A DNA stretch of 64,000 bases from Pseudobutyrivibrio xylanivorans DSM 14809 (GTDB taxonomy: Bacteria > Bacillota > Clostridia > Lachnospirales > Lachnospiraceae). The notes below the pieces were generated by a model, which worked only from the letters and a program-made list of their open reading frames with translations, was not told the origin of the DNA and ran no database searches. This document shows, in pieces, positions 1 through 64,000 of this stretch. The first letter of the stretch is position 1; each line of letters begins with the position of its first letter. A program made the translations under genes and the position numbers. The DNA is taken from contig NZ_FQYQ01000006.1 of the NCBI RefSeq assembly GCF_900141825.1, forward strand, positions 1-64,000, in the 5' to 3' direction.

Positions 1-155
1 CCTTCTCGACTGTTGCTAAACTTAAAAACTTTACCTAGTTCAATGCCTCTCCAATCAAAGGCTCTGGCATAATGTGTAGTACTTCCTATATCAATTCCAA
101 CTACCAAAGTTGATTCTTTTACTTGATTGATTCTCTCATTCTGCTTACAATTCAT
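1..155 (-). CDS. IS110-family transposase, N-terminal fragment cut by window edge
   Basis: The reading frame starts with ATG at 155 and runs open to the window edge, giving 51 residues. It contains VVGIDIGSTTHYARAFDWRG, the first acidic strand of the RuvC-like DEDD domain of IS110-family transposases; the Asp in GIDIG is the expected first catalytic residue. A GGAGACACCC stretch just upstream gives a ribosome binding site. IS110 enzymes are DEDD recombinases that in characterised members are guided by a bridge RNA encoded in the element's own non-coding end. The Tnp_20 C-terminal domain with its catalytic serine lies outside the window, so whether the element is intact cannot be seen. It abuts the fructan locus, marking this end of the window as accessory DNA. 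Confidence 0.85.
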   Translation of the reverse strand, partial: MNCKQNERINQVKESTLVVGIDIGSTTHYARAFDWRGIELGKVFKFSNSRE

Positions 156-340
156 TTGTGGGTGTCTCCTTTGAACAATGATTTTTATTAACCGGCAAGT
201 TAACAATCATTATTCTATGAGAGGCACTCATTTTTTACAAACCTGATATTTTTACCCTAACAGGAATGCTCCATAAAATCCCATTTAAGTCACAAAATTC
301 ACTGCCTAATATTTTAACCTATTTTAAGAATAAATCTATA
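156..340 (-). other. Non-coding end of the IS110 element, candidate bridge RNA region
   Basis: There is no gene between the transposase start and the scrB terminator. A hairpin at 177-211 (arms AATGATT and AATCATT, inner arms TTAAC and GTTAA) lies just before the transposase ribosome site. In IS110-group elements the long non-coding end upstream of the transposase encodes the bridge RNA, so this is where it should be. The outer boundary of the element is not visible because IS110 elements lack clear terminal inverted repeats; 340 is only a rough limit. Assignment is by position and family knowledge, not by a recognised RNA fold. Confidence 0.4.
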
Positions 341-366
341 GAAAAAATTTAATATTCTAAATATAC

Positions 367-402
367 AAAAAAGAGATAGGAAAAATATTCCCATCTCTTT
401 TA
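367..402 (-). terminator. Intrinsic terminator after scrB
   Basis: An A/T-flanked stem (AAAGAGATGGGAA pairing with TTCCTATCTCTTT on the minus strand) is followed by a run of T. It lies about 40 bases beyond the scrB stop and closes the PTS-scrB operon. The stem is A/U-flanked on both sides, so it could also work in the other direction. Confidence 0.8.
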
Positions 403-441
403 TTGGTCGTCCAGGTCCTACTGATACAAAAACTAATAAAC

Positions 442-1833
442 CTATTTTATATCTACATTAAAAGACTTAAGACTATAGGCTTCTATATTTCCAATACTTC
501 CATCTATAGCAAGTGTATTCTTAATTTCCTTCGCCTTAAAATACTTTGTAGTAAATGTATAAAGACCGTCATTAATGAAGATTTCTATACTACAAGTATC
601 TACATAAATCTTCATGTTTTCTATTTTCTCGCCCTCAGCTAACTTTAGTTTTCTATATGTTCTATTACTTCCCAAATTCTTGTCTGTAAAAGAAAATACT
701 AAGTCATTTGTTAGCTTATTGTATTTAACATCAAAACCATTATTAAACTGAATAGTAAAATCATCCTGACCAAACTCCGACATATTTAATTCATATGAAT
801 CAATGTCAGCAATGTTTTTGATATCAATTTTTTCTTCTCTTAGATCCATGATTTCAGCAATTGGCTGCTGAAGCAATTTCCCAGAATTGCTATCATAGAC
901 TAATTTCCTTGGCAATGACAACATATGCTGCCATCCATCATCTATTGAAATATCATGACCATATTCCGCATCAGGCATACCCATCCATGCAATTAGGATT
1001 GTTCTTTTGTTTTCGTCTACATAAGTCTGTGGAGCATAAAAATCAAAACCATAATCCCATTCTGTAAATTCGCCTAAGCCCTTGCCATCAGCCAATAAAT
1101 CCTTTTTTGCATTAAAATAACCAGCCTGGTAAATATTTTGGAAAGAATACTCTTTCGCCTCCAAGCCCTGAGGAGATACTGACAAGAACTGTTTACCATC
1201 TACATAAAATAAGTCAGGACATTCCCACATATAACCAAATTTTTCAAACTCTATAAAATGACTAAAATTCCAATTAATCTTATCCTTGGATTTAAATAAA
1301 ATAACGCATCCTTCATCACTCTTTTTTCTTGCCCCAAGAGTCATGTAGTAATAGTCATCCTGATACCAAACCTTAGGGTCTCGAACATGAAGAGTAAGAT
1401 TATCTGGATAATCCTCACTTCTCAGTAATACTCTTTTTTCGCTAGCATCTATTCCGTCCTCGCTAGTTACTAAAATGGTATTACTCTCTCTTCCCTCTAG
1501 AATATAGTCGTAATCTCCAGCATGCTTTACGTTGCCTGTGTAATAAAGATACATTTTATTGTCTTCTACATAGGCGCATCCCGAATAAACACCACTTGCA
1601 TCCTCAGGCCTATCAGGCTTCATGAATACTCCTGTGAAATCATAATTAATGAAATCCTTTGTGGAGTAATGACCCCAGTCCTTTTCACCGCCCTTAGGAT
1701 CATCTGGTGAATACTGGAAAAATATGTGATGTACACCATCAAGCTGGCAAAGACCATTAGGGTCATTAAGCCAGCCTGAAATAGGAAAAAGATGAAATCT
1801 AGGAGTTAAATATTTATTTTCTTTTATACTCAT
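442..1833 (-). CDS. scrB: Sucrose-6-phosphate hydrolase (GH32)
   Basis: 463 residues, no signal peptide, so cytoplasmic. The glycoside hydrolase family 32 triad is visible: nucleophile Asp24 in WLNDPNG, transition-state Asp152 in RDPKVW and acid/base Glu204 in WECPDLF. The N-terminal five-bladed propeller (about 12-310) is followed by a small beta-sandwich domain. The enzyme hydrolyses sucrose-6-phosphate, and probably phosphorylated short fructosides, to glucose-6-phosphate and fructose. The start is supported by AAAGGTG about 10 bases upstream. It sits 14 bases after the PTS permease gene and is surely co-transcribed with it, which favours a phosphorylated substrate over free sucrose. Confidence 0.93.
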   Translation of the reverse strand: MSIKENKYLTPRFHLFPISGWLNDPNGLCQLDGVHHIFFQYSPDDPKGGEKDWGHYSTKDFINYDFTGVFMKPDRPEDASGVYSGCAYVEDNKMYLYYTGNVKHAGDYDYILEGRESNTILVTSEDGIDASEKRVLLRSEDYPDNLTLHVRDPKVWYQDDYYYMTLGARKKSDEGCVILFKSKDKINWNFSHFIEFEKFGYMWECPDLFYVDGKQFLSVSPQGLEAKEYSFQNIYQAGYFNAKKDLLADGKGLGEFTEWDYGFDFYAPQTYVDENKRTILIAWMGMPDAEYGHDISIDDGWQHMLSLPRKLVYDSNSGKLLQQPIAEIMDLREEKIDIKNIADIDSYELNMSEFGQDDFTIQFNNGFDVKYNKLTNDLVFSFTDKNLGSNRTYRKLKLAEGEKIENMKIYVDTCSIEIFINDGLYTFTTKYFKAKEIKNTLAIDGSIGNIEAYSLKSFNVDIK

Positions 1834-1847
1834 CTAATAAACACCTT

Positions 1848-3713
1848 TTATTTTGTTACTTTTAAAACCTTCTCACTGAAATCAGTAGTACCTATCTTGA
1901 TAGCACTAACCTCAGCAAACTTCTGTGTATTAGAAATAATAACTGGTGTAACAAGTGGATAACCAGCCTTTGTAATAGCATCCATATCAAATGTTACAAG
2001 AGTCTGTCCACAAGCAACCTTGTCGCCCTGAGCAACGTGTGCTTTAAAGTGTTCTCCATTTAATTTAACGGTATCAAGACCGATGTGAATAAGAACCTCA
2101 ATGCCATCATCACTTACAAGACCAATAGCATGCTTTGTATCATAAAGCATAGCAACAGTTCCATTGAAAGGAGCAACAACCTTACCCTCTGCTGGATTAA
2201 TTGCAACGCCCTTTCCAAGTGCCTCGCTTGCGAATACCTTATCAGGAGCCTCTGTAAGAGGAATAATCTCTCCCTTAAGAGGAGAATATACTGAATCCGC
2301 CTCTACATTAATATCAGACTTTGTTTCTACAACAACTGAAGGAGTCTTCTCCTCATCCTTATAAAGAATCCAAGATGCTGCAAATGCTACAACAGATGCA
2401 ACTGCAAATGTAAGCAAATATCCTGGTAAACAATCAGTAACGATAAGAAGTCCAAATAAACCTGTGATACCGTTTGCTGTAGCATAAACACCCATGATAG
2501 ATGCTACACAAGCACCTGCGGCACCACCAATCATACCAGCGATAAATGGCTTTCCGTAACGAATATTAACACCGAAGATAGCAGGTTCTGTAATACCCAT
2601 AAAAGCTGAAAGCGAAGCTGGAAGAGCCATTGCCTTTGTCTTTTTGTTTTTAGTCTTTAATGATACTGCAAGAGCAGCTGCACCCTGTGCTACATTAGCT
2701 GCTGTAGCGATAGGCATCCAGATATTCATACCATTATCAGAAAGCATCATCATCTCGATTGCATTGTACATGTGGTGAGCACCAGCAAGTACTGTTGGAG
2801 CATAAAAACCACCCATAAGGAATGCACCAACACCAAATGGAATAGCGATAAGTGCCTTAGCTCCTGAAAGAACCCATGTTTCAACCTGAGCAAAAATAGG
2901 TCCAACGAATGTCATAGCGATGAAACCTGCAATAAGTACTGAACAAAGTGGTGTTACAAAAAGATCAAACATTTCTGGAACAATCTTATGTAATTTCTTT
3001 TCGATAGTACACATTAACCAAACAGAAAGAATGATAGGAATAACATGTCCCTGATAACCAACATTTGCAATGTTCCAAGCACCAAACCAAGACCAAAGTG
3101 TAGTTGTCTCAGCACCGCTTGCTACTGTCCAAGCATTAACAAGACTTGGGTGAATCATTATCATACCGATTACTGCGCCAAGGTAGATATTTCCTCCAAA
3201 AATCTTAGCTGCTGAAATAGCTATAAGAATTGGTAAGAATGTAAGTGAAGTATTTGAGAACATATTTACAAGATTATAGAAATATGAATCTGCCATTGAT
3301 GGCCAAATCTGCACAAGGCCACCAAGTAAACCGTTTAAAAGTCCTGTTGCTACGATAGCTGGAATGATTGGGATAAAGATATCGCCAAGAGTCTTGATAG
3401 CTCGCTTCCACCATGGTGCCTTGCTTGCAGCAACCTGCTTAAGCTCTTCCTTTGTAGATGCCTCGATACCGGCTATATCAATAAATTCATCATAAACTTT
3501 ATTAACTGTACCTGTACCGATGATAAGCTGAAGCTGACCTGATGCATCAAATACACCCTTAACTCCATCTATCTCCTCTAATGCTGGTACATTAACCTTG
3601 CTGTTGTCAGCAATTACTAATCTAAGCCTAGTTGCACAATGTGCAGCTGAGATTAAATTATCCTTTCCGCCAATCTGTTCGTAGATCTGGCTTGCACACG
3701 ATCTGTAATCCAT
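1848..3713 (-). CDS. scrA: PTS sucrose-type transporter subunit IIBCA
   Basis: 621 residues from ATG at 3713, chosen because GAAAGGGA precedes it and because an upstream in-frame start at 3770 would lie almost on the operator at 3774-3787. Domain order is EIIB (1-85, phospho-Cys26 in AAHCATRLRL), EIIC with about ten membrane segments (105-460), and a fused EIIA (about 490-621, active His543 in LIHIGLDTV). It belongs to the glucose/sucrose superfamily and takes up and phosphorylates a disaccharide in one step, using phosphate from HPr. Pairing with scrB and the LacI regulator makes sucrose or short fructosides the likely substrate; related permeases for trehalose or beta-glucosides look similar, so substrate is inferred from context. 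Confidence 0.88.
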   Translation of the reverse strand: MDYRSCASQIYEQIGGKDNLISAAHCATRLRLVIADNSKVNVPALEEIDGVKGVFDASGQLQLIIGTGTVNKVYDEFIDIAGIEASTKEELKQVAASKAPWWKRAIKTLGDIFIPIIPAIVATGLLNGLLGGLVQIWPSMADSYFYNLVNMFSNTSLTFLPILIAISAAKIFGGNIYLGAVIGMIMIHPSLVNAWTVASGAETTTLWSWFGAWNIANVGYQGHVIPIILSVWLMCTIEKKLHKIVPEMFDLFVTPLCSVLIAGFIAMTFVGPIFAQVETWVLSGAKALIAIPFGVGAFLMGGFYAPTVLAGAHHMYNAIEMMMLSDNGMNIWMPIATAANVAQGAAALAVSLKTKNKKTKAMALPASLSAFMGITEPAIFGVNIRYGKPFIAGMIGGAAGACVASIMGVYATANGITGLFGLLIVTDCLPGYLLTFAVASVVAFAASWILYKDEEKTPSVVVETKSDINVEADSVYSPLKGEIIPLTEAPDKVFASEALGKGVAINPAEGKVVAPFNGTVAMLYDTKHAIGLVSDDGIEVLIHIGLDTVKLNGEHFKAHVAQGDKVACGQTLVTFDMDAITKAGYPLVTPVIISNTQKFAEVSAIKIGTTDFSEKVLKVTK

Positions 3714-3773
3714 GTTTTTCCCTTTCTGTTTTTCCTTTAATGAATATACAATAAAATCGATTAATCTCACTTA

Positions 3774-3787
3774 TGAAATCGATTTCA
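3774..3787. promoter_or_regulatory. ScrR operator O1, downstream of the scrA promoter
   Basis: TGAAATCGATTTCA is a perfect 14-base palindrome of the LacI-family type with a central CG. It lies just past the predicted scrA transcription start, where a bound repressor would block transcription. Confidence 0.75.
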
Positions 3788-3799
3788 CATCTTGGTGAC

Positions 3800-3805
3800 A
3801 TTATA
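3800..3805 (-). promoter_or_regulatory. Minus 10 box of the scrA-scrB operon
   Basis: TATAAT on the minus strand, about 87 bases before the scrA start codon. No good minus 35 hexamer is seen at 17 bases, which fits a regulated or weak promoter. Operator O1 lies directly downstream. Confidence 0.55.
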
Positions 3806-3839
3806 TAACTATTAAGGCAAAATTCCTATTAGTAATGTG

Positions 3840-3853
3840 TGATAACGATTTCA
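3840..3853. promoter_or_regulatory. ScrR operator O2, between the divergent promoters
   Basis: TGATAACGATTTCA matches O1 and O3 in 12 or more of 14 positions. It lies upstream of the scrA promoter, about 66 bases from O1 and 108 bases from O3 (centre to centre), so looping between repressor dimers is possible. Confidence 0.65.
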
Positions 3854-3913
3854 TATATTTTTTATATGTTTTTCACAAAATAATCTATAAAAGCCTAATT
3901 ATCCTTACAAAAA

Positions 3914-3942
3914 TTGATTTAGACCTGTCTAACAAATATAAT
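3914..3942 (+). promoter_or_regulatory. scrR promoter
   Basis: TTGATT and TATAAT are separated by 17 bases and point to scrR, whose start codon is 40 bases further on. Operator O3 overlaps the expected transcription start, pointing to autoregulation. Confidence 0.75.
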
Positions 3943-3947
3943 ATTAG

Positions 3948-3961
3948 TGAAAACGATTTCA
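3948..3961. promoter_or_regulatory. ScrR operator O3 at the scrR start site
   Basis: TGAAAACGATTTCA is a near-palindrome of the same type as O1, placed 6 bases after the scrR minus 10 box. Confidence 0.7.
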
Positions 3962-3982
3962 ATAATATTTTAGGAGAACCCC

Positions 3983-4963
3983 ATGAATATTAATCAAATA
4001 GCAAAACTTGCAGGCGTATCCCCAGCAACAGTTTCCAGATACCTAAACAATGGATACCTAAGTGAGGAAAAGCGCCAGGCAATCGCAAAAGTAATAGATG
4101 AGACTGGATATATTCCATCTACCCAGGCTCAAACTCTCAGAACCAAGAAAACCAAGATTATCGGGGTTATTATCCCTAAGATTGATTCGGATTCCATTTC
4201 ACAGGTTGTGGCTGGTATTGGCGAGGTCCTTAATGAAAAGGGCTATAAAATGCTTTTGGCCAACACAGATAACCATGATGAAAAGGAAATAGAATTTATT
4301 AATACATTCAAACAGAACATTGTTGATGGCATCATCCTCCTTGGAACTACACTTACACCTAAGCATAAAAAAGTCCTAAAAGACCTTACAATCCCATATG
4401 TAGTCTTAGGACAACAGACTGATATTTCCACCTGTATATTCCATGATGATTACACAGCAGCATACGAATTAACAGATTACATCATAAATAAAGGTCATAA
4501 AAATATTGGCTACATTGGTGTTACTGAAAAAGATATTGCTGTAGGTGTAAATAGAAGGAAAGGCTTTCTTGATGCCCTGGAAAAACACAATATCAAGCTT
4601 CCTGCCAAGCTCATCAAGACCGGCTCATTCTACATGGATAATGGCTATGAAAATGCTAAGGCTCTACTTAGCCAGAATAAAAATATTGATGCTATTTTGT
4701 GCGCTACAGATACTATAGCTTTAGGTGCTATCAAATACCTAAACGAAAATAAAATAAAGATTCCTGGCGATATTGCTGTTGCCGGCTTTGGGGAAAGCAA
4801 GTCATCTTCCATCCTTTCTCCTAGTCTCACTACAGTACATTTCTATTACAGAGACTGTGGAATTGAAGGGGCTACTTTCCTACTTGATAAAATCGCAAAA
4901 CCTGATATCCCAGATAAAGCAATGAAACTGGGCTTTGAAATAATAAAAAATCAGTCTGTATAA
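3983..4963 (+). CDS. scrR: LacI-family transcriptional repressor of sucrose/fructan genes
   Basis: 326 residues. The N-terminal LacI helix-turn-helix is clear (NINQIAKLAGVSPATVSRYL, 2-21), followed by the hinge helix and a periplasmic-binding-protein-like effector domain (about 58-322). The start follows AGGAG at a good distance. It is divergent from scrA-scrB, and three operator-like palindromes lie in the shared 270-base spacer, so it very likely represses both the PTS operon and itself. The effector is probably a sugar such as fructose or a sugar phosphate; that is inferred from the neighbouring genes. A stem-loop just after the stop ends the gene. Confidence 0.9.
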   Translation: MNINQIAKLAGVSPATVSRYLNNGYLSEEKRQAIAKVIDETGYIPSTQAQTLRTKKTKIIGVIIPKIDSDSISQVVAGIGEVLNEKGYKMLLANTDNHDEKEIEFINTFKQNIVDGIILLGTTLTPKHKKVLKDLTIPYVVLGQQTDISTCIFHDDYTAAYELTDYIINKGHKNIGYIGVTEKDIAVGVNRRKGFLDALEKHNIKLPAKLIKTGSFYMDNGYENAKALLSQNKNIDAILCATDTIALGAIKYLNENKIKIPGDIAVAGFGESKSSSILSPSLTTVHFYYRDCGIEGATFLLDKIAKPDIPDKAMKLGFEIIKNQSV

Positions 4964-4968
4964 AATCA

Positions 4969-4994
4969 GGCAGTCCCCAATACAGAGGACTGCC
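4969..4994. terminator. Shared terminator between convergent scrR and the fructanase gene
   Basis: GGCAGTCC and GGACTGCC form an 8-base-pair stem with a 10-base loop in the 41-base gap between two convergent genes. Tracts rich in T follow on both strands, though neither is an uninterrupted run. Confidence 0.7.
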
Positions 4995-5004
4995 CGAGAA
5001 ATTA

Positions 5005-8000
5005 TTACATTTTCTTCTTTCTAATCATCAGTATTACTAGTCCACAGGCAAGTAAAATACCAAGTACACATAAAATAGCAATTACTGCATTATTAGAAGT
5101 ACTTTCTTCGGCTATAGACTCAGTAGCAGAATCATTTTCTGTCTCAACTGCTGCCTTAGGTACAGTTTCATCCTGTATTTCTTCTGAGGCTTTTTCTTCA
5201 AAGGAATTATCCTTAGTGGAAATATCTTCAGTAGCAGCCTGTTCTTCTTTTTCTGAAGGCTTTTTCGAAGAATTTTTAGTACTTATTTTATTTGTAGCTT
5301 CTTGTTTAGGTAGAGCCTGTGCCACAGGCTCATCTGCAATTTTCACCTGCGTCTGTCCATTATTTGAAGTAGTATTAGAGGCTCTATTTGAATTTGATGA
5401 ACCAGATGAGCTTCCACTATTTGATGCTGAAATATCTAATTTATTGTCATTTGTAGAAGGAGTAGCAGGCTTATCCTCAGCAGGCTTTTCTGTATCCTTG
5501 GAATCTACATAGAAGGTTTGAACATTTAATTCACCATCCCAAAGTCCAAGTCCAACATATCCTTCCTCTAAATCGTTAGCATCCTCTAAAGTGTAATCAA
5601 GACTATTCACATCATCTACAAAAACAGAAATATTATTATTCTTCTTTTTAATTTCAAGATTATGATATTTACCATCTCCAATTGGTGCCTTTAATTGACC
5701 TCTAAACATATCATCACGACCAAACCTGAAGAAACGAATAACCTTATTATCTGGTGCAAATTGAATTGTATAGCCACCTTCACCTTCTAGAGGATTCATG
5801 TTAGGCGAAACTAGAAAGATGTTAATCAATCCTTTTGTAAAATTGATTTTTGTCTTCATAGTATAGTCACCATTAATCTTATCTTTTACCATGTAATAAT
5901 CATTTTGGCATACATTAGAAACTGTAAGAGTTTCGTCATCAACAGTCCAATTTCCAGAAAGATTTACAAAATCTTTTACATTTGTTTTAAAGTTATTTTC
6001 GTATACCTCTATGGTAAATTCTTTTGAAAGTTCTGGATTTTCTTCACTAGTAGCAGACACAACAGCCGTGCCCTTCTTAATAGCCTCTACTTTTCCATCA
6101 TCTGACAATTGAATAACACCCTCGCCAGATTTAATAGTCCAATTTATTTTTTGATTTGCATTAACAGGAAGAATATATGCATCAATCTTTGTCTTTTCGC
6201 CACAGTTCATCCTTGTCTTTGAAGGGAACATAGAGCTTATGGCATATACATCCTTAACTTCTTTCTTATCATTCCAAATACTTTTTATTGGATAAATATC
6301 GATATCTGCATTAATTTCGCCGCTTTCTGCAAACACCTCTATTCCCTGACTAAAAGGATTAGCAAAAATCTGTGCAGCACCACAAACTTTATTATCAGCA
6401 GAAAATACTTCAACACTTGCTTTGTCTACAAAAATATGTAAATCAAGACTTCCATCTCCGTTTAAGGACATATTTTGAGAGCATACTTCTGAAAATTTGT
6501 TACTAATAATTACCCCTGAATTACTTCTATCGATATATAACTTCTGATCATTAAAATCATATGCGACAATCGTTTCTTCATTGCTACCTTTTCTTAACTT
6601 AAATCCGACCTTAGTGGCATTCTTAGCAGGTTTAAATCTGGCAATTATCTCATATGTGTCTCCATTAAAATCTTTTAAAGTATCCGCACTATCTTTAAGC
6701 TTTAGATTTTTTATGTGTAGCTTATTTGTTGTTTCTCTAAGCTTTTTATATTCATTGATAGGAGTCTGAGTCAAAGCATAACCGGCATCAGTCTTTTCCA
6801 ATCCAAGCTTTAAATTAAGATTGAAAGTACCATTAAAATCCTGACCAACTTTTGAAGCGATTTGATTGCAATAATCATCCCAGGTATTCATCCAATTAAG
6901 CTCTACTATTTCAGGAATATCTGGATTTGCAGCAGTACCAAAGTCCTGAATATAATATGTCATAGCTGCGTATGAATCTCTACCGAAGTTCATAATACCG
7001 TCGCTATCCTTATATTCATCATCAGGAATAAAAGTCCAGCATCCATCAAGGTTTCTAAAATCACCAACTTTATAGAATCGACCACCTCGTGATAATACCC
7101 ATTTAAGAGTTCCATCAGAAGCTTTCACTGGATACATATCAGGACATTCTGTATGTAAATCCCCATAGGTAGATTCACAAGTCCAGTCTATTAGATTGTC
7201 AGATGAATATATTCTAAGTGGTCCACCAGCAATTACCATGAACCATTTATTTTCCCATCTAAATACCTTTGGATCTCTAAAGTCTCTTGAATGTAAGGGA
7301 TCATTTGACCAATCAAGTGCAACTTTATCAAGCTTTTTCCAGGTCCTACCTTCATCCTCGCTATAAGCCAGTTTTATTCTTTGTCCATTGCCATCAGCAG
7401 TTATAAGTGCCACCAAACCGCCTTCATTAGAGTCAAATAGACCTGAAGTGTTATTATCATCAACAACTATACAGCCAGAGAACATTGCGCCATTAGCATC
7501 TGGATAAAATGCAATAGGTTCTTCCTGCCAATGAAGTAAATCCTTACTTGTAGCATGTGCCCAGTGCATTGGCCCCCATTTAATATCATCAAAAAACTGA
7601 TAGAACATATGGTAAGTGCCTTTATAATACACTAAGCCATTAGGATCATTTGCCCATCCTTCTTTTACTGAATAGTGATACTGATCTCTATACACTTCAT
7701 TGTAGTATTCAACATCATTTTTGAAGCGATGAATATTAAGTCTGTACACAACAGAAGCATCAAATCCATCATCATCTTTTATTGTAGATTTTACAGTAAT
7801 ATAATTTATGCCTGTTTCAATAGGAATAGATTCACCAACGGAGAATAAATCACCATCTTCATTTTTTATTTCTATGGATGCATCTGGACACATCTTCTCT
7901 AATTCGATTTTTACTTCAGAAGCATCATTATTTACATATTGAAGCATCATTGGTTCAGTCGAAAGAAATCTTGCTTTATCAGAGATAGTTCCGTTATCAG

Positions 8001-8934
8001 ATTTTACAGAAATATCCTTCAACAATGGTGAGAAATAATTATTAAGCTCTCTATAATATGTGTTTTGGAAAATAACTTTACTATTCCAGTTTAGAAGTCC
8101 AAAAACACCTTCATCAATGAAAGTATCCTGCCCTAAATCCCCAGGTTGTAAATAATAATCTCCCAAACTAGCAACAAGCTCATCATTCACAAAATAAAGA
8201 ATCCATGAATCACATGCTACAACCTTTAATGTGTAGGTCTCCTCCGATGTCGCAGTAATTGACTTCTCATCAATTAATTGAAGGGCATCATTACGTTGCC
8301 ATCTAAAAAATTTGCATTTATGATTTGAAGCATCCAGGTTTACAACATAACTCTCTTTATTATCTGCAGTTCCATTGCTTCTAAAAAGTAAAGCAGCTGC
8401 CAATTGGTTTTCTAGAAATTTAATATCAGTTGAATATACGAAATTTTTACCATGCGTTTTTGAAAAAGCAAAACAATCACCCTTTCCAAGAGCATCACTC
8501 ATCAAACCATCTTCTGTGTATTCCCAATTACCATCACCAGAATAAGACAATTCGCCAATATTGTTTTTATAATTGTCAATATAATCTTCATCATCCTTGT
8601 CGTCTGTTATCTGATCTTCTTCAGATTCTTCTGTATCAGAAATGAATTTTTCTTCATCAGAAGTTTGAGCACCCTCATTCTCATTTTCTAAATCAGTAAT
8701 ATCAGATTTTTTCTCTTCATTTACATCTCTTTCATCCGATTTTTCTTCCTCAATTATTTCTTCATCAGGATTAGTAAACTCAACATTTTCATCTTTATTT
8801 TGCTCTTCGACAATAATTTCATTAGTTGCAGAGCCTTCCGCAAAAACTATGTCTGCATTGGTTGCAACATTACAAAGTAATAAAGATACACTTAACAAAT
8901 TACATAAAAACCCTACCAATCTTTTCCTTTTCAT
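5005..8934 (-). CDS. Cell-surface multidomain fructanase (GH32, levanase/inulinase type)
   Basis: 1309 residues from ATG at 8934, preceded by GAAGGAG; longer in-frame starts lack a ribosome site. A signal peptide (1-32) is followed by an acidic low-complexity stretch (about 38-120), a LamG-like beta-sandwich (125-305), a cadherin-like domain (310-400), the GH32 propeller and sandwich (415-885) with triad Asp430 (NDPNG), Asp554 (RDPK) and Glu596 (ECPDM), a Big2 Ig-like domain (890-980), a second LamG-like domain (982-1143), a Ser/Thr/Glu-rich linker and a C-terminal membrane helix (1280-1303) ending in RKKKM. There is no LPXTG motif. It should hydrolyse fructans outside the cell while tethered to the membrane. 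Levan versus inulin preference, and exo versus endo action, cannot be read from the sequence. Confidence 0.9.
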   Translation of the reverse strand: MKRKRLVGFLCNLLSVSLLLCNVATNADIVFAEGSATNEIIVEEQNKDENVEFTNPDEEIIEEEKSDERDVNEEKKSDITDLENENEGAQTSDEEKFISDTEESEEDQITDDKDDEDYIDNYKNNIGELSYSGDGNWEYTEDGLMSDALGKGDCFAFSKTHGKNFVYSTDIKFLENQLAAALLFRSNGTADNKESYVVNLDASNHKCKFFRWQRNDALQLIDEKSITATSEETYTLKVVACDSWILYFVNDELVASLGDYYLQPGDLGQDTFIDEGVFGLLNWNSKVIFQNTYYRELNNYFSPLLKDISVKSDNGTISDKARFLSTEPMMLQYVNNDASEVKIELEKMCPDASIEIKNEDGDLFSVGESIPIETGINYITVKSTIKDDDGFDASVVYRLNIHRFKNDVEYYNEVYRDQYHYSVKEGWANDPNGLVYYKGTYHMFYQFFDDIKWGPMHWAHATSKDLLHWQEEPIAFYPDANGAMFSGCIVVDDNNTSGLFDSNEGGLVALITADGNGQRIKLAYSEDEGRTWKKLDKVALDWSNDPLHSRDFRDPKVFRWENKWFMVIAGGPLRIYSSDNLIDWTCESTYGDLHTECPDMYPVKASDGTLKWVLSRGGRFYKVGDFRNLDGCWTFIPDDEYKDSDGIMNFGRDSYAAMTYYIQDFGTAANPDIPEIVELNWMNTWDDYCNQIASKVGQDFNGTFNLNLKLGLEKTDAGYALTQTPINEYKKLRETTNKLHIKNLKLKDSADTLKDFNGDTYEIIARFKPAKNATKVGFKLRKGSNEETIVAYDFNDQKLYIDRSNSGVIISNKFSEVCSQNMSLNGDGSLDLHIFVDKASVEVFSADNKVCGAAQIFANPFSQGIEVFAESGEINADIDIYPIKSIWNDKKEVKDVYAISSMFPSKTRMNCGEKTKIDAYILPVNANQKINWTIKSGEGVIQLSDDGKVEAIKKGTAVVSATSEENPELSKEFTIEVYENNFKTNVKDFVNLSGNWTVDDETLTVSNVCQNDYYMVKDKINGDYTMKTKINFTKGLINIFLVSPNMNPLEGEGGYTIQFAPDNKVIRFFRFGRDDMFRGQLKAPIGDGKYHNLEIKKKNNNISVFVDDVNSLDYTLEDANDLEEGYVGLGLWDGELNVQTFYVDSKDTEKPAEDKPATPSTNDNKLDISASNSGSSSGSSNSNRASNTTSNNGQTQVKIADEPVAQALPKQEATNKISTKNSSKKPSEKEEQAATEDISTKDNSFEEKASEEIQDETVPKAAVETENDSATESIAEESTSNNAVIAILCVLGILLACGLVILMIRKKKM

Positions 8935-8981
8935 ATTCTCTCCTTCAAATATTATAGTAATGGCAAAAATGCACTCGGCCG

Positions 8982-9125
8982 ATGTTACATATGCACTTTC
9001 CCCTTTTTCATATGTCGAAATTATAGTATCTCCTATTGGTGCATATATCAAATAGAATGTTGCATATGCATCATATTTTGTATAAATGACTCAATTCCTA
9101 CATACTAATTTAGTAAATATGCACC
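8982..9125. promoter_or_regulatory. Fructanase upstream region with repeated TGCATATG-like motifs
   Basis: The 226-base spacer up to the gpsA terminator carries ACATATGCAC (8987-8996), CATATG (9009-9014), GGTGCATAT (9038-9046), TGCATATGCA (9061-9070) and ATATGCACC (9117-9125). The third and fifth are exact inverted copies. A candidate minus 10 box (TATAAT on the minus strand, 9020-9025) lies among them. No ScrR-type operator is seen, so a different regulator may act here. Confidence 0.4.
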
Positions 9126-9159
9126 ATCCATGTTTAAATTTAGAAGCTCTCAAAATTTG

Positions 9160-9192
9160 TAAAAAAAAAGAGCTCTGCTTTTTGCAGAACTC
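9160..9192 (-). terminator. Terminator after gpsA
   Basis: On the minus strand GAGTTCTGC pairs with GCAGAGCTC across a 5-base loop and is followed by nine T. It ends the long rplS-to-gpsA transcript and separates it from the fructan locus. Confidence 0.92.
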
Positions 9193-9200
9193 CTTAATCA

Positions 9201-10208
9201 TTACCATTCCATATCGCTTGTCTCATCTTTTTTAGAACGTGTCATTAATTCATAAACTGCATCTTTCGCAGCCATTCCATCAAATAAAACAGCATTAACG
9301 ACATCAACGATTGGCATTTCTATATTATATTTTTCAGCAAGCTTCTTTGCTGCCTTTGCAGAATAAACGCCTTCTACAACCATGGCTACCTTTTCCATGG
9401 CATCATCTTTTGACATTCCCTGTCCAATATAAAAGCCTGCCATTCTGTTTCGGGAATGCATTGATGAGCAAGTTACAATAAGATCACCAACACCAGTAAG
9501 ACCAGCAAGTGTCTCGGCTTGACCGCCCATTGCAACTGCAAGTGCTGATATCTCCTTGATACCACGTGTAATAAGTGCTGCTTTTGCATTATCACCAAAG
9601 CCTAGTCCATCAGACATACCAGCAGCAAGTGCAATGACATTCTTAAGTGCTGCCCCCACCTCGATGCCTTTTACGTCTGGCGAAGAATATACTCTGAAAT
9701 ATTTGTTCATGAAAAGATTTTGTACAAAAAGAGATGTCTGTCTGTCAGTAGAACCAGCAACTACAAGAGTTGGCTTAAATACTACAACCTCTTCTGCATG
9801 ACTTGGACCGGATAATACGCATATACGTTTGTCAGAACCTAAGACATCTTCCAAAATTTCAGTCTGGGTGAAAAGAGTCTCCTCTTCAATACCCTTTGTA
9901 ACTGTAATAAAAATCTGATTATCATTTACAAATGGTTTAATCTTTTCTGCAGTCTCTCTTGTAGCCTTTGAAGGAACAGCCATAAGAACTACATCTGCAG
10001 TTTTTGCAGCATCCTCGATGTCTGCTGTAAAAATCATAGACTCTGGGAGCTTTACACCCTTAATCTTATCGCTGGTATGAGTGTCATTCATCTGGTCTAC
10101 CTGCGATTGTCTGTGTGACCAAACCTTTACCTCATGTCCATTCTTATTAAGCATGACAGCCAGGGCAATACCCCAGCTGCCTGCTCCTAAAACACTAATT
10201 CTAGCCAT
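9201..10208 (-). CDS. gpsA: Glycerol-3-phosphate dehydrogenase [NAD(P)+]
   Basis: 335 residues, usual length. The Rossmann fingerprint GAGSWG (8-13) and the substrate-domain segment around LAGLTGVGDL are present. It reduces dihydroxyacetone phosphate to sn-glycerol-3-phosphate in the cytoplasm, feeding phospholipid synthesis. It follows plsY, which uses the product, so the two form a functional pair at the end of the operon. A structured palindrome (10238-10324) lies between them, ending 29 bases before this start codon. Confidence 0.95.
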   Translation of the reverse strand: MARISVLGAGSWGIALAVMLNKNGHEVKVWSHRQSQVDQMNDTHTSDKIKGVKLPESMIFTADIEDAAKTADVVLMAVPSKATRETAEKIKPFVNDNQIFITVTKGIEEETLFTQTEILEDVLGSDKRICVLSGPSHAEEVVVFKPTLVVAGSTDRQTSLFVQNLFMNKYFRVYSSPDVKGIEVGAALKNVIALAAGMSDGLGFGDNAKAALITRGIKEISALAVAMGGQAETLAGLTGVGDLIVTCSSMHSRNRMAGFYIGQGMSKDDAMEKVAMVVEGVYSAKAAKKLAEKYNIEMPIVDVVNAVLFDGMAAKDAVYELMTRSKKDETSDMEW

Positions 10209-10237
10209 AAAATACCTCTAGTCTTTATAAAAATTAC

Positions 10238-10324
10238 GCTGGTCACGATAACAAGCATTATGATTTCTCCGCTCAGCTGAAGAAAGCTTCGCTTAAGAAA
10301 TATAATAGCTTGTTATCTACCAGC
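10238..10324 (-). repeat. Structured intercistronic palindrome, copy A
   Basis: An 87-base imperfect palindrome in the plsY-gpsA gap. Outer arms GCTGGT/ACCAGC, then a 3-by-1 bulge, then GATAACAAGC/GCTTGTTATC, ATTAT/ATAAT, ATTTCT/AGAAAT, an internal loop, two short helices and an apical loop. The same architecture with compensating base changes occurs at 37457-37542 and 56976-57061. It has no open frame and no T tract, so it is not a simple terminator. Confidence 0.8.
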
Positions 10325-10339
10325 TTGCTTACTTAATTA

Positions 10340-10990
10340 CTATGCTCTTGTTTCTGGATGGAAAGAAAACTTATTTTCATTTCCGTTGATTAGACGCTTA
10401 ATGTTTGCGTGGTGAAGAAGAATTGCAAGCCCTGATACAAAGCAGCAAATTACAAGAACTTCTACCAATTCTGAGCCTTCAAAAGGTACTAAACCGAAAT
10501 ATGCACCTACTAGCATCTCTATTGCAAAGGAAAGACATCCAATGATTGAGCCTAAAGACACATATCTTGTAAGAGCTACAAGAGCTATGAAAACTACTGC
10601 TGGAATAGGAAGTCCCATAGGGAATAATGCAATAATAAATCCAAGTGTAGAAGCTACACCCTTACCGCCTTTAAAATGCATATAGCAAGGAAAATCATGT
10701 CCTAAAACTGTACCAAGTCCTGCATAAACCATATAGATACTTACATCATCAAAAAATCTGTGATAAGTAAGCCAGACAACAAAGCATGCTACTACACACT
10801 TGAAGCAGTCCCAAAGCAATGTAATAAGACCTGCAGGCACACCTAAATTACGCATCGTGTTTGTAGAACCAACATTACCGCTGCCTACCTTAGTAAGATC
10901 AATGTGCTTTGATTTTCCAATAAAATACCCCATTAGAATCATTCCAAAGCAGTAACCAATTAATACAGCAATAATTCTCCCAATAATCAT
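10340..10990 (-). CDS. plsY: Acyl-phosphate:glycerol-3-phosphate acyltransferase PlsY
   Basis: 216 residues, integral membrane protein with about five hydrophobic segments. The PlsY signatures GSGNVGSTNTMRNLG (37-51) and KGGKGVAS are present. It transfers the acyl group from acyl-phosphate (made by PlsX, encoded at 38558-39577) to glycerol-3-phosphate, the first step of phospholipid synthesis. Its start overlaps the der stop as TAATG, so translation is probably coupled. Confidence 0.94.
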   Translation of the reverse strand: MIIGRIIAVLIGYCFGMILMGYFIGKSKHIDLTKVGSGNVGSTNTMRNLGVPAGLITLLWDCFKCVVACFVVWLTYHRFFDDVSIYMVYAGLGTVLGHDFPCYMHFKGGKGVASTLGFIIALFPMGLPIPAVVFIALVALTRYVSLGSIIGCLSFAIEMLVGAYFGLVPFEGSELVEVLVICCFVSGLAILLHHANIKRLINGNENKFSFHPETRA

Positions 10991-12315
10991 TATTCGTTTT
11001 CCTTTCTCTCTCTAATTATAAATTTCAGAGATGTACCTTCGAAGCCAAATGCATCTCTGATTCTATTCTCAAGATATCGTACATAAGAGAAGTGCATCAA
11101 ATACTTCTCGTTTACGAAAATAACGAATGTAGGTGGCTTAACTGCTACCTGTGTAGTATAGAAAATCTTTAGTCTCTTGCCCTTATCTGTAGGAGGTTGC
11201 TGAAGAGCAACTGCCTCAGAAACAATTTCATTAAGTACACCAGTAGCAATACGCATTGAATTGTTCTCGATAACAGCATCGATTGTCTCGTAAATCTTTC
11301 CAAGACGCTGTCCGCTCTTAACAGAGATGAAAAGAATTGACGCGTAAGGCATAAATGAAAGAATCTGGCGAATCTTTGTTTCATGTTCTTTCATGGTCTT
11401 GTCATTCTTTTCAATGGCATCCCACTTATTTACACAAATAATTATACCCTTTCCACGCTCATGAGCAATACCGGCAATCTTCGCATCCTGCTCAGTAACA
11501 CCTTCTGTTGCATCAATCATAATAATAACAACATCAGCCTTTTCTACTGAAGCTACGGCACGAACAATTGAATATCTCTCAAGATCCTCTTTGATTTTGC
11601 TCTTACGACGAAGGCCTGCTGTATCGATGAAAATATAATCCTTGTGGTTATAACGAACTCTTGTATCTACCGCATCTCTGGTAGTACCTGCGATATCTGA
11701 AACTATAACACGCTCTTCACCGCAAAGCTTATTGATAAGTGATGATTTTCCTACGTTAGGCTTACCAATAACAGCAATCTTAGGAGTATCGTCCTCTTCC
11801 TCCTCTCCCGACTGCTCTGGGAAGTACTCTACTACTTTATCAAGCATATCACCAAAGCCAAGACGGCTTGATGCAGATACTGGAACTGGATCACCAATTC
11901 CAAGATTATAAAACTCGTAAACATCTGCCATATCACGTTCAAAGCTATCTACCTTATTTACAACAAGGATAACTGGCTTATGAGAACGACGAAGCATATC
12001 TGCCACCTTAGAATCGCTGTCCTGTAATCCCTGCTTAACATCTACAAGGAAAATGATTACATCAGCTGTATCGATAGCAATCTGCGCCTGCTCACGCATC
12101 TGTGAAAGAATAATATCCTTTGAATCTGGCTCGATACCACCTGTATCAATCATTGTAAAATCATAATTAAGCCATGAAACATCGGCATAAATTCTATCTC
12201 TTGTAACACCAGGAGTATCCTTAACGATAGAAATACGTTCTCCTGCAAGTGCATTAAATAATGTGGACTTTCCAACATTTGGACGTCCTACTATAGCAAC
12301 GACTGGTCTAGCCAT
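10990..12315 (-). CDS. der: Ribosome biogenesis GTPase Der (EngA)
   Basis: 441 residues, usual length. Two tandem GTPase domains are visible, each with its P loop ([14 protein letters not shown] near residue 9 and [14 protein letters not shown] near 184) and the DTPG/DTAG switch, followed by the C-terminal KH-like domain. Der acts in late 50S subunit assembly. It sits 3 bases after the DUF512 gene and overlaps plsY. Confidence 0.96.
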
Positions 12316-12318
12316 AAT

Positions 12319-13644
12319 TTACCTCTCTTTTCCTATTATCGCGAGTACTAAATCTCGCCCGTCTGATTGTACAATACGGGTCTTTACTTGTAAAGCTGAC
12401 TCCAGCTCTGAAAGTGTTATATCATCAAGAAATACTTCTTCCTGTGCACGTAGCATCGTGCATGATAAAAGAAGATTGTCTCCTAAATCTATATCCTTAA
12501 GTTGGGCAATTAAATCCTGACCTGTAATAAGACCAGATACAGTAATCTCTTCACCGAAGAAATCATTTGTAATTGGAACAACTTCAACAGTAACTCTGTT
12601 AAACTTTTCTGTTATTAATTCTCCAAGCTCCTTCATGAATGGAGCCGCAAGCTTTCCGGTAGCAATGGTGACTTTACGACGTTTCATAAATAAAGGCTTT
12701 TTGATATCCTCAAGAGCGTCCAAAACTTCTTCCTTTAAAAGACGAAGCATTCCGACACCATTCTCAAGCTGAATAAAGCCATCATATCTATCTGCTTCTG
12801 GAAGTGGACGTCCAGCCAAAATATACCATTCGTCAGATGCCTGAACGAAATGATTGCCTACCTTTTCCATAGCAATCTGCTGCCATTTTTCAATCTGATC
12901 AATAACAGCACCGGCTTCCTCAGCTGTGTATGTTCGAAGAGGAAATAATCCATCTCTGAACTTGGTAATTCCAACTGGAACAACTGACATAGAACTCATA
13001 ACAGGAGCAAATTGGAGCAAATCACCAATTGTTCTGTCAAGCTCAGGACCATCATTTAATCCAGGACATGAAACAACCTGTGCATTCATAGGAATCTCAG
13101 CTTCGTAAAGCTTTCTGATCTTATCTAAAATATCTCCTGCGAATCGATTATGTAAAAGCTTCATTCTAAGTTCTGGATTTGTCGCATGAACAGAAATATT
13201 AATTGGTCCAAGCTTATAAGCTATAATTCTATCTAAATCCGCCATCTTCATATTTGTGAGAGTAACGTAATTTCCCTGTAAGAACGAAAGACGTGTATCG
13301 TCATCCTTAAAGTATAATGTCTCTCTCATACCTGGTGGCATTTGGTCTATAAAGCAAAATGCACATTTATTTGAACAGGATTTATAGTCATCCATAAGAC
13401 CATTGCAAAAGATAACTCCAAGATCCTCTCCTTCTTCTTTTTTTACAACAACAACACCTGTGCTGCCATCTTCATGAAGAAGCTCAACTGTGATATCTGC
13501 ATCATCAGAATAATAGTGATAATCAAAGATATCTACCAGCTCAACATTATTTATTTTTGTAATAATATCTCCAGGCACAAGACCTGCCAAATGCGCTGGC
13601 GAGCCTTCCATTACCTGTTTAATTTTATGACTTGAATTTAACAT
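12319..13644 (-). CDS. DUF512 family protein with PDZ and radical-SAM-like iron-sulfur motif
   Basis: 441 residues. An N-terminal PDZ-like domain (about 5-70, EGSPAHLAGLVPGDIITKIN) is followed by CSNKCAFC near residue 92, a CX3CX2C pattern as in radical SAM enzymes, then the DUF512 domain. Proteins of this type are common in Clostridia and are often annotated as FeS-containing, but no reaction is established that I can name. It overlaps yraN by 7 bases and lies directly before der, so it belongs to the ribosome/membrane housekeeping operon. Function is unknown. Confidence 0.85.
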   Translation of the reverse strand: MLNSSHKIKQVMEGSPAHLAGLVPGDIITKINNVELVDIFDYHYYSDDADITVELLHEDGSTGVVVVKKEEGEDLGVIFCNGLMDDYKSCSNKCAFCFIDQMPPGMRETLYFKDDDTRLSFLQGNYVTLTNMKMADLDRIIAYKLGPINISVHATNPELRMKLLHNRFAGDILDKIRKLYEAEIPMNAQVVSCPGLNDGPELDRTIGDLLQFAPVMSSMSVVPVGITKFRDGLFPLRTYTAEEAGAVIDQIEKWQQIAMEKVGNHFVQASDEWYILAGRPLPEADRYDGFIQLENGVGMLRLLKEEVLDALEDIKKPLFMKRRKVTIATGKLAAPFMKELGELITEKFNRVTVEVVPITNDFFGEEITVSGLITGQDLIAQLKDIDLGDNLLLSCTMLRAQEEVFLDDITLSELESALQVKTRIVQSDGRDLVLAIIGKER

Positions 13645-13997
13645 ATTGGTATATACTCAAATGCATTTTTAAAATGCGTTAAATGTCCTTCCTCTATTGC
13701 TATAACATCAAACCTAACACTTGTATTTTCACTCACTCTTTTTTGCATCATATAAACATCTGCACATCGTGAGATTTTTCTCATTTTATTAAAATTTACA
13801 GCCTCAGCCGCAGAACCTGTTCTTCTGTTTTTACGATATTTCACTTCTACAAAAACAAGATATTCTCCGTCTCGTGCAACGATGTCTAACTCACCCATTT
13901 TACAATAAAAATTCTGTTCAAGAATGCGCATACCGTTTCGACGAAGATAATCTGCAGCAAGGCTCTCAAAATCATTACCCTGTCTTCTATTATTCAT
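13638..13997 (-). CDS. yraN: UPF0102 (YraN) endonuclease-fold protein
   Basis: 119 residues, typical for the family. The restriction-endonuclease-like core is visible: GNDFESLAADYLRRNG, then GELDIVARD and VFVEVKYRK, the D-ExK-type metal site. Its cellular role is not established; members are thought to act on nucleic acids. It overlaps the following DUF512 gene and follows ylqH by 9 bases. Confidence 0.92.
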   Translation of the reverse strand: MNNRRQGNDFESLAADYLRRNGMRILEQNFYCKMGELDIVARDGEYLVFVEVKYRKNRRTGSAAEAVNFNKMRKISRCADVYMMQKRVSENTSVRFDVIAIEEGHLTHFKNAFEYIPIC

Positions 13998-14006
13998 TTA
14001 CTCTTA

Positions 14007-14297
14007 CTATCTTCCAAGCTTAGCTTTAAGCTTTTCCATGTCGTTTACAAAGACCAAAATCTCCGCAACAACCTCATACAACTCAGGAGGAATTGCATCT
14101 CCTATGTTTAACTTACTCAAAGTCTGGGCAAGTTCATTATCCTGATAAAATGGAACATCAGCTTTTTTTGCTTCCTCTATTATCTGCTCTGCAACATATC
14201 CTTTGCCCGAAGCAAGAATTTTAGGCGCAGAATCACCAGCTTCATAGGAAAGTGCCACCGCTGTTTTGTTTTTATCGAATGTCTTTTCCTCAGCCAT
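14007..14297 (-). CDS. ylqH: FlhB C-terminal-like protein (YlqH type)
   Basis: 96 residues resembling only the cytoplasmic domain of the flagellar/type III export switch FlhB, without its membrane part. The usual NPTH autocleavage motif is absent; NKTAVALSYE stands at that place. The same small gene follows rnhB and ylqG in Bacillus subtilis, so the arrangement is a conserved Firmicutes feature and not a degraded flagellar gene. Role unknown. Confidence 0.82.
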   Translation of the reverse strand: MAEEKTFDKNKTAVALSYEAGDSAPKILASGKGYVAEQIIEEAKKADVPFYQDNELAQTLSKLNIGDAIPPELYEVVAEILVFVNDMEKLKAKLGR

Positions 14298-14312
14298 AAT
14301 AAGTCCTCAAGA

Positions 14313-16196
14313 TTATGCTCTCATATCAAAGCTGTACCTATGAACTATACCATCTTTATTTGTATTTTCTGTTTCTACCTTTGGAGCGCCTAAGAAATCC
14401 TCCACAAAGCTTGTTTTAGGCTCACCACAAGTCATTTCAGATGTGCATGTGAACCCCTTTGCTGCAAGTCTTTCAGTCAGGATATCAATATTATCCTCTA
14501 TAAGCTTTAAAGCTGACTCATCAGCAAGATTCCACTTACAACCTACCTTCATTTCTTTTAAAGATATAAAGACATCTGTAGGACCAAGATTCTCCATATC
14601 GAAATGAAGAAATGCTGTTATTTCTTCACCTTCTTCATAACTACTTTTTTTATTCTGACGAACATACAACATACTATCTGTATTCTGATTGTACATTTTC
14701 AATGGAATTTGTACAAAGTTATACATTTCATTTGCATTATTCATGAAGTTAATGTTTTGCCTTATTTCAGTAGTCTGATTCTTTATGGTCTCAGCAGCTC
14801 TATGGCTAAAGTTGGAAATCAGCTTTTCTAAAGCATCTGTTTGCTTTAAAACTCTTTCGTATAATTTTGATAGCTGACCAGCCTTAGTAACATCCTTTGG
14901 CTCCATAGTAAAACTATCTGCAATGAGATTTTTTAATAGTCCCTTATAAAGCGGAGCTTTTATTATATCATTTAATGTCTCTTTTGGAATATCAGGATGA
15001 TCATTTAAATAATCTGAAATTTCCCGAAAGACTTCTTTTATGTTGGCATCGGCCTTTAATGTACCATCTTCGCCGAAGATTTCAAGATTATCCTTAGGAA
15101 AATCTGGCATGGTACTTAAAATTGTATTAAAAGAAGCAATTTGTTTCTCACCAGCAAAACTATTAAGTGTTTGGGTTCCTATATTCTCCTGAATAACTGC
15201 TTCCTTAACCTGATTTTCTACGACTTGCGTCTGTTGCTGAGCGTTAGATTCTTTGGAAACTTCAACAGTTTCTGTTGCTTGTTCCTCAGATATAACCTCT
15301 GCAATAACCTGACCTTGAAGCTGATTCAAATTTTCAGTGGCAACTGAATTCTGCTGTGAGCCAATCACCGAATGATTTATTCCCTCATTACCACTGGCAT
15401 TAAAATTTTGAACCTGCTGAGATTCCTGGGCATTTTGTTGAACTGTCTGTTCTTCAGTAATCTGCCCTTGTGCTTCTATGTTATTGTTTGGTACAGTAAC
15501 ATCTTCAGCCACATCAACAAATATAGCTCGTAGCTGATTATTAAGATTTATTACATCACCAGCTGATACCTCATCAGAAGACATAAGCTCTGGTAGCATC
15601 TCTGATATAATATCAAAATTATTTGCAAGAGCAGCTTTATCATTTGCATAGTTTTGGAACATAGAAATATTCTCAGGCGATAATTCCAGACCGTATTTAG
15701 CCATTGTGACAAGAGTCTGTGGATCCACCTGAGGATTATTAAGCATTGCTCTATTCATAACTGTCAAATTTTCAGGATTAATTGAAAGAGAATTTTGCAT
15801 CAAAGAATTGACCATATTAATGGTCCTCTCATTTACAGCAATATTCGCCATATCAAGAGCCTTTAGAAGTGTTGGATTTGCATCAAGGCTATTCAAAGAA
15901 ACGGGACGAATCTGAACTAAATTTCCATCATTGCTCTTTACCTGAAAGAAAACAGACTGACCAGGCACAAGGCTAACGCCAGAATCCAGACGAGCAGTCA
16001 TAGTCTGACCATTGGCAAGTCCAATAGTAACCTTGCCATTATCAATAGAATTGACAGAGCCTTCGAAAATCTCTCCCTCTTTCAGGTTATCTGTAACAGA
16101 TCCTGTAAGAGACTGACTCTGGCTCATCTTTGTGGTATCGGCAGCATTAATATTATAGCTTCCACCATATGGATTAAGCCCAGTATTGATGTTCAT
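14313..16196 (-). CDS. FliK-like hook-length-control domain protein (YlqG type)
   Basis: 627 residues. The N-terminal part (about 40-110) looks like an OB-like beta domain, the middle (230-340) is very rich in Gln, Asn and Glu and is low complexity, and the C-terminal 110 residues resemble the FliK hook-length-control C-terminal domain. No signal peptide or membrane helix is seen. The gene sits between rnhB and ylqH exactly as ylqG does in Bacillus subtilis. FliK binds FlhB in flagellar export, so the adjacent FlhB-like protein is a natural partner, but this is inferred. Confidence 0.75.
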   Translation of the reverse strand: MNINTGLNPYGGSYNINAADTTKMSQSQSLTGSVTDNLKEGEIFEGSVNSIDNGKVTIGLANGQTMTARLDSGVSLVPGQSVFFQVKSNDGNLVQIRPVSLNSLDANPTLLKALDMANIAVNERTINMVNSLMQNSLSINPENLTVMNRAMLNNPQVDPQTLVTMAKYGLELSPENISMFQNYANDKAALANNFDIISEMLPELMSSDEVSAGDVINLNNQLRAIFVDVAEDVTVPNNNIEAQGQITEEQTVQQNAQESQQVQNFNASGNEGINHSVIGSQQNSVATENLNQLQGQVIAEVISEEQATETVEVSKESNAQQQTQVVENQVKEAVIQENIGTQTLNSFAGEKQIASFNTILSTMPDFPKDNLEIFGEDGTLKADANIKEVFREISDYLNDHPDIPKETLNDIIKAPLYKGLLKNLIADSFTMEPKDVTKAGQLSKLYERVLKQTDALEKLISNFSHRAAETIKNQTTEIRQNINFMNNANEMYNFVQIPLKMYNQNTDSMLYVRQNKKSSYEEGEEITAFLHFDMENLGPTDVFISLKEMKVGCKWNLADESALKLIEDNIDILTERLAAKGFTCTSEMTCGEPKTSFVEDFLGAPKVETENTNKDGIVHRYSFDMRA

Positions 16197-16214
16197 AACT
16201 CACCCCAGCAAAAC

Positions 16215-16979
16215 TTAAACAAAGTTTCCGATAAAAGATTTTCTATGTATAGGACATGGACCATATTTTTTAAGAGCTTCTATATGCTCTGCAGAACCAT
16301 AACCTTTGTTATTTGCAAAATGGTATTCAGGATAAATACTGTCGTATTCAACCATCATTCTATCTCTTGTGACCTTGGCAATAATACTAGCCGCGCCAAT
16401 AGAAATAGATTTAGCATCGCCCTTTATAATAGGCACCTGCGAAATCTTAACCTGTGGTATTGTGACAGCATCATTAAGTAACATCTGAGGTTCTACCTTG
16501 CTTTCCTCGATAGCCTGTCTCATAGCTTCATAAGTAGCCTGTAAGATGTTAATCTCATCTATACGCGATTCAGATGCAGCTCCGATACCAACTGAAACCG
16601 CCTTCTCCATTATTTCCTCATAAAGTTCCTCTCGCTTTGTAGCAGAAAGCTTTTTAGAATCATTAATGTAAAGAATGTCGCAATCCTTTGGAAGAATAAC
16701 ACAAGCGGTAACAACAGGTCCTGCCAATGGTCCTCTTCCAACCTCATCAATCCCTCCGATGAAGTCATACTGCTCCCAGTATTTATATTCGTATTCCTTA
16801 AGGCGTTCGATTCGCTCTTTTTCTACACGAAGCTTTTCCATCTTCTTTTGAGCCTGACCAATAATCTTAGAGACTCCTGGTCTACCATCATTAATGTACT
16901 CCTGAATAAAATCAGGAAGAAGATTAATATCAGCTTCCTTATATTCTTTTTGAATATCAGTAATCTTCTTTTCCGCCAT
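16215..16979 (-). CDS. rnhB: Ribonuclease HII
   Basis: 254 residues, including the 70-residue N-terminal extension common in Firmicutes. The catalytic segment GIDEVGRGPLAGPV (about 75-88) gives the first Asp and Glu of the DEDD set. The enzyme removes ribonucleotides from RNA-DNA hybrids. It lies 2 bases after the upstream lepB stop and is part of the rbgA-rnhB-ylqG-ylqH block. Confidence 0.95.
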   Translation of the reverse strand: MAEKKITDIQKEYKEADINLLPDFIQEYINDGRPGVSKIIGQAQKKMEKLRVEKERIERLKEYEYKYWEQYDFIGGIDEVGRGPLAGPVVTACVILPKDCDILYINDSKKLSATKREELYEEIMEKAVSVGIGAASESRIDEINILQATYEAMRQAIEESKVEPQMLLNDAVTIPQVKISQVPIIKGDAKSISIGAASIIAKVTRDRMMVEYDSIYPEYHFANNKGYGSAEHIEALKKYGPCPIHRKSFIGNFV

Positions 16980-16981
16980 GA

Positions 16982-17671
16982 TTATTCAATATTGTCTACA
17001 AGGCCAAAGTTCTTGAAAGGATAAACCCTAAGCCAAGCCTTACCTACAATATCATCTCCCTTTATATTTCCAACAGCTTCAAATCTTGAATCTGTACTGT
17101 TGTTACGATTATCACCAAGAACAAAATATTCATCAGGTCCAAGAAGAATATCTGTGTTAGCAAGCCCTGCATTGAGAATAATCTCTGTACCATAGCTTTC
17201 CTCAAGAAGCTCATCATTGATATAGATATTTCCAGAGCCGTCAATATATACCCATTCACCAGGAAGTCCAATGACACGCTTGATATAATAAGTATCTTCC
17301 TCGTACTTATAAGGGAAAACAACAACGTCAAAGCGTTCTGGATTATGAATTCTATAGCTGATTTTATCTACAATAAGATTATCACCATCTGTAAGTGTGT
17401 CCTCCATAGAAGAACCGCTTACGACTGTTCTCTGTCCTATAAACTGAGTAATCAAAAAGACTACTAAGAAACATACTAATACGTTGATTATTACGCTAAG
17501 TATTTCACGAAATACTACAGCCTTTGTTATAGGCTCTTCCTCTTCTTCAAATACTTCACCCTTTGTACGAGATGGTTTTGTTTCAGATGGAGAATTATTA
17601 ACGTTTCTTCTAGCTCTTTCAATATCCTTTTTTATTTGTTCTTCTTCGTTAAAATCAATTGCGTTGTTCAT
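16982..17671 (-). CDS. lepB: Signal peptidase I, copy 1
   Basis: 229 residues with one N-terminal membrane helix (about 52-74) after a charged cytoplasmic segment. Catalytic Ser is in SGSSMEDTL and catalytic Lys in YYIKRVIGLPGE; box E is GDNRNNSTDSR. It cleaves signal peptides from exported proteins at the outer face of the membrane. A second lepB lies one gene upstream (18523-19119), with rbgA between them. Confidence 0.94.
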   Translation of the reverse strand: MNNAIDFNEEEQIKKDIERARRNVNNSPSETKPSRTKGEVFEEEEEPITKAVVFREILSVIINVLVCFLVVFLITQFIGQRTVVSGSSMEDTLTDGDNLIVDKISYRIHNPERFDVVVFPYKYEEDTYYIKRVIGLPGEWVYIDGSGNIYINDELLEESYGTEIILNAGLANTDILLGPDEYFVLGDNRNNSTDSRFEAVGNIKGDDIVGKAWLRVYPFKNFGLVDNIE

Positions 17672-17673
17672 TT

Positions 17674-18513
17674 TTATGGCCTTTCAAGTGATATATTTCC
17701 TAAGCTTCCATTTCTAAATTCATCAATTAAAACTGCAGCTGCCTTATCAAAATCAAGCTCTGAGCCCTTTTTAACAAAGTTTCTTTTAGCTGCAATCTCT
17801 GAAATTATCTCATGATTAACTGCTTCTTCATTAATCTCATAACGCTTGTTTAATATTCCTGGATAATTTTCCTTAAGGAAATCAGCAAGCTCCAAAGAAA
17901 GTTCTCTAGTCTCAATGATTGCATCATTAATAGAACCGATAAATGCTAAGTGAAGACCTACTGTGTTATCTTCAAATTTTGGCCAAAGGATACCTGGAGT
18001 ATCTAAAAGCTCAACTGATTTGTTAAGCTTAATCCATTGCTTTCCTTTTGTAACGCCAGGCTTATTGCCAGTCTTAGCAACTGCTCTACCAGCAAATGAA
18101 TTAATAAAAGTAGATTTTCCAACATTTGGAATACCCACAACCATGGCTCTTACAGGCCTGTTCTTAATTCCACGTTTTCTATCTCTCTCAAATTTAGCTG
18201 CGCAGACCTCATCAAGTGTAGCCTGAACGCCTTTCATGTTTTTTCTATCACGGGAATCAAGCTCTACGCAGTAAAAACCCTGTTCTTTAAAATAGTCTTT
18301 CCATTTTTGATTAACGCTCTTATCTGCTAAATCTGACTTATTTAAAAGAATAAGTCTTAGCTTGCCATTCGCTAGTCCATTTATATCAGGATTGCGGCTG
18401 GAAACCGGACAACGAGCATCGATAACCTCTATTACTAAATCTATAAGTTTAATATCTTCCTGCATCTGACGTTTTGCTTTCGTCATGTGCCCTGGATACC
18501 ATTGAAATTCCAT
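17674..18513 (-). CDS. rbgA: Ribosome biogenesis GTPase RbgA (YlqF)
   Basis: 279 residues. The family start FQWYPGHMTKAKRQM and circularly permuted GTPase motifs are present: NKSDLAD (G4) before GIPNVGKSTFINS (G1) and DTPG (G3). It works in 50S subunit maturation. It is linked with rplS upstream and rnhB downstream, as in Bacillus, but here is flanked by two signal peptidase genes. Confidence 0.95.
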   Translation of the reverse strand: MEFQWYPGHMTKAKRQMQEDIKLIDLVIEVIDARCPVSSRNPDINGLANGKLRLILLNKSDLADKSVNQKWKDYFKEQGFYCVELDSRDRKNMKGVQATLDEVCAAKFERDRKRGIKNRPVRAMVVGIPNVGKSTFINSFAGRAVAKTGNKPGVTKGKQWIKLNKSVELLDTPGILWPKFEDNTVGLHLAFIGSINDAIIETRELSLELADFLKENYPGILNKRYEINEEAVNHEIISEIAAKRNFVKKGSELDFDKAAAVLIDEFRNGSLGNISLERP

Positions 18514-18522
18514 AAATCACCT

Positions 18523-19119
18523 CTAGAATGGATACTTCATCCATACCCTTCCTAAAATATCTGCACTGGCTACAAAGCCCACACTTTCATATCTTGAATC
18601 CTCGGATGAATTACGGTTGTCTCCAAGAACAAAATACTGATCATCCATAAGAGTAATCGGAGTGGCTGCTATGCCAGGATTTTCGATTCGCTCTACTTCA
18701 AGATTCTCTTTGTAAAGCTCATCATTTATGTAGATACGACCATTATTAATGTATATAGTATCACCGGGTGTGGCAATTACTCTCTTTACACTATAACTGG
18801 CGTTTACATTTGATTTTGGTTTAAATGCGATAACATCTGACTGCTGAGGTTTAGATATCTTGTAAGCAATAGTGTTTACAAGTAATATATCGGATGTTTG
18901 GTAGGTAGGCTCCATAGATGCATTAGCACATTCTACCTGTTTTCCAAAAGAAATTACCACGCCATAGGCTAAGGCAATAACAAGAGCTAATTCCAAAGCA
19001 AAAATCAGAATATATCTAACCTTATCAAAATCTATTTTTCTACGTCTTCTTCTGAAATTAAGACCGTCTTTTTTCTTAAATATTTTTCTATTTGAAAACT
19101 TTCTATTTGATAAAAACAT
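18523..19119 (-). CDS. lepB: Signal peptidase I, copy 2
   Basis: 198 residues. A strongly basic N-terminus (many Arg and Lys) precedes one membrane helix (about 36-58). Catalytic Ser lies in ANASMEPTYQ and Lys in YSVKRVIATPGD; GDNRNSSEDSR is box E. It differs clearly from copy 1 in sequence, so this is an old duplication and not a recent one. It is the first gene after the rplS terminator and so begins the downstream operon. Confidence 0.93.
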   Translation of the reverse strand: MFLSNRKFSNRKIFKKKDGLNFRRRRRKIDFDKVRYILIFALELALVIALAYGVVISFGKQVECANASMEPTYQTSDILLVNTIAYKISKPQQSDVIAFKPKSNVNASYSVKRVIATPGDTIYINNGRIYINDELYKENLEVERIENPGIAATPITLMDDQYFVLGDNRNSSEDSRYESVGFVASADILGRVWMKYPF

Positions 19120-19175
19120 ATAAAATCCCTTTTTAATATATAGGATAATTTTACCGCACTTTTGAAATAATTTCC

Positions 19176-19213
19176 ATTAAAAGTAAAAGAACAGCCACAT
19201 TTCGTGACTGTTC
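19176..19213 (-). terminator. Terminator after rplS
   Basis: GAACAG pairs with CTGTTC on the minus strand, followed by TTTTACTTTT. It lies 15 bases beyond the rplS stop and separates the rimM-trmD-rplS transcript from lepB-rbgA; some read-through is likely. Confidence 0.8.
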
Positions 19214-19227
19214 TCAAAATTTCGAGA

Positions 19228-19578
19228 TTAGATTCTCTCCTTAACCTTAGCCTTCTTACCTGTAAGATCTCTGAGGTAGTAAAGCTTAGCTCTACGAACC
19301 TTACCCTTACGAACTACTTCGATCTTCTCAACGTTAGGGCTGTGGAGTGGCCAAGTCTTCTCTACACCAACACCGTTTGATGACTTACGAACTGTGAATG
19401 TCTCACGGTTGCTGCCGCCCTGTCTCTTAATAACTGTACCCTCGAAAACCTGTGTACGAGTACGGTTACCCTCAACGATACGACCGTAAACCTTAACTGT
19501 GTCTCCAACCTGGAACTCAGGAAGCTCTGACTTAAGCTCAGCAGCTTCGATGTTTCTAATAATCTCGTTTGCGTTCAT
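19228..19578 (-). CDS. rplS: 50S ribosomal protein L19
   Basis: 116 residues, standard length, with typical L19 segments ([40 protein letters not shown]). It lies at the 30S-50S interface. AGGAGGAAAT precedes the start. It follows trmD after a 100-base gap that may hold its own promoter and leader. Confidence 0.98.
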
Positions 19579-19660
19579 TTTATTTCCTCCTAAACTCGCG
19601 ACGTTCTTGAAGTGCCCTATTGCAAATCAGCGGACCATCTCTTCTTTTAGCAACTCTAGT

Positions 19661-19689
19661 ATAATAACACGGATTGTGCTATTTATCAA
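19661..19689 (-). promoter_or_regulatory. Possible internal promoter for rplS
   Basis: TTGATA and TATTAT lie 17 bases apart on the minus strand over the trmD stop. The about 75 bases between the expected start and the rplS ribosome site could hold an L19-type leader, but no known leader fold was recognised by eye. Confidence 0.4.
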
Positions 19690-20383
19690 CATTAGATTCT
19701 AAATATTTCGCATATAAATCTGGACGTCTTTCCTTTGTTCTAAGGATTGACTGTTCTTTTCTCCATGCGTCTACCTTTGCATGGTCACCTGAAAGTAAAA
19801 TAGGCGGAACCTTTCTTTCATTCCATGTCTCTGGTCGTGAATACTGAGGATATTCAAGTAAGTTGTTCTCTAATGATTCATCCTCTCCTGACTCAGAGTT
19901 TGTAAGAACACCAGGCACCATACGAGAAATTGCATCTATCATTACAAGGGATGGAAGCTCACCACCTGTAAGAACATAATCGCCGATTGAATAGTACTCA
20001 TCAACAATTTCCTCTAATACACGTTCATCAATGCCTTCATAGTGGCCACATAATAAGCAAATATCTTCTTTGAGAGCAAGCTCTTTAGCGTTCTGCTGCT
20101 TAAAAAGCTGTCCCTGGGGAGTAAGGTAAATACAATGAACCTTATGACCCGCCTTCTCACAGATAGCCTTATAGGCATCATAAATAGGCTGAGCCTGCAT
20201 AACCATGCCTGCACCACCACCATAAGGATAATCATCTACTTTTTTATGCTTATCAAGAGTGTAATCTCGAATGTTAACTGCCTCAAAAGATATTGCACCA
20301 GCATTCTTGGCACGACCTAAAATACTGGTATTTAAGGCATCCTCTATCATTTCTGGGAAAAGGGTTAAAATATAATACTTCAT
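19679..20383 (-). CDS. trmD: tRNA (guanine-N1)-methyltransferase TrmD
   Basis: 234 residues. Knotted SPOUT fold features are seen: LTLFPEMIEDAL at the start, YPYGGGAGMVMQ and GDYVLTGGELPSL at the SAM site. It makes m1G37 in tRNAs reading CUN, CCN and CGG codons, preventing frameshifts. It follows rimM with 1 base between them. Confidence 0.97.
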   Translation of the reverse strand: MKYYILTLFPEMIEDALNTSILGRAKNAGAISFEAVNIRDYTLDKHKKVDDYPYGGGAGMVMQAQPIYDAYKAICEKAGHKVHCIYLTPQGQLFKQQNAKELALKEDICLLCGHYEGIDERVLEEIVDEYYSIGDYVLTGGELPSLVMIDAISRMVPGVLTNSESGEDESLENNLLEYPQYSRPETWNERKVPPILLSGDHAKVDAWRKEQSILRTKERRPDLYAKYLESNVDK

Positions 20384-20384
20384 G

Positions 20385-20903
20385 CTAATCCATCAATCCC
20401 TTCAATAAATGTATATCTACTCGACGTGCATCCACATCTACCTTCAAAATACAGTCCTTGATAGCAGGAAGAAGAACATTTCCTCCATTCACAAGTTCAA
20501 TATCGTAGACATCATTTGCACCAGTTTCCATTACGTCTGAAATCTCGCCAAACTTCTCATCAGGATTATCATCTGTATATACATCACAGCCAATTAAATC
20601 TGCAATAAAATACTCATCTTTCTTAAGCTCTACGCGATTTTCTTTTGTAACGTAAAGACCCTTGCCCTTATATTTTTCGATATCGTTGATATTATCAATA
20701 CCCTTAAACTTAAGAATAACAAGATTCTTCTGTGGACGAGCATTCTCTACCTCAAGCTCTATATAGCCATCCTTGCCGCCATCCAAAAGAAGATGCTTCA
20801 TGCCCTTAAATCGGGAAATATCATCTGTGAGAGGGAATACCTTTACCTCTCCTTTAATACCGTGAGTCTGTGTTATTGAACCAACCTGAAATAATTCTTC
20901 CAA
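20385..20903 (-). CDS. rimM: 16S rRNA processing protein RimM
   Basis: 172 residues, standard length, with N-terminal GSITQTHGIKGEVKV and a C-terminal PRC barrel (about 95-170). It binds S19 and helps 30S head maturation. The start codon is TTG, placed 6 bases after AGGAGG. It normally follows khpA, but here an opp operon and a small gene lie between. Confidence 0.96.
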   Translation of the reverse strand: MEELFQVGSITQTHGIKGEVKVFPLTDDISRFKGMKHLLLDGGKDGYIELEVENARPQKNLVILKFKGIDNINDIEKYKGKGLYVTKENRVELKKDEYFIADLIGCDVYTDDNPDEKFGEISDVMETGANDVYDIELVNGGNVLLPAIKDCILKVDVDARRVDIHLLKGLMD

Positions 20904-20912
20904 AAAAGCCTC

Positions 20913-21299
20913 CTAATTAGTAAAAATCTTAAATAAAAAATATAAAAGTGCTACCACGATAATAACACCTGCTTCGATATAAGTCCATTTTCGCTTTTTG
21001 TAATACTTTTCAACAGCAATATCAAGTTCAGATTTTGCCCCCTCTGGAATAACGCATTCTGTAATATATTCCTCAAGGCCCACACTGGTAAGAATCTCTA
21101 CAGCGAAGTCCCAATCTGCCGCTGGAATAAGTAAAAATGTGCTCTTTTCTACCAAGCTTTCGTTAGCCAGATGAAATTTATTTTTTAAATCCTGCACATA
21201 GACTTCAAGTCCCTCATTGCTGAGAGACTTGAAAGCATGCTGTAATACTTCTGATGAATCAGAAGATATAATCATTCTTAAATATCCAAAATCATTCAT
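20913..21299 (-). CDS. Small tail-anchored protein of unknown function
   Basis: 128 residues. The N-terminal 90 residues look like two short alpha/beta units (FGYLRMIISSDSSEVLQHAF and a similar STFLLIPAADWDFAVEIL), loosely like DUF2007-type signal-transducing proteins. A single membrane helix at about 105-124 ends the protein, so it would be anchored with its globular part in the cytoplasm. It lies 2 bases after oppF and 9 bases before rimM. I do not recognise it with certainty. Confidence 0.7.
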   Translation of the reverse strand: MNDFGYLRMIISSDSSEVLQHAFKSLSNEGLEVYVQDLKNKFHLANESLVEKSTFLLIPAADWDFAVEILTSVGLEEYITECVIPEGAKSELDIAVEKYYKKRKWTYIEAGVIIVVALLYFLFKIFTN

Positions 21300-21301
21300 A
21301 A

Positions 21302-22285
21302 TTATTTATCATCATATAAGTGACATCTTACAACATGTCCGTTACCCATATCCTTTGGCTCTGGAGCAACTTCCTTACAAATGCCCATACACTCAGAACA
21401 ACGTGTATGGAACTTACATCCCTTAGGAGGATTAGCAGGGGAAGGAATATCTCCTTCAAGAATTACTCTATCCTTTTTAAGGTCTGGGTCAGGCATTGGG
21501 ATAGCTGAGAAAAGAGCCTTTGTGTAAGGATGAAGAGGATTGTCAAATATATCCTCTGTCTTACCTGTCTCAACAAGTCCGCCAAGGTACATAACACCAA
21601 CTGTATCTGAGATATGCTCTACTACAGAAAGGTCATGTGAAATAAATAAGTATGTAAGTCCTCTATCCTTCTGAAGTTTTCTAAGAAGGTTGATTACCTG
21701 CGCCTGAATAGAAACATCAAGAGCAGATACTGGTTCATCACATACGATAAAATCAGGATTAAGCGCAAGTGCACGAGCGATACATACACGCTGTCTCTGT
21801 CCACCTGAGAACTCATGAGGATATCTATCCTTATGGTGCTCCTGAAGACCACATTCCTTCATAATCTTTGAGATGTATTCATCGTATTCAGCAGCAGGAA
21901 CAAGACCATGCTCTCTAACTGCCTCACCAATAATCTCACCGATTGGAAGACGTGGTGAAAGTGATGAATAAGGATCCTGGAAAACAATCTGCATCTTTGT
22001 ACGGAGTTCTCTAAGTTCCTTTTTGCTCTTAGCATTTACATCCTCGCCATTAAAAATAACTTCACCGTCAGTCTTCTCTAAAAGACGAAGGATTGTACGA
22101 CCTGTAGTAGATTTACCACAACCAGACTCACCTACGAGACCCATTGTAGTTCCTCTTTCAATTTTGAAAGTAACGTCATCTACAGCCTTTACATTTCCTG
22201 TTACACCGCCAAAGAAGCCACCCTTTATAGGGAAGTATTTCTTGAGGTGATTGACTTCTAAGATATAATCTTTCTCGTTACTCAT
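21302..22285 (-). CDS. oppF: Oligopeptide ABC transporter ATP-binding protein OppF
   Basis: 327 residues from ATG at 22285, chosen because AGGAGG lies 9 bases upstream; an in-frame GTG 9 bases earlier is too close to it. Walker A GESGCGKST, signature SGGQRQRV and Walker B DFIVCDEP are present, and the C-terminal oligo_HPY extension has the Cys cluster (CKFHTRCSEC, CKEVAPEP, VRCH) that binds an iron-sulfur cluster in relatives. It powers peptide import with OppD. It overlaps oppD by 8 bases. Confidence 0.93.
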   Translation of the reverse strand: MSNEKDYILEVNHLKKYFPIKGGFFGGVTGNVKAVDDVTFKIERGTTMGLVGESGCGKSTTGRTILRLLEKTDGEVIFNGEDVNAKSKKELRELRTKMQIVFQDPYSSLSPRLPIGEIIGEAVREHGLVPAAEYDEYISKIMKECGLQEHHKDRYPHEFSGGQRQRVCIARALALNPDFIVCDEPVSALDVSIQAQVINLLRKLQKDRGLTYLFISHDLSVVEHISDTVGVMYLGGLVETGKTEDIFDNPLHPYTKALFSAIPMPDPDLKKDRVILEGDIPSPANPPKGCKFHTRCSECMGICKEVAPEPKDMGNGHVVRCHLYDDK

Positions 22286-23423
22286 GTCTCTCACCCTCCT
22301 CTTTGCATCTGTAACATCTTACCATATGTGTATCTGAGATATAGTATTCATCAGGGAACTCGCCATTGCAGCACTCCATACACATATCACATCTATCTTT
22401 GAAATAACAATAATCTGGCATATTAACTGGGTTTGGTACTGAACCAGGAATAGAATAAAGCTCATCTACCTTCTGTCCAACAACTGGCTTAGATTTCATA
22501 AGACCAATTGTGTAAGGATGACGTGGGTCCTTGAAGATTTCTCTTGCAGTACCCTTTTCAACTACACGACCAGCATACATAACAACAACATAATCTGCCA
22601 TCTCAGCTACAACACCAAGGTCGTGTGTGATGAGCATGATTGAGCTGTTGATTCTGTCCTTAAGATCACGAAGAAGGTCAAGAATCTGTGCCTGAATAGT
22701 AACATCAAGAGCTGTTGTAGGCTCGTCAGCTACGATAAGCTTTGGCTCGCAGGCAAGTGCCATAGCGATACAAATACGCTGTCTCATACCACCTGAAAGT
22801 TCGTGTGGATACATTGAGTAAACACCTTCTTTATTGGCGATACCAACCATACCAAGCATCTCGATTGTACGGTTCTTAATCTCCTCATCGCTCATCTCTG
22901 GACGATGAAGCTTGATAACCTCGTCAATCTGAGCACCTACTCTAAATACAGGATTAAGTGCTGTCATTGGCTCCTGGAAAATCATAGCCATTTTGTTTCC
23001 GCGAAGTTCCTGCATCTTTGATGCTGGAGCATTTACAACATTGACACATTCGTCACCAGAGTTGAAACGAATTTCACCTGAAACTGTCTGACCCTGTGGA
23101 CGCTGTACAAGCTGAAGCATAGAAAGTGATGTAACTGATTTTCCACAACCAGACTCACCTACGATACCAACAGTCTTACCCTGTGGCACATTAAATGAAA
23201 CACCATCTACAGCCTTTACTGTTCCGATATCAGTAAAGAAGTATGTATGAACATCATCGAACTCTACGCAGTTCTCTGGGTTCTTCATCTTTGTAATATA
23301 TTCCTCTTCTGGAATATGCTTTCTATTTCTCTTAGCCTCGAATTCCTTAGTAATCTTTCGATTCTCTTTTGAAATCTTACGGGATTCCTTGGCTGATATA
23401 TAATTTACATTTTTCTTTGCCAT
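22278..23423 (-). CDS. oppD: Oligopeptide ABC transporter ATP-binding protein OppD
   Basis: 381 residues with an unusual basic N-terminal extension of about 50 residues (KESRKISKENRKITKEFEAK) before the ATPase core. Walker A GESGCGKSV, signature SGGMRQRI and Walker B LIVADEP are present; the C-terminal Cys-rich segment (CYFKDRCDMCMECC) is again a probable iron-sulfur site. It pairs with OppF. Confidence 0.93.
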   Translation of the reverse strand: MAKKNVNYISAKESRKISKENRKITKEFEAKRNRKHIPEEEYITKMKNPENCVEFDDVHTYFFTDIGTVKAVDGVSFNVPQGKTVGIVGESGCGKSVTSLSMLQLVQRPQGQTVSGEIRFNSGDECVNVVNAPASKMQELRGNKMAMIFQEPMTALNPVFRVGAQIDEVIKLHRPEMSDEEIKNRTIEMLGMVGIANKEGVYSMYPHELSGGMRQRICIAMALACEPKLIVADEPTTALDVTIQAQILDLLRDLKDRINSSIMLITHDLGVVAEMADYVVVMYAGRVVEKGTAREIFKDPRHPYTIGLMKSKPVVGQKVDELYSIPGSVPNPVNMPDYCYFKDRCDMCMECCNGEFPDEYYISDTHMVRCYRCKEEGERHE

Positions 23424-23436
23424 GTTATCACCTCTA

Positions 23437-24966
23437 TTATCTCTTCATCTTTGGATCGAAAGCATCACGAAGGCCGTCACCAATAAAGTTAAATGCAAGT
23501 ACTGTAAGGAGAATAAGAATACCAGCTGGAATCCATACGAATAAGTAGTTTGTCATAACGTATGAATCGTTAACAGCATTGATTATATTTCCCCAAGAAG
23601 CAGCTGGGTACTTAACACCAAGTCCAAGGAATGAAAGTGTAGACTCAGCAAGGATAACAGCACCAATATCCATAGAAGCGAAAACTACAAGCTGAGGGAT
23701 AACATTAGGAATAAGGTGCTTGAACACACGACGTCTAATGCTGATACCACAAGCCTCGCAAGCTGTCATAAATTCCTGTTCCCTAAGAGATAAAATCTGA
23801 CCTCTGATGATACGGGCAATACCTACCCAACCGATAAGTCCCATTACAATACAAAGATAGAAAATACGTATTCCTGCATCTACCTTATAGAAATCCATGA
23901 TAGAACCAAGGATAAGGTAAAGTGGCATTGAAGGTACACAGTAGATTATATCTACAAGTCTCATAAGAAGAGTATCTACCCAGCCACCAAAGTAACCAGC
24001 GAAGCCACCAACAATAATTCCAAGGAAAAGCTCAATTGCTACTACTACAAAACCAATAAGAAGGGAAATACGACCACCGTACATAAGGCGAGCAAGAAGG
24101 TCCATTCCGTTTCCATCTGTACCAACCCAGTGCTTTGAAGATGGTGCCTCAAACTGGTTGATTACACTAGTATTCTTGTATTTAGTAATTGTATACTGAC
24201 CATTCTTATTAGAAATCTGATATTCCTCTCCATCGAATTCAAAAGAATCTGCCTTGCTAGAAATAGCCGCTACAACTGCCTCTCTGAAATCAATCGAAAT
24301 AATAACACCATTTTCTACAGCATTAATGCTGTAAGAAGTAATATAGGCAACATCCTCACTAGCAGCATTTCTAAGCATTGCACCTGAACCATGCTCTTCT
24401 ACTGTATAAGTTGCGCCATTGTACTCAAAGCTTGACTCATCATTTGCTCTAGCAGCAACCATTGCAGCTGTAAGTCCAGACTCTACTAAACCACCTTCTG
24501 GAGAGTATGCCTGAAGCTTGCATACATAAGCAAGACTCTTGCTACCATCAGCACTGGCAATTTCAAAAATATCGTTATTAAGCTCATTTAAAGCAAATGT
24601 AGAACCATCTCGTGTTGTGATAGTAGCTTCCTTCTTTGTAAGAGCAAGGATAAGCTTAGAGCTGATATCCTTTGGAAGCTCTTCTCCCTCATTTGCAAAA
24701 ACCTGGTACTCTGAAATTTCTGTAGCACCAGCATAATCCTTCTTCATCTCCTCAGATGTGTAAAAAACCTCTGACTGAGAATATGGAACAACTACACCAC
24801 CTAAAAATGCAAATAAAAACATGCAGGCAATAATAATAAGACCTGTAATAGCAAGCTTGTTTCTAAAGAAACGCTTTGCAACCATCATTCCAGGAGAAAG
24901 AACCTGAACGCGGTTAGCATCATCAAGTGCAAGCTCTTCATTATTTAAATTCTTCTCTTCGCTCAC
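23437..24966 (-). CDS. oppC: Oligopeptide ABC transporter permease OppC with large extracytoplasmic insert
   Basis: 509 residues, about 200 more than a usual OppC. The start is GTG after GGAGG. Membrane helix 1 (about 38-60) is followed by an insert of some 210 residues, then the usual permease core with five helices from residue 280 and the EAA loop (ACEACGISIRRRVFKHLIPN). The insert seems to hold three degenerate repeats (about 106-157, 166-221, 232-276), each with Phe-x3-Gly-x2-Tyr/Phe and a later Ala-Tyr pair. By topology the insert lies outside the membrane, where it could meet the substrate-binding protein. The insert's role is unknown. Confidence 0.9.
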   Translation of the reverse strand: MSEEKNLNNEELALDDANRVQVLSPGMMVAKRFFRNKLAITGLIIIACMFLFAFLGGVVVPYSQSEVFYTSEEMKKDYAGATEISEYQVFANEGEELPKDISSKLILALTKKEATITTRDGSTFALNELNNDIFEIASADGSKSLAYVCKLQAYSPEGGLVESGLTAAMVAARANDESSFEYNGATYTVEEHGSGAMLRNAASEDVAYITSYSINAVENGVIISIDFREAVVAAISSKADSFEFDGEEYQISNKNGQYTITKYKNTSVINQFEAPSSKHWVGTDGNGMDLLARLMYGGRISLLIGFVVVAIELFLGIIVGGFAGYFGGWVDTLLMRLVDIIYCVPSMPLYLILGSIMDFYKVDAGIRIFYLCIVMGLIGWVGIARIIRGQILSLREQEFMTACEACGISIRRRVFKHLIPNVIPQLVVFASMDIGAVILAESTLSFLGLGVKYPAASWGNIINAVNDSYVMTNYLFVWIPAGILILLTVLAFNFIGDGLRDAFDPKMKR

Positions 24967-24979
24967 GTTACTTTCCTCC

Positions 24980-25969
24980 TTAATTTACTCTTACTCGTGG
25001 GTCAACTACAGCATAAAGAATATCTGCAATAAGGTTGCCCAAAAGAATAAGCATTGCAAAGAATAACATATAGAACATTACAAATGGGATATCTCCCTGA
25101 ATAATACACTGATATGATGTATATCCGATACCTGGAATCTGGAACAATGTTTCAGTAATCATAGCACCACCAAAAAGTCCTGGAAGTGTACCACCAAGTA
25201 AAGTAATGATAGGAATAAGAATGTTTCTAAAAGCGTGATGATTTACAACTCTCTTTTCAGAAAGACCCTTAGCACGTGCTGTACGGATATAATCTGCATT
25301 AAGCACTTCTAGCATGTTAGTACGTGTATAACGCATTAAAGAACCTACTGAAACAATAGTAAGTGTAATTGCAGGAAGCACAAGATGATATGCCATATCA
25401 AGAATCTTTGCACCTGTAGAAAGATTCATATAATTACGACCTACAATACCATAAAGGTCAAACCACTGGAGCTTAATTGCAAAAATCCATTTAAGAATTG
25501 TTGCGAAGAAAAAGCTTGGAAGTGAAATACCTATAAGAGCAAATACAGTAATGGCATAATCTGCCCCTGAATATTGCTTTCTTGCAGCAATTACACCTAA
25601 AGGAATAGCAATAATAATCTCAAGGATGAATGAAGCAAGTGAAAGTGCAAATGAATACCAAATTACACTAGAAAACTTCTCAAGTACAGGCATGTTAAAG
25701 TACCAGCTATCTCCAAAATCACGCTGAGTGATAAGCTTAACAAACCATTTAAGATATCCCTGGACAATACCTACATCAAGACCATAGGCTGCATTTAATT
25801 GGTCGAGCCACTCCTGGTAGCTCTTAGCTCCCGGCTTCTGTGAAAGAGCCATAGCTTTCTGTTCTACGAAGGATGTAGGCATGCATCTCATGATTGCATA
25901 AATAATCATCGATACGAAGAACAAGATAACGATTGATAATAATAATCGTCTGATCACAAATTTCTTCAT
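24980..25969 (-). CDS. oppB: Oligopeptide ABC transporter permease OppB
   Basis: 329 residues with six membrane helices, a little above standard length because of the loop after helix 1. The EAA motif region (YIRTARAKGLSEKRVVNHHA) that contacts the ATPase is clear. Forms the channel with OppC. It is followed after 13 bases by oppC and preceded by a 226-base structured spacer behind oppA. Confidence 0.93.
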   Translation of the reverse strand: MKKFVIRRLLLSIVILFFVSMIIYAIMRCMPTSFVEQKAMALSQKPGAKSYQEWLDQLNAAYGLDVGIVQGYLKWFVKLITQRDFGDSWYFNMPVLEKFSSVIWYSFALSLASFILEIIIAIPLGVIAARKQYSGADYAITVFALIGISLPSFFFATILKWIFAIKLQWFDLYGIVGRNYMNLSTGAKILDMAYHLVLPAITLTIVSVGSLMRYTRTNMLEVLNADYIRTARAKGLSEKRVVNHHAFRNILIPIITLLGGTLPGLFGGAMITETLFQIPGIGYTSYQCIIQGDIPFVMFYMLFFAMLILLGNLIADILYAVVDPRVRVN

Positions 25970-26010
25970 GACACTAAATTCCTTTCTTTATTATTCCCCT
26001 TTATTTCATA

Positions 26011-26097
26011 AATAAAGATATTTTATGGTGAGACAAATAAAGGACTAATGCCCTTTACCAAATTCAATAACCCATCCCATCATAAAATACCTTTATT
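26011..26097. repeat. 87-base inverted-repeat unit between oppA and oppB
   Basis: Two 23-base arms (26011-26033 and 26075-26097) are inverted copies matching at 20 of 23 positions, with core TATTTTATG and CATAAAATA. The 41 bases between include AAAGG and CCTTT that can pair in turn. Length is close to the other palindromes in this window but sequence and architecture differ. It may be a miniature mobile element or an mRNA structure. Confidence 0.6.
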
Positions 26098-26133
26098 TTC
26101 ATATATTTATTAAAGGTAGTTTTAATCTAAAAA

Positions 26134-26182
26134 AATAAGCAAAATATTTCCTAGGGCTATTATACACAAGCCCTAGGAAATA
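26134..26182 (-). terminator. Strong stem-loop after oppA, probable partial terminator or 3' stabiliser
   Basis: TATTTCCTAGGGCT pairs perfectly with AGCCCTAGGAAATA (14 base pairs, 10-base loop) 14 bases beyond the oppA stop, followed on the minus strand by TTTTGC and then TTATTTTTTT. Such a signal would raise binding-protein mRNA relative to the permease genes behind it. Confidence 0.7.
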
Positions 26183-26195
26183 AAGAAGACTTAAA

Positions 26196-28460
26196 TTAAT
26201 TCATCTCAAGTGTAGCGAGTTCATCCATCCAAATCCAGAATGGTGTAGGATCCTTTACAAGAGAATCAATATTAACTCTCTCTGAAGAGTAAAGAACACC
26301 GTTCTGTCTCTGATATGTAGGAATTTCTACAGCATAGTCTACGATGAAATCAAGACATTCCTTATAAACAGCCTTTCTGTAAGACTGATCTGCACTTGTT
26401 CTAGCATCCTCAATAAGAGCATCAAGCTCATCTGAGTATACAGCATACTGGTAAGCTGAACCACCCTGGCTGTGATATACTTGATACATATCAGGATCAG
26501 CTGTAGCACCCCAAGCTGCACACCAGATTTCAGCCTTCTGAGCTGAAAGTGTATCCCAAAGTACTGAAGAATCAGCAAGGTCGTTAATTACAAGCTCGAA
26601 ACCGATCTTAGCGAACTGCTCCTTAGCACCTGTAAGAATACCAAATGCTGGGTGATCACCATTTCCACCACCAGGAATCATAGCCTCGTATGAAAGCTTT
26701 GCACCAGCTGGAGCTGCTGTAAGCTTGCCATCTGCAACTGTGTAGCCAGCTGCCTCGAAGTAACCAAGAGCTGCCTTAAGAGCTGCATCGTACTTCTCAT
26801 CATCTGTCATTCCCTCTGTGTAAATTGGATTTCCATCTACATCCTTAGAGAATGCGATTTCGTAATCTGGGTCAGACTTCTGTGGAGCTGCCCAAGAAGA
26901 ATTAGAGATAGGATACTGAATAACCTCAGCAGCTTCTCCATAATATGAATCAATAACTACATCACGGTATGCAGCAATTACTGTTGCAATAGCCTTACGA
27001 AGGTTCTTAGACTGCTCTGTTGAAGCATCGTTTCCAACCTTAACGTTCTTAGCGCACATACCAATGTAACCATAACCAAGGTTATCTGCAAGTGTAGCTG
27101 TAAGCTTATCACCAGCAAGCTCTCCATTAGAGTTCTCACCAGAAATCTGCTCTACTGCAGCCTTAGAGATTGAAGGCTCTGAAAGATCAATTGTTCCCTG
27201 AAGTACACCAGGAATCTTATCAGCCTCCTGTGTCTCCTTAAACTGAAGAGACTTAATCTTTGGAGCTCCAAGATAGTAGTTCTCGTTAGCCTCAAGATAA
27301 GCAATCTTGTTCTTGTACTCTACAAACTTGTAAGGACCAGCACCAAGTGGCTTAGTAGTCTTTTCTCTTACAATTGAAAGATCATTCTTAGGGAAACCGA
27401 ACTTGTTATTGTCATAATCATAAAGTGACTTGTCGCCATAGTAGTGCATTGGAGCAATAACTGTTCCAAGCTTTTCGATAGCTGGTGCAGAGAACTCTGT
27501 GAGAGTAACAGTCATGCTATAATCACCTGTCTTAACAATACCTTCAATGTGATCTGCAGACTCACCAGTCTGTACACCTGTTGTAGACATTGCAAGTACG
27601 TCCTCAGGGAATGAATCAGCGATTGTTACTGAAGCTGCTTCCTTATCCATAGATGTGAAATTCCAACCATACTGCTCGCCAATTGCAAGGAAGAAATCCT
27701 CTGTTGTAGCGCCTGCTGGAAGCTCGAAGCCCCAACCTGCAGCTGCAGCTGTTACATCTCCTTCAGCAACGCCAGCATTTTCTACCATATAATCAACGAT
27801 TGACTGAGTGAACTCAGCACCCTTTGTCTCAACTGCATCCCAGAAAGCCTTCTGCTGCTCTTCTGTGAAGTTAGTGAAATCTGTGTTGTCCTTACCTGCC
27901 TCAGCAATAAGAGTAGAAAGTGTAGAAACACCACTTCTGTACTCTTCCATACCCTTTACAGGAAGTGAAGCAAATGTTGAAGGACCATCATATGTAGGAT
28001 CTGATACTACATAGTATGAGAAAATAACATCATCGATAGTAACAGGCTCTCCATCAGAGAACTTTAAATCATCTCTAATCTTGATATCATAAGTAACTGA
28101 ACCATCTTCGTTTTCATTTACTTTGATATCAGATGGTGTGTAATATGTGTACTCTGTTCCATTGTACTCAGCCTTATAGCCGTCAATACCTTCTAGAATG
28201 TACTGACCAGCACGATCAACACTAAGAAGACTAATCTGTACACACTTATCATCCAAATACATATCTGGATGTGATTCAGCGAAGAATGGGCTGAATTTCT
28301 GGCTCATAGCATCCCATCCGATTACAAGTGGAGTATCAGAAGATGAACCGCCGTTTTCGCTGGCTTTCTTACCAGCTTCGTCTGCACTCTTTCCACATGC
28401 TACCATTGAAAGTGCCATAGTAGCTACAAGAAGGAGTGAAACAATCTTTTTCTTTTTCAT
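26196..28460 (-). CDS. oppA: Oligopeptide-binding lipoprotein OppA
   Basis: 754 residues, about 200 more than the typical SBP_bac_5 protein. A lipoprotein signal peptide ends at Cys22 in LSMVACGKS, so it is lipid-anchored outside the membrane. The family core is clear (DIKIRDDLKFSDGEPVTIDD, then KPLGAGPYKF). An extra segment of about 125 residues (about 165-290) lies inside domain I, rich in Ala, Glu and Thr. AGGAGG precedes the start. It captures the peptide or other substrate for OppBCDF; the real ligand is not shown by sequence. Confidence 0.92.
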   Translation of the reverse strand: MKKKKIVSLLLVATMALSMVACGKSADEAGKKASENGGSSSDTPLVIGWDAMSQKFSPFFAESHPDMYLDDKCVQISLLSVDRAGQYILEGIDGYKAEYNGTEYTYYTPSDIKVNENEDGSVTYDIKIRDDLKFSDGEPVTIDDVIFSYYVVSDPTYDGPSTFASLPVKGMEEYRSGVSTLSTLIAEAGKDNTDFTNFTEEQQKAFWDAVETKGAEFTQSIVDYMVENAGVAEGDVTAAAAGWGFELPAGATTEDFFLAIGEQYGWNFTSMDKEAASVTIADSFPEDVLAMSTTGVQTGESADHIEGIVKTGDYSMTVTLTEFSAPAIEKLGTVIAPMHYYGDKSLYDYDNNKFGFPKNDLSIVREKTTKPLGAGPYKFVEYKNKIAYLEANENYYLGAPKIKSLQFKETQEADKIPGVLQGTIDLSEPSISKAAVEQISGENSNGELAGDKLTATLADNLGYGYIGMCAKNVKVGNDASTEQSKNLRKAIATVIAAYRDVVIDSYYGEAAEVIQYPISNSSWAAPQKSDPDYEIAFSKDVDGNPIYTEGMTDDEKYDAALKAALGYFEAAGYTVADGKLTAAPAGAKLSYEAMIPGGGNGDHPAFGILTGAKEQFAKIGFELVINDLADSSVLWDTLSAQKAEIWCAAWGATADPDMYQVYHSQGGSAYQYAVYSDELDALIEDARTSADQSYRKAVYKECLDFIVDYAVEIPTYQRQNGVLYSSERVNIDSLVKDPTPFWIWMDELATLEMN

Positions 28461-28522
28461 AAGAATTCCTCCTATTATTTATATTTACACCCAAAATATA
28501 TCCCCGGGAGCAAATTAACTTT

Positions 28523-29071
28523 TTAATTGGAGTTCCTAATTACCCCTCCAAACATTTTGTCATATTTTACACCAAATGCAATAACTGAAGCTATAAGCAA
28601 AAGTAATATCACAATATAAGAAAATTCTATAACAAAATTTATATTATGATTAATACATATAAATATTAAATCCAAAATTATATTTACAGCAGCCAATATC
28701 ATAATGGCCATGGAGCTCTTCTTTAATCTTATTATGCTCTCTTCATATCCTGCCTTTTCCATTCTGCACTTTTGACCAAGTAAATTAAAAGTACCAAGAA
28801 GATTAAATCCTATAGGAAGGAACAAGAAGAAATACGGAAATACAATCCAGGCTGTTTTTGATGAATCTGGATTAATAAGACCAGCTCCTAAAAATATAAG
28901 TAAAAACAAAATTGAAAAACCAGCGCATACAAGCTTATTTTTTTTGAACTGCTTTTCATCATAAGGAAGTTCGAAGTAACTTCCTTCATAAAATGTAACG
29001 GTACGTAATTTGCCATCTATGCCAATACTTTGTACCTGTTTGTAATCATCTTTATATTTGTTAAACAACAT
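28523..29071 (-). CDS. Four-helix membrane protein of unknown function
   Basis: 182 residues. A polar N-terminus of 45 residues (KYKDDYKQVQSIGIDG) precedes membrane helices at about 46-64, 75-95, 117-137 and 146-168. No clear ribosome binding site is seen before the ATG, so the start is uncertain. It lies upstream of oppA in the same direction with a 62-base gap. Not recognised as any known family. Confidence 0.65.
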   Translation of the reverse strand: MLFNKYKDDYKQVQSIGIDGKLRTVTFYEGSYFELPYDEKQFKKNKLVCAGFSILFLLIFLGAGLINPDSSKTAWIVFPYFFLFLPIGFNLLGTFNLLGQKCRMEKAGYEESIIRLKKSSMAIMILAAVNIILDLIFICINHNINFVIEFSYIVILLLLIASVIAFGVKYDKMFGGVIRNSN

Positions 29072-29113
29072 AACTAAAAAACATATGTAAGTGTCACGCG
29101 GACATTATAGGTA

Positions 29114-29287
29114 ACAAAAAAACAAGGTTTAAGAACGCCCTTGTTCATAGAAGCTATTGTAGTTTATTACTTTAAAGTATTCAATAGCAATTTTTATTCA
29201 CACCAGTGAATAAAAATACAAAAAGTGAAGAAACTGTGAATTTACGGGGTTTGTTTAACAGTTTATCGCTTTTATGGACTAAAGTAT
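29114..29287 (-). ncRNA. Candidate small structured RNA with own promoter and terminator
   Basis: On the minus strand a promoter (29294-29323) points into 170 bases with no convincing gene. In order of transcription there are four hairpins: AAACTGT/ACAGTTT (29231-29264), TTTTTATTCAC/GTGAATAAAAA with a 4-base loop (29191-29216), GCTATTG/CAATAGC enclosing TACTTTAAAGTA (29153-29188), and AACAAGG/CCTTGTT followed by seven T (29114-29145), a clear terminator. It does not look like 6S RNA or tmRNA. A weak 63-codon frame crosses the region but lacks a ribosome site and familiar features. An alternative is that it is the leader of the gene at 28523-29071. Confidence 0.5.
29156..29184 (-). promoter_or_regulatory. 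Second promoter-like sequence inside the RNA candidate
   Basis: TTGAAT and TACAAT lie exactly 17 bases apart and overlap the GCTATTG hairpin. It could drive the gene at 28523-29071, but the terminator at 29114-29145 would lie in that leader. Confidence 0.45.
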
Positions 29288-29293
29288 TAGAGT

Positions 29294-29323
29294 ATTGTAT
29301 CCCTAAATAAACAATATTGTCAA
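29294..29323 (-). promoter_or_regulatory. Promoter of the small RNA candidate
   Basis: TTGACA and TACAAT with an 18-base spacer on the minus strand. The minus 35 box lies directly behind the khpA terminator stem. Confidence 0.6.
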
Positions 29324-29356
29324 AATATATGGACCCAAATTGCTTCGGGTCCATAT
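29322..29356 (-). terminator. Terminator after khpA
   Basis: ATATGGACCC pairs with GGGTCCATAT around a 10-base loop, 6 bases after the khpA stop. Only a short T run (ATTTTG) follows, so termination may be partial. Confidence 0.7.
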
Positions 29357-29361
29357 TTGAT

Positions 29362-29601
29362 TTAGTTAACATCTACAATGTCAACAATAACCTTCTTGTC
29401 AATCTTTGAGGCTGCAGCCTTAACAACCGCACGTATAGCCTTTGCGATTCTACCCTGTTTTCCAATAACCTTTCCCATATCTGAAGGTGCAACGCGAAGC
29501 TCAACAACAATTGACTTAGCGTCTTCTTTCTCGGAAACAACAACCTCTTCTGGATTGTCTACAAGTGACTTAGCAATTACTTCAACTAATTCTTTCATCA
29601 C
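29362..29601 (-). CDS. khpA: KH-domain RNA-binding protein KhpA
   Basis: 79 residues. A single KH domain with GKQGRIAKAIRAVVKAAA, the GxxG loop. It forms an RNA-binding partner of KhpB/EloR in Firmicutes and affects cell elongation and translation. It follows rpsP by 30 bases in the conserved ffh-rpsP-khpA order. Confidence 0.95.
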   Translation of the reverse strand: MMKELVEVIAKSLVDNPEEVVVSEKEDAKSIVVELRVAPSDMGKVIGKQGRIAKAIRAVVKAAASKIDKKVIVDIVDVN

Positions 29602-29631
29602 TATATTCCTCTACCTTTCGATTGTGAATGA

Positions 29632-29874
29632 TTACTGAACACCAGCCTGCTTGAAAAGTCTTGCAACTGTCTCAGTTGGCTTTGCACCATTAGCGATCCA
29701 CTTCTTAGCTGCCTCTGTATCAACTGTTACCTCAGCTGGCTCCTGATTTGGATCATATGTACCGATCTCATCGATGTTTCTTCCATCACGTGGTGCTCTA
29801 GCGTCTGCTACTACGATTCTGTAGATTGGTCTCTTCTTCTGACCCATTCTCTTTAATCTAATCTTTACTGCCAT
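29632..29874 (-). CDS. rpsP: 30S ribosomal protein S16
   Basis: 80 residues, standard. Starts [20 protein letters not shown] and has the usual FLLK-like middle and short tail. It lies 50 bases after ffh. Confidence 0.98.
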
Positions 29875-29924
29875 TTTTAATTCCTCCTGTTAAATAAAAC
29901 AATAAATTAATAAATTACTAACGG

Positions 29925-31265
29925 TTAAAATGGAAAACGCATTCCACGTCGTCCTTTTCCCATCATATTCGGCATTTGCTTCATCATTTTCTTTGATTGT
30001 TCAAACTGTTTAATGAAGCGATTAACCTCTGCTATATCTAAACCAGCTCCAGCAGCAATTCTGTGCTTTCTGCTAGGATTTAGTAATTTTGGATTCTCAC
30101 GCTCTGCCGGAGTCATAGAAAGGATGATAGCTTCTATGTGAGCAAGCTTTTTATCATCTACTGCATTTTCAAGCTGTGCCATCTGAGAAGCATTCATACC
30201 TGGCATCATACCAAGAATGGATGTAAGCCCTCCAAGCTTCTTCATCTGCTCCATTGAAGTGAGATAATCATTGAAATCAAATGATGCTTTCTTAACTTTC
30301 TTTGTAAGTGCAAGAGCTGCATCCTTATCGATTTCTGCCTCAGCCTTTTCTATGAGTGATAAAACATCTCCCATTCCAAGGATTCGGCTTGCCATACGGT
30401 CTGGATGGAACTGCTCTAAATCTGAAAGCTTTTCACCCATACCAGCAAATAAAATAGGCTTTCCTGTAACAGCCTTAATAGAAAGGGCTGCACCACCTCG
30501 TGTGTCACCATCAAGCTTTGTGATGATAACTCCGTCGATACCAATCTTTTCATCAAAGGTCTGTGAAACATTAACTGCATCCTGACCTGTCATGGCATCA
30601 ACTACTAAAATAGTGTTGAGGATGTCGATATTGCTCTTAATAGCTGCGAGCTCATTCATCATATCCTCATCTATATGAAGACGACCTGCTGTATCGAAAA
30701 TGACTACATCAAATCCATTCTTCTTAGCATAATCCATAGCCTCTTTGGCTATCTTTACAGGCTTTTCCTTGTCACCTAAGGAGAATACCTCAACATCCTG
30801 CTTCTTACCATTAATCTGTAACTGCTCAATAGCTGCAGGTCTGTATATATCGCAGGCAACCAAAAGTGGCTTCTTGCCGCGCTGCTTAACCTTTCCAGCA
30901 AGCTTTGCTGTAGTGGTAGTTTTACCGGCACCCTGAAGACCAACCATCATGATAGTGGTAATAGCTCCGCCCGTGCCATAAGTAATGTCTGTAACCTCTG
31001 AGCCCATAAGATTAATAAGCTCTTCGTTTACAATCTTTATAACCATCTGTCCAGGATTCAAGCCGTTCATAACATCTGAACCGATAGCTCTTTCTGTGAC
31101 AGTGTTTGTAAACTGTTTTACAACTTTGAAATTAACATCTGCTTCAAGCAATGCCATCTTTACTTCCTTTAAAGCAGCCTTAACATCTGCCTCTGAAAGT
31201 CGACCCTTGCTACGGAGATTTTTAAATACTCCCTGAAGCTTCTCTGAAAGTGAGTCAAAAGCCAT
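29925..31265 (-). CDS. ffh: Signal recognition particle protein Ffh
   Basis: 446 residues. The N domain, the SRP GTPase with GLQGAGKTTTTAKLAGK (about 104-120) and DTAGR, and the C-terminal methionine-rich M domain (from about 300, ending MMKQMPNMMGKGRRG) are all present. It binds signal sequences and the 4.5S RNA and docks on FtsY, encoded upstream in the same region. It follows ylxM by 3 bases. Confidence 0.98.
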   Translation of the reverse strand: MAFDSLSEKLQGVFKNLRSKGRLSEADVKAALKEVKMALLEADVNFKVVKQFTNTVTERAIGSDVMNGLNPGQMVIKIVNEELINLMGSEVTDITYGTGGAITTIMMVGLQGAGKTTTTAKLAGKVKQRGKKPLLVACDIYRPAAIEQLQINGKKQDVEVFSLGDKEKPVKIAKEAMDYAKKNGFDVVIFDTAGRLHIDEDMMNELAAIKSNIDILNTILVVDAMTGQDAVNVSQTFDEKIGIDGVIITKLDGDTRGGAALSIKAVTGKPILFAGMGEKLSDLEQFHPDRMASRILGMGDVLSLIEKAEAEIDKDAALALTKKVKKASFDFNDYLTSMEQMKKLGGLTSILGMMPGMNASQMAQLENAVDDKKLAHIEAIILSMTPAERENPKLLNPSRKHRIAAGAGLDIAEVNRFIKQFEQSKKMMKQMPNMMGKGRRGMRFPF

Positions 31266-31268
31266 ATA

Positions 31269-31604
31269 TTATAATTCCTCTAAAATCAATGTCGATAAAC
31301 GGGAAATCTCAGCTAAAGTATCTTTGCCAGGCTCTGAAGATGTAAGCTTATTAATCTTTAAAACATCTTCCCTAATGTTCATGAATTTATCAACCAAATG
31401 GAGCTTATCTTCGTACTCCTGAAGCTGATGATCACATCTTTTGATGATATCATGAACTGCCTGTCGAGATATTGATAAAGTATCAGCAATTTCAGACAAA
31501 GATAAATCCTCATTGATACTCATCTCATATACACTACGCTGACGTTCTGTGAGAAGCTCACCGTAGAAATCATATAAATATCCGGATTTAATCTTATCTT
31601 CCAT
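31269..31604 (-). CDS. ylxM: YlxM helix-turn-helix protein of the SRP operon
   Basis: 111 residues with a sigma70 region-4-like helix-turn-helix (LSLSEIADTLSISRQAVHDI, about 34-53). In Firmicutes YlxM is encoded directly before ffh and is thought to help SRP function. Here it is the first gene after a promoter with good consensus, so it heads the ylxM-ffh-rpsP-khpA operon. AAAGGAG precedes the start. Confidence 0.95.
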   Translation of the reverse strand: MEDKIKSGYLYDFYGELLTERQRSVYEMSINEDLSLSEIADTLSISRQAVHDIIKRCDHQLQEYEDKLHLVDKFMNIREDVLKINKLTSSEPGKDTLAEISRLSTLILEEL

Positions 31605-31628
31605 GACTCTCCTTTATCACCGCAGACT

Positions 31629-31657
31629 AATATACTATACAAATAAACAAGTGTCAA
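31629..31657 (-). promoter_or_regulatory. Promoter of ylxM-ffh-rpsP-khpA
   Basis: TTGACA, 17 bases, TATATT on the minus strand, 25 bases before the ylxM start codon. The minus 35 box is part of the distal arm of the ilvA terminator. Confidence 0.8.
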
Positions 31658-31674
31658 GTACTTTTACTTGACAC
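31651..31674 (-). terminator. Terminator after ilvA
   Basis: GTGTCAAGTA pairs perfectly with TACTTGACAC over a 4-base loop, followed by TTGTTTATTT. It lies 15 bases beyond the ilvA stop. Confidence 0.75.
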
Positions 31675-31689
31675 TGCATAAAAAAGATT

Positions 31690-32901
31690 TTATAAACTTG
31701 TTCTAACAATCTTAGGTTTGTATCCGCCTTCATCAAGAGCCTTAATAATCTGTCCCTTGTGATCTGTACCGAAAGCTTCAAGTGTAATACGAAGCTCAAC
31801 AGCTGCTGAACGATTTGTAGTAACAAACTGGTTATGCTCAAGCTTGATTACATTACCCTGATTGTCTGCTATAACCTGTGAAACCTTTGCAAGCATACCC
31901 GGCTTATCAGGAAGAAGTACTGATACAGTAAAGATTCTATCTCTGAAGATAAGACCCTGCTGTACAACAGAAGACATTGTAATAACGTCCATATTTCCAC
32001 CAGAGATAACAGAAACTACTCTCTTACCTTTAATATTAAGATGATTTAAAGCCGCAACTGTAAGAAGGCCTGAGTTTTCAGCAATCATCTTATGATTTTC
32101 AACCATATCAAGGAAGGCTACGATAAGCTCATCATCATCAACTGTGATAATCTCATCTATATTCTCCTGAAGATATGGGAATATATTTGAACCTGGAGTC
32201 TTAACCGCAGTACCATCTGCAATAGTATTTACAGAAGGAAGTGTTGTAACTGCTCCTTTATCAAATGAAGCCTGTAAAGAAGCTGCTCCGCTAGGCTCAA
32301 CACCTATTACTTTAATCTTTGGATTAAGAAGCTTTGCAAGTGTAGAAACACCGGTAGCAAGACCGCCACCACCAACTGGAACTAAAATGTACTCTACAAG
32401 TGGAAGTTCCTTAAAGATTTCCATTGCAATAGTACCCTGTCCCGTTGCTACAGCTAAATCATCAAAAGGATGAATAAATGTGTAGCCATGCTCATCCGCA
32501 AGCTTATATGCATAATCACAAGCCTCGTCATAAACATCACCATGAAGAACTACTTCTGCACCATAGCTCTTTGTGCGATTAACCTTAATGAGAGGTGTAG
32601 TAGTAGGCATTACGATTGTAGCCTTAACACCATATTTTTGAGCTGCGTAAGCAACACCCTGGGCATGATTACCAGCTGATGCAGTAATAAGCCCCTTTGC
32701 TCTCTCTTCGTCTGTGAGAGTGCTAATCTTGTAATATGCACCACGAAGCTTATAAGCTCCTGTAAGCTGCATATTTTCTGGCTTCAGATATACATCGTTA
32801 CCAGATTTCTCGCTGAAATAGTCACTGTAAATAAGTTTTGTCTCGTGTGTGACCTCTGTGACAATCTTTGAGGCCTCTTCAAATTTGTCTAAAGTAAGCA
32901 T
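31690..32901 (-). CDS. ilvA: Threonine ammonia-lyase
   Basis: 403 residues, the length of the short type with one C-terminal ACT domain (about 325-403). The PLP lysine is in TGAYKLRGAYYKI (near 50), SAGNHAQG binds the substrate carboxylate and VGGGGLATG the phosphate. It deaminates threonine to 2-oxobutyrate, the first step to isoleucine or of threonine catabolism. It sits between ftsY and ylxM, which is not a usual neighbour; the ACT domain suggests allosteric control. Whether it is biosynthetic or degradative cannot be told. Confidence 0.93.
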   Translation of the reverse strand: MLTLDKFEEASKIVTEVTHETKLIYSDYFSEKSGNDVYLKPENMQLTGAYKLRGAYYKISTLTDEERAKGLITASAGNHAQGVAYAAQKYGVKATIVMPTTTPLIKVNRTKSYGAEVVLHGDVYDEACDYAYKLADEHGYTFIHPFDDLAVATGQGTIAMEIFKELPLVEYILVPVGGGGLATGVSTLAKLLNPKIKVIGVEPSGAASLQASFDKGAVTTLPSVNTIADGTAVKTPGSNIFPYLQENIDEIITVDDDELIVAFLDMVENHKMIAENSGLLTVAALNHLNIKGKRVVSVISGGNMDVITMSSVVQQGLIFRDRIFTVSVLLPDKPGMLAKVSQVIADNQGNVIKLEHNQFVTTNRSAAVELRITLEAFGTDHKGQIIKALDEGGYKPKIVRTSL

Positions 32902-32921
32902 TTTCTCTCCCTTACTGACGC

Positions 32922-33851
32922 TTACTGTTCAGCGTAGAACAAGGCATTAACAAATTCGTCTGCGTTGAACTTTTCTAAGTCGTCTATTGTTTCTCCAACA
33001 CCAATGTATTTTACCGGTAATTTTAACTCAGATTGTATTGCAATTGCAATACCTCCTTTTGCTGTTCCATCAAGTTTTGTTAGAACAATACCAGAAATAT
33101 CTGTAACCTCAGAAAATTCCTTAGCCTGAACCAGAGCATTTTGACCTGTTGTTCCATCAAGAACAATAAGTGTTTCTCTGTAAGCTTCTGGAAATTCCTT
33201 AGTGATGGTGCTATTAATCTTAGAAAGTTCATTCATAAGGTTTTTCTTATTATGTAGACGACCAGCTGTATCTACTAAAAGTACATCAATGCCACGAGCC
33301 TTTGCAGCATGAACCGCATCATAAACCACCGCTGCCGGGTCAGAACCTTCAGGCCCTCCGACGAAATCAACGTTTGCTCTATCAGCCCATTCCTTTAATT
33401 GATCTGAAGCCGCTGCTCTAAACGTATCGGCGCCAGCCACCATAACCTTCTTGCCGTTGGCCTTAAGCTTACCAGCAAGCTTTCCAATAGTAGTAGTCTT
33501 TCCTACTCCATTTACTCCAATAACAAGCACAACAGACGTCTTCTTTTCGAAGTCAAAGCTTGTCTCATCTAAAGACATCTGTTCTTTGATTTCATTAATA
33601 AGAAATTCCTTACATTCTGCAGGCTCTTTGATGTGCTCCTTCTTAACTGCATCCCTTAGATCATCAAGGATAGTTTCTGTAGTACGCACACCAATGTCGC
33701 CCATGATAAGGACTTCTTCCAATTCCTCGTAGAAATCCTCATCGATGTTTGAAAATCCATTGAAAATATAATCCATGGATTTTATAAAATTATCTCTTGT
33801 TTTTGTAAGTCCCTTAACGAGACGTTTCCAAAATGGTATTTTTTCTGTCAT
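32922..33851 (-). CDS. ftsY: Signal recognition particle receptor FtsY
   Basis: 309 residues. N domain, then SRP GTPase with GVNGVGKTTTIGKLAGK (about 115-131), DTAGRLHN and TKLDGTAKGG. It lacks the long acidic A domain of enteric FtsY, as normal in Firmicutes. It follows smc by 2 bases, the classic rnc-smc-ftsY order. Confidence 0.97.
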   Translation of the reverse strand: MTEKIPFWKRLVKGLTKTRDNFIKSMDYIFNGFSNIDEDFYEELEEVLIMGDIGVRTTETILDDLRDAVKKEHIKEPAECKEFLINEIKEQMSLDETSFDFEKKTSVVLVIGVNGVGKTTTIGKLAGKLKANGKKVMVAGADTFRAAASDQLKEWADRANVDFVGGPEGSDPAAVVYDAVHAAKARGIDVLLVDTAGRLHNKKNLMNELSKINSTITKEFPEAYRETLIVLDGTTGQNALVQAKEFSEVTDISGIVLTKLDGTAKGGIAIAIQSELKLPVKYIGVGETIDDLEKFNADEFVNALFYAEQ

Positions 33852-33853
33852 AA

Positions 33854-36800
33854 CTAATCATCCAACTGTGATTCTATAAGATTTACTGAAACAAGTGCTG
33901 ATACACCCTTTTCTTGCATTGTAATACCGAAAAGTCTATCAGCAGCATTCATTGTACCACGACGGTGTGTGATAACAATAAACTGAGTATTCTTTGTGAG
34001 CTTATGTAGGTAATTTGCGAACCTGTCTACATTTGCATCATCAAGAGCCGCCTCAATCTCATCAAGGAGACAGAAAGGTGATGGCTTAAGATTCTGAATC
34101 GCAAATAACAATGCAATGGCTGTAAGTGATTTCTCACCACCGGACATCTGCATCATATTGATAAGCTTCTTTCCTGGTGGCTGGGCATTAATAATAATAC
34201 CTGTTTCAAGAAGATCCTCACTGTCTACAAGCTCCAACGTACCGTGACCGCCTCCAAAGAGTTCCTTGAATGCCTTGTCAAACTGTACCTGAATATCCTT
34301 AAAGCCTTCTGCAAACTGCTTTCTCATACCTTCATCAAGCTCTTCGATAATGCGAACAAGTGAAGCCTCTGCCTCAACAAGGTCATCATGCTGTCCTTTG
34401 AGGAAGTTATATCTTTCAGAAAGCTCTTTGAACTCTTCAATGGCATTTACATTAACATTACCCATTGCACGGATAGAGTTCTTTATCTTGTTAGCATCCT
34501 TCTTCATCTGATCAAGGTCATTAAGCTCAGGGTCCTTCAGCTCTTCCGCATTGTGGTAAGTAAGCTCATACTCATTCCACATGTAGTTATTCTGATAAGA
34601 AATCGAATCATTAATCTTCTCTTTCTGTGAATCAAGACGATAGATTTCCTTATCTAATTCTGAGATTCTATCTGAAATCTCCTGACGCTGCTCGAAGAAA
34701 TTCTTGTGAGAATTATTAAGATTCTCACGCTTCTCAACAGTTTCTTTGATTTCAGTTTCAAGCTGCCCAAATGAATCATCAGACGCAGAAATAGTAGCCT
34801 TAATCTCTTCTATGCGCTTTGTATTAGTCTCAATCTCTTCCTTAGAAGATTTTGCATTTTCCTTGATAGTAGCAATATCATTGTCACACTTTTCAATTTC
34901 AGATGTGACACGATCGATATTCTGCTGAACGAAATCTACATTGCTTCTGGCATTAGCCTCTTCGATGAGGACCTCAGACATTGTTCTGTTAACAGATGTC
35001 TCCATGTAAGTCTTCTCGTCTACTTCATCAGAAAGCTTCTGAATCTCAGCCTTAAGCTCAGCTTCTTTATCCTCAGATTCTTTCTTTTCGAAGTCAATCT
35101 CCTTCTTGCCAGCAGCAATTTCAGTAAGCTGTGCCTCAAGCTCTTCACTTTCCTTTGAAAGGCCTTCATAAGCTGTAAGACTTTCCTTCTTCTGCTCGTT
35201 AGCACGGTCTAAGCCAAGCTTAGCTGTATTAAGTGCAATAGCTGCTTCATTTAGCTTTGCTGTATTATCCTCTCTGTCAGATTCAAGCAGGCCTGCGGCT
35301 GCCTCAATATCATCAGCACGCTTCTTTAAATCATCCATTTCCTTAGAGAGAACATCAAGCTTCTCCTCAAGCTCCTCGATTTCACGGTTTCTTCCAAGAA
35401 GATTTGATTTATTCTTGAAATGTCCACCTGTCATGGAACCACCTGGAGCAAGATACTCTCCATCTACAGTAACTATATGAATGCTGTAATTATTCTTCTT
35501 TGCAAGTGCGATAGCTGAGTCAATGTTATCTGTAACAACTACTCTTCCAAGCAAGTAAGCTACAACGCCATCGAATTTGCTGTCACATGTGACAAGCTCA
35601 GATGCAAGACCAAGCACTCCCTTTTCATTAAGTACCTCAGTCTTTTTGAAATTGCCACGTCCATCTACCGATGTAAGTGGAAGGAATGTGGCTCTACCAA
35701 GCTTATTATCCTTAAGGAAACGAATAAGCTCCTTAGCACAAGCCTCATCAGCTGTAACAATATTCTGAATGTTTCCACCAAGAGCTGTCTCGATGGCCAT
35801 CTCGTATTTTTTTTCAACATGGATTAGATCAGATACAACACCTTCGATGCCTTTGATCTTACCCTTCTGTTCCATAACCTTACGAGTAGAATTTCCATAA
35901 CCCTCGTAACGCTCAGCAATATTTTTAACAGACTCGAGACGTGTCTGAACTCTGGCAAACTCATCCTTCTTGGCCTGTAAATCAGCAAAATTCTTTCGAT
36001 TTTTCTCTTTCCATTCTGCAGCTTTTTCAGAAAGCTCTTTATCCTTATCCTGAAGCTCTAAGAGAAGGCTCTGGGCATTTTTAAATTCTTCTTCTGCAAC
36101 TGCTACAGCAGAATCAAGATCCTCCTCGCGAGTCTTTCTCTCTAAAAGTCGCTGAGTAAGCTTTGCCTTACGGATATTTGTCTGCTCAAGCATTGTCTCA
36201 AGACGCTGCTCCTTAGACTTAATAGAAGCTCTGTTATTAAGAAGCTCCATAATAGCCTTGTTGTTAGCATCGATCTTCTCGTTATTTGCAACGATTGCAT
36301 TCTGTAAATCAGAATAGCTACTTTTAACAGAATTAAGACGTTCTACGGCTTCTTCTAATGTCTTATCAAGAGATTCTTTTTCAGATTTAAAGCCAGTAAG
36401 CTGTTCTTCCTTATCCTTCTTATCAGCTTCAATTTCTGCAACACGAGCTGAAAGACTTTCGTCTGTAGCATTAGCTGAACGAATCTTTTCCTCTAAAAGA
36501 GCAATCTCATTTTCAAGCTTTCCTTTAAGAAGTGTTGAATCAGACTGCTGTTGCTTTAAGCTTTCAATCTTTTCATCAAGCTCCGTGATTTCCTGTTCTA
36601 AGGCATCATATTTAACACGAATATCTTCCTGTGAAGACTTGCTTGCTTCTAACTGCTCTTGTGCAATCTTTGAATTCTTTTCAACCTCTTCAAGATTTGT
36701 GTTGAGCCTGTCAACCTCTAAAAGGAATGCATTAACATCAAGCTTTTTCAAGTCCTCTTTTAACTTAAGGTATTTTTTAGCATCCTCTGACTGCTTTTCA

Positions 36801-37414
36801 AGTGGCCCGATTCTTCGTTCCTGCTCAGATAAAATATCATTTACACGGACTAAGTTTTCACGCTCGTTTTCGAGCTTCTTAACAGATGCTGCTTTTCTCT
36901 TTTTATATTTAACGATACCAACAGCTTCATCAAAAAGCTCACGTCTATCTTCTGGCTTACCAGAAAGAATCTTTTCAATCTGACCCTGTCCGATAATAGA
37001 GTAACCTTCCTTACCTACACCAGTATCATAGAAAAGCTCAGCAACGTCTTTAAGACGGCAAGGTGTACCATTTAAAAGATACTCACTCTCACCTGAACGA
37101 TATACTCGTCTTGCAATTGTAACCTCTTCATAATCTACCGGAAGCACATGGTCAGAATTGTCCATGGTAAGTGCAACATAAGCGTATGAAAGCGGCTTTC
37201 TTGCTTCTGTACCGGCAAAGATAACGTCCTGCATAGAAGCACCACGAAGCTGCTTTGCAGACTGTTCACCAAGAACCCATCTAACTGCGTCAGCAACGTT
37301 TGATTTTCCGGAACCGTTAGGACCAACGATGCCGGTGATTCCATTATGGAATTCAAACTTCATCTTATGCGCAAAAGACTTGAATCCATATAATTCTATA
37401 CTTTTTAAATACAT
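33854..37414 (-). CDS. smc: Chromosome segregation ATPase SMC
   Basis: 1186 residues. N-terminal Walker A GIVGPNGSGKSNV (about 28-40), two long coiled coils around the hinge (about 510-660, containing YLAPGGSMTGGH near its end), and the C-terminal signature SGGEKSL with Walker B FCLLDEIEAALDD. It forms the condensin core with ScpA and ScpB. AGGGAG precedes the start. A structured palindrome (37457-37542) lies between rnc and this gene. Confidence 0.98.
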   Translation of the reverse strand: MYLKSIELYGFKSFAHKMKFEFHNGITGIVGPNGSGKSNVADAVRWVLGEQSAKQLRGASMQDVIFAGTEARKPLSYAYVALTMDNSDHVLPVDYEEVTIARRVYRSGESEYLLNGTPCRLKDVAELFYDTGVGKEGYSIIGQGQIEKILSGKPEDRRELFDEAVGIVKYKKRKAASVKKLENERENLVRVNDILSEQERRIGPLEKQSEDAKKYLKLKEDLKKLDVNAFLLEVDRLNTNLEEVEKNSKIAQEQLEASKSSQEDIRVKYDALEQEITELDEKIESLKQQQSDSTLLKGKLENEIALLEEKIRSANATDESLSARVAEIEADKKDKEEQLTGFKSEKESLDKTLEEAVERLNSVKSSYSDLQNAIVANNEKIDANNKAIMELLNNRASIKSKEQRLETMLEQTNIRKAKLTQRLLERKTREEDLDSAVAVAEEEFKNAQSLLLELQDKDKELSEKAAEWKEKNRKNFADLQAKKDEFARVQTRLESVKNIAERYEGYGNSTRKVMEQKGKIKGIEGVVSDLIHVEKKYEMAIETALGGNIQNIVTADEACAKELIRFLKDNKLGRATFLPLTSVDGRGNFKKTEVLNEKGVLGLASELVTCDSKFDGVVAYLLGRVVVTDNIDSAIALAKKNNYSIHIVTVDGEYLAPGGSMTGGHFKNKSNLLGRNREIEELEEKLDVLSKEMDDLKKRADDIEAAAGLLESDREDNTAKLNEAAIALNTAKLGLDRANEQKKESLTAYEGLSKESEELEAQLTEIAAGKKEIDFEKKESEDKEAELKAEIQKLSDEVDEKTYMETSVNRTMSEVLIEEANARSNVDFVQQNIDRVTSEIEKCDNDIATIKENAKSSKEEIETNTKRIEEIKATISASDDSFGQLETEIKETVEKRENLNNSHKNFFEQRQEISDRISELDKEIYRLDSQKEKINDSISYQNNYMWNEYELTYHNAEELKDPELNDLDQMKKDANKIKNSIRAMGNVNVNAIEEFKELSERYNFLKGQHDDLVEAEASLVRIIEELDEGMRKQFAEGFKDIQVQFDKAFKELFGGGHGTLELVDSEDLLETGIIINAQPPGKKLINMMQMSGGEKSLTAIALLFAIQNLKPSPFCLLDEIEAALDDANVDRFANYLHKLTKNTQFIVITHRRGTMNAADRLFGITMQEKGVSALVSVNLIESQLDD

Positions 37415-37456
37415 TTTTTTCTCCCTGAAATTTTTCTCTACTCCCCAGTTAAATCC

Positions 37457-37542
37457 GCTGGTTACGATCTCAATCCTGAGATATTGCTTTCGTCGACTAA
37501 CACGTCTCCTACAGCAACACTCAGAGATTGATATCTACCAGC
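37457..37542 (-). repeat. Structured intercistronic palindrome, copy C
   Basis: 86 bases between rnc and smc. Outer arms GCTGGT/ACCAGC and the same 3-by-1 bulge as copies A and B, then GATCTCAATC/GATTGATATC (one mismatch), TGAG/CTCA, TTGCT/AGCAA, an internal loop, GAC/GTC and an apical loop. Inner sequences differ from copies A and B but pair to the same plan. It starts 13 bases after the rnc stop and ends 42 bases before smc. Confidence 0.78.
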
Positions 37543-37555
37543 TCATCTATTCATT

Positions 37556-38257
37556 CTAGATTATTTTAATAGAATCTTCCTTATGAAGACGCATTAATCC
37601 CTCATACGCAGCTTCCTGTTCGGCGGCTTTTTTTGTGCTGCCGACGCCGGTGCCTAAGGTACGGCTACCAACCATAGCACGAACCTCAAACTGCTTTGCA
37701 TGATCTGGACCTGATTCAGAAAGAAGCTCATATGTGAGGGCTTCCTTGAAATTAGCCTGCACAACCTCCTGTAAACGGGTCTTGCTATCATAGAACAGCT
37801 GCTTGTGTTCAATATCATTTAATACAAATCGATGGATGTATTTAGATGCAGGCTCCATACCACCATCTAAAAAGATGGCACCGATAGTAGCCTCGAAGGC
37901 ATCTGACAAGATAGATTTTCTATTTCGTCCACCTGTCATGTCTTCACCCTTAGAAAGAAGAACGTAATCACCAAGATTAATCTCCTTACAGATATAAGCA
38001 AGGGTAGGCTCACAAACAATGCTGGCTCTAAGCCTTGAAAGCTTCCCCTCATTTAAATCGGTGTAATTTAGATACAAAAACTCACTCGATACAATCTCAA
38101 GCACAGCATCACCAAGAAACTCAAGTCTCTCATTATCAGAGAGCTTTTTCATGTGATGCTCGTTAGCATATGAGCTGTGTGTAAGCGCCTGACGTAATAA
38201 GCTTTCGTCTCTAAACTCATATCCGATTGTCTTTTGAAACTCTTTTAAATCTTTCAA
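37556..38257 (-). CDS. rnc: Ribonuclease III
   Basis: 233 residues. The RNase III signature NERLEFLGDAVLEIV (about 41-55) and the C-terminal double-stranded RNA-binding domain (about 158-228, GVGSTKKAAEQEAA) are present. The start codon is TTG, 5 bases after AGGAGGTG. It cuts double-stranded RNA in rRNA precursors and mRNAs. The long hairpin right behind its stop codon is an obvious candidate substrate. Confidence 0.97.
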   Translation of the reverse strand: MKDLKEFQKTIGYEFRDESLLRQALTHSSYANEHHMKKLSDNERLEFLGDAVLEIVSSEFLYLNYTDLNEGKLSRLRASIVCEPTLAYICKEINLGDYVLLSKGEDMTGGRNRKSILSDAFEATIGAIFLDGGMEPASKYIHRFVLNDIEHKQLFYDSKTRLQEVVQANFKEALTYELLSESGPDHAKQFEVRAMVGSRTLGTGVGSTKKAAEQEAAYEGLMRLHKEDSIKII

Positions 38258-38317
38258 AATAACACCTCCTGAGTTTAAAATGGTGTCCAGCTCAGCTGGA
38301 CACCAGCACTAATTAAA

Positions 38318-38554
38318 TTATTTCTCTGCAACAGTCTTCTTGATGAGCTCTACAGCATCACCAACAGTAGAAAGTTTCTCAGCTGCATCTGTGTCAACTT
38401 CGATGTTAAGCTTCTCCTCAACGCCCATAATAATCTGGAATACATCAAGGGAATCAGCACCTAAATCATCAACAAATGTTGTTTCAGGCTTAATCTCAGC
38501 TGTATCTACATTTAATACCTCTGCAATAATCTCCTTAAGTAAATCGAATTCCAT
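38318..38554 (-). CDS. acpP: Acyl carrier protein
   Basis: 78 residues, acidic. The phosphopantetheine serine is in DDLGADSLDVFQII (near 36). It carries acyl chains for fatty acid and phospholipid synthesis. It lies 3 bases after plsX and 60 bases before rnc. Confidence 0.97.
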   Translation of the reverse strand: MEFDLLKEIIAEVLNVDTAEIKPETTFVDDLGADSLDVFQIIMGVEEKLNIEVDTDAAEKLSTVGDAVELIKKTVAEK

Positions 38555-38557
38555 GTT

Positions 38558-39577
38558 CTAGTCCTCCTTTTTATCTATAACTATATTATTCTGAATATGC
38601 TCGTTTATTTTCTGTTCTTTGAAAGTAAGACACTGGAAAATAGTGTTCTTTACCTCGCCAGCTTTTGCACTTCCATGAGTCTTAACTACAAGCCCCTTTA
38701 AACCAAGAAGTGGCGCACCGCCGTACTCTGTAGCATCAAAACTCTTTAAAGTCTTTTTAAGTGCTGGAAGGGCAAGTGCTGCACCAATCTTAGAGCGAAG
38801 TGTACTCATAAGACCACCCTTAATAACAGAAACAAGTGTGCCAGCCAATCCCTCATAAAGCTTTAAAATAACATTTCCAACAAAACCATCGCAAACAATA
38901 ACATCTGCATAGCCATTTGGAATTTCTCTGGCTTCTATACTACCAATGAAATTAATATCTTTGCATTCCTTTAATAATGGCATTGTCTCTTTTACAAGAG
39001 CATTACCTTTTTCCTCTTCAGCGCCAACATTTACGATAGCTACGCGAGGGTTTTTAATACCAACTACCTTTTCCATATAGATACTACCCATCTTCGCAAA
39101 CTGTACAAGATGACTAGCTCTACAGTCAACATTAGCTCCAGAATCTGCAAGAAGTGCAACGCCAGTCTTGACTGGGAAAAGTGCACCGAATGGAGCTCTT
39201 TCAATACCACGAATACGGCCAACAATACCTAAACCACCTGTAAGTAATGCGCCTGAATTTCCTGCCGAAACAAATGCTTCTGCTTCCCCGTCCTTTACAA
39301 GATGAAGGCCTACTACCATAGAAGAATCCTTCTTGCGCTTAATAGCCATTACTGGATGCTCTGCTGTCTCGATAACCTCAGTGGCATTTTTTATTTCTAT
39401 CTGTTCTGCTGGATACTGATATGACTGCAATTCAGCCTTTATTACATCTTCCTTTCCAACAAGAATGACTTTAACTTCTTTATTAAGATTTACTGCATCT
39501 ACTGCACCTTTTACCATCTCTGAAGGAGCGTTATCTCCGCCCATGGCATCAAGTGCTACTACTGTGTAATCGCCCAT
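38558..39577 (-). CDS. plsX: Phosphate acyltransferase PlsX
   Basis: 339 residues from ATG at 39577, selected because AAAGGGA precedes it and the family start VVALDAMGGDNAP follows at once; a longer frame upstream has no support. It turns acyl-ACP into acyl-phosphate for PlsY. It is grouped with acpP, its substrate carrier, and follows rpmF after a terminator, so it may have its own promoter. Confidence 0.96.
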   Translation of the reverse strand: MGDYTVVALDAMGGDNAPSEMVKGAVDAVNLNKEVKVILVGKEDVIKAELQSYQYPAEQIEIKNATEVIETAEHPVMAIKRKKDSSMVVGLHLVKDGEAEAFVSAGNSGALLTGGLGIVGRIRGIERAPFGALFPVKTGVALLADSGANVDCRASHLVQFAKMGSIYMEKVVGIKNPRVAIVNVGAEEEKGNALVKETMPLLKECKDINFIGSIEAREIPNGYADVIVCDGFVGNVILKLYEGLAGTLVSVIKGGLMSTLRSKIGAALALPALKKTLKSFDATEYGGAPLLGLKGLVVKTHGSAKAGEVKNTIFQCLTFKEQKINEHIQNNIVIDKKED

Positions 39578-39625
39578 AACAATCCCTTTCTTACATACTG
39601 TTAAAAGTATACTTGAAATGACTCC

Positions 39626-39657
39626 AAAAAGAAAGCCCCTCGCATAAAACGAGGGGC
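39626..39657 (-). terminator. Terminator after rpmF
   Basis: GCCCCTCG pairs with CGAGGGGC across a 7-base loop and is followed by TTTCTTTTT on the minus strand. It separates yceD-rpmF from plsX. Confidence 0.9.
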
Positions 39658-39672
39658 GATTCAATACGTGAA

Positions 39673-39852
39673 TTAATCAACTGTAATGATTTCTTTTTTG
39701 TTGTATGAACCACAGTTCTTGCAAACTCTGTGTGGTACCATAAGCTCGCCGCACTTGCTGCACTTAACAAGAGTAGGGTTGCTCATCTTCCAATTTGCTC
39801 TTCTTTTATCTCTTCTTCCCTTAGAAGATTTGTTCTTTGGACAAATAGACAT
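39673..39852 (-). CDS. rpmF: 50S ribosomal protein L32
   Basis: 59 residues. Sequence begins MSICPKNKSSKGRRDKRRAN and holds a zinc ribbon CSKCGELMVPHRVCKNCG, the cysteine-containing (zinc) form of L32. The start follows AAGGAGG by 7 bases. It lies 1 base after yceD, the usual yceD-rpmF pair. Confidence 0.97.
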   Translation of the reverse strand: MSICPKNKSSKGRRDKRRANWKMSNPTLVKCSKCGELMVPHRVCKNCGSYNKKEIITVD

Positions 39853-39853
39853 G

Positions 39854-40384
39854 CTATTTCACCTCCTTAAAGCTATTAAAGACATCTAAAAATTGTGCCA
39901 TTCTAGGATCTAAAACTGTATCATCGCAGCCACAGGCTTCAATGTTACGATTCTTTCCGCAAACAGGGCAAATACCCTTGCAGTCATCCTGGCACAATAT
40001 CTTTGCCGGGAAATTCACTAAGATCTCGTTTAAAATCAGTTCATCTACAAGAATGTCCTCACCATCAATGAACGAGTAAGGACCAAGCTCCTCATCAGGA
40101 ACCACCTCTCCATCAGTGACCTGTATGGTCTCATCAACAGAAACAGGAACCTTAAAAGTTACTTCTGTTAAGCATCTGTCACACGCTCCTGAAATAGTAC
40201 TTTCAGTATCAAATGTGATATGAAGCTTACCATTTCCAATCATAGATAAAACTACTTCAAATGGCTCTATGTGATTGATAGAAAACTCACTGCCAAGATA
40301 AGAAAAATCTTTTATATCGCATGATCCTGCGAACTTCTTACTTGCATCAGTTAATGAAGTAATATCCTTAATAGAAATCTTCAT
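39854..40384 (-). CDS. yceD: DUF177 / YceD family protein
   Basis: 176 residues. The C-terminus carries CQDDCKGICPVCGKNRN and CGC, cysteines typical of Firmicutes YceD. The protein is linked to 23S rRNA accumulation in other bacteria and plants. It precedes rpmF and follows a strong promoter; GGAGATATTT gives the ribosome site. Confidence 0.9.
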   Translation of the reverse strand: MKISIKDITSLTDASKKFAGSCDIKDFSYLGSEFSINHIEPFEVVLSMIGNGKLHITFDTESTISGACDRCLTEVTFKVPVSVDETIQVTDGEVVPDEELGPYSFIDGEDILVDELILNEILVNFPAKILCQDDCKGICPVCGKNRNIEACGCDDTVLDPRMAQFLDVFNSFKEVK

Positions 40385-40410
40385 AAATATCTCCTATCCA
40401 CACTTTGTCA

Positions 40411-40439
40411 ATTATACATAGCAGAAATATAGTTGTCAA
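40411..40439 (-). promoter_or_regulatory. Consensus promoter of yceD-rpmF
   Basis: TTGACA, 17 bases, TATAAT on the minus strand, an exact match to the vegetative consensus. An inverted repeat (GCAGAAA and TTTTCTGC, 40421-40450) brackets the minus 35 box. Confidence 0.9.
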
Positions 40440-40474
40440 ACATTTTCTGCAAAATTTATGACGTAATTTAATAA

Positions 40475-41671
40475 TTATTTTCCAGATACGATAGCTGCTG
40501 TATCTCTAGCAATCATAACCTCTTCATTTGTAGGGATAACGAATACCTTAACCTTTGAAGAATCTGAAGAAATAAGCTTATCCTCTGAAGGACCATCATT
40601 TCTTGAAGCATCAAGCTCAACGCCCATGAATCCAAGGTGATCACATACTGCCTGACGAAGGCCTGCATTGTTCTCTCCAAGACCTGCTGTGAAGCAAATC
40701 ATATCTACACCGTTCATAGCAGCTGCATAAGCACCTACATACTTAGCGATACGATAAGCAATCATATCCATAGCAAGCTTTGCTCTCTTATTGCCTTCGC
40801 CTGAAGCAGCAATAAGATCTCTGAAATCTGATGAAATACCAGAAATACCAAGAGCACCTGACTCCTTATTAAGAACGTTCATAACGCCTGCAAAATCAAG
40901 ACCTTCCTTCTTAGCCATATATTCAACAGCTGAAGGATCGATATCACCTGAACGAGTACCCATTACAAGACCCTCAAGTGGAGAAAGACCCATTGATGTA
41001 TCAACAGACTTTCCATTTAATACAGCACAGCAAGATGCACCGTTACCGATATGGCAAACGATAATCTTAGAGTTGTTAATATCAGCGTTTGCAAACTCGC
41101 AAACTCTCTTCGATACATAGCTGTGTGATGTGCCGTGGAAACCATAACGACGAACACCATACTGCTCATAATACTTATAAGGTACTGCGTACATATAAGC
41201 TTCCTGTGGCATTGTCTGATGGAAGGCTGTATCAAATACACCTACCTGTGGCTTACCTGGCATAAGCTCACGACATGCGTTAATACCAATAATATTTGCT
41301 GGGTTGTGAAGTGGAGCGAGATCGTTGCACTCCTCTACAACCTTAATCATTTCATCTGTAATAAGTGCAGAAGCAGCAAACTTCTCACCACCGTGTACGA
41401 CTCTGTGTCCTACAGCATCAATCTCATCAAGTGATGCAATAGCACCTGTCTTAGCATTTGTGATTGCATCAATAACAGCTGCAACAGCTTCCTTGTGTGT
41501 AGGCATAGGAATGTCTGTGATTTCTTTATCAAGACCTTCCTTCTGGTATACGATACGTCCGTCGATACCAATTCTCTCGCAAAGTCCCTTGCAAAGTACC
41601 TGTTCGCTCTCTGAATCAATAACCTGATACTTAAGAGATGAACTACCACAGTTGATAACTAAAATCTTCAT
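40475..41671 (-). CDS. ackA: Acetate kinase
   Basis: 398 residues from ATG at 41671, where AAAGGAAATAG precedes the family start KILVINCGSSSLKYQ. FDTAFHQTMP, HIGNGAS and DTSMGL mark the sugar-kinase/Hsp70/actin ATPase fold. It converts acetyl-phosphate and ADP to acetate and ATP. No pta gene is adjacent. It is divergent from tmcAL, an enzyme that uses acetate. Confidence 0.97.
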   Translation of the reverse strand: MKILVINCGSSSLKYQVIDSESEQVLCKGLCERIGIDGRIVYQKEGLDKEITDIPMPTHKEAVAAVIDAITNAKTGAIASLDEIDAVGHRVVHGGEKFAASALITDEMIKVVEECNDLAPLHNPANIIGINACRELMPGKPQVGVFDTAFHQTMPQEAYMYAVPYKYYEQYGVRRYGFHGTSHSYVSKRVCEFANADINNSKIIVCHIGNGASCCAVLNGKSVDTSMGLSPLEGLVMGTRSGDIDPSAVEYMAKKEGLDFAGVMNVLNKESGALGISGISSDFRDLIAASGEGNKRAKLAMDMIAYRIAKYVGAYAAAMNGVDMICFTAGLGENNAGLRQAVCDHLGFMGVELDASRNDGPSEDKLISSDSSKVKVFVIPTNEEVMIARDTAAIVSGK

Positions 41672-41735
41672 AATAGCTATTTCCTTTCTTATATAAATTT
41701 TTCTTTCTTTAAATACTGTTTTTCGCAACTATAAT

Positions 41736-41763
41736 ATTATAGCATTTAAATTTGTCTTCTCAA
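41736..41763 (-). promoter_or_regulatory. ackA promoter
   Basis: TTGAGA, 16 bases, TATAAT on the minus strand, 65 bases before the ackA start. Confidence 0.7.
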
Positions 41764-41782
41764 CCCCAATTTAATGTATAAT
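41752..41782 (+). promoter_or_regulatory. Candidate tmcAL promoter
   Basis: TATAAT at 41777-41782 with a poor minus 35 (TTGTCT) 19 bases upstream. It overlaps the ackA promoter region, so the two may interfere. Confidence 0.45.
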
Positions 41783-41814
41783 AAGTGAAGAAAAAGTTTT
41801 TTCGGAGGAACAAA

Positions 41815-42984
41815 ATGGTAGTAGGAATTGTTGCAGAATATAACCCATTTCACAATGGTCATAAATATCAAATCGATTATGCAAAAAACACCCTTGGTGC
41901 AGACACCGTAATTGTAGCTATGTCTGGATTTTTTACTCAGCGCGGCGAAATAGCCTGCTTTGATAAATACACTCGCGCTGAGGCAGCTTTATTTTCAGGT
42001 GCAGATATTGTCCTTGAAATACCAACAATTTTTGCAACTTCTTCGGCAAAGGAATTTGCGGCTGCAGGCGTGCAATTGTTAGCCTCTACCGGAATAGTAG
42101 ACACCATTTTGTTTGGTGCAGAATCAGATGATACAAATTTATTTAAAGAGTCCGCAAAGAAGCTAATAGAATTAGAAAACTCCGGAGAATTAGATAAAGA
42201 AATTAATACTGCTATCTCTGCCGGAGAAAGCTATGCCACGGCACGATCAAAGGCTCTTGAAAAACATGTTTCATCAGACCTTATTTCTAGCCCAAATAAC
42301 ATACTAGGATTAGAATACTGTCGTTATATATCCGAAAACAAGCTTCCTCTCAATATTGCAATAATCAAAAGGCAGGGGAATGATTATAACGAAACAGCTC
42401 TAACTGGTGAAATAAGTTCCGCGTCAGCAATTCGAACCCATATATCCGAAACAGGACTTGTTGTAGCCATTCCAGAAAACACAAAAGTCATTTACAAAAA
42501 ATCAACTCCTGTGGGTTGTAATGATATCTCTTCTATTCTTCACTATAAGTTAATATCAGATGCAGAATACGAAAAATACTTAGACTGTTCTTCAGACTTA
42601 GCAGACAGAATCAGAAACAACCTAAAAGATTATGTTTCTTTTACCCAGTTTTGTAATTTATTAAAAACCAAGAATATCGCATACTCACGAATTAGCAGAG
42701 TACTATGCCATATCCTCCTCAATATATCTCAAAAGGATTTTGATAAAGCAAAATCCCAGGGTTATATCAATTATTTAAGATTGCTTGGATTTAGTAAAAA
42801 TGGATCAAATTATCTTGGAGAAATAAAAGAAAAAGCTTCTTGTCCTTTAGTTACAAGTCCTACCGAAGAAATAGATTGCCATGATGTATTTGCAGCAGAT
42901 TTATACAGAATCGTTTTAACAAATAAAACAGGAAAAACTTATCCAACCGAATATACTAGAAAATTTGATTTGGTAAATATATAA
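41815..42984 (+). CDS. tmcAL: tRNA(Met) cytidine acetate ligase TmcAL
   Basis: 389 residues from ATG at 41815, 7 bases after GGAGG. The nucleotidyltransferase start VGIVAEYNPFHNGHKYQI contains the HxGH-like ATP site. In Firmicutes the enzyme activates acetate with ATP and makes N4-acetylcytidine at the wobble base of elongator tRNA-Met. It is one of only two plus-strand genes here. A perfect terminator follows 1 base after the stop. Confidence 0.93.
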   Translation: MVVGIVAEYNPFHNGHKYQIDYAKNTLGADTVIVAMSGFFTQRGEIACFDKYTRAEAALFSGADIVLEIPTIFATSSAKEFAAAGVQLLASTGIVDTILFGAESDDTNLFKESAKKLIELENSGELDKEINTAISAGESYATARSKALEKHVSSDLISSPNNILGLEYCRYISENKLPLNIAIIKRQGNDYNETALTGEISSASAIRTHISETGLVVAIPENTKVIYKKSTPVGCNDISSILHYKLISDAEYEKYLDCSSDLADRIRNNLKDYVSFTQFCNLLKTKNIAYSRISRVLCHILLNISQKDFDKAKSQGYINYLRLLGFSKNGSNYLGEIKEKASCPLVTSPTEEIDCHDVFAADLYRIVLTNKTGKTYPTEYTRKFDLVNI

Positions 42985-42985
42985 C

Positions 42986-43017
42986 AAAAAAGCACTCAGA
43001 ATTCTGAGTGCTTTTTT
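42986..43017. terminator. Bidirectional terminator for tmcAL and tRNA-Glu
   Basis: AAAAAAGCACTCAG and CTGAGTGCTTTTTT form a perfect stem with six A and six T at the ends, so it works on both strands: for tmcAL on plus and for the tRNA on minus. Confidence 0.93.
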
Positions 43018-43019
43018 CG

Positions 43020-43091
43020 CAGTTCCTAGCGGAATCGAACCGCTGTTTTCGCCGTGAGAGGGCGACGTCTTAACCGCTTGACCAAGGAACC
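43020..43091 (-). tRNA. tRNA-Glu (anticodon CTC)
   Basis: A full cloverleaf on the minus strand: acceptor GGTTCCT with AGGAACT plus discriminator G, D arm GTC/GAC, anticodon stem TCGCC/GGCGA with loop CTCTCAC (anticodon CTC), and T arm AGCGG-TTCGATT-CCGCT. CCA is not encoded. It reads GAG and would back up the usual TTC tRNA-Glu. Confidence 0.93.
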
Positions 43092-43181
43092 ATATTGTCT
43101 GTCGCAAGGCTTGTTGCCTCAGCGACAAGACATATAATACTATGTAGATTGACTTATGTCAACACTTTTTTAATTTATTTT

Positions 43182-44198
43182 TTAGTCTGCGTATCCATTA
43201 GGATTATTCTTCTGCCATCTCCAAGAATCTGCACACATTTCCTTGATACCGTACTCTGCTGTCCAGCCAAGCTCCTCCTTAGCCTTAGTAGCATCAGAAT
43301 AGCATGTAGCAATATCACCAGCACGACGTGGCTTGATTGTATAAGGAATCTTGATGTCGTTAGCTTCCTCAAAATTCTTTACAATATCAAGAACTGAGTA
43401 ACCTACACCTGTACCAAGGTTGTAAATCTTAAGACCTGCATTCTCCTCAATCTTCTTGAGAGCCTTAACATGACCCTTGGCAAGATCAACAACGTGGATG
43501 TAATCACGTACGCCAGTACCATCTGGAGTATCATAATCATTACCAAATACACCAAGCTCTGGAAGCTTGCCAACAGCAACCTGAGTGATGTAAGGCATAA
43601 GGTTGTTTGGAATGCCATTTGGGTTCTCTCCCATTGTTCCTGATGGATGTGCTCCAATTGGATTAAAGTAACGAAGGAGAACTACATTCCACTCTGGATC
43701 AGCCTTCTGCATATCTGAAAGAATCTGCTCAAGCATAGACTTTGTCCAACCGTATGGGTTAGTACACTGTCCCTTAGGGCAGTTCTCTGTGATAGGTATC
43801 TCAGCTGGATCTCCGTAAACTGTAGCTGATGAAGAGAAAATAATATTCTTGCAACCGTGCTGACGCATAACATCAACAAGTGTAAGTGTACCTGCAATAT
43901 TATTCTCATAGTATTCCCAAGGCTTAGCAACAGATTCACCTACAGCCTTAAGGCCTGCAAAATGAATACATGAATCAAGCTGCTCCTTCTCGAATACCTC
44001 GTTTAATCTATCTCTATTTAAGATATCTCCCTTATAAAACTTTACTGGCTTACCTGTAATAGCCTCTACTCTCTCTAAAGACTTCTCTGAAGCGTTTGAA
44101 AGATTATCATAAACTACAACGTCATAACCCGCCTGCTGGAGCTCTACGCAAGTGTGGCTACCAATAAAGCCTGCTCCACCTGTAACTAAAATTGCCAT
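43182..44198 (-). CDS. galE: UDP-glucose 4-epimerase
   Basis: 338 residues. NAD-binding [20 protein letters not shown] (7-26), catalytic Ser in FSSSATVYG and Tyr in [12 protein letters not shown] (YxxxK) mark the extended short-chain dehydrogenase family. It interconverts UDP-glucose and UDP-galactose for galactose use and envelope glycans. It stands alone between a tRNA and the rplT terminator, with GGAGG before the start. Confidence 0.95.
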
Positions 44199-44472
44199 AA
44201 TATTTATCCTCCTTCAGTTAAACATTAAAATTTTAACTAGATAAAAGCATAACAGAAACATATATATAAGAAAAGGGGCATTTTTATATATAAAAACTTA
44301 AATAAATGAGAATTACTTGTGATATTGGACAAAAAATCAATAGTGTCTTTATATAAAATCACAAATATTATCTAGCCCAACAAAAAAACAGCCATCCAGG
44401 ATTGTCTTCGGCAAAGCGGGAAGACGCAGTCATTATAATCACCTTCGGTGATGAGACTGCGTCGTGGCAAAC
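44199..44472. other. Spacer upstream of galE with an isolated hairpin
   Basis: No gene is seen in this part of the 323-base gap. A stem-loop at 44423-44463 has outer arms GACGCAGTC/GACTGCGTC and inner arms ATCACC/GGTGAT with a 3-base loop. It is more GC-rich than its surroundings and no T run follows. The rest is AT-rich and probably contains the galE promoter, of which no clear copy could be chosen. Confidence 0.6.
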
Positions 44473-44511
44473 AAAAAACACTCAATTGGACAAATCCAAT
44501 TGAGTGTTTTT
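44473..44511 (-). terminator. Terminator of infC-rpmI-rplT
   Basis: ACACTCAATTGGA pairs perfectly with TCCAATTGAGTGT across a 4-base loop, followed by six T on the minus strand; it also has T on the plus side. Confidence 0.9.
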
Positions 44512-44521
44512 AATTTGCATG

Positions 44522-44881
44522 TTAGGCAGCAACCTTTTCCTTTGCTACTTCAACGAGCTTTGCAAATCCTTCTGCATCGTTAACAGCGAGCTCTGCGAGC
44601 ATCTTTCTGTTCATCTCAACACCTGCAAGCTTAAGACCGTACATGAACTTAGAATATGAAAGTCCATTGATACGAGCTGCAGCATTGATACGAGCGATCC
44701 AAAGCTGTCTAAACTGTCTCTTCTTCTGCTTTCTACCAGCATATGAAGATGTAAGGGCACGCATAACTGACTGCTTTGCAACACGATACTGCTTGCTTCT
44801 AGCGCCTCTGTAACCCTTTGCTAACTTTAATGTTCTATTATGTCTTTTCTTAGCGTTTAATCCGCCTTTAACTCTTGCCAT
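44522..44881 (-). CDS. rplT: 50S ribosomal protein L20
   Basis: 119 residues, standard, starting [20 protein letters not shown]. It is an early 50S assembly protein and in Bacillus represses its own operon by binding the infC leader. It is the last gene of infC-rpmI-rplT. Confidence 0.98.
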
Positions 44882-44925
44882 TTTAAATTCCTCCTAACCA
44901 AATAAATAACTGTTCCAACTCAATC

Positions 44926-45123
44926 TTAGAGATATGGAAGTACTTTCTTCATGTTCTTTACGTTTGTAGCATCTACAATTGTAGCGTGACGAAGATTTCT
45001 CTTGTTCTTTGTTGTCTTCTTGGTTAAGATGTGACGCTTGTAAGCCTTATTTCTCTTAAGCTTTCCTGTTCCTGTTACCTTAAAGCGCTTTGCAGCTGCT
45101 CTTCTTGTCTTCATCTTTGGCAT
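44926..45123 (-). CDS. rpmI: 50S ribosomal protein L35
   Basis: 65 residues, very basic, starting [20 protein letters not shown]. It sits between infC and rplT in the conserved order, with AGGAGG before its start. Confidence 0.98.
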
Positions 45124-45141
45124 GATAATTTTCCTCCTGTA

Positions 45142-45651
45142 TTACGATTTCTTTTCTGTAAGCACCAGGCTCATAGAACGGCCTTCAATCTTTGGTGCCT
45201 TTTCCACTACTGCAACATCAGAAAGTGCCTCAGCAAAATCATCAAGGATGTGCTTACTAGACTGCATGTGAGCCATCTCACGACCGCGGAAACGAAGTGT
45301 TACCTTCACCTTATCGCCCTTAGAGATGAATTTCTTTGCTGCATTTACCTTAGTGTTCATATCATTAGCATCGATGTTTGGAGACATACGAATCTCTTTA
45401 ACCTCAACAACGTGCTGCTTTTTCTTGGCTTCCTTCTCACGGCGTGCCTGCTCATAACGGTATTTTCCGTAATCTACGATCTTGCACACTGGTGGATTTG
45501 CCTTTGGTGAAATCTTAACGAGATCTAAGCCCTCGTCATCTGCAAGCTTCTGAGCTTCCTTTGCTGACATAATGCCAAGCTGTTCCCCATCGGAGCTGAT
45601 TACACGAACTTCCTTATCGCGAATCTGCTCATTAATCATTAAATCGCTAAT
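45142..45651 (-). CDS. infC: Translation initiation factor IF-3, probable ATT start codon
   Basis: 169 residues if read from ATT at 45651. GGAGG lies 7 bases upstream of this ATT, while the first ATG (45639, before INEQIRDKEVRV) is about 19 bases from it and a further upstream ATG lies inside the leader before the attenuator. ATT starts are known for infC in enteric bacteria, where IF-3 represses its own rare-start mRNA. The N domain (INEQIRDKEVRVISSDGEQL), linker helix and C domain are complete. IF-3 checks start codons on the 30S subunit. Confidence 0.93.
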   Translation of the reverse strand: MSDLMINEQIRDKEVRVISSDGEQLGIMSAKEAQKLADDEGLDLVKISPKANPPVCKIVDYGKYRYEQARREKEAKKKQHVVEVKEIRMSPNIDANDMNTKVNAAKKFISKGDKVKVTLRFRGREMAHMQSSKHILDDFAEALSDVAVVEKAPKIEGRSMSLVLTEKKS

Positions 45652-45670
45652 GGTACTACCTCCAATAAAT

Positions 45671-45699
45671 AAAAAAAATAGTGGATACAGAATATCCAC
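45671..45699 (-). terminator. Attenuator terminator in the infC leader
   Basis: GTGGATA pairs with TATCCAC over a 5-base loop and is followed by TATTTTTTTT on the minus strand, only 10 bases before the infC ribosome site. Upstream, TATCCAC (45772-45778) can pair with the first arm and so act as antiterminator. Confidence 0.8.
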
Positions 45700-45798
45700 C
45701 ATAAATCATCACAAACAAGGTTTGTGTGAAATATAAACCCGAGTCACCAGACATTGAGTGCTAAGGTGAGAGTGGATACTCTACTTTGTTTTCACAAC
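45700..45798 (-). promoter_or_regulatory. infC leader, probable L20-type ribosomal leader
   Basis: The transcribed spacer contains CACAAAC/GTTTGTG (45712-45728), TCACC/GGTGA and AGAGT/ACTCT stems, and a segment that competes with the attenuator. In Bacillus the infC leader ends in a terminator controlled by L20; position and logic match here, but the L20 binding fold was not verified base by base. Confidence 0.6.
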
Positions 45799-45804
45799 AT
45801 AGGT

Positions 45805-45833
45805 AATTTAACATAGAAATCCAATGTCGTCAA
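45805..45833 (-). promoter_or_regulatory. Promoter of infC-rpmI-rplT
   Basis: TTGACG, 17 bases, TAAATT on the minus strand, directly after the stop of the HAD phosphatase gene and about 150 bases before infC. Confidence 0.8.
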
Positions 45834-45847
45834 CAGTTTCTTTGATA

Positions 45848-46663
45848 TTAAATAAAAAATTTATAAATAACTTCAGCAACACCACTGTGATTATTATCAT
45901 TTTCAGTCACATAATCGGCTACCGCTTTAAGTTCTTCTCTTCCGTTTGCCATAGAAACACCTACTCCAGCAACCTCTACCATGCTAATATCATTTCTCTC
46001 ATCACCAACTGCAACGACATCAGAAATGGAAATATTCAAACGTTCAGCAAGCTTTTTAACTCCATCACCTTTTCCTGAACCTTTCTTTACATATTCAAGG
46101 AAAGCATAATGTGAGAAAAAGCTCTCAAATCTGTCATCATAAACATCAGCATGATTATCCTTAAAAGCCTGGAGATTTTCAGGATGATCATAATCTATAG
46201 CAATAAGCTTTGTTATATTCTTGCCTTTTAGCTCATCTACACTAGAAAGATAAACAAGCTGTTCTCCTGATAATTTCTTATAGCTTTCAATAAACCAGTT
46301 ATCATTGAATGTATAAATATGTGAAGCATCAAATGTTACCACGGTGAAACCACATCTCAGTACTTCTGTGATAACTTCAATTGCATCACTGTCAGCCATA
46401 CAGTCACTGAATAGTACTTCATCACTGTTCATCTCAGTACCGATAATTCCCTGGTGCCCGAGGATATATACATCATCTCTTTTGAACTCATCATATACAG
46501 ATAATATTTCTTTTAATGCGTGATTTGGTCTGCCAGTGTTAAACGCAAACGCATGACCAGCATCTAAAAGTTTTGTAATAGCTTCAAGATTCTCCTTTGA
46601 AATAGTTTTGTCATCATTAAAAAGTGTACCGTCCATATCAACGGCTAATAATTTCTTACTCAT
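45848..46663 (-). CDS. Cof-type HAD-IIB phosphatase
   Basis: 271 residues from ATG at 46663. Motif I DMDGTLFND (about 8-16), motif II NTGRP and motif IV GDERNDISM with the mobile C2 cap in between identify a Cof/YidA-type hydrolase, generally acting on sugar phosphates or similar small phosphoesters. The start overlaps the ppk stop by 8 bases, so translation is coupled. Substrate unknown. Confidence 0.88.
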   Translation of the reverse strand: MSKKLLAVDMDGTLFNDDKTISKENLEAITKLLDAGHAFAFNTGRPNHALKEILSVYDEFKRDDVYILGHQGIIGTEMNSDEVLFSDCMADSDAIEVITEVLRCGFTVVTFDASHIYTFNDNWFIESYKKLSGEQLVYLSSVDELKGKNITKLIAIDYDHPENLQAFKDNHADVYDDRFESFFSHYAFLEYVKKGSGKGDGVKKLAERLNISISDVVAVGDERNDISMVEVAGVGVSMANGREELKAVADYVTENDNNHSGVAEVIYKFFI

Positions 46664-48818
46664 CAAAAACCTCATTAGCCAGAATTGGTATAAATGTCCT
46701 TTTCTTAAAGAAATCTATATCTGGCTCATTACTTCTTTTAGCTTCTTTACAGAAGGTGTCCTGTGCACCAACTGGCTTTTTACCTCTGGAAGGTTTAATT
46801 CTAACATAGGAACCATCTTCTGTCATCTCATAAGCTTTAAGAGTATCACCAAGTTGAACATCAAGAATATGCTTAACCTGTGATTTCAAAATTGCATCTT
46901 CTACCGGAAACATAATCTCTACACGACGGTCAAGATTTCTAGGCATCCAGTCGGCACTTCCCATGTAGATATCTTCCAAACCATTATTATAAAAATAAAA
47001 GATTCTGGCATGCTCCAGATAAGTACCAACTATTGAAGATACATGAATATTTTCACTTACACCAGGAATTCCTGTTCTAAGACAGCATATACCTCTGATA
47101 ATAAGATGAATTTTTACACCAGCATTGCTTGCCTCATAGAGCTTTTCAATAATCCCCTTGTCACAAAGAGAATTCATTTTAGCAATAATTACAGCTTCTC
47201 TTCCGTCTTTTGCATTATTTATTTCCCTGTCAATAAGATTTATAAATGTATCTCTGAGCCATAAAGGTGCAAGAACCAGCTTATTCCAGCTTGCAGGCTC
47301 AGAATAACCTGAAAGCATATTAAATACAGCTGTAGCATCCTCACCATAGGATTCACGGCAGGTTAACATTCCACAGTCAGTATAAAGCTTTGCTGTAGAA
47401 TCATTATAGTTGCCAGTTCCAAGATGCACATATCTTCTGATACCGTCTTCCTCACGACGGACAACAAGAGCAATCTTACAATGAGTTTTCAATCCAACAA
47501 GTCCGTAGATTACATGGCATCCAGCTTTCTCAAGTTTCTTTGCCCAAATAATATTATTCTCTTCATCAAATCTGGCCTTTAGCTCAACAAGTACTGTTAC
47601 CTGTTTTCCATTTTCGGCTGCATGGGCCAGACTGGCAATGATCGGCGAATTACCACTTACACGATAAAGAGTCTGCTTTATGGCAAGTACCTGTGGATCA
47701 AATGCCGCCTGAGCAATAAAATCTACCACAGGATCAAAGGTTTGATAAGGATGATGTAAAAGTATATCGCCCTTTTTTATTTCATCAAAAATCTTATCCC
47801 CCGCTCTAAGTCTAGGATTATCCTGTGGTTTAAATACAGGAAGTCGAAGTTCACTGTGCCCTTCAATTCCATAAAGCTTCATAAGAAAAGTAAGGTCTAT
47901 AGGGCCATTTATTTTATATATATCAATCTCATTAACGCCAAGATTCTTTTTTAGAATAGCAAGAAGCTTTTTATTAATAGAAGCCTCCACCTCCAGGCGA
48001 ATAACTTCGCCCCATTGGCGTGACTTAATCTGCTTTTCAATCTCGAGGAGCAAATCCTCAGCACCCTCCTCATCAATAGAGAAATCGGCATTCCTCATAA
48101 TTCGATATGGAGAAGCTGCGACCACATTATAGTTAAGGAAAAGCTTATCCATATTTCGCTCAATAATCTGCTCTAATAGAATAAAACAGTCATGAGATTT
48201 TTCATCAGATGGAAGCATGACAAATCGTGGTAGAACAGATGGAACCTGAACTGTAGCGAACTCCACATCATCTCCTTCTGCTCCTGCACCAACAGAATCC
48301 TTTTTCTTTTCAATTAGTGCGGCAATGTTCAGAGTCTTATTTCTGATAAGAGGAAACGGACGCGATGCATCAAATGCCATAGGTGTAAGAACAGGATAAA
48401 CCTGACGCATAAAGAATGAATCTACGTATTTAAGTTGTTCCTGACTTAAATCTTCGTATTTTTTATAAATTATAATCCCTTTATCCTTAAGAATAGGTAA
48501 AAGAGATTTGTTAAATGTATTATATTGAAAATCAACAAGCTCTCTGGTCTTTTCATTAATAGCAATGAGCTGTTCTGTAGGAGTCATTCCAGCAATATCA
48601 GGTTTGGTATAGCCAGCATGCTCCATATCCTTAAGGGACGCAACACGGACCATAAAGAATTCATCAAGATTTGACGAAGTAATGCTGACAAATTTTAAGC
48701 GCTCTAAAATAGGCAACTCTTTATTGGTTGCTTCATTCAAAACTCTTCTCTCAAATTTGAGCCAGCTAAGCTCACGATTATCATAGTATTTTGGGTCTGA
48801 AATATTTATCTTCGCCAT
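46656..48818 (-). CDS. ppk: Polyphosphate kinase
   Basis: 720 residues, full length. The N domain (YYDNRELSWLKFERRVLNEA), head domain and two phospholipase-D-like C domains are seen; the phospho-histidine is in GLKTHCKIALVVRRE and a second conserved His in YLEHARIFYF. It polymerises ATP gamma-phosphate into polyphosphate. It follows ppx, giving synthesis and breakdown in one operon. Confidence 0.96.
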   Translation of the reverse strand: MAKINISDPKYYDNRELSWLKFERRVLNEATNKELPILERLKFVSITSSNLDEFFMVRVASLKDMEHAGYTKPDIAGMTPTEQLIAINEKTRELVDFQYNTFNKSLLPILKDKGIIIYKKYEDLSQEQLKYVDSFFMRQVYPVLTPMAFDASRPFPLIRNKTLNIAALIEKKKDSVGAGAEGDDVEFATVQVPSVLPRFVMLPSDEKSHDCFILLEQIIERNMDKLFLNYNVVAASPYRIMRNADFSIDEEGAEDLLLEIEKQIKSRQWGEVIRLEVEASINKKLLAILKKNLGVNEIDIYKINGPIDLTFLMKLYGIEGHSELRLPVFKPQDNPRLRAGDKIFDEIKKGDILLHHPYQTFDPVVDFIAQAAFDPQVLAIKQTLYRVSGNSPIIASLAHAAENGKQVTVLVELKARFDEENNIIWAKKLEKAGCHVIYGLVGLKTHCKIALVVRREEDGIRRYVHLGTGNYNDSTAKLYTDCGMLTCRESYGEDATAVFNMLSGYSEPASWNKLVLAPLWLRDTFINLIDREINNAKDGREAVIIAKMNSLCDKGIIEKLYEASNAGVKIHLIIRGICCLRTGIPGVSENIHVSSIVGTYLEHARIFYFYNNGLEDIYMGSADWMPRNLDRRVEIMFPVEDAILKSQVKHILDVQLGDTLKAYEMTEDGSYVRIKPSRGKKPVGAQDTFCKEAKRSNEPDIDFFKKRTFIPILANEVFDE

Positions 48819-48832
48819 AGCTCCTCCTAGAA

Positions 48833-50248
48833 CTACTTATTCTCTTTAAGCACAGGTTTTATTGAAAAAATCTCCTGGAAGAAATCTGCATTCTTTTTAA
48901 ATAAGCCCTTTTCTAACGCCAATGAACTGTTAGCTTCAATAGAAATCACAAGTTCTTTATCTTTGACTCTAATTGAAACATTTTTTATCTTTTGCTTATG
49001 GGAACGATCAAGTGCATTTGCCACCTTAAGCATAGCAAGCAGCTTTAAAATCAAAAGATATTCTTCTGTAGTAAATCTGTCCGACAGATTCTCATAAGGT
49101 TCTACTGGCTTTCTATTAAAAGCAACTGTAGTGGCTATAATCTCTCTTTCTTTATGACTAAGTCCAAGAATTTCTGATGACATAATTATCGTATAGGAAC
49201 AATCAGAAGCCTCTGCAAGAGAAATATATTTGCCGCAGTCGTGTAAAATCGCTATGCATTGCATAATTACCCTTTGGCGCTTTCCAAGACCGTGATACTT
49301 TTTCATGGCATCAAAAATCTCACCTGATAATTTAAACAATGCTTTAAGATGAGGCTGATAACTATCATATCTTTTAGCTATAGACCATGCAGCAGTAATA
49401 ATGTCATTGTCAAAATCATGTGTTGCAACAAGCCATTTTTTATCGTAACAAAAATGATATGCCATGCCATCACATACAGAAACACCCGGTGCCACCACGT
49501 TCTTCGGATTTAATGTTTCAGCCAACGTCTTTACAATATAATCTTCAACCTTTGTAAGTTGACTTGATAATCCTATTACATTATCAATGGCATTACCTAT
49601 CTGACTTCCAAGCAAAATCATATATTTAGGCTGTATATCACGAAGGAACATCGTTTTAAAGACTTCCAATTCCTTATATACCATCTCATATATCTGGTCT
49701 AAGGATGAAACAACAATTCCTATCTTTTTAATGTTTTCACTAAGGGAAACTGTACCCATAGAAAGATGCTGGGTAGTGATTATCTTTCCTTTTGAAAATA
49801 AAGTAATCTGAAGTGAAACGCCACCAATGTCTACAAGAACAGCTGAATCGCTAATAAGTTCTTCGAAATCATCTGTAGCAGCAACGGCCTGATAGCCAAG
49901 AAATCTCTGTTCTGAATTAGAAATAACCTTAACGGAAAAACCAGTCTGAACCTTGACCTGTTCCAAAACAATCAAAGAATTATCCGCCTGTCGGATATTA
50001 GGACCTGCAACAACAGAAAAGCTATCCACCTTGTATCCCTCAATAGCTCTGCGCATATCATTTAAAACTCGACAAAGCTTATCTATAGTTTCAGGCAGAA
50101 TACGACCATAGTTCAATACATCTCTTATAATGTCAGACTGAGCCTTTATAGTATCTATGGTCTTTATCTTTTTCTGCTGTTTACCTATTTCAAAGATTTT
50201 CATTGTGGTCTCATAGGACCCAATGTAAATACTTGCAAATAGCTTCAT
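48833..50248 (-). CDS. ppx: Exopolyphosphatase / Ppx-GppA family with HD-like C domain
   Basis: 471 residues. An actin-like N-terminal half (IYIGSYETTMKIFEI at the start, then VLVDIGGVSLQITLFS for phosphate binding) and a C-terminal helical HD-type domain (about 305-440, CIAILHDCGKYIS). The first motif IYIGSYETT differs from the usual DIGSNS, so the activity may be changed. Members hydrolyse polyphosphate or (p)ppGpp. The gene is 14 bases upstream of ppk. Confidence 0.88.
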   Translation of the reverse strand: MKLFASIYIGSYETTMKIFEIGKQQKKIKTIDTIKAQSDIIRDVLNYGRILPETIDKLCRVLNDMRRAIEGYKVDSFSVVAGPNIRQADNSLIVLEQVKVQTGFSVKVISNSEQRFLGYQAVAATDDFEELISDSAVLVDIGGVSLQITLFSKGKIITTQHLSMGTVSLSENIKKIGIVVSSLDQIYEMVYKELEVFKTMFLRDIQPKYMILLGSQIGNAIDNVIGLSSQLTKVEDYIVKTLAETLNPKNVVAPGVSVCDGMAYHFCYDKKWLVATHDFDNDIITAAWSIAKRYDSYQPHLKALFKLSGEIFDAMKKYHGLGKRQRVIMQCIAILHDCGKYISLAEASDCSYTIIMSSEILGLSHKEREIIATTVAFNRKPVEPYENLSDRFTTEEYLLILKLLAMLKVANALDRSHKQKIKNVSIRVKDKELVISIEANSSLALEKGLFKKNADFFQEIFSIKPVLKENK

Positions 50249-50270
50249 AACAAACCCCTTATAAATTATA

Positions 50271-51407
50271 TTAGTAATTTCCGAGCACTCTAAGACTCAC
50301 ACATTCTTCTTTGAGCCCAGTTAATGCATTTCTAACAGCCTCGTCATTAAGATTACCATCAATATCAATGAAGAATCTGTACTGCCAATTAACCCCTTTA
50401 ATTGGACGAGATTCAATTCTATTCATATTAATTCCATTGAACATGAGGTTTGAAAGAATTCTGTACAGACTTCCTGGCTTATGAGAAATCTCAAGGCAAA
50501 GACTAATCTTGTCAGCATTCTTTCGGTATTTTTTATCTTTCGAAACAATAACAAAACGTGTCTCGTTATTTTTATCATCCTGAATAGCTTCCTCTAAAAT
50601 CTCTAAATCATAGAGGAATGCATTATATGTACTTCCGATAGCAGCCTGAGTGATATCTCCATCATCATGAATCTTTTGAGCACTCATCGCTGTGTTTCTA
50701 AGGTTCTTTACATCCCAATCTATATGTTGGGTACGAATATATTCATCACACTGAGCAATAGCCTTTGGATGGGAATAAACTGTTTTTATATCAGAAATTT
50801 TAGCGCCCTTAACTCCAAGAAGTGCATGGTCAACCTTTAAAATCTGTTCACCAATTATGGCCACATTGTACTCTGAAAGCAAATCAAAATTCTCTTCTAT
50901 AGAACCAGCAAGGCTATTCTCGATAGGAAGTACAGCATAATCAGCTTCACCTCTGCTAATAGCCTCCATTGCATCGCGCCACAAATCAACATGAAAACTG
51001 CTTTTCATTTCATCGTCAAAGAATGCAAGCATTGCTAGCTGTGAATATGCCCCCTGAACACCTTGGAAACAAACAGTTGCTTCCGAAAAATCAAAATCGT
51101 CTACCTGCTGAAATCCACTATCGAAATTAATTCCATTAGCTCTAAGAATAGAAAACTGCTTCTTACGACTTATAGACATTATTTGAGTATATAATTCTTT
51201 TACCGCCTGCTGACTAAATCCATCATCAACGTAGGAAGAAAGCTTTTCTAACTTTTCATCCTCTCTGACCTTATCATATACCTTTTTTCCTGTAGCTATC
51301 TTGTATTCAGCCACCTGACAAGCTAACTCCATTCGGTGTGTAAAAAGCTTTAAAATCTCCTTGTCTACCTGGTCAATCTCTACTCTAATGTCATTTAAGT
51401 CTCTCAT
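50271..51407 (-). CDS. pheA: Chorismate mutase / prephenate dehydratase
   Basis: 378 residues, a fused P-protein. AroQ chorismate mutase (1-88, RVEIDQVDKEILKLFTHRME-like), prephenate dehydratase (about 110-285, FQGVQGAYSQLA and LPIENSLAGSI, with a TRF-type motif in NNETRFVIVS) and a C-terminal ACT domain (about 300-375, HKPGSLYRILS and an ESRP motif) for phenylalanine feedback. It makes phenylpyruvate from chorismate. It precedes ppx by 22 bases. Confidence 0.95.
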   Translation of the reverse strand: MRDLNDIRVEIDQVDKEILKLFTHRMELACQVAEYKIATGKKVYDKVREDEKLEKLSSYVDDGFSQQAVKELYTQIMSISRKKQFSILRANGINFDSGFQQVDDFDFSEATVCFQGVQGAYSQLAMLAFFDDEMKSSFHVDLWRDAMEAISRGEADYAVLPIENSLAGSIEENFDLLSEYNVAIIGEQILKVDHALLGVKGAKISDIKTVYSHPKAIAQCDEYIRTQHIDWDVKNLRNTAMSAQKIHDDGDITQAAIGSTYNAFLYDLEILEEAIQDDKNNETRFVIVSKDKKYRKNADKISLCLEISHKPGSLYRILSNLMFNGINMNRIESRPIKGVNWQYRFFIDIDGNLNDEAVRNALTGLKEECVSLRVLGNY

Positions 51408-51437
51408 GTTGCTCCTTCATTTGTGCTAAGTTGTCTG

Positions 51438-52460
51438 TCAATCATCTAGTGGTAAAATAGGTGGTTCAAATTTTGAAACTCCATTACCACGAACTGGGCA
51501 ATGATATATATCACCTGAAAAATAATCAGCAAAATAGACGTATTTACTTGTAATATTAATATTATTAAATTGGCCTTCTGCTAATAATTCTTCAGCTCCA
51601 GTTGCCATATCTACCCTATATAAGCCGTCAGGATTTCCCTTCATGCTTTGATAGTATAAATATACTCCATCAATATTGTAACTTTGAGCAGGATAAGACG
51701 TGAGTACAGTCTTATCTGTGCTACCAAGAGTAGCTTTGCAAATTCTATGTTTGCTATCCAAGTCAATAAAATACAAATCACTTTTGTTTATTATAGGCAT
51801 CCATAAGTTAAACTCTGAAGCATATGCAATATCTTTAGAATGAATATTCATGCTGTGAAGATTATGATCGTTTTCCACTCCAGAAAAGTATAATCTCTCA
51901 CCAACCATACATCTAGGATCAATCGCAAGTTTACTTAACTGCTGTCCTTCGGTGGCATCAATTTTAACTGAGTTAAGAGTAAATGTTGTCAAATCTTCAT
52001 CATATTTCAAATAAACAATATTATTTCCTGCTAATGAACATGCACTAGAATCAGCCTCATCCAAAATAATCACTTTATTATTTTTTTTAGTCAAACGGCA
52101 TAAACTGTTAATATTAACGTTTAAAAAACCAAATTGAGAGTTATCTCTATTTTGCTGACGACTGTAGTAAACATAATGAGAATCTGCATTAAGAAAATAA
52201 ACACTATCATTTGCAACAATCTCTATATCTGACTCATCTGGATTCATTTTATAAATCCTGTTGTAGTCTGTAGGATTGGCAAAGTAAACAACACCATCAG
52301 TCTCGCAGAATAAACCATTACCATAGAGATTTCCAATGGTATTACCATTTACATCAGTATCATTAAAGTAAGTAATACTATTAATATACTTGTAATAAGC
52401 AGCTCCTGCAATTATTCCAACTGCAACTATAGCGATAATGATTCGTCTGACTATCTTCAT
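51438..52460 (-). CDS. Membrane-anchored DUF5050-type beta-propeller protein
   Basis: 340 residues. An uncleaved N-terminal helix (about 5-24, RRIIIAIVAVGIIAGAAYY) puts the rest outside. The body shows repeats of about 45 residues with patterns such as YFLNADSHYVYYSRQ, LYFSGVENDHNLHSM, LYRVDMATGAEELL, typical of DUF5050/TolB-like propellers found in Clostridia. Function unknown. It follows polC by 40 bases and precedes pheA. Confidence 0.82.
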   Translation of the reverse strand: MKIVRRIIIAIVAVGIIAGAAYYKYINSITYFNDTDVNGNTIGNLYGNGLFCETDGVVYFANPTDYNRIYKMNPDESDIEIVANDSVYFLNADSHYVYYSRQQNRDNSQFGFLNVNINSLCRLTKKNNKVIILDEADSSACSLAGNNIVYLKYDEDLTTFTLNSVKIDATEGQQLSKLAIDPRCMVGERLYFSGVENDHNLHSMNIHSKDIAYASEFNLWMPIINKSDLYFIDLDSKHRICKATLGSTDKTVLTSYPAQSYNIDGVYLYYQSMKGNPDGLYRVDMATGAEELLAEGQFNNINITSKYVYFADYFSGDIYHCPVRGNGVSKFEPPILPLDD

Positions 52461-52500
52461 TCTACTGCCCTCCCCAGGCTAAAAAGCCTACTCATATGCA

Positions 52501-55500
52501 TTAAGTAAAATCAAAGATTGAAAGCTGATTTGACTGTGGTAAATCCTTGATAACTCCAAGTTCTACCATTTTATCAATTATTGTCTGAGAAACCTTACCT
52601 CTGTCCTTTATATCATCCAATGAAAGAAACTTTCCCTGTGAAGCAGCAATCTGTAACTGTTCTGCAGCCTTATCACCCATTCCTGGAAGTGAATTAAACG
52701 GCGGAAGTATCTTATCATCTACTATTTTAAAGTATCTTGAGTCAGATTGGTATAGGTCCATAGGTAAAAAATCAAAACCACGGGCATACATTTCCTGAAC
52801 AAGACGAAGTGCTATTAATACATCTTTATCTGTAGCAGATAAATCTGACTGAGCTTTAAGATTTTTAATCTCCTGCTCACATCTAGCCTTACCCTGACAA
52901 CATTTCTCATAGTCAAAACCTCCAGCTCTGATTGAGAAGAAGGCTGCATAGTAAGCGAGCGGGTAATTAATCTTACAATAAGCAACACGCCAAGCCATCA
53001 TAACGTATGCAGCAGCATGAGCCTTAGGGAACATGTATTTAATCTTCTCGCAGGATTCAATGTACCAATCTGGCACGCCATGCTCCTGCATATGCTCCTT
53101 ATATGTAGGCCACTCATCACATTTTCCCTTAGCAACGATTCCTTTTCGAACTCGCTCCATAATAGTAAATGACTCGGCTGGATCTAGTCCCTTGTGAATC
53201 AAATATACCATGATATCATCTCGAGTACAGATAGCTTCAGTGATTGTGGCTGTACCACTAAGAATCAGATCTTGCGCATTTCCAAGCCATACATCTGTAC
53301 CATGGGCAAGACCTGCAATTCGAACCAAGTCTGTAAAATACTGAGGCTTAGCCTCAACAAGCATCTGCATGGCAAAATCTGTACCGAATTCTGGGATGCC
53401 AAGCGTTCCAAGTGGTGTACCCATAATGTCATCTGGTGTGATACCAAGAGCCTTTGTGCTCTGGAAAAGAGACATAACATCCTTATCATCAAAAGGAATC
53501 TCTGTAGCATTAATTCCTGTCAAATCTTCAAGTCGCTTAATCATAGTAGGATCAAGATGTCCTAAAATATCAAGCTTTAGAAGGTTAGCATCGATTTTAT
53601 GGTAATCAAAGTGCGTTGTAACAATATCAGTGTCCTTGTTAGCGGGATGCTGAACAGGTGTAAATGAATATATATCCTCACCATTTGGGAGAACTACTAC
53701 ACCACCTGGATGCTGACCGGTTGTGGATTTAACACCTTCAATACCTTTGGCAATACGTTCATTTTCAGCACGACGCTTTCTAATATCTCGTTTATCGAAA
53801 TACTTTAAAACATAACCAACGGCATTCTTATCTGCAAGTGTAGAAACAGTACCGGCTTTAAAGGTCTGTCCTTCACCGAAAATAACTTCTGTATATTTAT
53901 GAGCCTTTGACTGATATTCGTTTGAGAAATTCAAATCGATATCTGGCTCCTTATCTCCTTTGAATCCAAGGAATGTTTCGAAAGGAATATCAAATCCATC
54001 CTTAGCCAAAGGCTTACCGCACTTAGGACAAATCTTATCTGGCATATCTACACCAGAAAGTCCTTGGTTAACGATTTCCTGTACCTCTGGTCCGTCAAAA
54101 TCTACATAGAAGCAGTTAGGACATCTGTAATGAGGAGGAAGCGGATTAACCTCTGTGATACCAGCCATTGTAGCAGCAAATGACGAACCTACGGAACCAC
54201 GGGAACCTACAAGGTAGCCATCCTCGTTTGATTTCCATACCAGCTTCTGAGCGATAATGTACATAACGGAATATCCGTTACCAATAATTGAATTAAGCTC
54301 GCGCTCCAGACGAGCTGAAACTATTTCTGGAAGCTCGGGACCATAAACTTCATGGGCTCTTGTTTCACAGATTCGACGTAAATCTTCCTCTGAATGCTCG
54401 ATGACAGGTGGACATTTATCAGGACGAACCGGATGAATGTACTCACACATATCAGCAATCATATTCGTATTTTCGATAACTACTTCATGAGCCTTTGCAA
54501 GTCCCAGATACGCAAACTCATCCAGCATCTCATCTGTAGAATGAAGATAAAGTGGCGCCTGCTGATCTGCATCATCAAAACCTTTATTGGCCATAATGAT
54601 ACGACGATATACTTCGTCCTGAGGGTCGAGGAAATGAACGTCACAGGTGGCAACAACTGGCTTTTTATATTCTTCCCCAAGTGCAACTATCTGCTTATTG
54701 ATATCCTGAAGATCTGCAACAGTATTTATCTCCTCGTACTTATCAGAATGAATCATAAATTCATTGTTGCCTACAGGCTGGATTTCCAAATAGTCATAGT
54801 AATTTGCAATACGCGCTATTTCTGTGTCATCTCTACCATCAACGATAGCCTGATAAAGCTCACCCGCCTCGCAGGCGGAACCAATAATCAAACCTTCTCT
54901 GCACTCAGTAAGAAGAGATTTTGGCACCCTTGGATATCTTGCAAAATAATTAAGATGAGACTCTGATACCAATCTATAAAGATTAATTCTTCCTAAATCA
55001 TTCTTAGCAAGAACAATACAGTGATGAGCACGCATCTTCTTAATCTGTTCTGGAGTCAATTTACTCTTCTCATTTAGCTGAGTAAGATTTGTTGTGTTTT
55101 CATTTTCAAGCTTCTCTATAAATCTAAGGAAAATTTTAGCGGTAACCTCAGCATCTGCTACAGCTCTATGATGATGTTCATTAACAAGCTTTTCTGCCTT
55201 ACACACAGCATCAAGATTAAAACGAGCCATATTAGGATGCAGGTATCTAGCCACCTCCATTGTATCTACATGAGTATAATCATATGGAAGCCCCAGCTTC
55301 TTACAATTGTAACGAATGAAGCCGGTATCAAATGTCGCATTATGTGCAACAAGAATACTACCCTCACAAAATTCCATAAATCTAGGTAGTATTTCATCAA
55401 TAAGAGGAGCATTCATTACATCATCATCTGTTATAGATGTAAGTGACGTTGTCTTAAATGAAATAGGCACCTGTGGATTAACAAACTCCGAAAATCTATC

Positions 55501-56949
55501 TACAATTTCTCCATTGACAACCTTTACAGCACCGATTTCAATAATCTTATGTCGCTTTGGATTAAGACCTGTTGTCTCAATATCAAATACAACATAGGTA
55601 TCTCTAAGTGACTGTCCTCTGTCGTTTACAACAGGACGCTTAGTATCATCAACAAGATATATTTCACAACCGTAAATAACCTTAAAATCTCCAAGCCCCT
55701 TCATGTGATCCGCATCACAAAAAGCCTGAACAACACCGTGATCTGTAATTGCAAGTGCCTTGTGTCCCCAGTCTTTCGCACGGGAAATGATAGATGTAAT
55801 TTCTGATACACCATCAAACTCAGACATTTTTGTGTGGCAGTGAAGTTCAACGCGCTTTTCTACGGCTGTATCCTGACGAACAACTCTAAAATCTTTAATC
55901 TTCTGAATACAAGTAATTCTTCCGACAGTAAGTTCTTTAGAGAAGGTATCCTCATCCAACTTACCCTGAACTTTGTAGAAACCACCTACTTTAAGCTTAG
56001 ACTCAAGCTCTCTACCCTGATCAGCATCACTAAACCAGAATTTTACAGAAATAGAATCTGTAAAATCAGTCATAGTACCAGTACCAAAGTAGCCGCCCTT
56101 TTTAGTCTCTCTAAACTCAAGAGCATTAAGCTGACCTTTTATAACAATAGAGCCAAGTAGTTCACCATTAATATCTTCCATAGGTGTAGCATCTTCTGCA
56201 ATTTCAGAACCCATAATGATATCTGGGTCATCAGATTTTGTAAGAGGACGAACAAATTTCTTTTCTGGTTCCTGATTCTCAGACTTACTGTCTTTTTCTT
56301 TGCTCTTATTATTTGCCTTAGCCTCTGCCTTTTCCTCTGCAGGCTGTTCTTCTGATTCTTCTACAGCGGCAGTCTTGGCAGTTATAGATGCTATTCTCTG
56401 CTCAATTTCACGCTCAGCATTTTCAAGATACTTACTCTTAACAGGTTCTTTATATTCAAAGAAAATTGAACCAGACATATGGCAGCGATTGCATAAAATA
56501 TTATGGAGCAAATCAAATAATTCATGCTCCTTCTCTCTACCAATGACTGTATCTTCAATAGTAACCTTGACATTTCCGTCTTCTGTAATATCCAAATCTG
56601 CTTTTTTATATATGTTAAAAAGAAGAGCACTTCTTGCTTCCAGCTCTTCTAAAATACTGTCATTATATGATGAAATTAAATTCTTTGGAGTGTACTGACT
56701 TGATAAATCAAAGTCCTCCAAAATTCGAATGGAAACACCGTTGTTTGCAAAGAATTGTTTCTTAATAGACTTTTCTAATTTCCAAATACGGCGCTTAGGA
56801 ATAAGTGTGTTGAAAGTAACGTATATACGAATATCGTCTTTTGAACGACCTGTACTGACCTTAGTGATTGTGGCATCACTAAGGGCAGTTGACAAATCAT
56901 TATCTGCATTCATATTTGGGAATACTTCATAAAATCCCATTTGATCCAT
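52501..56949 (-). CDS. polC: DNA polymerase III alpha subunit, PolC type
   Basis: 1482 residues from ATG at 56949, 9 bases after GGAG; an earlier in-frame TTG at 56964 overlaps that site. Order of parts: N-terminal domain (to about 200), acidic/basic linker, OB fold (260-345), PHP domain (from 365, ELHCHTKMSEFDGV) split by a DEDDh proofreading exonuclease (about 455-620, VVFDIETTGLNP), zinc ribbon (CPNCFYVD, CPKCGKPL near 960-995), then the palm with DIDLNFS near 1003. It is the main replicative polymerase of Firmicutes. A structured palindrome lies between ispG and this gene. Confidence 0.98.
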   Translation of the reverse strand: MDQMGFYEVFPNMNADNDLSTALSDATITKVSTGRSKDDIRIYVTFNTLIPKRRIWKLEKSIKKQFFANNGVSIRILEDFDLSSQYTPKNLISSYNDSILEELEARSALLFNIYKKADLDITEDGNVKVTIEDTVIGREKEHELFDLLHNILCNRCHMSGSIFFEYKEPVKSKYLENAEREIEQRIASITAKTAAVEESEEQPAEEKAEAKANNKSKEKDSKSENQEPEKKFVRPLTKSDDPDIIMGSEIAEDATPMEDINGELLGSIVIKGQLNALEFRETKKGGYFGTGTMTDFTDSISVKFWFSDADQGRELESKLKVGGFYKVQGKLDEDTFSKELTVGRITCIQKIKDFRVVRQDTAVEKRVELHCHTKMSEFDGVSEITSIISRAKDWGHKALAITDHGVVQAFCDADHMKGLGDFKVIYGCEIYLVDDTKRPVVNDRGQSLRDTYVVFDIETTGLNPKRHKIIEIGAVKVVNGEIVDRFSEFVNPQVPISFKTTSLTSITDDDVMNAPLIDEILPRFMEFCEGSILVAHNATFDTGFIRYNCKKLGLPYDYTHVDTMEVARYLHPNMARFNLDAVCKAEKLVNEHHHRAVADAEVTAKIFLRFIEKLENENTTNLTQLNEKSKLTPEQIKKMRAHHCIVLAKNDLGRINLYRLVSESHLNYFARYPRVPKSLLTECREGLIIGSACEAGELYQAIVDGRDDTEIARIANYYDYLEIQPVGNNEFMIHSDKYEEINTVADLQDINKQIVALGEEYKKPVVATCDVHFLDPQDEVYRRIIMANKGFDDADQQAPLYLHSTDEMLDEFAYLGLAKAHEVVIENTNMIADMCEYIHPVRPDKCPPVIEHSEEDLRRICETRAHEVYGPELPEIVSARLERELNSIIGNGYSVMYIIAQKLVWKSNEDGYLVGSRGSVGSSFAATMAGITEVNPLPPHYRCPNCFYVDFDGPEVQEIVNQGLSGVDMPDKICPKCGKPLAKDGFDIPFETFLGFKGDKEPDIDLNFSNEYQSKAHKYTEVIFGEGQTFKAGTVSTLADKNAVGYVLKYFDKRDIRKRRAENERIAKGIEGVKSTTGQHPGGVVVLPNGEDIYSFTPVQHPANKDTDIVTTHFDYHKIDANLLKLDILGHLDPTMIKRLEDLTGINATEIPFDDKDVMSLFQSTKALGITPDDIMGTPLGTLGIPEFGTDFAMQMLVEAKPQYFTDLVRIAGLAHGTDVWLGNAQDLILSGTATITEAICTRDDIMVYLIHKGLDPAESFTIMERVRKGIVAKGKCDEWPTYKEHMQEHGVPDWYIESCEKIKYMFPKAHAAAYVMMAWRVAYCKINYPLAYYAAFFSIRAGGFDYEKCCQGKARCEQEIKNLKAQSDLSATDKDVLIALRLVQEMYARGFDFLPMDLYQSDSRYFKIVDDKILPPFNSLPGMGDKAAEQLQIAASQGKFLSLDDIKDRGKVSQTIIDKMVELGVIKDLPQSNQLSIFDFT

Positions 56950-56975
56950 AACCAAATTCTCCAAATAAAAAGACC

Positions 56976-57061
56976 GCTAGTTACGTAAACAATCCTTAGT
57001 ATTTCTCCGCTCACCTAAAAACGGTTCGCTTAAGAAATCTAAGAGATTGTTTACTACTAGC
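56976..57061 (-). repeat. Structured intercistronic palindrome, copy B
   Basis: 86 bases in the ispG-polC gap. Outer arms GCTAGT/ACTAGC, the 3-by-1 bulge, GTAAACAATC/GATTGTTTAC, TTAG/CTAA, ATTTCT/AGAAAT, internal loop, GC/GC, ACC/GGT. Compared with copy A, each change in a stem is matched on the other arm. It ends 26 bases before the polC start codon. Confidence 0.8.
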
Positions 57062-57114
57062 TCATCTAAATATATAAGATGTAAAATAATTAAAATATAA
57101 TAAAGAATTTTTTC

Positions 57115-58167
57115 TTAGTTACGAGGCCAGTTTATGAGTTCATCTCGCAACGCTTCAAGCAACTGGTTTTCAGGAAGCTTACGTATAATTTCGCCATGCT
57201 TGATAAGGAGTCCTTCTCCAATACCACCGGCTACACCAAGGTCTGCTTCCTTTGCTTCACCAGGTCCATTAACAACGCAACCCATAACTGCAACCTTTAT
57301 GTTAAGATCTGAGAACTCTTCTACCATCGTCTCAACCTTGTTTGCAAGTCCAATTAAATCAATCTGAGTACGACCACATGTAGGACAAGATACAACCTCG
57401 ATACCACCCTGACGTAAGCCAAGTGTACGAAGTATAAGCTTTGCTGTCTTGATTTCCTCTACAGGAGCACCTGTAAGAGAAACACGAATTGTATCTCCAA
57501 TCCCCTGTGAAAGAATCATTGCAAGACCTGCAGCACTCTTGATATTACCAGCTCTAAGTGTACCTGCCTCTGTGATACCAACATGAAGTGGATGACTAGT
57601 CTTATCCGCAATAAGCTCATGTGCCTTTACGCACATCATTACATTAGAAGACTTAATACTTATGACAAGATTGTCGTAACCCAAATCCTCGATAATCTTT
57701 ACCTTATCAAGTGCTGACTCTACAAGGCCTTCAGCTGTAACTCCACCATATTTTTCTACTAAATCCTTTTCAAGAGAACCTGAATTTACACCAACTCGAA
57801 TAGGAACATTCTTTGCTTTGGCAGCATCAACAACAGCCTTAATCCTGTCAGTACTTCCAATATTTCCTGGGTTGATACGAATCTTATCAGCTCCATTTTC
57901 AATAGCTGCAATCGCAAGTCTGTAATCAAAATGAATATCAGCAACAAGTGGAATGCTAATCTGCTTTTTAATTTCACCAATAGCCTTTGCAGCATCCATA
58001 TCTGGGCATGCAACGCGAATAATATCACAGCCAGCTTTTTCAAGTTCATGAATCTGAGCAACAGTAGCAGCTACATCCTGAGTCTTTGTATTACACATAG
58101 ACTGGATAAGAATTGGGTTACCTCCACCTATTACTTTATTACCAATATGAACAACCTTTGTATCCAT
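57115..58167 (-). CDS. ispG: 4-hydroxy-3-methylbut-2-enyl diphosphate synthase
   Basis: 350 residues. TIM barrel start (GGGNPILIQSMCNTKTQD) and the C-terminal iron-sulfur site CPTCGRT with a later Cys in VMGCVVNGPGEA. It makes HMBPP in the MEP isoprenoid pathway. With dxr, cdsA and uppS it forms the conserved envelope/isoprenoid cluster; rseP lies 14 bases upstream. Confidence 0.96.
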   Translation of the reverse strand: MDTKVVHIGNKVIGGGNPILIQSMCNTKTQDVAATVAQIHELEKAGCDIIRVACPDMDAAKAIGEIKKQISIPLVADIHFDYRLAIAAIENGADKIRINPGNIGSTDRIKAVVDAAKAKNVPIRVGVNSGSLEKDLVEKYGGVTAEGLVESALDKVKIIEDLGYDNLVISIKSSNVMMCVKAHELIADKTSHPLHVGITEAGTLRAGNIKSAAGLAMILSQGIGDTIRVSLTGAPVEEIKTAKLILRTLGLRQGGIEVVSCPTCGRTQIDLIGLANKVETMVEEFSDLNIKVAVMGCVVNGPGEAKEADLGVAGGIGEGLLIKHGEIIRKLPENQLLEALRDELINWPRN

Positions 58168-58181
58168 ACAAGAATCTCCTA

Positions 58182-59228
58182 TTACATAAGTTTTAAAATA
58201 TCGTTATACATAACAACAATCATCAAAAGCATTAATAATGCAAAGCCAACCAAGTTAATGCCGTTTTCGATTTCAGGCTTCATCTTTTTACCTCTTATTG
58301 CTTCAAAAATAATAAGCACAATACGTCCACCATCCAATGCTGGGAATGGAAGTAAATTCATTACACCAAGGTTAGCTGAAAGTAAAATAGCAATTGATAG
58401 TAAATTTATAAATACGTAGAATATGCCACTAGTAACTGACTGATCATAAACATCAGAAATCGTGGTAACTACGCCTACTGGACCTGAAACCTGATTAACA
58501 GATAATTCACCGGTAAATAACATCTTTATGCTACTTAGTGTAACATAAATCTGATATTTCATTTCGTATGCAGCGTACTGTAATACGCCAATCGGTGAGA
58601 CCTTAACATATTCGTTAGCATTTTGTATACCAATAAGCTTACGGCCAGATTCCTCATCATACTTTGGTACGACTGTTGTAGAGTATTTTTGATTGTCACG
58701 TTCATACACAACTTCAATAGAATCCGCATCAGCATGAAGGAATGTAAAGATACTAATCTCACTGTAAAAGTGGACATTATATCCATCTAAGCTGACAATC
58801 CTATCACCCGCTTCAATACCAGCCTCTGCAGCTGCATATCCTGGCATTACATCAGTAATAGTAGTGTCATTAACACCGACAGATGCAATGTAAATTACTG
58901 AAAGTAAATAGGCTAAAATGAAATTAAAGAATGGACCTCCAAAGACAATCTGGAATCTCTCCCACTTGTTTTTCTTGCTGAAAGCTCTGTCACTATCACT
59001 TTCTTCATCTTCACCTTCCATAACACAACTACCACCAAAAGGAAGCGCCTTTAAACAATATTTTGTCTCGCCCTTTCCCCATGAAATAATAGTTGGTCCA
59101 AGGCCAAGTGTAAATTCGTTAACCTTAACCCCACATTTCTTGGCAAATAAAAAATGTCCTAACTCATGAAAAATAATTATGAAACTAAAAATCAGTATTG
59201 CAAGTATTATCTTAAGAATAACTACCAC
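58182..59228 (-). CDS. rseP: Site-2 intramembrane metalloprotease RseP
   Basis: 348 residues. The zinc site HELGHFLFAK (about 21-30) is in the first membrane helix; one PDZ domain (about 115-190, GYAAAEAGIEAGDRIVSLDG) and the second catalytic motif NLLPFPALDGGR follow. It cleaves membrane-embedded anti-sigma factors and signal peptide remnants. The start codon is GTG and overlaps the dxr stop by 7 bases. Confidence 0.95.
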   Translation of the reverse strand: MVVILKIILAILIFSFIIIFHELGHFLFAKKCGVKVNEFTLGLGPTIISWGKGETKYCLKALPFGGSCVMEGEDEESDSDRAFSKKNKWERFQIVFGGPFFNFILAYLLSVIYIASVGVNDTTITDVMPGYAAAEAGIEAGDRIVSLDGYNVHFYSEISIFTFLHADADSIEVVYERDNQKYSTTVVPKYDEESGRKLIGIQNANEYVKVSPIGVLQYAAYEMKYQIYVTLSSIKMLFTGELSVNQVSGPVGVVTTISDVYDQSVTSGIFYVFINLLSIAILLSANLGVMNLLPFPALDGGRIVLIIFEAIRGKKMKPEIENGINLVGFALLMLLMIVVMYNDILKLM

Positions 59229-60370
59229 CTGCTCTCTATATAATCGTAAGTCATCTGCTCTGTCTCAAGAACCTGCTCAATTGTAGGATTCTGAATGAAA
59301 TCAACATTAATCATAGCCTCAGAAACAATTTCAGGAATCTCAAGGAACTTAATCTTATTTTTTAAGAATTTGGCAACTGCTCTTTCGTTTGCAGCATTGA
59401 AAACAGTAGGAACATTTCCACCTGCATCCATAGCATCATAAGCAAGAGCAAGTCCGTAAAACGTCTCCATATCAGGTCTTTCAAATGTAAGTGTGCCAAC
59501 CTTAAATAAATCTAATGGCTCTGAATATAAAGTCTTACGATTTGGATAGAATAAAGCGTAAAGAATTGGCAGACGCATGTCTGGTGTACCCATCTGTCCA
59601 ATTACTGCTCCATCCATAAATTCTACTGCTGAATGAAGAATACTCTGTGGGTGAACAACAACCTCTACCTGATTAAGGTTAACCCCAAAGAGCCATTTTG
59701 CTTCCATTACTTCAAGACCTTTGTTAATCATAGTAGCAGAATCAATTGTGATTTTTGCTCCCATGGACCAGTTAGGGTGCTTTAAAGCATCCTCTAAAGT
59801 AACATTCTCTAAATCATCAAGCGTACGACCTCTGAAAGGTCCACCAGATGCTGTGAGCAAAATTTTAGAAATTTTATTGTGTCTCTCTCCATTAAGAGAC
59901 TGGAATATAGCGCTGTGTTCACTGTCGACAGGAAGGATTGAAACACCCTTTTCTTTTGCAAGTGGCATAATAATATGTCCTGCAGTAACAAGAGTCTCTT
60001 TATTCGCAAGAGCAATATCCTTTCCTGCATTGATAGCAGCTATTGTAGGCTGTACGCCAACCATACCAACAACAGCTGTAACAACAGTATCAGCCTGTTC
60101 TGCTGTAGCAACAGCAATAAGACCTTCCATGCCATAATGAATATCTATAGTAATATCTGAAAGTCTTGTCTTTAAATCTTTTGCAAGTTCTTCTGTTCCA
60201 ACTGAAACAAGTGTTGGCTCGTATTTTCTAATCTGACTTTCAAATAAATCTAAATTACTACCACAAGACATGGCAACAACATTTAAATCATCAGGATTCT
60301 GAGAAACGATATCTAATGTCTGTGTGCCAATTGAACCTGTGGACCCAAGAATTGATATATTCTTTGCCAT
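59222..60370 (-). CDS. dxr: 1-deoxy-D-xylulose 5-phosphate reductoisomerase
   Basis: 382 residues. NADPH site ILGSTGSIGTQTLDIV (6-21), metal site VDSEHSAIFQ, and the substrate-loop region ASGGPFRGRT. It converts DXP to MEP in isoprenoid synthesis. It lies 12 bases after cdsA. Confidence 0.97.
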   Translation of the reverse strand: MAKNISILGSTGSIGTQTLDIVSQNPDDLNVVAMSCGSNLDLFESQIRKYEPTLVSVGTEELAKDLKTRLSDITIDIHYGMEGLIAVATAEQADTVVTAVVGMVGVQPTIAAINAGKDIALANKETLVTAGHIIMPLAKEKGVSILPVDSEHSAIFQSLNGERHNKISKILLTASGGPFRGRTLDDLENVTLEDALKHPNWSMGAKITIDSATMINKGLEVMEAKWLFGVNLNQVEVVVHPQSILHSAVEFMDGAVIGQMGTPDMRLPILYALFYPNRKTLYSEPLDLFKVGTLTFERPDMETFYGLALAYDAMDAGGNVPTVFNAANERAVAKFLKNKIKFLEIPEIVSEAMINVDFIQNPTIEQVLETEQMTYDYIESRW

Positions 60371-60382
60371 TTATGTCTACCT

Positions 60383-61183
60383 CTATAAAATGTAATATGC
60401 TAAGAAAAAGATAATTGGTGCTGTAATTATAACACTGTCAAAACGATCTAAAACTCCACCGTGACCTGGAATTAATTTTCCATAATCCTTAATGTCGAAA
60501 TTACGCTTGATAGCAGATGCTGCCAAATCTCCTACCATGGAAATAAGTGCACCAATACCAGCGAAAATAACTAAAGGAACAATTGGGAATTCATCCAGGT
60601 TAAATATATTATCAATAATAAAACAATAAAGAGCTGTGAAAAGCATTGAACCTACCACACCACCAACTGCGCCTTCGATTGATTTCTTTGGTGAAAGAAG
60701 TGGTGACATCTTATGCCTTCCAAAAAGAACTCCTACGCAGTAAGCTGAAGTATCGCATCCCCATGAACAAAGGAAAATAAGCCATACAATGTACTGACCA
60801 TTAGGAAGCATTCTTGTCTGATAAAGGAAAGAAAGCATAACGCCTACATAAAACAGCCCAAAGAAAGCAGCCATTATCTGATGTGTATGATATTTAGGAT
60901 ATGCAAACACAAACACGCCTAAAAGACAGATAAGAAATACCAGCATTATTGCCATATTATCTGGTGAAAAAAGAAGCTTTAAATTAAGATAATATGCAAT
61001 GCAGGCTGCGTATCCTAAAAAGCCAAGAGGCTTCTTTTCAATCTCAAAAATGCGATATAACTCAAACATTCCAATTAGAGATAACGCAAGCATAACCCCA
61101 AGAAGTAAATCTCCACCGGTACAAATAAATAGCAAAGCTAAAATTACAAGTACTATTCCGCTAATAAGTCGTGTAATAAACAT
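60383..61183 (-). CDS. cdsA: Phosphatidate cytidylyltransferase
   Basis: 266 residues with about eight membrane helices. The CDP-diglyceride synthetase signature near the C-terminus is clear (KLIPGHGGVLDRFDSV). It makes CDP-diacylglycerol from phosphatidate and CTP, the step after PlsY/PlsC. It follows uppS by 12 bases. Confidence 0.95.
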   Translation of the reverse strand: MFITRLISGIVLVILALLFICTGGDLLLGVMLALSLIGMFELYRIFEIEKKPLGFLGYAACIAYYLNLKLLFSPDNMAIMLVFLICLLGVFVFAYPKYHTHQIMAAFFGLFYVGVMLSFLYQTRMLPNGQYIVWLIFLCSWGCDTSAYCVGVLFGRHKMSPLLSPKKSIEGAVGGVVGSMLFTALYCFIIDNIFNLDEFPIVPLVIFAGIGALISMVGDLAASAIKRNFDIKDYGKLIPGHGGVLDRFDSVIITAPIIFFLAYYIL

Positions 61184-61195
61184 TTATAATCCTCT

Positions 61196-61894
61196 CTAAA
61201 TTCCGCCAAATCGACGATTTCTTTTGTCATATTCCTCAACAGCCTTCTTTAACTCCTCTGGAGAAAAATCCGGCCATGCAACTGGTGTGAAGTAGAACTC
61301 CGCATATGCAAGCTGCCACAAAAGATAATTTGATAATCTCTGCTCTCCTGATGTACGAATCATGAAATCAGGATCTGGAATATCTTTTGTATCAAGGTAA
61401 GTTCCGAAGAGTGATTCATCAATACTCTCAACTTCTATTTTACCATCTTTTACGTCAGAAGCCACCTTTCTGATTGCTCTTGTCATTTCATCTCTGCTTC
61501 CATAGTTAATGGCAATAGTAAGTGTAAGTCCAGTGAACTGTGATGAATATTCTGTTAGCTCATCTATGGCCTTTCTAAGCTTATCATCAAGCTTAGTTAA
61601 ATCGCCAATAAAGCGAACTCGAAGATTGTCCTTCTTTGCGGTTCTCATACATGTCTTAATGTACTCTCCAAGTAGCTTCATCAAAGCCTTTACTTCGTCA
61701 TCTGGTCTAGACCAGTTTTCTGTAGAGAATGCATACATGGTAACGTATTTAACTCCCAAATCATGTGCTGCTCTACAAATAGTCTCAACATTTTTCGCGC
61801 CTACTGTATGACCATAGGTACGAGGCATTCCTTTAGCTTTTGCCCATCTGCCATTTCCATCAAGAATAATAGCTATATGCTCTGGTACGTTCAT
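61196..61894 (-). CDS. uppS: Undecaprenyl diphosphate synthase
   Basis: 232 residues from ATG at 61894, right after GGAGG; an earlier in-frame ATG lies in the terminator stem. The cis-prenyltransferase motifs AIILDGNGRWAK (with catalytic Asp), YAFSTENW and RTSGEQRLSNYLLWQ are present. It makes the C55 lipid carrier for cell wall synthesis. Confidence 0.96.
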   Translation of the reverse strand: MNVPEHIAIILDGNGRWAKAKGMPRTYGHTVGAKNVETICRAAHDLGVKYVTMYAFSTENWSRPDDEVKALMKLLGEYIKTCMRTAKKDNLRVRFIGDLTKLDDKLRKAIDELTEYSSQFTGLTLTIAINYGSRDEMTRAIRKVASDVKDGKIEVESIDESLFGTYLDTKDIPDPDFMIRTSGEQRLSNYLLWQLAYAEFYFTPVAWPDFSPEELKKAVEEYDKRNRRFGGI

Positions 61895-61915
61895 AGTGCC
61901 TCCATTTTTAGAAAA

Positions 61916-61945
61916 ATAAATGAAAAAGGGCACAAATTGTGCCCT
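61916..61945 (-). terminator. Terminator between frr and uppS
   Basis: AGGGCACAA and TTGTGCCCT form a stem followed by TTTTTC and ATTTATTTTT on the minus strand, 24 bases after the frr stop. The uppS ribosome site lies only about 10 bases beyond the T tract, so uppS must depend on read-through or a start inside. Confidence 0.8.
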
Positions 61946-61968
61946 GTAAAAATTTAAGATTATTGTTC

Positions 61969-62523
61969 TTAGACTGTCATAATCTCTTTTGTCTTTGCCT
62001 CAACAGCCTTATCAACCTCAGCAATGAACTTATCTGTCATCTTCTGACACTTATCTTCAAGATCTTTGATTTCATCTTCTGAAACACCCTCATCCTTTGA
62101 GTGCTTCTTTAAATAATCAATAGCATCTCTTCTGATGTTTCTAATAGCAACCTTTGCGTCCTCGCCGTGCTTCTTAACATCCTTAGCAATTTCCTTACGA
62201 CGTTCTTCTGTAAGCTCTGGGAACACAAGACGAATAAGCTTGCCATCGTTTGTAGGATTAATTCCAATATCAGACATATTGATAGCCTTTTCAATCTCCT
62301 TAACGAGAGAAGCTTCCCATGGCTGAATCTGAATAAGTCTTGGCTCTGGAACTGAAATATTTGCTACCTGCTGAAGTGGAGTAGGTGCTCCATAGTAATC
62401 AACAGTAATCTTATCCAAAATATGTGGGTTAGCACGACCTGCTCTGATAGTAGTGAACTCACTTTCAAGATTATTGTAGCTCTTTGTCATTTTTTCTTCG
62501 TATACAGAAAGTATATTATCCAT
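61969..62523 (-). CDS. frr: Ribosome recycling factor
   Basis: 184 residues, standard. The three-helix bundle with RAGRANPHILDKITVDYYG is recognisable. With EF-G it splits post-termination ribosomes. It follows pyrH by 9 bases. Confidence 0.98.
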   Translation of the reverse strand: MDNILSVYEEKMTKSYNNLESEFTTIRAGRANPHILDKITVDYYGAPTPLQQVANISVPEPRLIQIQPWEASLVKEIEKAINMSDIGINPTNDGKLIRLVFPELTEERRKEIAKDVKKHGEDAKVAIRNIRRDAIDYLKKHSKDEGVSEDEIKDLEDKCQKMTDKFIAEVDKAVEAKTKEIMTV

Positions 62524-62532
62524 TCGCCCTCC

Positions 62533-63228
62533 TTATACGGTTACAACCGTACCATTAAATTTGCCTGAAATAGCTTTTACTATTGAATCCTCTTCATTTA
62601 GAGAGAATACATACATTGGCATCTTCTGCTCCATTGCGATGATAGATGCTGTCATATCAACAACCTGAAGCTTCTGATCGATAACGTCCTGAATGCTAAT
62701 CTCATCATAACGCTTAGCATTAGGATTCTTAGCTGGATCGCTATCATAAACACCATCAATAGACTTAGCTAATAAAATGCAATCAGCTTCGATTTCAACC
62801 GCTCTAAGAACAGTAGGTGTATCTGTAGAGAAATATGGATGTCCTAAGCCACCTGCAAAAAATACAACCATTCCTCTCTCGAAATACTTGTTTGCTCTAT
62901 CCTTAGAATAAAGCTTTGAAACATTTCCACACTCAAATGGTGTGAGAACCTGAGTCTTCATACCAACAGTTCTGAAAATCTCAGAAACATAAATACAGTT
63001 CATAACTGTAGCAAGCATACCAATCTGATCTGCTTTTGTTCTGTCGATATTCTCTGAAGTACGTCCTCTCCAGAAATTTCCGCCGCCGATAACAACGCCA
63101 ACCTGAACGCCATCATCTACAAGCTTCTTAACCTGACGTGCTACCATTAAGCAGGTAGCTTCATCAAATCCAAAACCCTTGTCCCCAGAAAGTGCTTCTC
63201 CACTAAGCTTTAATACTACTCTTTTCAT
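62533..63228 (-). CDS. pyrH: UMP kinase
   Basis: 231 residues. KLSGEALSGDKGFGFD at the start, VVIGGGNFWRGRT and the GLGHPYFSTDT loop mark the amino-acid-kinase-fold UMP kinase. It makes UDP for nucleotide pools and is hexameric. It is followed by frr as in most bacteria. Confidence 0.97.
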   Translation of the reverse strand: MKRVVLKLSGEALSGDKGFGFDEATCLMVARQVKKLVDDGVQVGVVIGGGNFWRGRTSENIDRTKADQIGMLATVMNCIYVSEIFRTVGMKTQVLTPFECGNVSKLYSKDRANKYFERGMVVFFAGGLGHPYFSTDTPTVLRAVEIEADCILLAKSIDGVYDSDPAKNPNAKRYDEISIQDVIDQKLQVVDMTASIIAMEQKMPMYVFSLNEEDSIVKAISGKFNGTVVTV

Positions 63229-63269
63229 TTAAACTTATATTTCCTTTATATTATTTTTAGCGCCTGTGA

Positions 63270-63959
63270 TTAGATAGCAAAAACACTATTTACATCAACA
63301 TCTGAGTAGCTCTGTGAACAGAAGCCCTCGATAACAGCGCCATTATTAATCTGAACTGAACGAGACTTTATATTACCCATAACAACAGCTGATGTATCAA
63401 CAACAACTGGTCCGTTAACATCGATGTCACCCTTAACAGCACCAGCAATAACTGCTGAAGTAGCTGTAATATTTCCAATAATTACTGAACCAACGCCAAT
63501 TTTTGCTGTACCAGTAGTAACAACTTCACCTTCAATCTTTGCAGCGTCAGCAAAGAATTCTGCAGATGAAGAATTTCCTGTAACCTTACCAGCAATAACA
63601 AGCTTACCATTACATGTAACATCACCTACGATTTCACCCTGAACCTCGATAGAACCGATAGACTCAACGTTACCTGTAATCTTCATACCACCTGTAATAA
63701 CAGCATTTTCGTCTGAAGCTACATTCTTAGCCTCTGAACCATTTTCCATAACTCCCATTGTCTTTGATGCCTCCACTTTAGTATCTTTTTTTGTCTCAGA
63801 GAAGAATGATTTCTTCTCATTATACTGCTCCTGTACTGAAGCACTTTCTACTGCCTTTGTAGAAGGCTCATCTACCTTCTTAGAAACCTGTTCAAGAAGA
63901 CCATCAAGCTTTGTAAGCTCTGACTCTACATCAATATCACCATCGAGAGTGTTCACCAT
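63270..63959 (-). CDS. Bactofilin-like polymer-forming cytoskeletal protein, 5' end uncertain
   Basis: 229 residues if read from ATG at 63959. The C-terminal half (about 95-215) is a bactofilin beta-helix with repeated turns (GSIEVQGEIVGDVTCNG, KLVIAGKVTGN, DIDVNGPVVVDTSAVVMGNI). The first 90 residues are acidic and disordered. Bactofilins polymerise without nucleotide and organise the envelope. The frame stays open upstream to the window edge (GGEDTAAKEEV), and AGGAGG lies too close to this ATG, so either a GTG at 63956 is used or the protein starts outside the window. Confidence 0.8.
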   Translation of the reverse strand: MVNTLDGDIDVESELTKLDGLLEQVSKKVDEPSTKAVESASVQEQYNEKKSFFSETKKDTKVEASKTMGVMENGSEAKNVASDENAVITGGMKITGNVESIGSIEVQGEIVGDVTCNGKLVIAGKVTGNSSSAEFFADAAKIEGEVVTTGTAKIGVGSVIIGNITATSAVIAGAVKGDIDVNGPVVVDTSAVVMGNIKSRSVQINNGAVIEGFCSQSYSDVDVNSVFAI

Positions 63960-64000
63960 GACCTCCTCTTTAGCTGCAGTATCTTCGCCACCTGGAACCA

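What the first reader, a model, noticed from the sequence alone, without database searches (positions are those of the whole stretch)
10238..10324. Family of three covarying 86-87 nt palindromes between operon genes (copy A)
Copies at 10238-10324, 37457-37542 and 56976-57061 share length (87, 86, 86), outer arms GCTrGT/ACyAGC, a 3-by-1 bulge, a 10-bp helix, then smaller helices and an apical loop. Stem bases change in pairs: helix 2 is GATAACAAGC, GTAAACAATC or GATCTCAATC with matching partner arms; apical stems are AGC/GCT, GAC/GTC and ACC/GGT. All three have the same orientation and sit 26-42 bases before the start codon of the next gene (gpsA, smc, polC). This is what a conserved RNA element or a mobile hairpin family would look like. 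I do not recognise it as any named family.
Basis: seen in the sequence. Interest (0 to 1): 0.75.

Follow-up and report, generated by a model that had tools for sequence, protein, structure and literature searches.

The report
Dispersed RNA hairpins at gene ends
A rumen bacterium's genome carries about 43 copies of an 86-base folded RNA element, mostly just after genes; relatives carry up to about 145, the copies compared differ from one another yet nearly all keep the same pairing, so it is probably a working mRNA-end element of a family we could not find described.

Summary
The three palindromes belong to a dispersed family: 43 strong copies in this Pseudobutyrivibrio genome, matches in 28 of 29 genus genomes (1,602 in all), none in the 395 other family genomes sampled with the larger model. 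Nothing reaches an Rfam cut-off. Covariation is very strong (95.6% of cells paired; 798 two-sided changes against 193 shuffled). Unpaired positions are highly constant (A7 in 242 of 242 distinct copies, bulged U18 in 236). G-U outnumbers A-C about 10 to 1 on the sense strand; co-directional copies run sense 95 to 9. Selection therefore seems to act on the transcribed strand. Most copies follow a stop codon within 60 nt. At convergent gene ends the stem usually extends (terminator-like); within operons, as for the three window copies, it usually does not. No RAYT-type transposase accompanies it. Orthologous copies are nearly frozen or replaced; no near-identical resident copies were found; some are nested. 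Best reading: a structured 3'-end/intercistronic RNA element, dispersed by an unknown route. Function is inferred, not shown.

The parts
10238..10324 (-). Copy A (87 nt), intercistronic form between plsY and gpsA, flanks AA / GTA
   Evidence: (99.5 bits)
10319..10324 (-). Copy A: 5' arm of helix P1 (GCTGGT, sense strand)
   Evidence: sequence; P1 is 99.2% paired over 107 distinct rows
10318..10318 (-). Copy A: unpaired A7, the same in 242 of 242 distinct copies
10308..10317 (-). Copy A: 5' arm of helix P2 (GATAACAAGC)
10307..10307 (-). Copy A: bulged U18 (T in 236 of 242 distinct copies)
10247..10256 (-). Copy A: 3' arm of helix P2 (GCTTGTTATC)
10244..10246 (-). Copy A: three-base side of the 1x3 internal loop (GTG; GTA or GTG in 238 of 242)
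10238..10243 (-). Copy A: 3' arm of helix P1 (ACCAGC)
37457..37542 (-). Copy B (86 nt), intercistronic form between rnc and smc, flanks TGA / GGA
   Evidence: (84.5 bits)
56976..57061 (-). Copy C (86 nt), intercistronic form between ispG and polC, flanks TGA / GGT
   Evidence: (105.1 bits)

Best explanation
A genus-specific family of transcribed, structure-selected RNA hairpin modules at gene 3' ends. The transcript folds into P1 (6 bp), a 1x3 loop (A / GUR), P2 (10 bp), a bulged U, a long upper stem, and an apical part usually with a GA...GA internal loop. Where the gene pair is convergent, and at half of the sites where the next gene is far, P1 runs on into flanking pairs, in some copies followed by a T-run, so the element would be the body of an intrinsic terminator. 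Inside operons, mismatches next to P1 (A opposite G at -1/+1 is the commonest: 66 of 104 copies of all contexts) usually stop the stem, so no terminator forms. There the hairpin most likely marks and protects the 3' end of the upstream cistron (barrier to 3'-5' exonucleases, possible RNase III substrate) and so uncouples neighbouring genes. The constant unpaired bases suggest a fixed three-dimensional fold or a bound protein. Shown by computation: family, structure, strand-specific constraint, position, and dependence of the outer stem on gene context. Inferred: transcription itself, termination, stabilisation or processing, any partner protein, and the route of spread.
For: 43 copies in the genome, 28 of 29 genus genomes. 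Covariation 95.6% paired against 69.8% shuffled and at most 46.8% slid; score 0.649 against 0.170 and at most 0.091. Helices also hold at fixed, unfitted offsets: P1 99% and P2 92.6% paired over 104 distinct copies. G-U 80 against A-C 8 (102 against 10 with all pairs) and 91 against 11. Co-directional sense 95, antisense 9. Divergent intergenic regions 0 of 43 and 2 of 90. Sense upstream stop codon within 60 nt in 33 of 39 and 65 of 83. Outer stem extended by 3 or more pairs in 13 of 15 convergent against 4 of 50 close-operon sites in G001+G003 (Fisher 1e-8), and 10 of 11 against 5 of 19 in G000 (p 0.002). Retained orthologous cores differ 6 of 672 (0.9%) while flanks differ 7.6% (pairs chosen for core identity above 0.9).
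Against: No expression, term-seq or probing data. Gene context rests on home-made ORF calls. Only 3 of 15 convergent and 6 of 18 far co-directional copies passed my test of extended stem plus 4 or more T, so 'terminator' is not established for most. 4 of 50 (G001+G003) and 5 of 19 (G000) close-operon copies do have extended stems. Nine antisense and two divergent copies exist. Some sites lack the element without trace in a close relative, so it is dispensable at single sites. The slow change of retained cores was measured on pairs chosen for core identity. Copies were gathered with models built on this structure, so paired fractions lean towards it.
Confidence: 0.6

Rival explanations
1. A REP-like DNA palindrome: a non-autonomous transposon with a GTAG tag moved by a Y1 (RAYT) transposase; the RNA features are by-products of lying after genes.
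For: GTAG at positions 5-8 in 178 of 242 distinct copies. Distribution after coding regions and between co-directional or convergent genes is what PMC3733652 reports for REPs (abstract, outline and passages seen). Head-to-head pairs in G028.
Against: The GT of GTAG is paired inside P1 rather than an unpaired foot. Y1_Tnp in 0 copies in this genome and some in 10 of 29 genus genomes; no element in the 18 Y1 loci. Units are mostly 80-90 nt, not 20-40. No near-identical resident copies among those compared. G-U/A-C asymmetry points to one strand.
Confidence: 0.15
2. Neutral quasi-palindromes: template switching in hairpin DNA copies changes from one arm to the other and creates the covariation without selection on RNA.
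For: Wobble pairs are rare in P1 (4 G-U cells over its six pairs). Apical deletions in hairpins are seen (G004 against G024).
Against: Arm copying would erase the imperfections, yet A7, GUR and U18 are among the most constant positions. Sense bias 95:9 and G-U over A-C are not predicted. Retained cores change about eight times less than flanks (selected pairs).
Confidence: 0.05
3. A trans-regulated element (protein- or ligand-bound attenuator) controlling read-through into the downstream gene.
For: In 50 of 68 co-directional sites of G001+G003 the next gene starts within 60 nt; constant unpaired bases.
Against: The neighbours named here (plsY, gpsA, rnc, smc, ispG, polC, mutS2, nrdD) share no obvious function; up to 145 copies in a genome; 26 of 133 copies examined are at convergent gene ends with nothing to regulate downstream. 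Neighbour functions were not surveyed and alternative folds were not sought.
Confidence: 0.1
4. Structure-recognised recombination sites like integron attC: ssDNA hairpins with extra-helical bases exchanged as cassettes.
For: Structure kept while sequence varies, extra-helical bases, position just after stop codons, core replacement at a site with mostly unchanged near right flank.
Against: No AAC...GTT core ends (recalled attC definition); dispersed rather than in arrays; sites include housekeeping operons. No integrase was searched for.
Confidence: 0.04

Closest known systems
GTAG REPs / RAYT system (PMC3733652: abstract, outline and three passages seen)
   Same: Dispersed palindromes lying mostly after coding regions and between co-directional or convergent genes, suggested to be transcribed; GTAG-like word near the 5' side; head-to-head pairs.
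   Different: About 86 nt with several helices and near-constant unpaired bases; GT of GTAG paired; no RAYT; outer arms vary widely between copies but nearly always pair (181 different first 12-mers in 242 distinct copies); no near-identical copies among those compared.
ERIC/IRU, Correia/NEMIS, BOX, RUP and bcr1 repeats (recalled; only search listings seen)
   Same: Intergenic, foldable, non-autonomous repeats of the order of 100 nt, some acting in mRNA.
   Different: As recalled, those are recognised by sequence similarity between copies; here copies average 0.65-0.73 identity within a genome, with paired changes. No sequence search against those families was made.
Intrinsic (Rho-independent) terminators
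   Same: In part of the copies the stem extends and a T-run follows, after a stop codon.
   Different: Large conserved multi-helix cap; many copies lie in operons with the stem interrupted.
Rfam 15 families
   Same: None of the element at gathering score in the window (its only match there is a tRNA) or in 16 further loci; three matches far under their cut-offs with permissive settings.
   Different: Not in the library.

Membership tests
GTAG REP / RAYT | Unpaired GTAG at the foot of the hairpin | tested here: not met
   GTAG in 178 of 242 distinct copies, but G5-T6 are base-paired in P1 (99.2% of P1 cells paired)
GTAG REP / RAYT | Y1 (REP-associated) transposase in the genome or next to a copy | tested here: not met
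   PF01797: 0 in G000, matches in 10 of 29 genomes, found in 5 of 14 control genomes; R2 finds no element in the 18 loci around these genes
GTAG REP / RAYT | 20-40 bp unit | tested here: not met
   52-89 nt in 163 copies, 161 of them 80-90; 94 at most in a further set
Mobile non-autonomous repeat (MITE kind) | Near-identical copies at different sites of one genome | tested here: not met
   Best pair within a genome 0.90-0.95 in five genomes (43 of 43, 52 of 52, 38 of 71, 30 of 35, 30 of 145 copies compared, so pairs among the rest could be missed)
Mobile non-autonomous repeat (MITE kind) | Target-site duplication at filled against empty sites | tested here: inconclusive
   TAG on both sides at mutS2 in G028, TAA/TAG in G000 and G005, AGCGTAA on both sides at gpsA in some species; no consistent duplication elsewhere
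Structured RNA family | Covariation above shuffled and slid controls | tested here: met
Structured RNA family | Constraint on one strand (G-U tolerated, A-C not) | tested here: met
   80:8, 91:11
Structured RNA family | R-scape significance against a phylogenetic null | not testable with these tools
   program not available; shuffles ignore relatedness
Intrinsic terminator | GC-rich stem followed directly by a T-run | tested here: inconclusive
   stem extended in 26 of 83 sense-context copies of G001+G003; extension plus 4 T in 9 of 83
Rfam known families | Gathering-score match | tested here: not met

The most novel reading that the evidence does not exclude
A stackable hairpin element without sequence-conserved ends. 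Each spread or exchange event writes a new pair of mutually complementary outer arms, modules can be inserted one inside the apex of another, and the whole core is replaced at an otherwise kept site. That would need an unknown dispersal route acting on hairpin structure (for example single-stranded hairpin exchange, or re-synthesis of one arm from the other followed by selection of the RNA fold).
Probability: 0.15. Interest if true: 0.85.

Novelty: new variant of a known kind. Interest (0 to 1): 0.62.

Why it matters
It is an abundant RNA-like element for which I found no description (43 copies here, up to 145 in a relative) in a rumen genus, with a strict set of unpaired bases that makes a binding partner or a specific fold directly testable. 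The mixture of frozen orthologs, wholesale replacement and absence of near-identical copies does not fit the usual picture of a spreading repeat, so it offers a test case for how structured repeats disperse and become terminators or intercistronic mRNA elements.

Tried and rejected
Rfam: gathering scans of the window and of 16 loci, and a permissive scan of 801 bases around copy A: no family. Two weak family-level hits of R1 (L139, L140; E about 0.005) were read by eye as another hairpin and as coding-like sequence; G031 has no R2 match, and G209 is not among its matches (whether it was in that sample is not shown). Two early pattern hits at contig ends (L001, L005) are not among the model's matches and were dropped. 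Y1/RAYT link rejected. Phage carriage: two patterns in viral contigs, 0 matches. Replication-strand bias was considered because copies follow chromosome arms. In the 7 convergent pairs of G003 read the orientation was 5 with and 2 against the regional trend; of the 5 antisense copies (all G001) I read 3 against, 1 with and 1 unclear, so gene sense explains it better, but this is a small sample read by eye. Clean target-site duplications were sought in synteny without a consistent rule. An automatic search for nested elements gave 3 of 243 (control 57 of 20,000 mismatched flank pairs, i.e. about 0.7 expected); further nested cases were read by eye. Literature searches (open-licence PMC only) found no description in their listings. 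Pseudobutyrivibrio with 'repetitive extragenic palindromic' gave 0 papers; the main texts of PMC3733652 and PMC12306157 do not contain the word Butyrivibrio. Subscription journals and preprints are not held.

Full report
Observation. On the minus strand, the sense strand of the neighbouring genes, they fold at -39.2, -40.6 and -38.6 kcal/mol with z-scores of -6.4 to -7.9; the plus strands fold well too. They lie between plsY and gpsA, rnc and smc, and ispG and polC. No Rfam family reaches its cut-off.

Family. A covariance model of the three (R1) finds 43 copies with E <= 4.4e-9 in the 3.42-Mb genome, the three included, and one further hit at E = 2. The gpsA relatives identify the genus as Pseudobutyrivibrio. 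In the 29 held genomes of the genus R1 matches in 28, with 0 to 141 copies each, 1,602 in all. At most 150 candidates per genome are scored, so counts may be low. A model of 108 copies (R2) finds 145 in G028, 52 in G001, 71 in G003 and 35 in G002. Outside the genus: R1 matches 4 of 299 family genomes, two of them the genus itself and two judged chance; R2 matches 2 of 397, both of the genus. Both family searches used stricter filters and scored only 11 to 15 candidates per genome, so diverged or rare relatives could be missed.

Structure. Counted on alignment A6 (108 rows, 107 distinct, fitted to R1), 95.6% of cells form standard pairs against 69.8% in shuffles and at most 46.8% when partners are slid; 30 of 33 pairs change on both sides. 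At fixed offsets from the ends, with no structural fitting, P1 is 99% and P2 92.6% paired over 104 distinct copies. Over 242 distinct copies the unpaired positions are highly constant: A7 242, U18 236, GTA or GTG 238. Some paired positions are just as constant (C13, A14, A15 and partners, 106 of 107 rows). A loose pattern for the apical GA...GA loop fits 234 of 242; it is loose enough to be only indicative. The GUR/A loop recalls the bulged-G module of loop E; that is recall, not a test.

Strand. If the hairpin mattered as double-stranded DNA, G-T and A-C mismatches would be equally common. On the sense strand G-U counts are 80 against 8 A-C when three loose pairs are left out (102 against 10 with all pairs), and 91 against 11 at fixed offsets over 242 copies. 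Cells count sequences, not events. A single DNA strand acting as a hairpin would give the same sign; the sense bias makes RNA the likelier.

Place. In this genome the contexts of 43 copies are 27 co-directional sense, 11 convergent, 4 co-directional antisense, 1 undetermined, 0 divergent. In G001 and G003, 90 of 123 copies were read (52 of 52 and 38 of 71): 68, 15, 5 and 2 divergent. Gene calls are simple ORF heuristics. Where the upstream gene is sense, its stop codon lies within 60 nt in 33 of 39 and 65 of 83 copies, medians 15 and 21 nt; in 50 of 68 co-directional sites of G001+G003 the next gene starts within 60 nt. In G001+G003 the outer stem is extended by three or more pairs in 13 of 15 convergent, 9 of 18 far co-directional and 4 of 50 close-operon sites; with 4 or more T after it in 3, 6 and 0. 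In this genome it is extended in 10 of 11 convergent, 3 of 8 far and 5 of 19 close-operon sites (38 of 43 copies classified, the 4 antisense and 1 undetermined left out). In the 50 close-operon sites recurrent flanks take the place of the extension: GA/GG 22, AA/GTA 6, a 5' TA with any 3' side 9, other 9. The window copies have AA/GTA (A) and GA/GG (B, C) and no extension.

Evolution at orthologous sites. Upstream of gpsA, R1 finds the element in 13 of 25 Pseudobutyrivibrio loci, one of which (L060) has no upstream sequence. Upstream of smc and polC (28 and 27 genomes) many species, read by eye, have an element in the same intergenic region and orientation, others a short intergenic region, and some a half: G005 smc right half, G020 smc left half. 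G004 has lost the apex of a copy that is complete in G024. Between G002 and G003, 11 orthologous filled sites were found (30 of 35 and 38 of 71 copies compared): 8 have cores 96-100% identical and 3 have different cores of 0.64-0.80 identity. In the 8, chosen for identity above 0.9, the core differs at 6 of 672 positions, the flanks at 60-400 nt by 7.6%, and the nearest 40 nt by 12.7%; in the 3 replaced ones the near left flank differs too (0.53-0.63 identical) while the near right flank is 0.76-0.97 identical. Between G000 and G001, 10 pairs match on both flanks. Three with stems extended by four or more pairs keep cores of 0.89-0.94; L047, whose stem extends only past a bulged base, keeps 0.94; L023 (three added pairs in G000, two in G001) keeps 0.87; and five without extension are 0.57-0.78, among them gpsA (flanks 92-93%, core 0.71) and smc. 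Of 21 G003 sites compared with G002 blocks, I read 9 as filled in both (two with replaced cores), 2 as half-copies in G002, 6 as short intergenic regions without an element, 1 as holding the element in inverted orientation (100 bp, 98%), 1 as holding another repeat, and 2 as unresolved.

No recent copying in the ordinary sense among the copies compared. Within G000, G001, G002 and G003 the best pair of copies is 0.90-0.94 identical and the mean is 0.65-0.72; in G028, 30 of 145 copies, the best is 0.952 and the mean 0.73. A replaced core is therefore not a copy of any resident one among those compared. Yet copies are nested: four two-tier composites in G028 whose inner cores are 0.92-0.95 identical, one G028 copy inside a terminator-like outer element, and one nested pair shared by G003 and G002. 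These four are the clearest sign that a unit was copied within a genome. At mutS2 (named), G020 and G013 have an uninterrupted TAG-TGTGA junction, G028 carries an element between two TAG words, and G000 and G005 carry one between TAA and TAG. This shows gain or loss but not which. The large difference between G002 and G003 (35 against 71) also needs gain, loss or both.

Machinery. PF01797 matches in 10 of 29 genomes and not in this one; no element lies in those 18 loci. Two patterns found nothing in viral contigs. Other recombinases were not searched for.

Reading. The strand-specific covariation, constant unpaired bases, sense bias, place after stop codons and the link between outer stem and gene context make a transcribed 3'-end element the best explanation, with a terminator-like form and an intercistronic form. 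Which of stabilisation, RNase III processing or partial termination it serves in operons cannot be told from sequence. That it spreads somehow is likely; how is open.

Noticed in passing
L242:1359-1371 and the other matches (L043:59-71, L116, L240, L370, L375); by eye also G002 within L362 and polC upstream of G024 (L204) and G006 (L207): A second dispersed, GC-rich structured repeat (GGCAAGCGCGAGCAGG...GGGAGCATG) that turns up at the same intergenic places, in G024 polC apparently in place of the element.
   Followed up: no
G028:C1 331340/331434, 390222/390320, 654652/654755, 1271389/1271611; L130; L145; L244: Closely spaced head-to-head pairs of the element in opposite orientation, like paired REP units.
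   Followed up: no
G003:C1:646469 against G002:C15:251172: The same element with its arms (100 bp, 98% identical) lies in opposite orientation at the corresponding place in two close species.
   Followed up: partly
G028 polC upstream (L200): An element with a long hairpin-rich insertion in its apical part.
   Followed up: no
mutS2 3' end in G007 (L412) and G023 (L416): Copies antisense to mutS2 just after its stop codon, with A-run before and T-run after in G023.
   Followed up: no
G000 contig ends: C10:1-1576 (L001) and C29:61838-63909 (L005): The same sequence at two contig ends, leading into what look like tRNA genes (not run through a tRNA finder); probably a repeated region that broke the assembly.
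   Followed up: no
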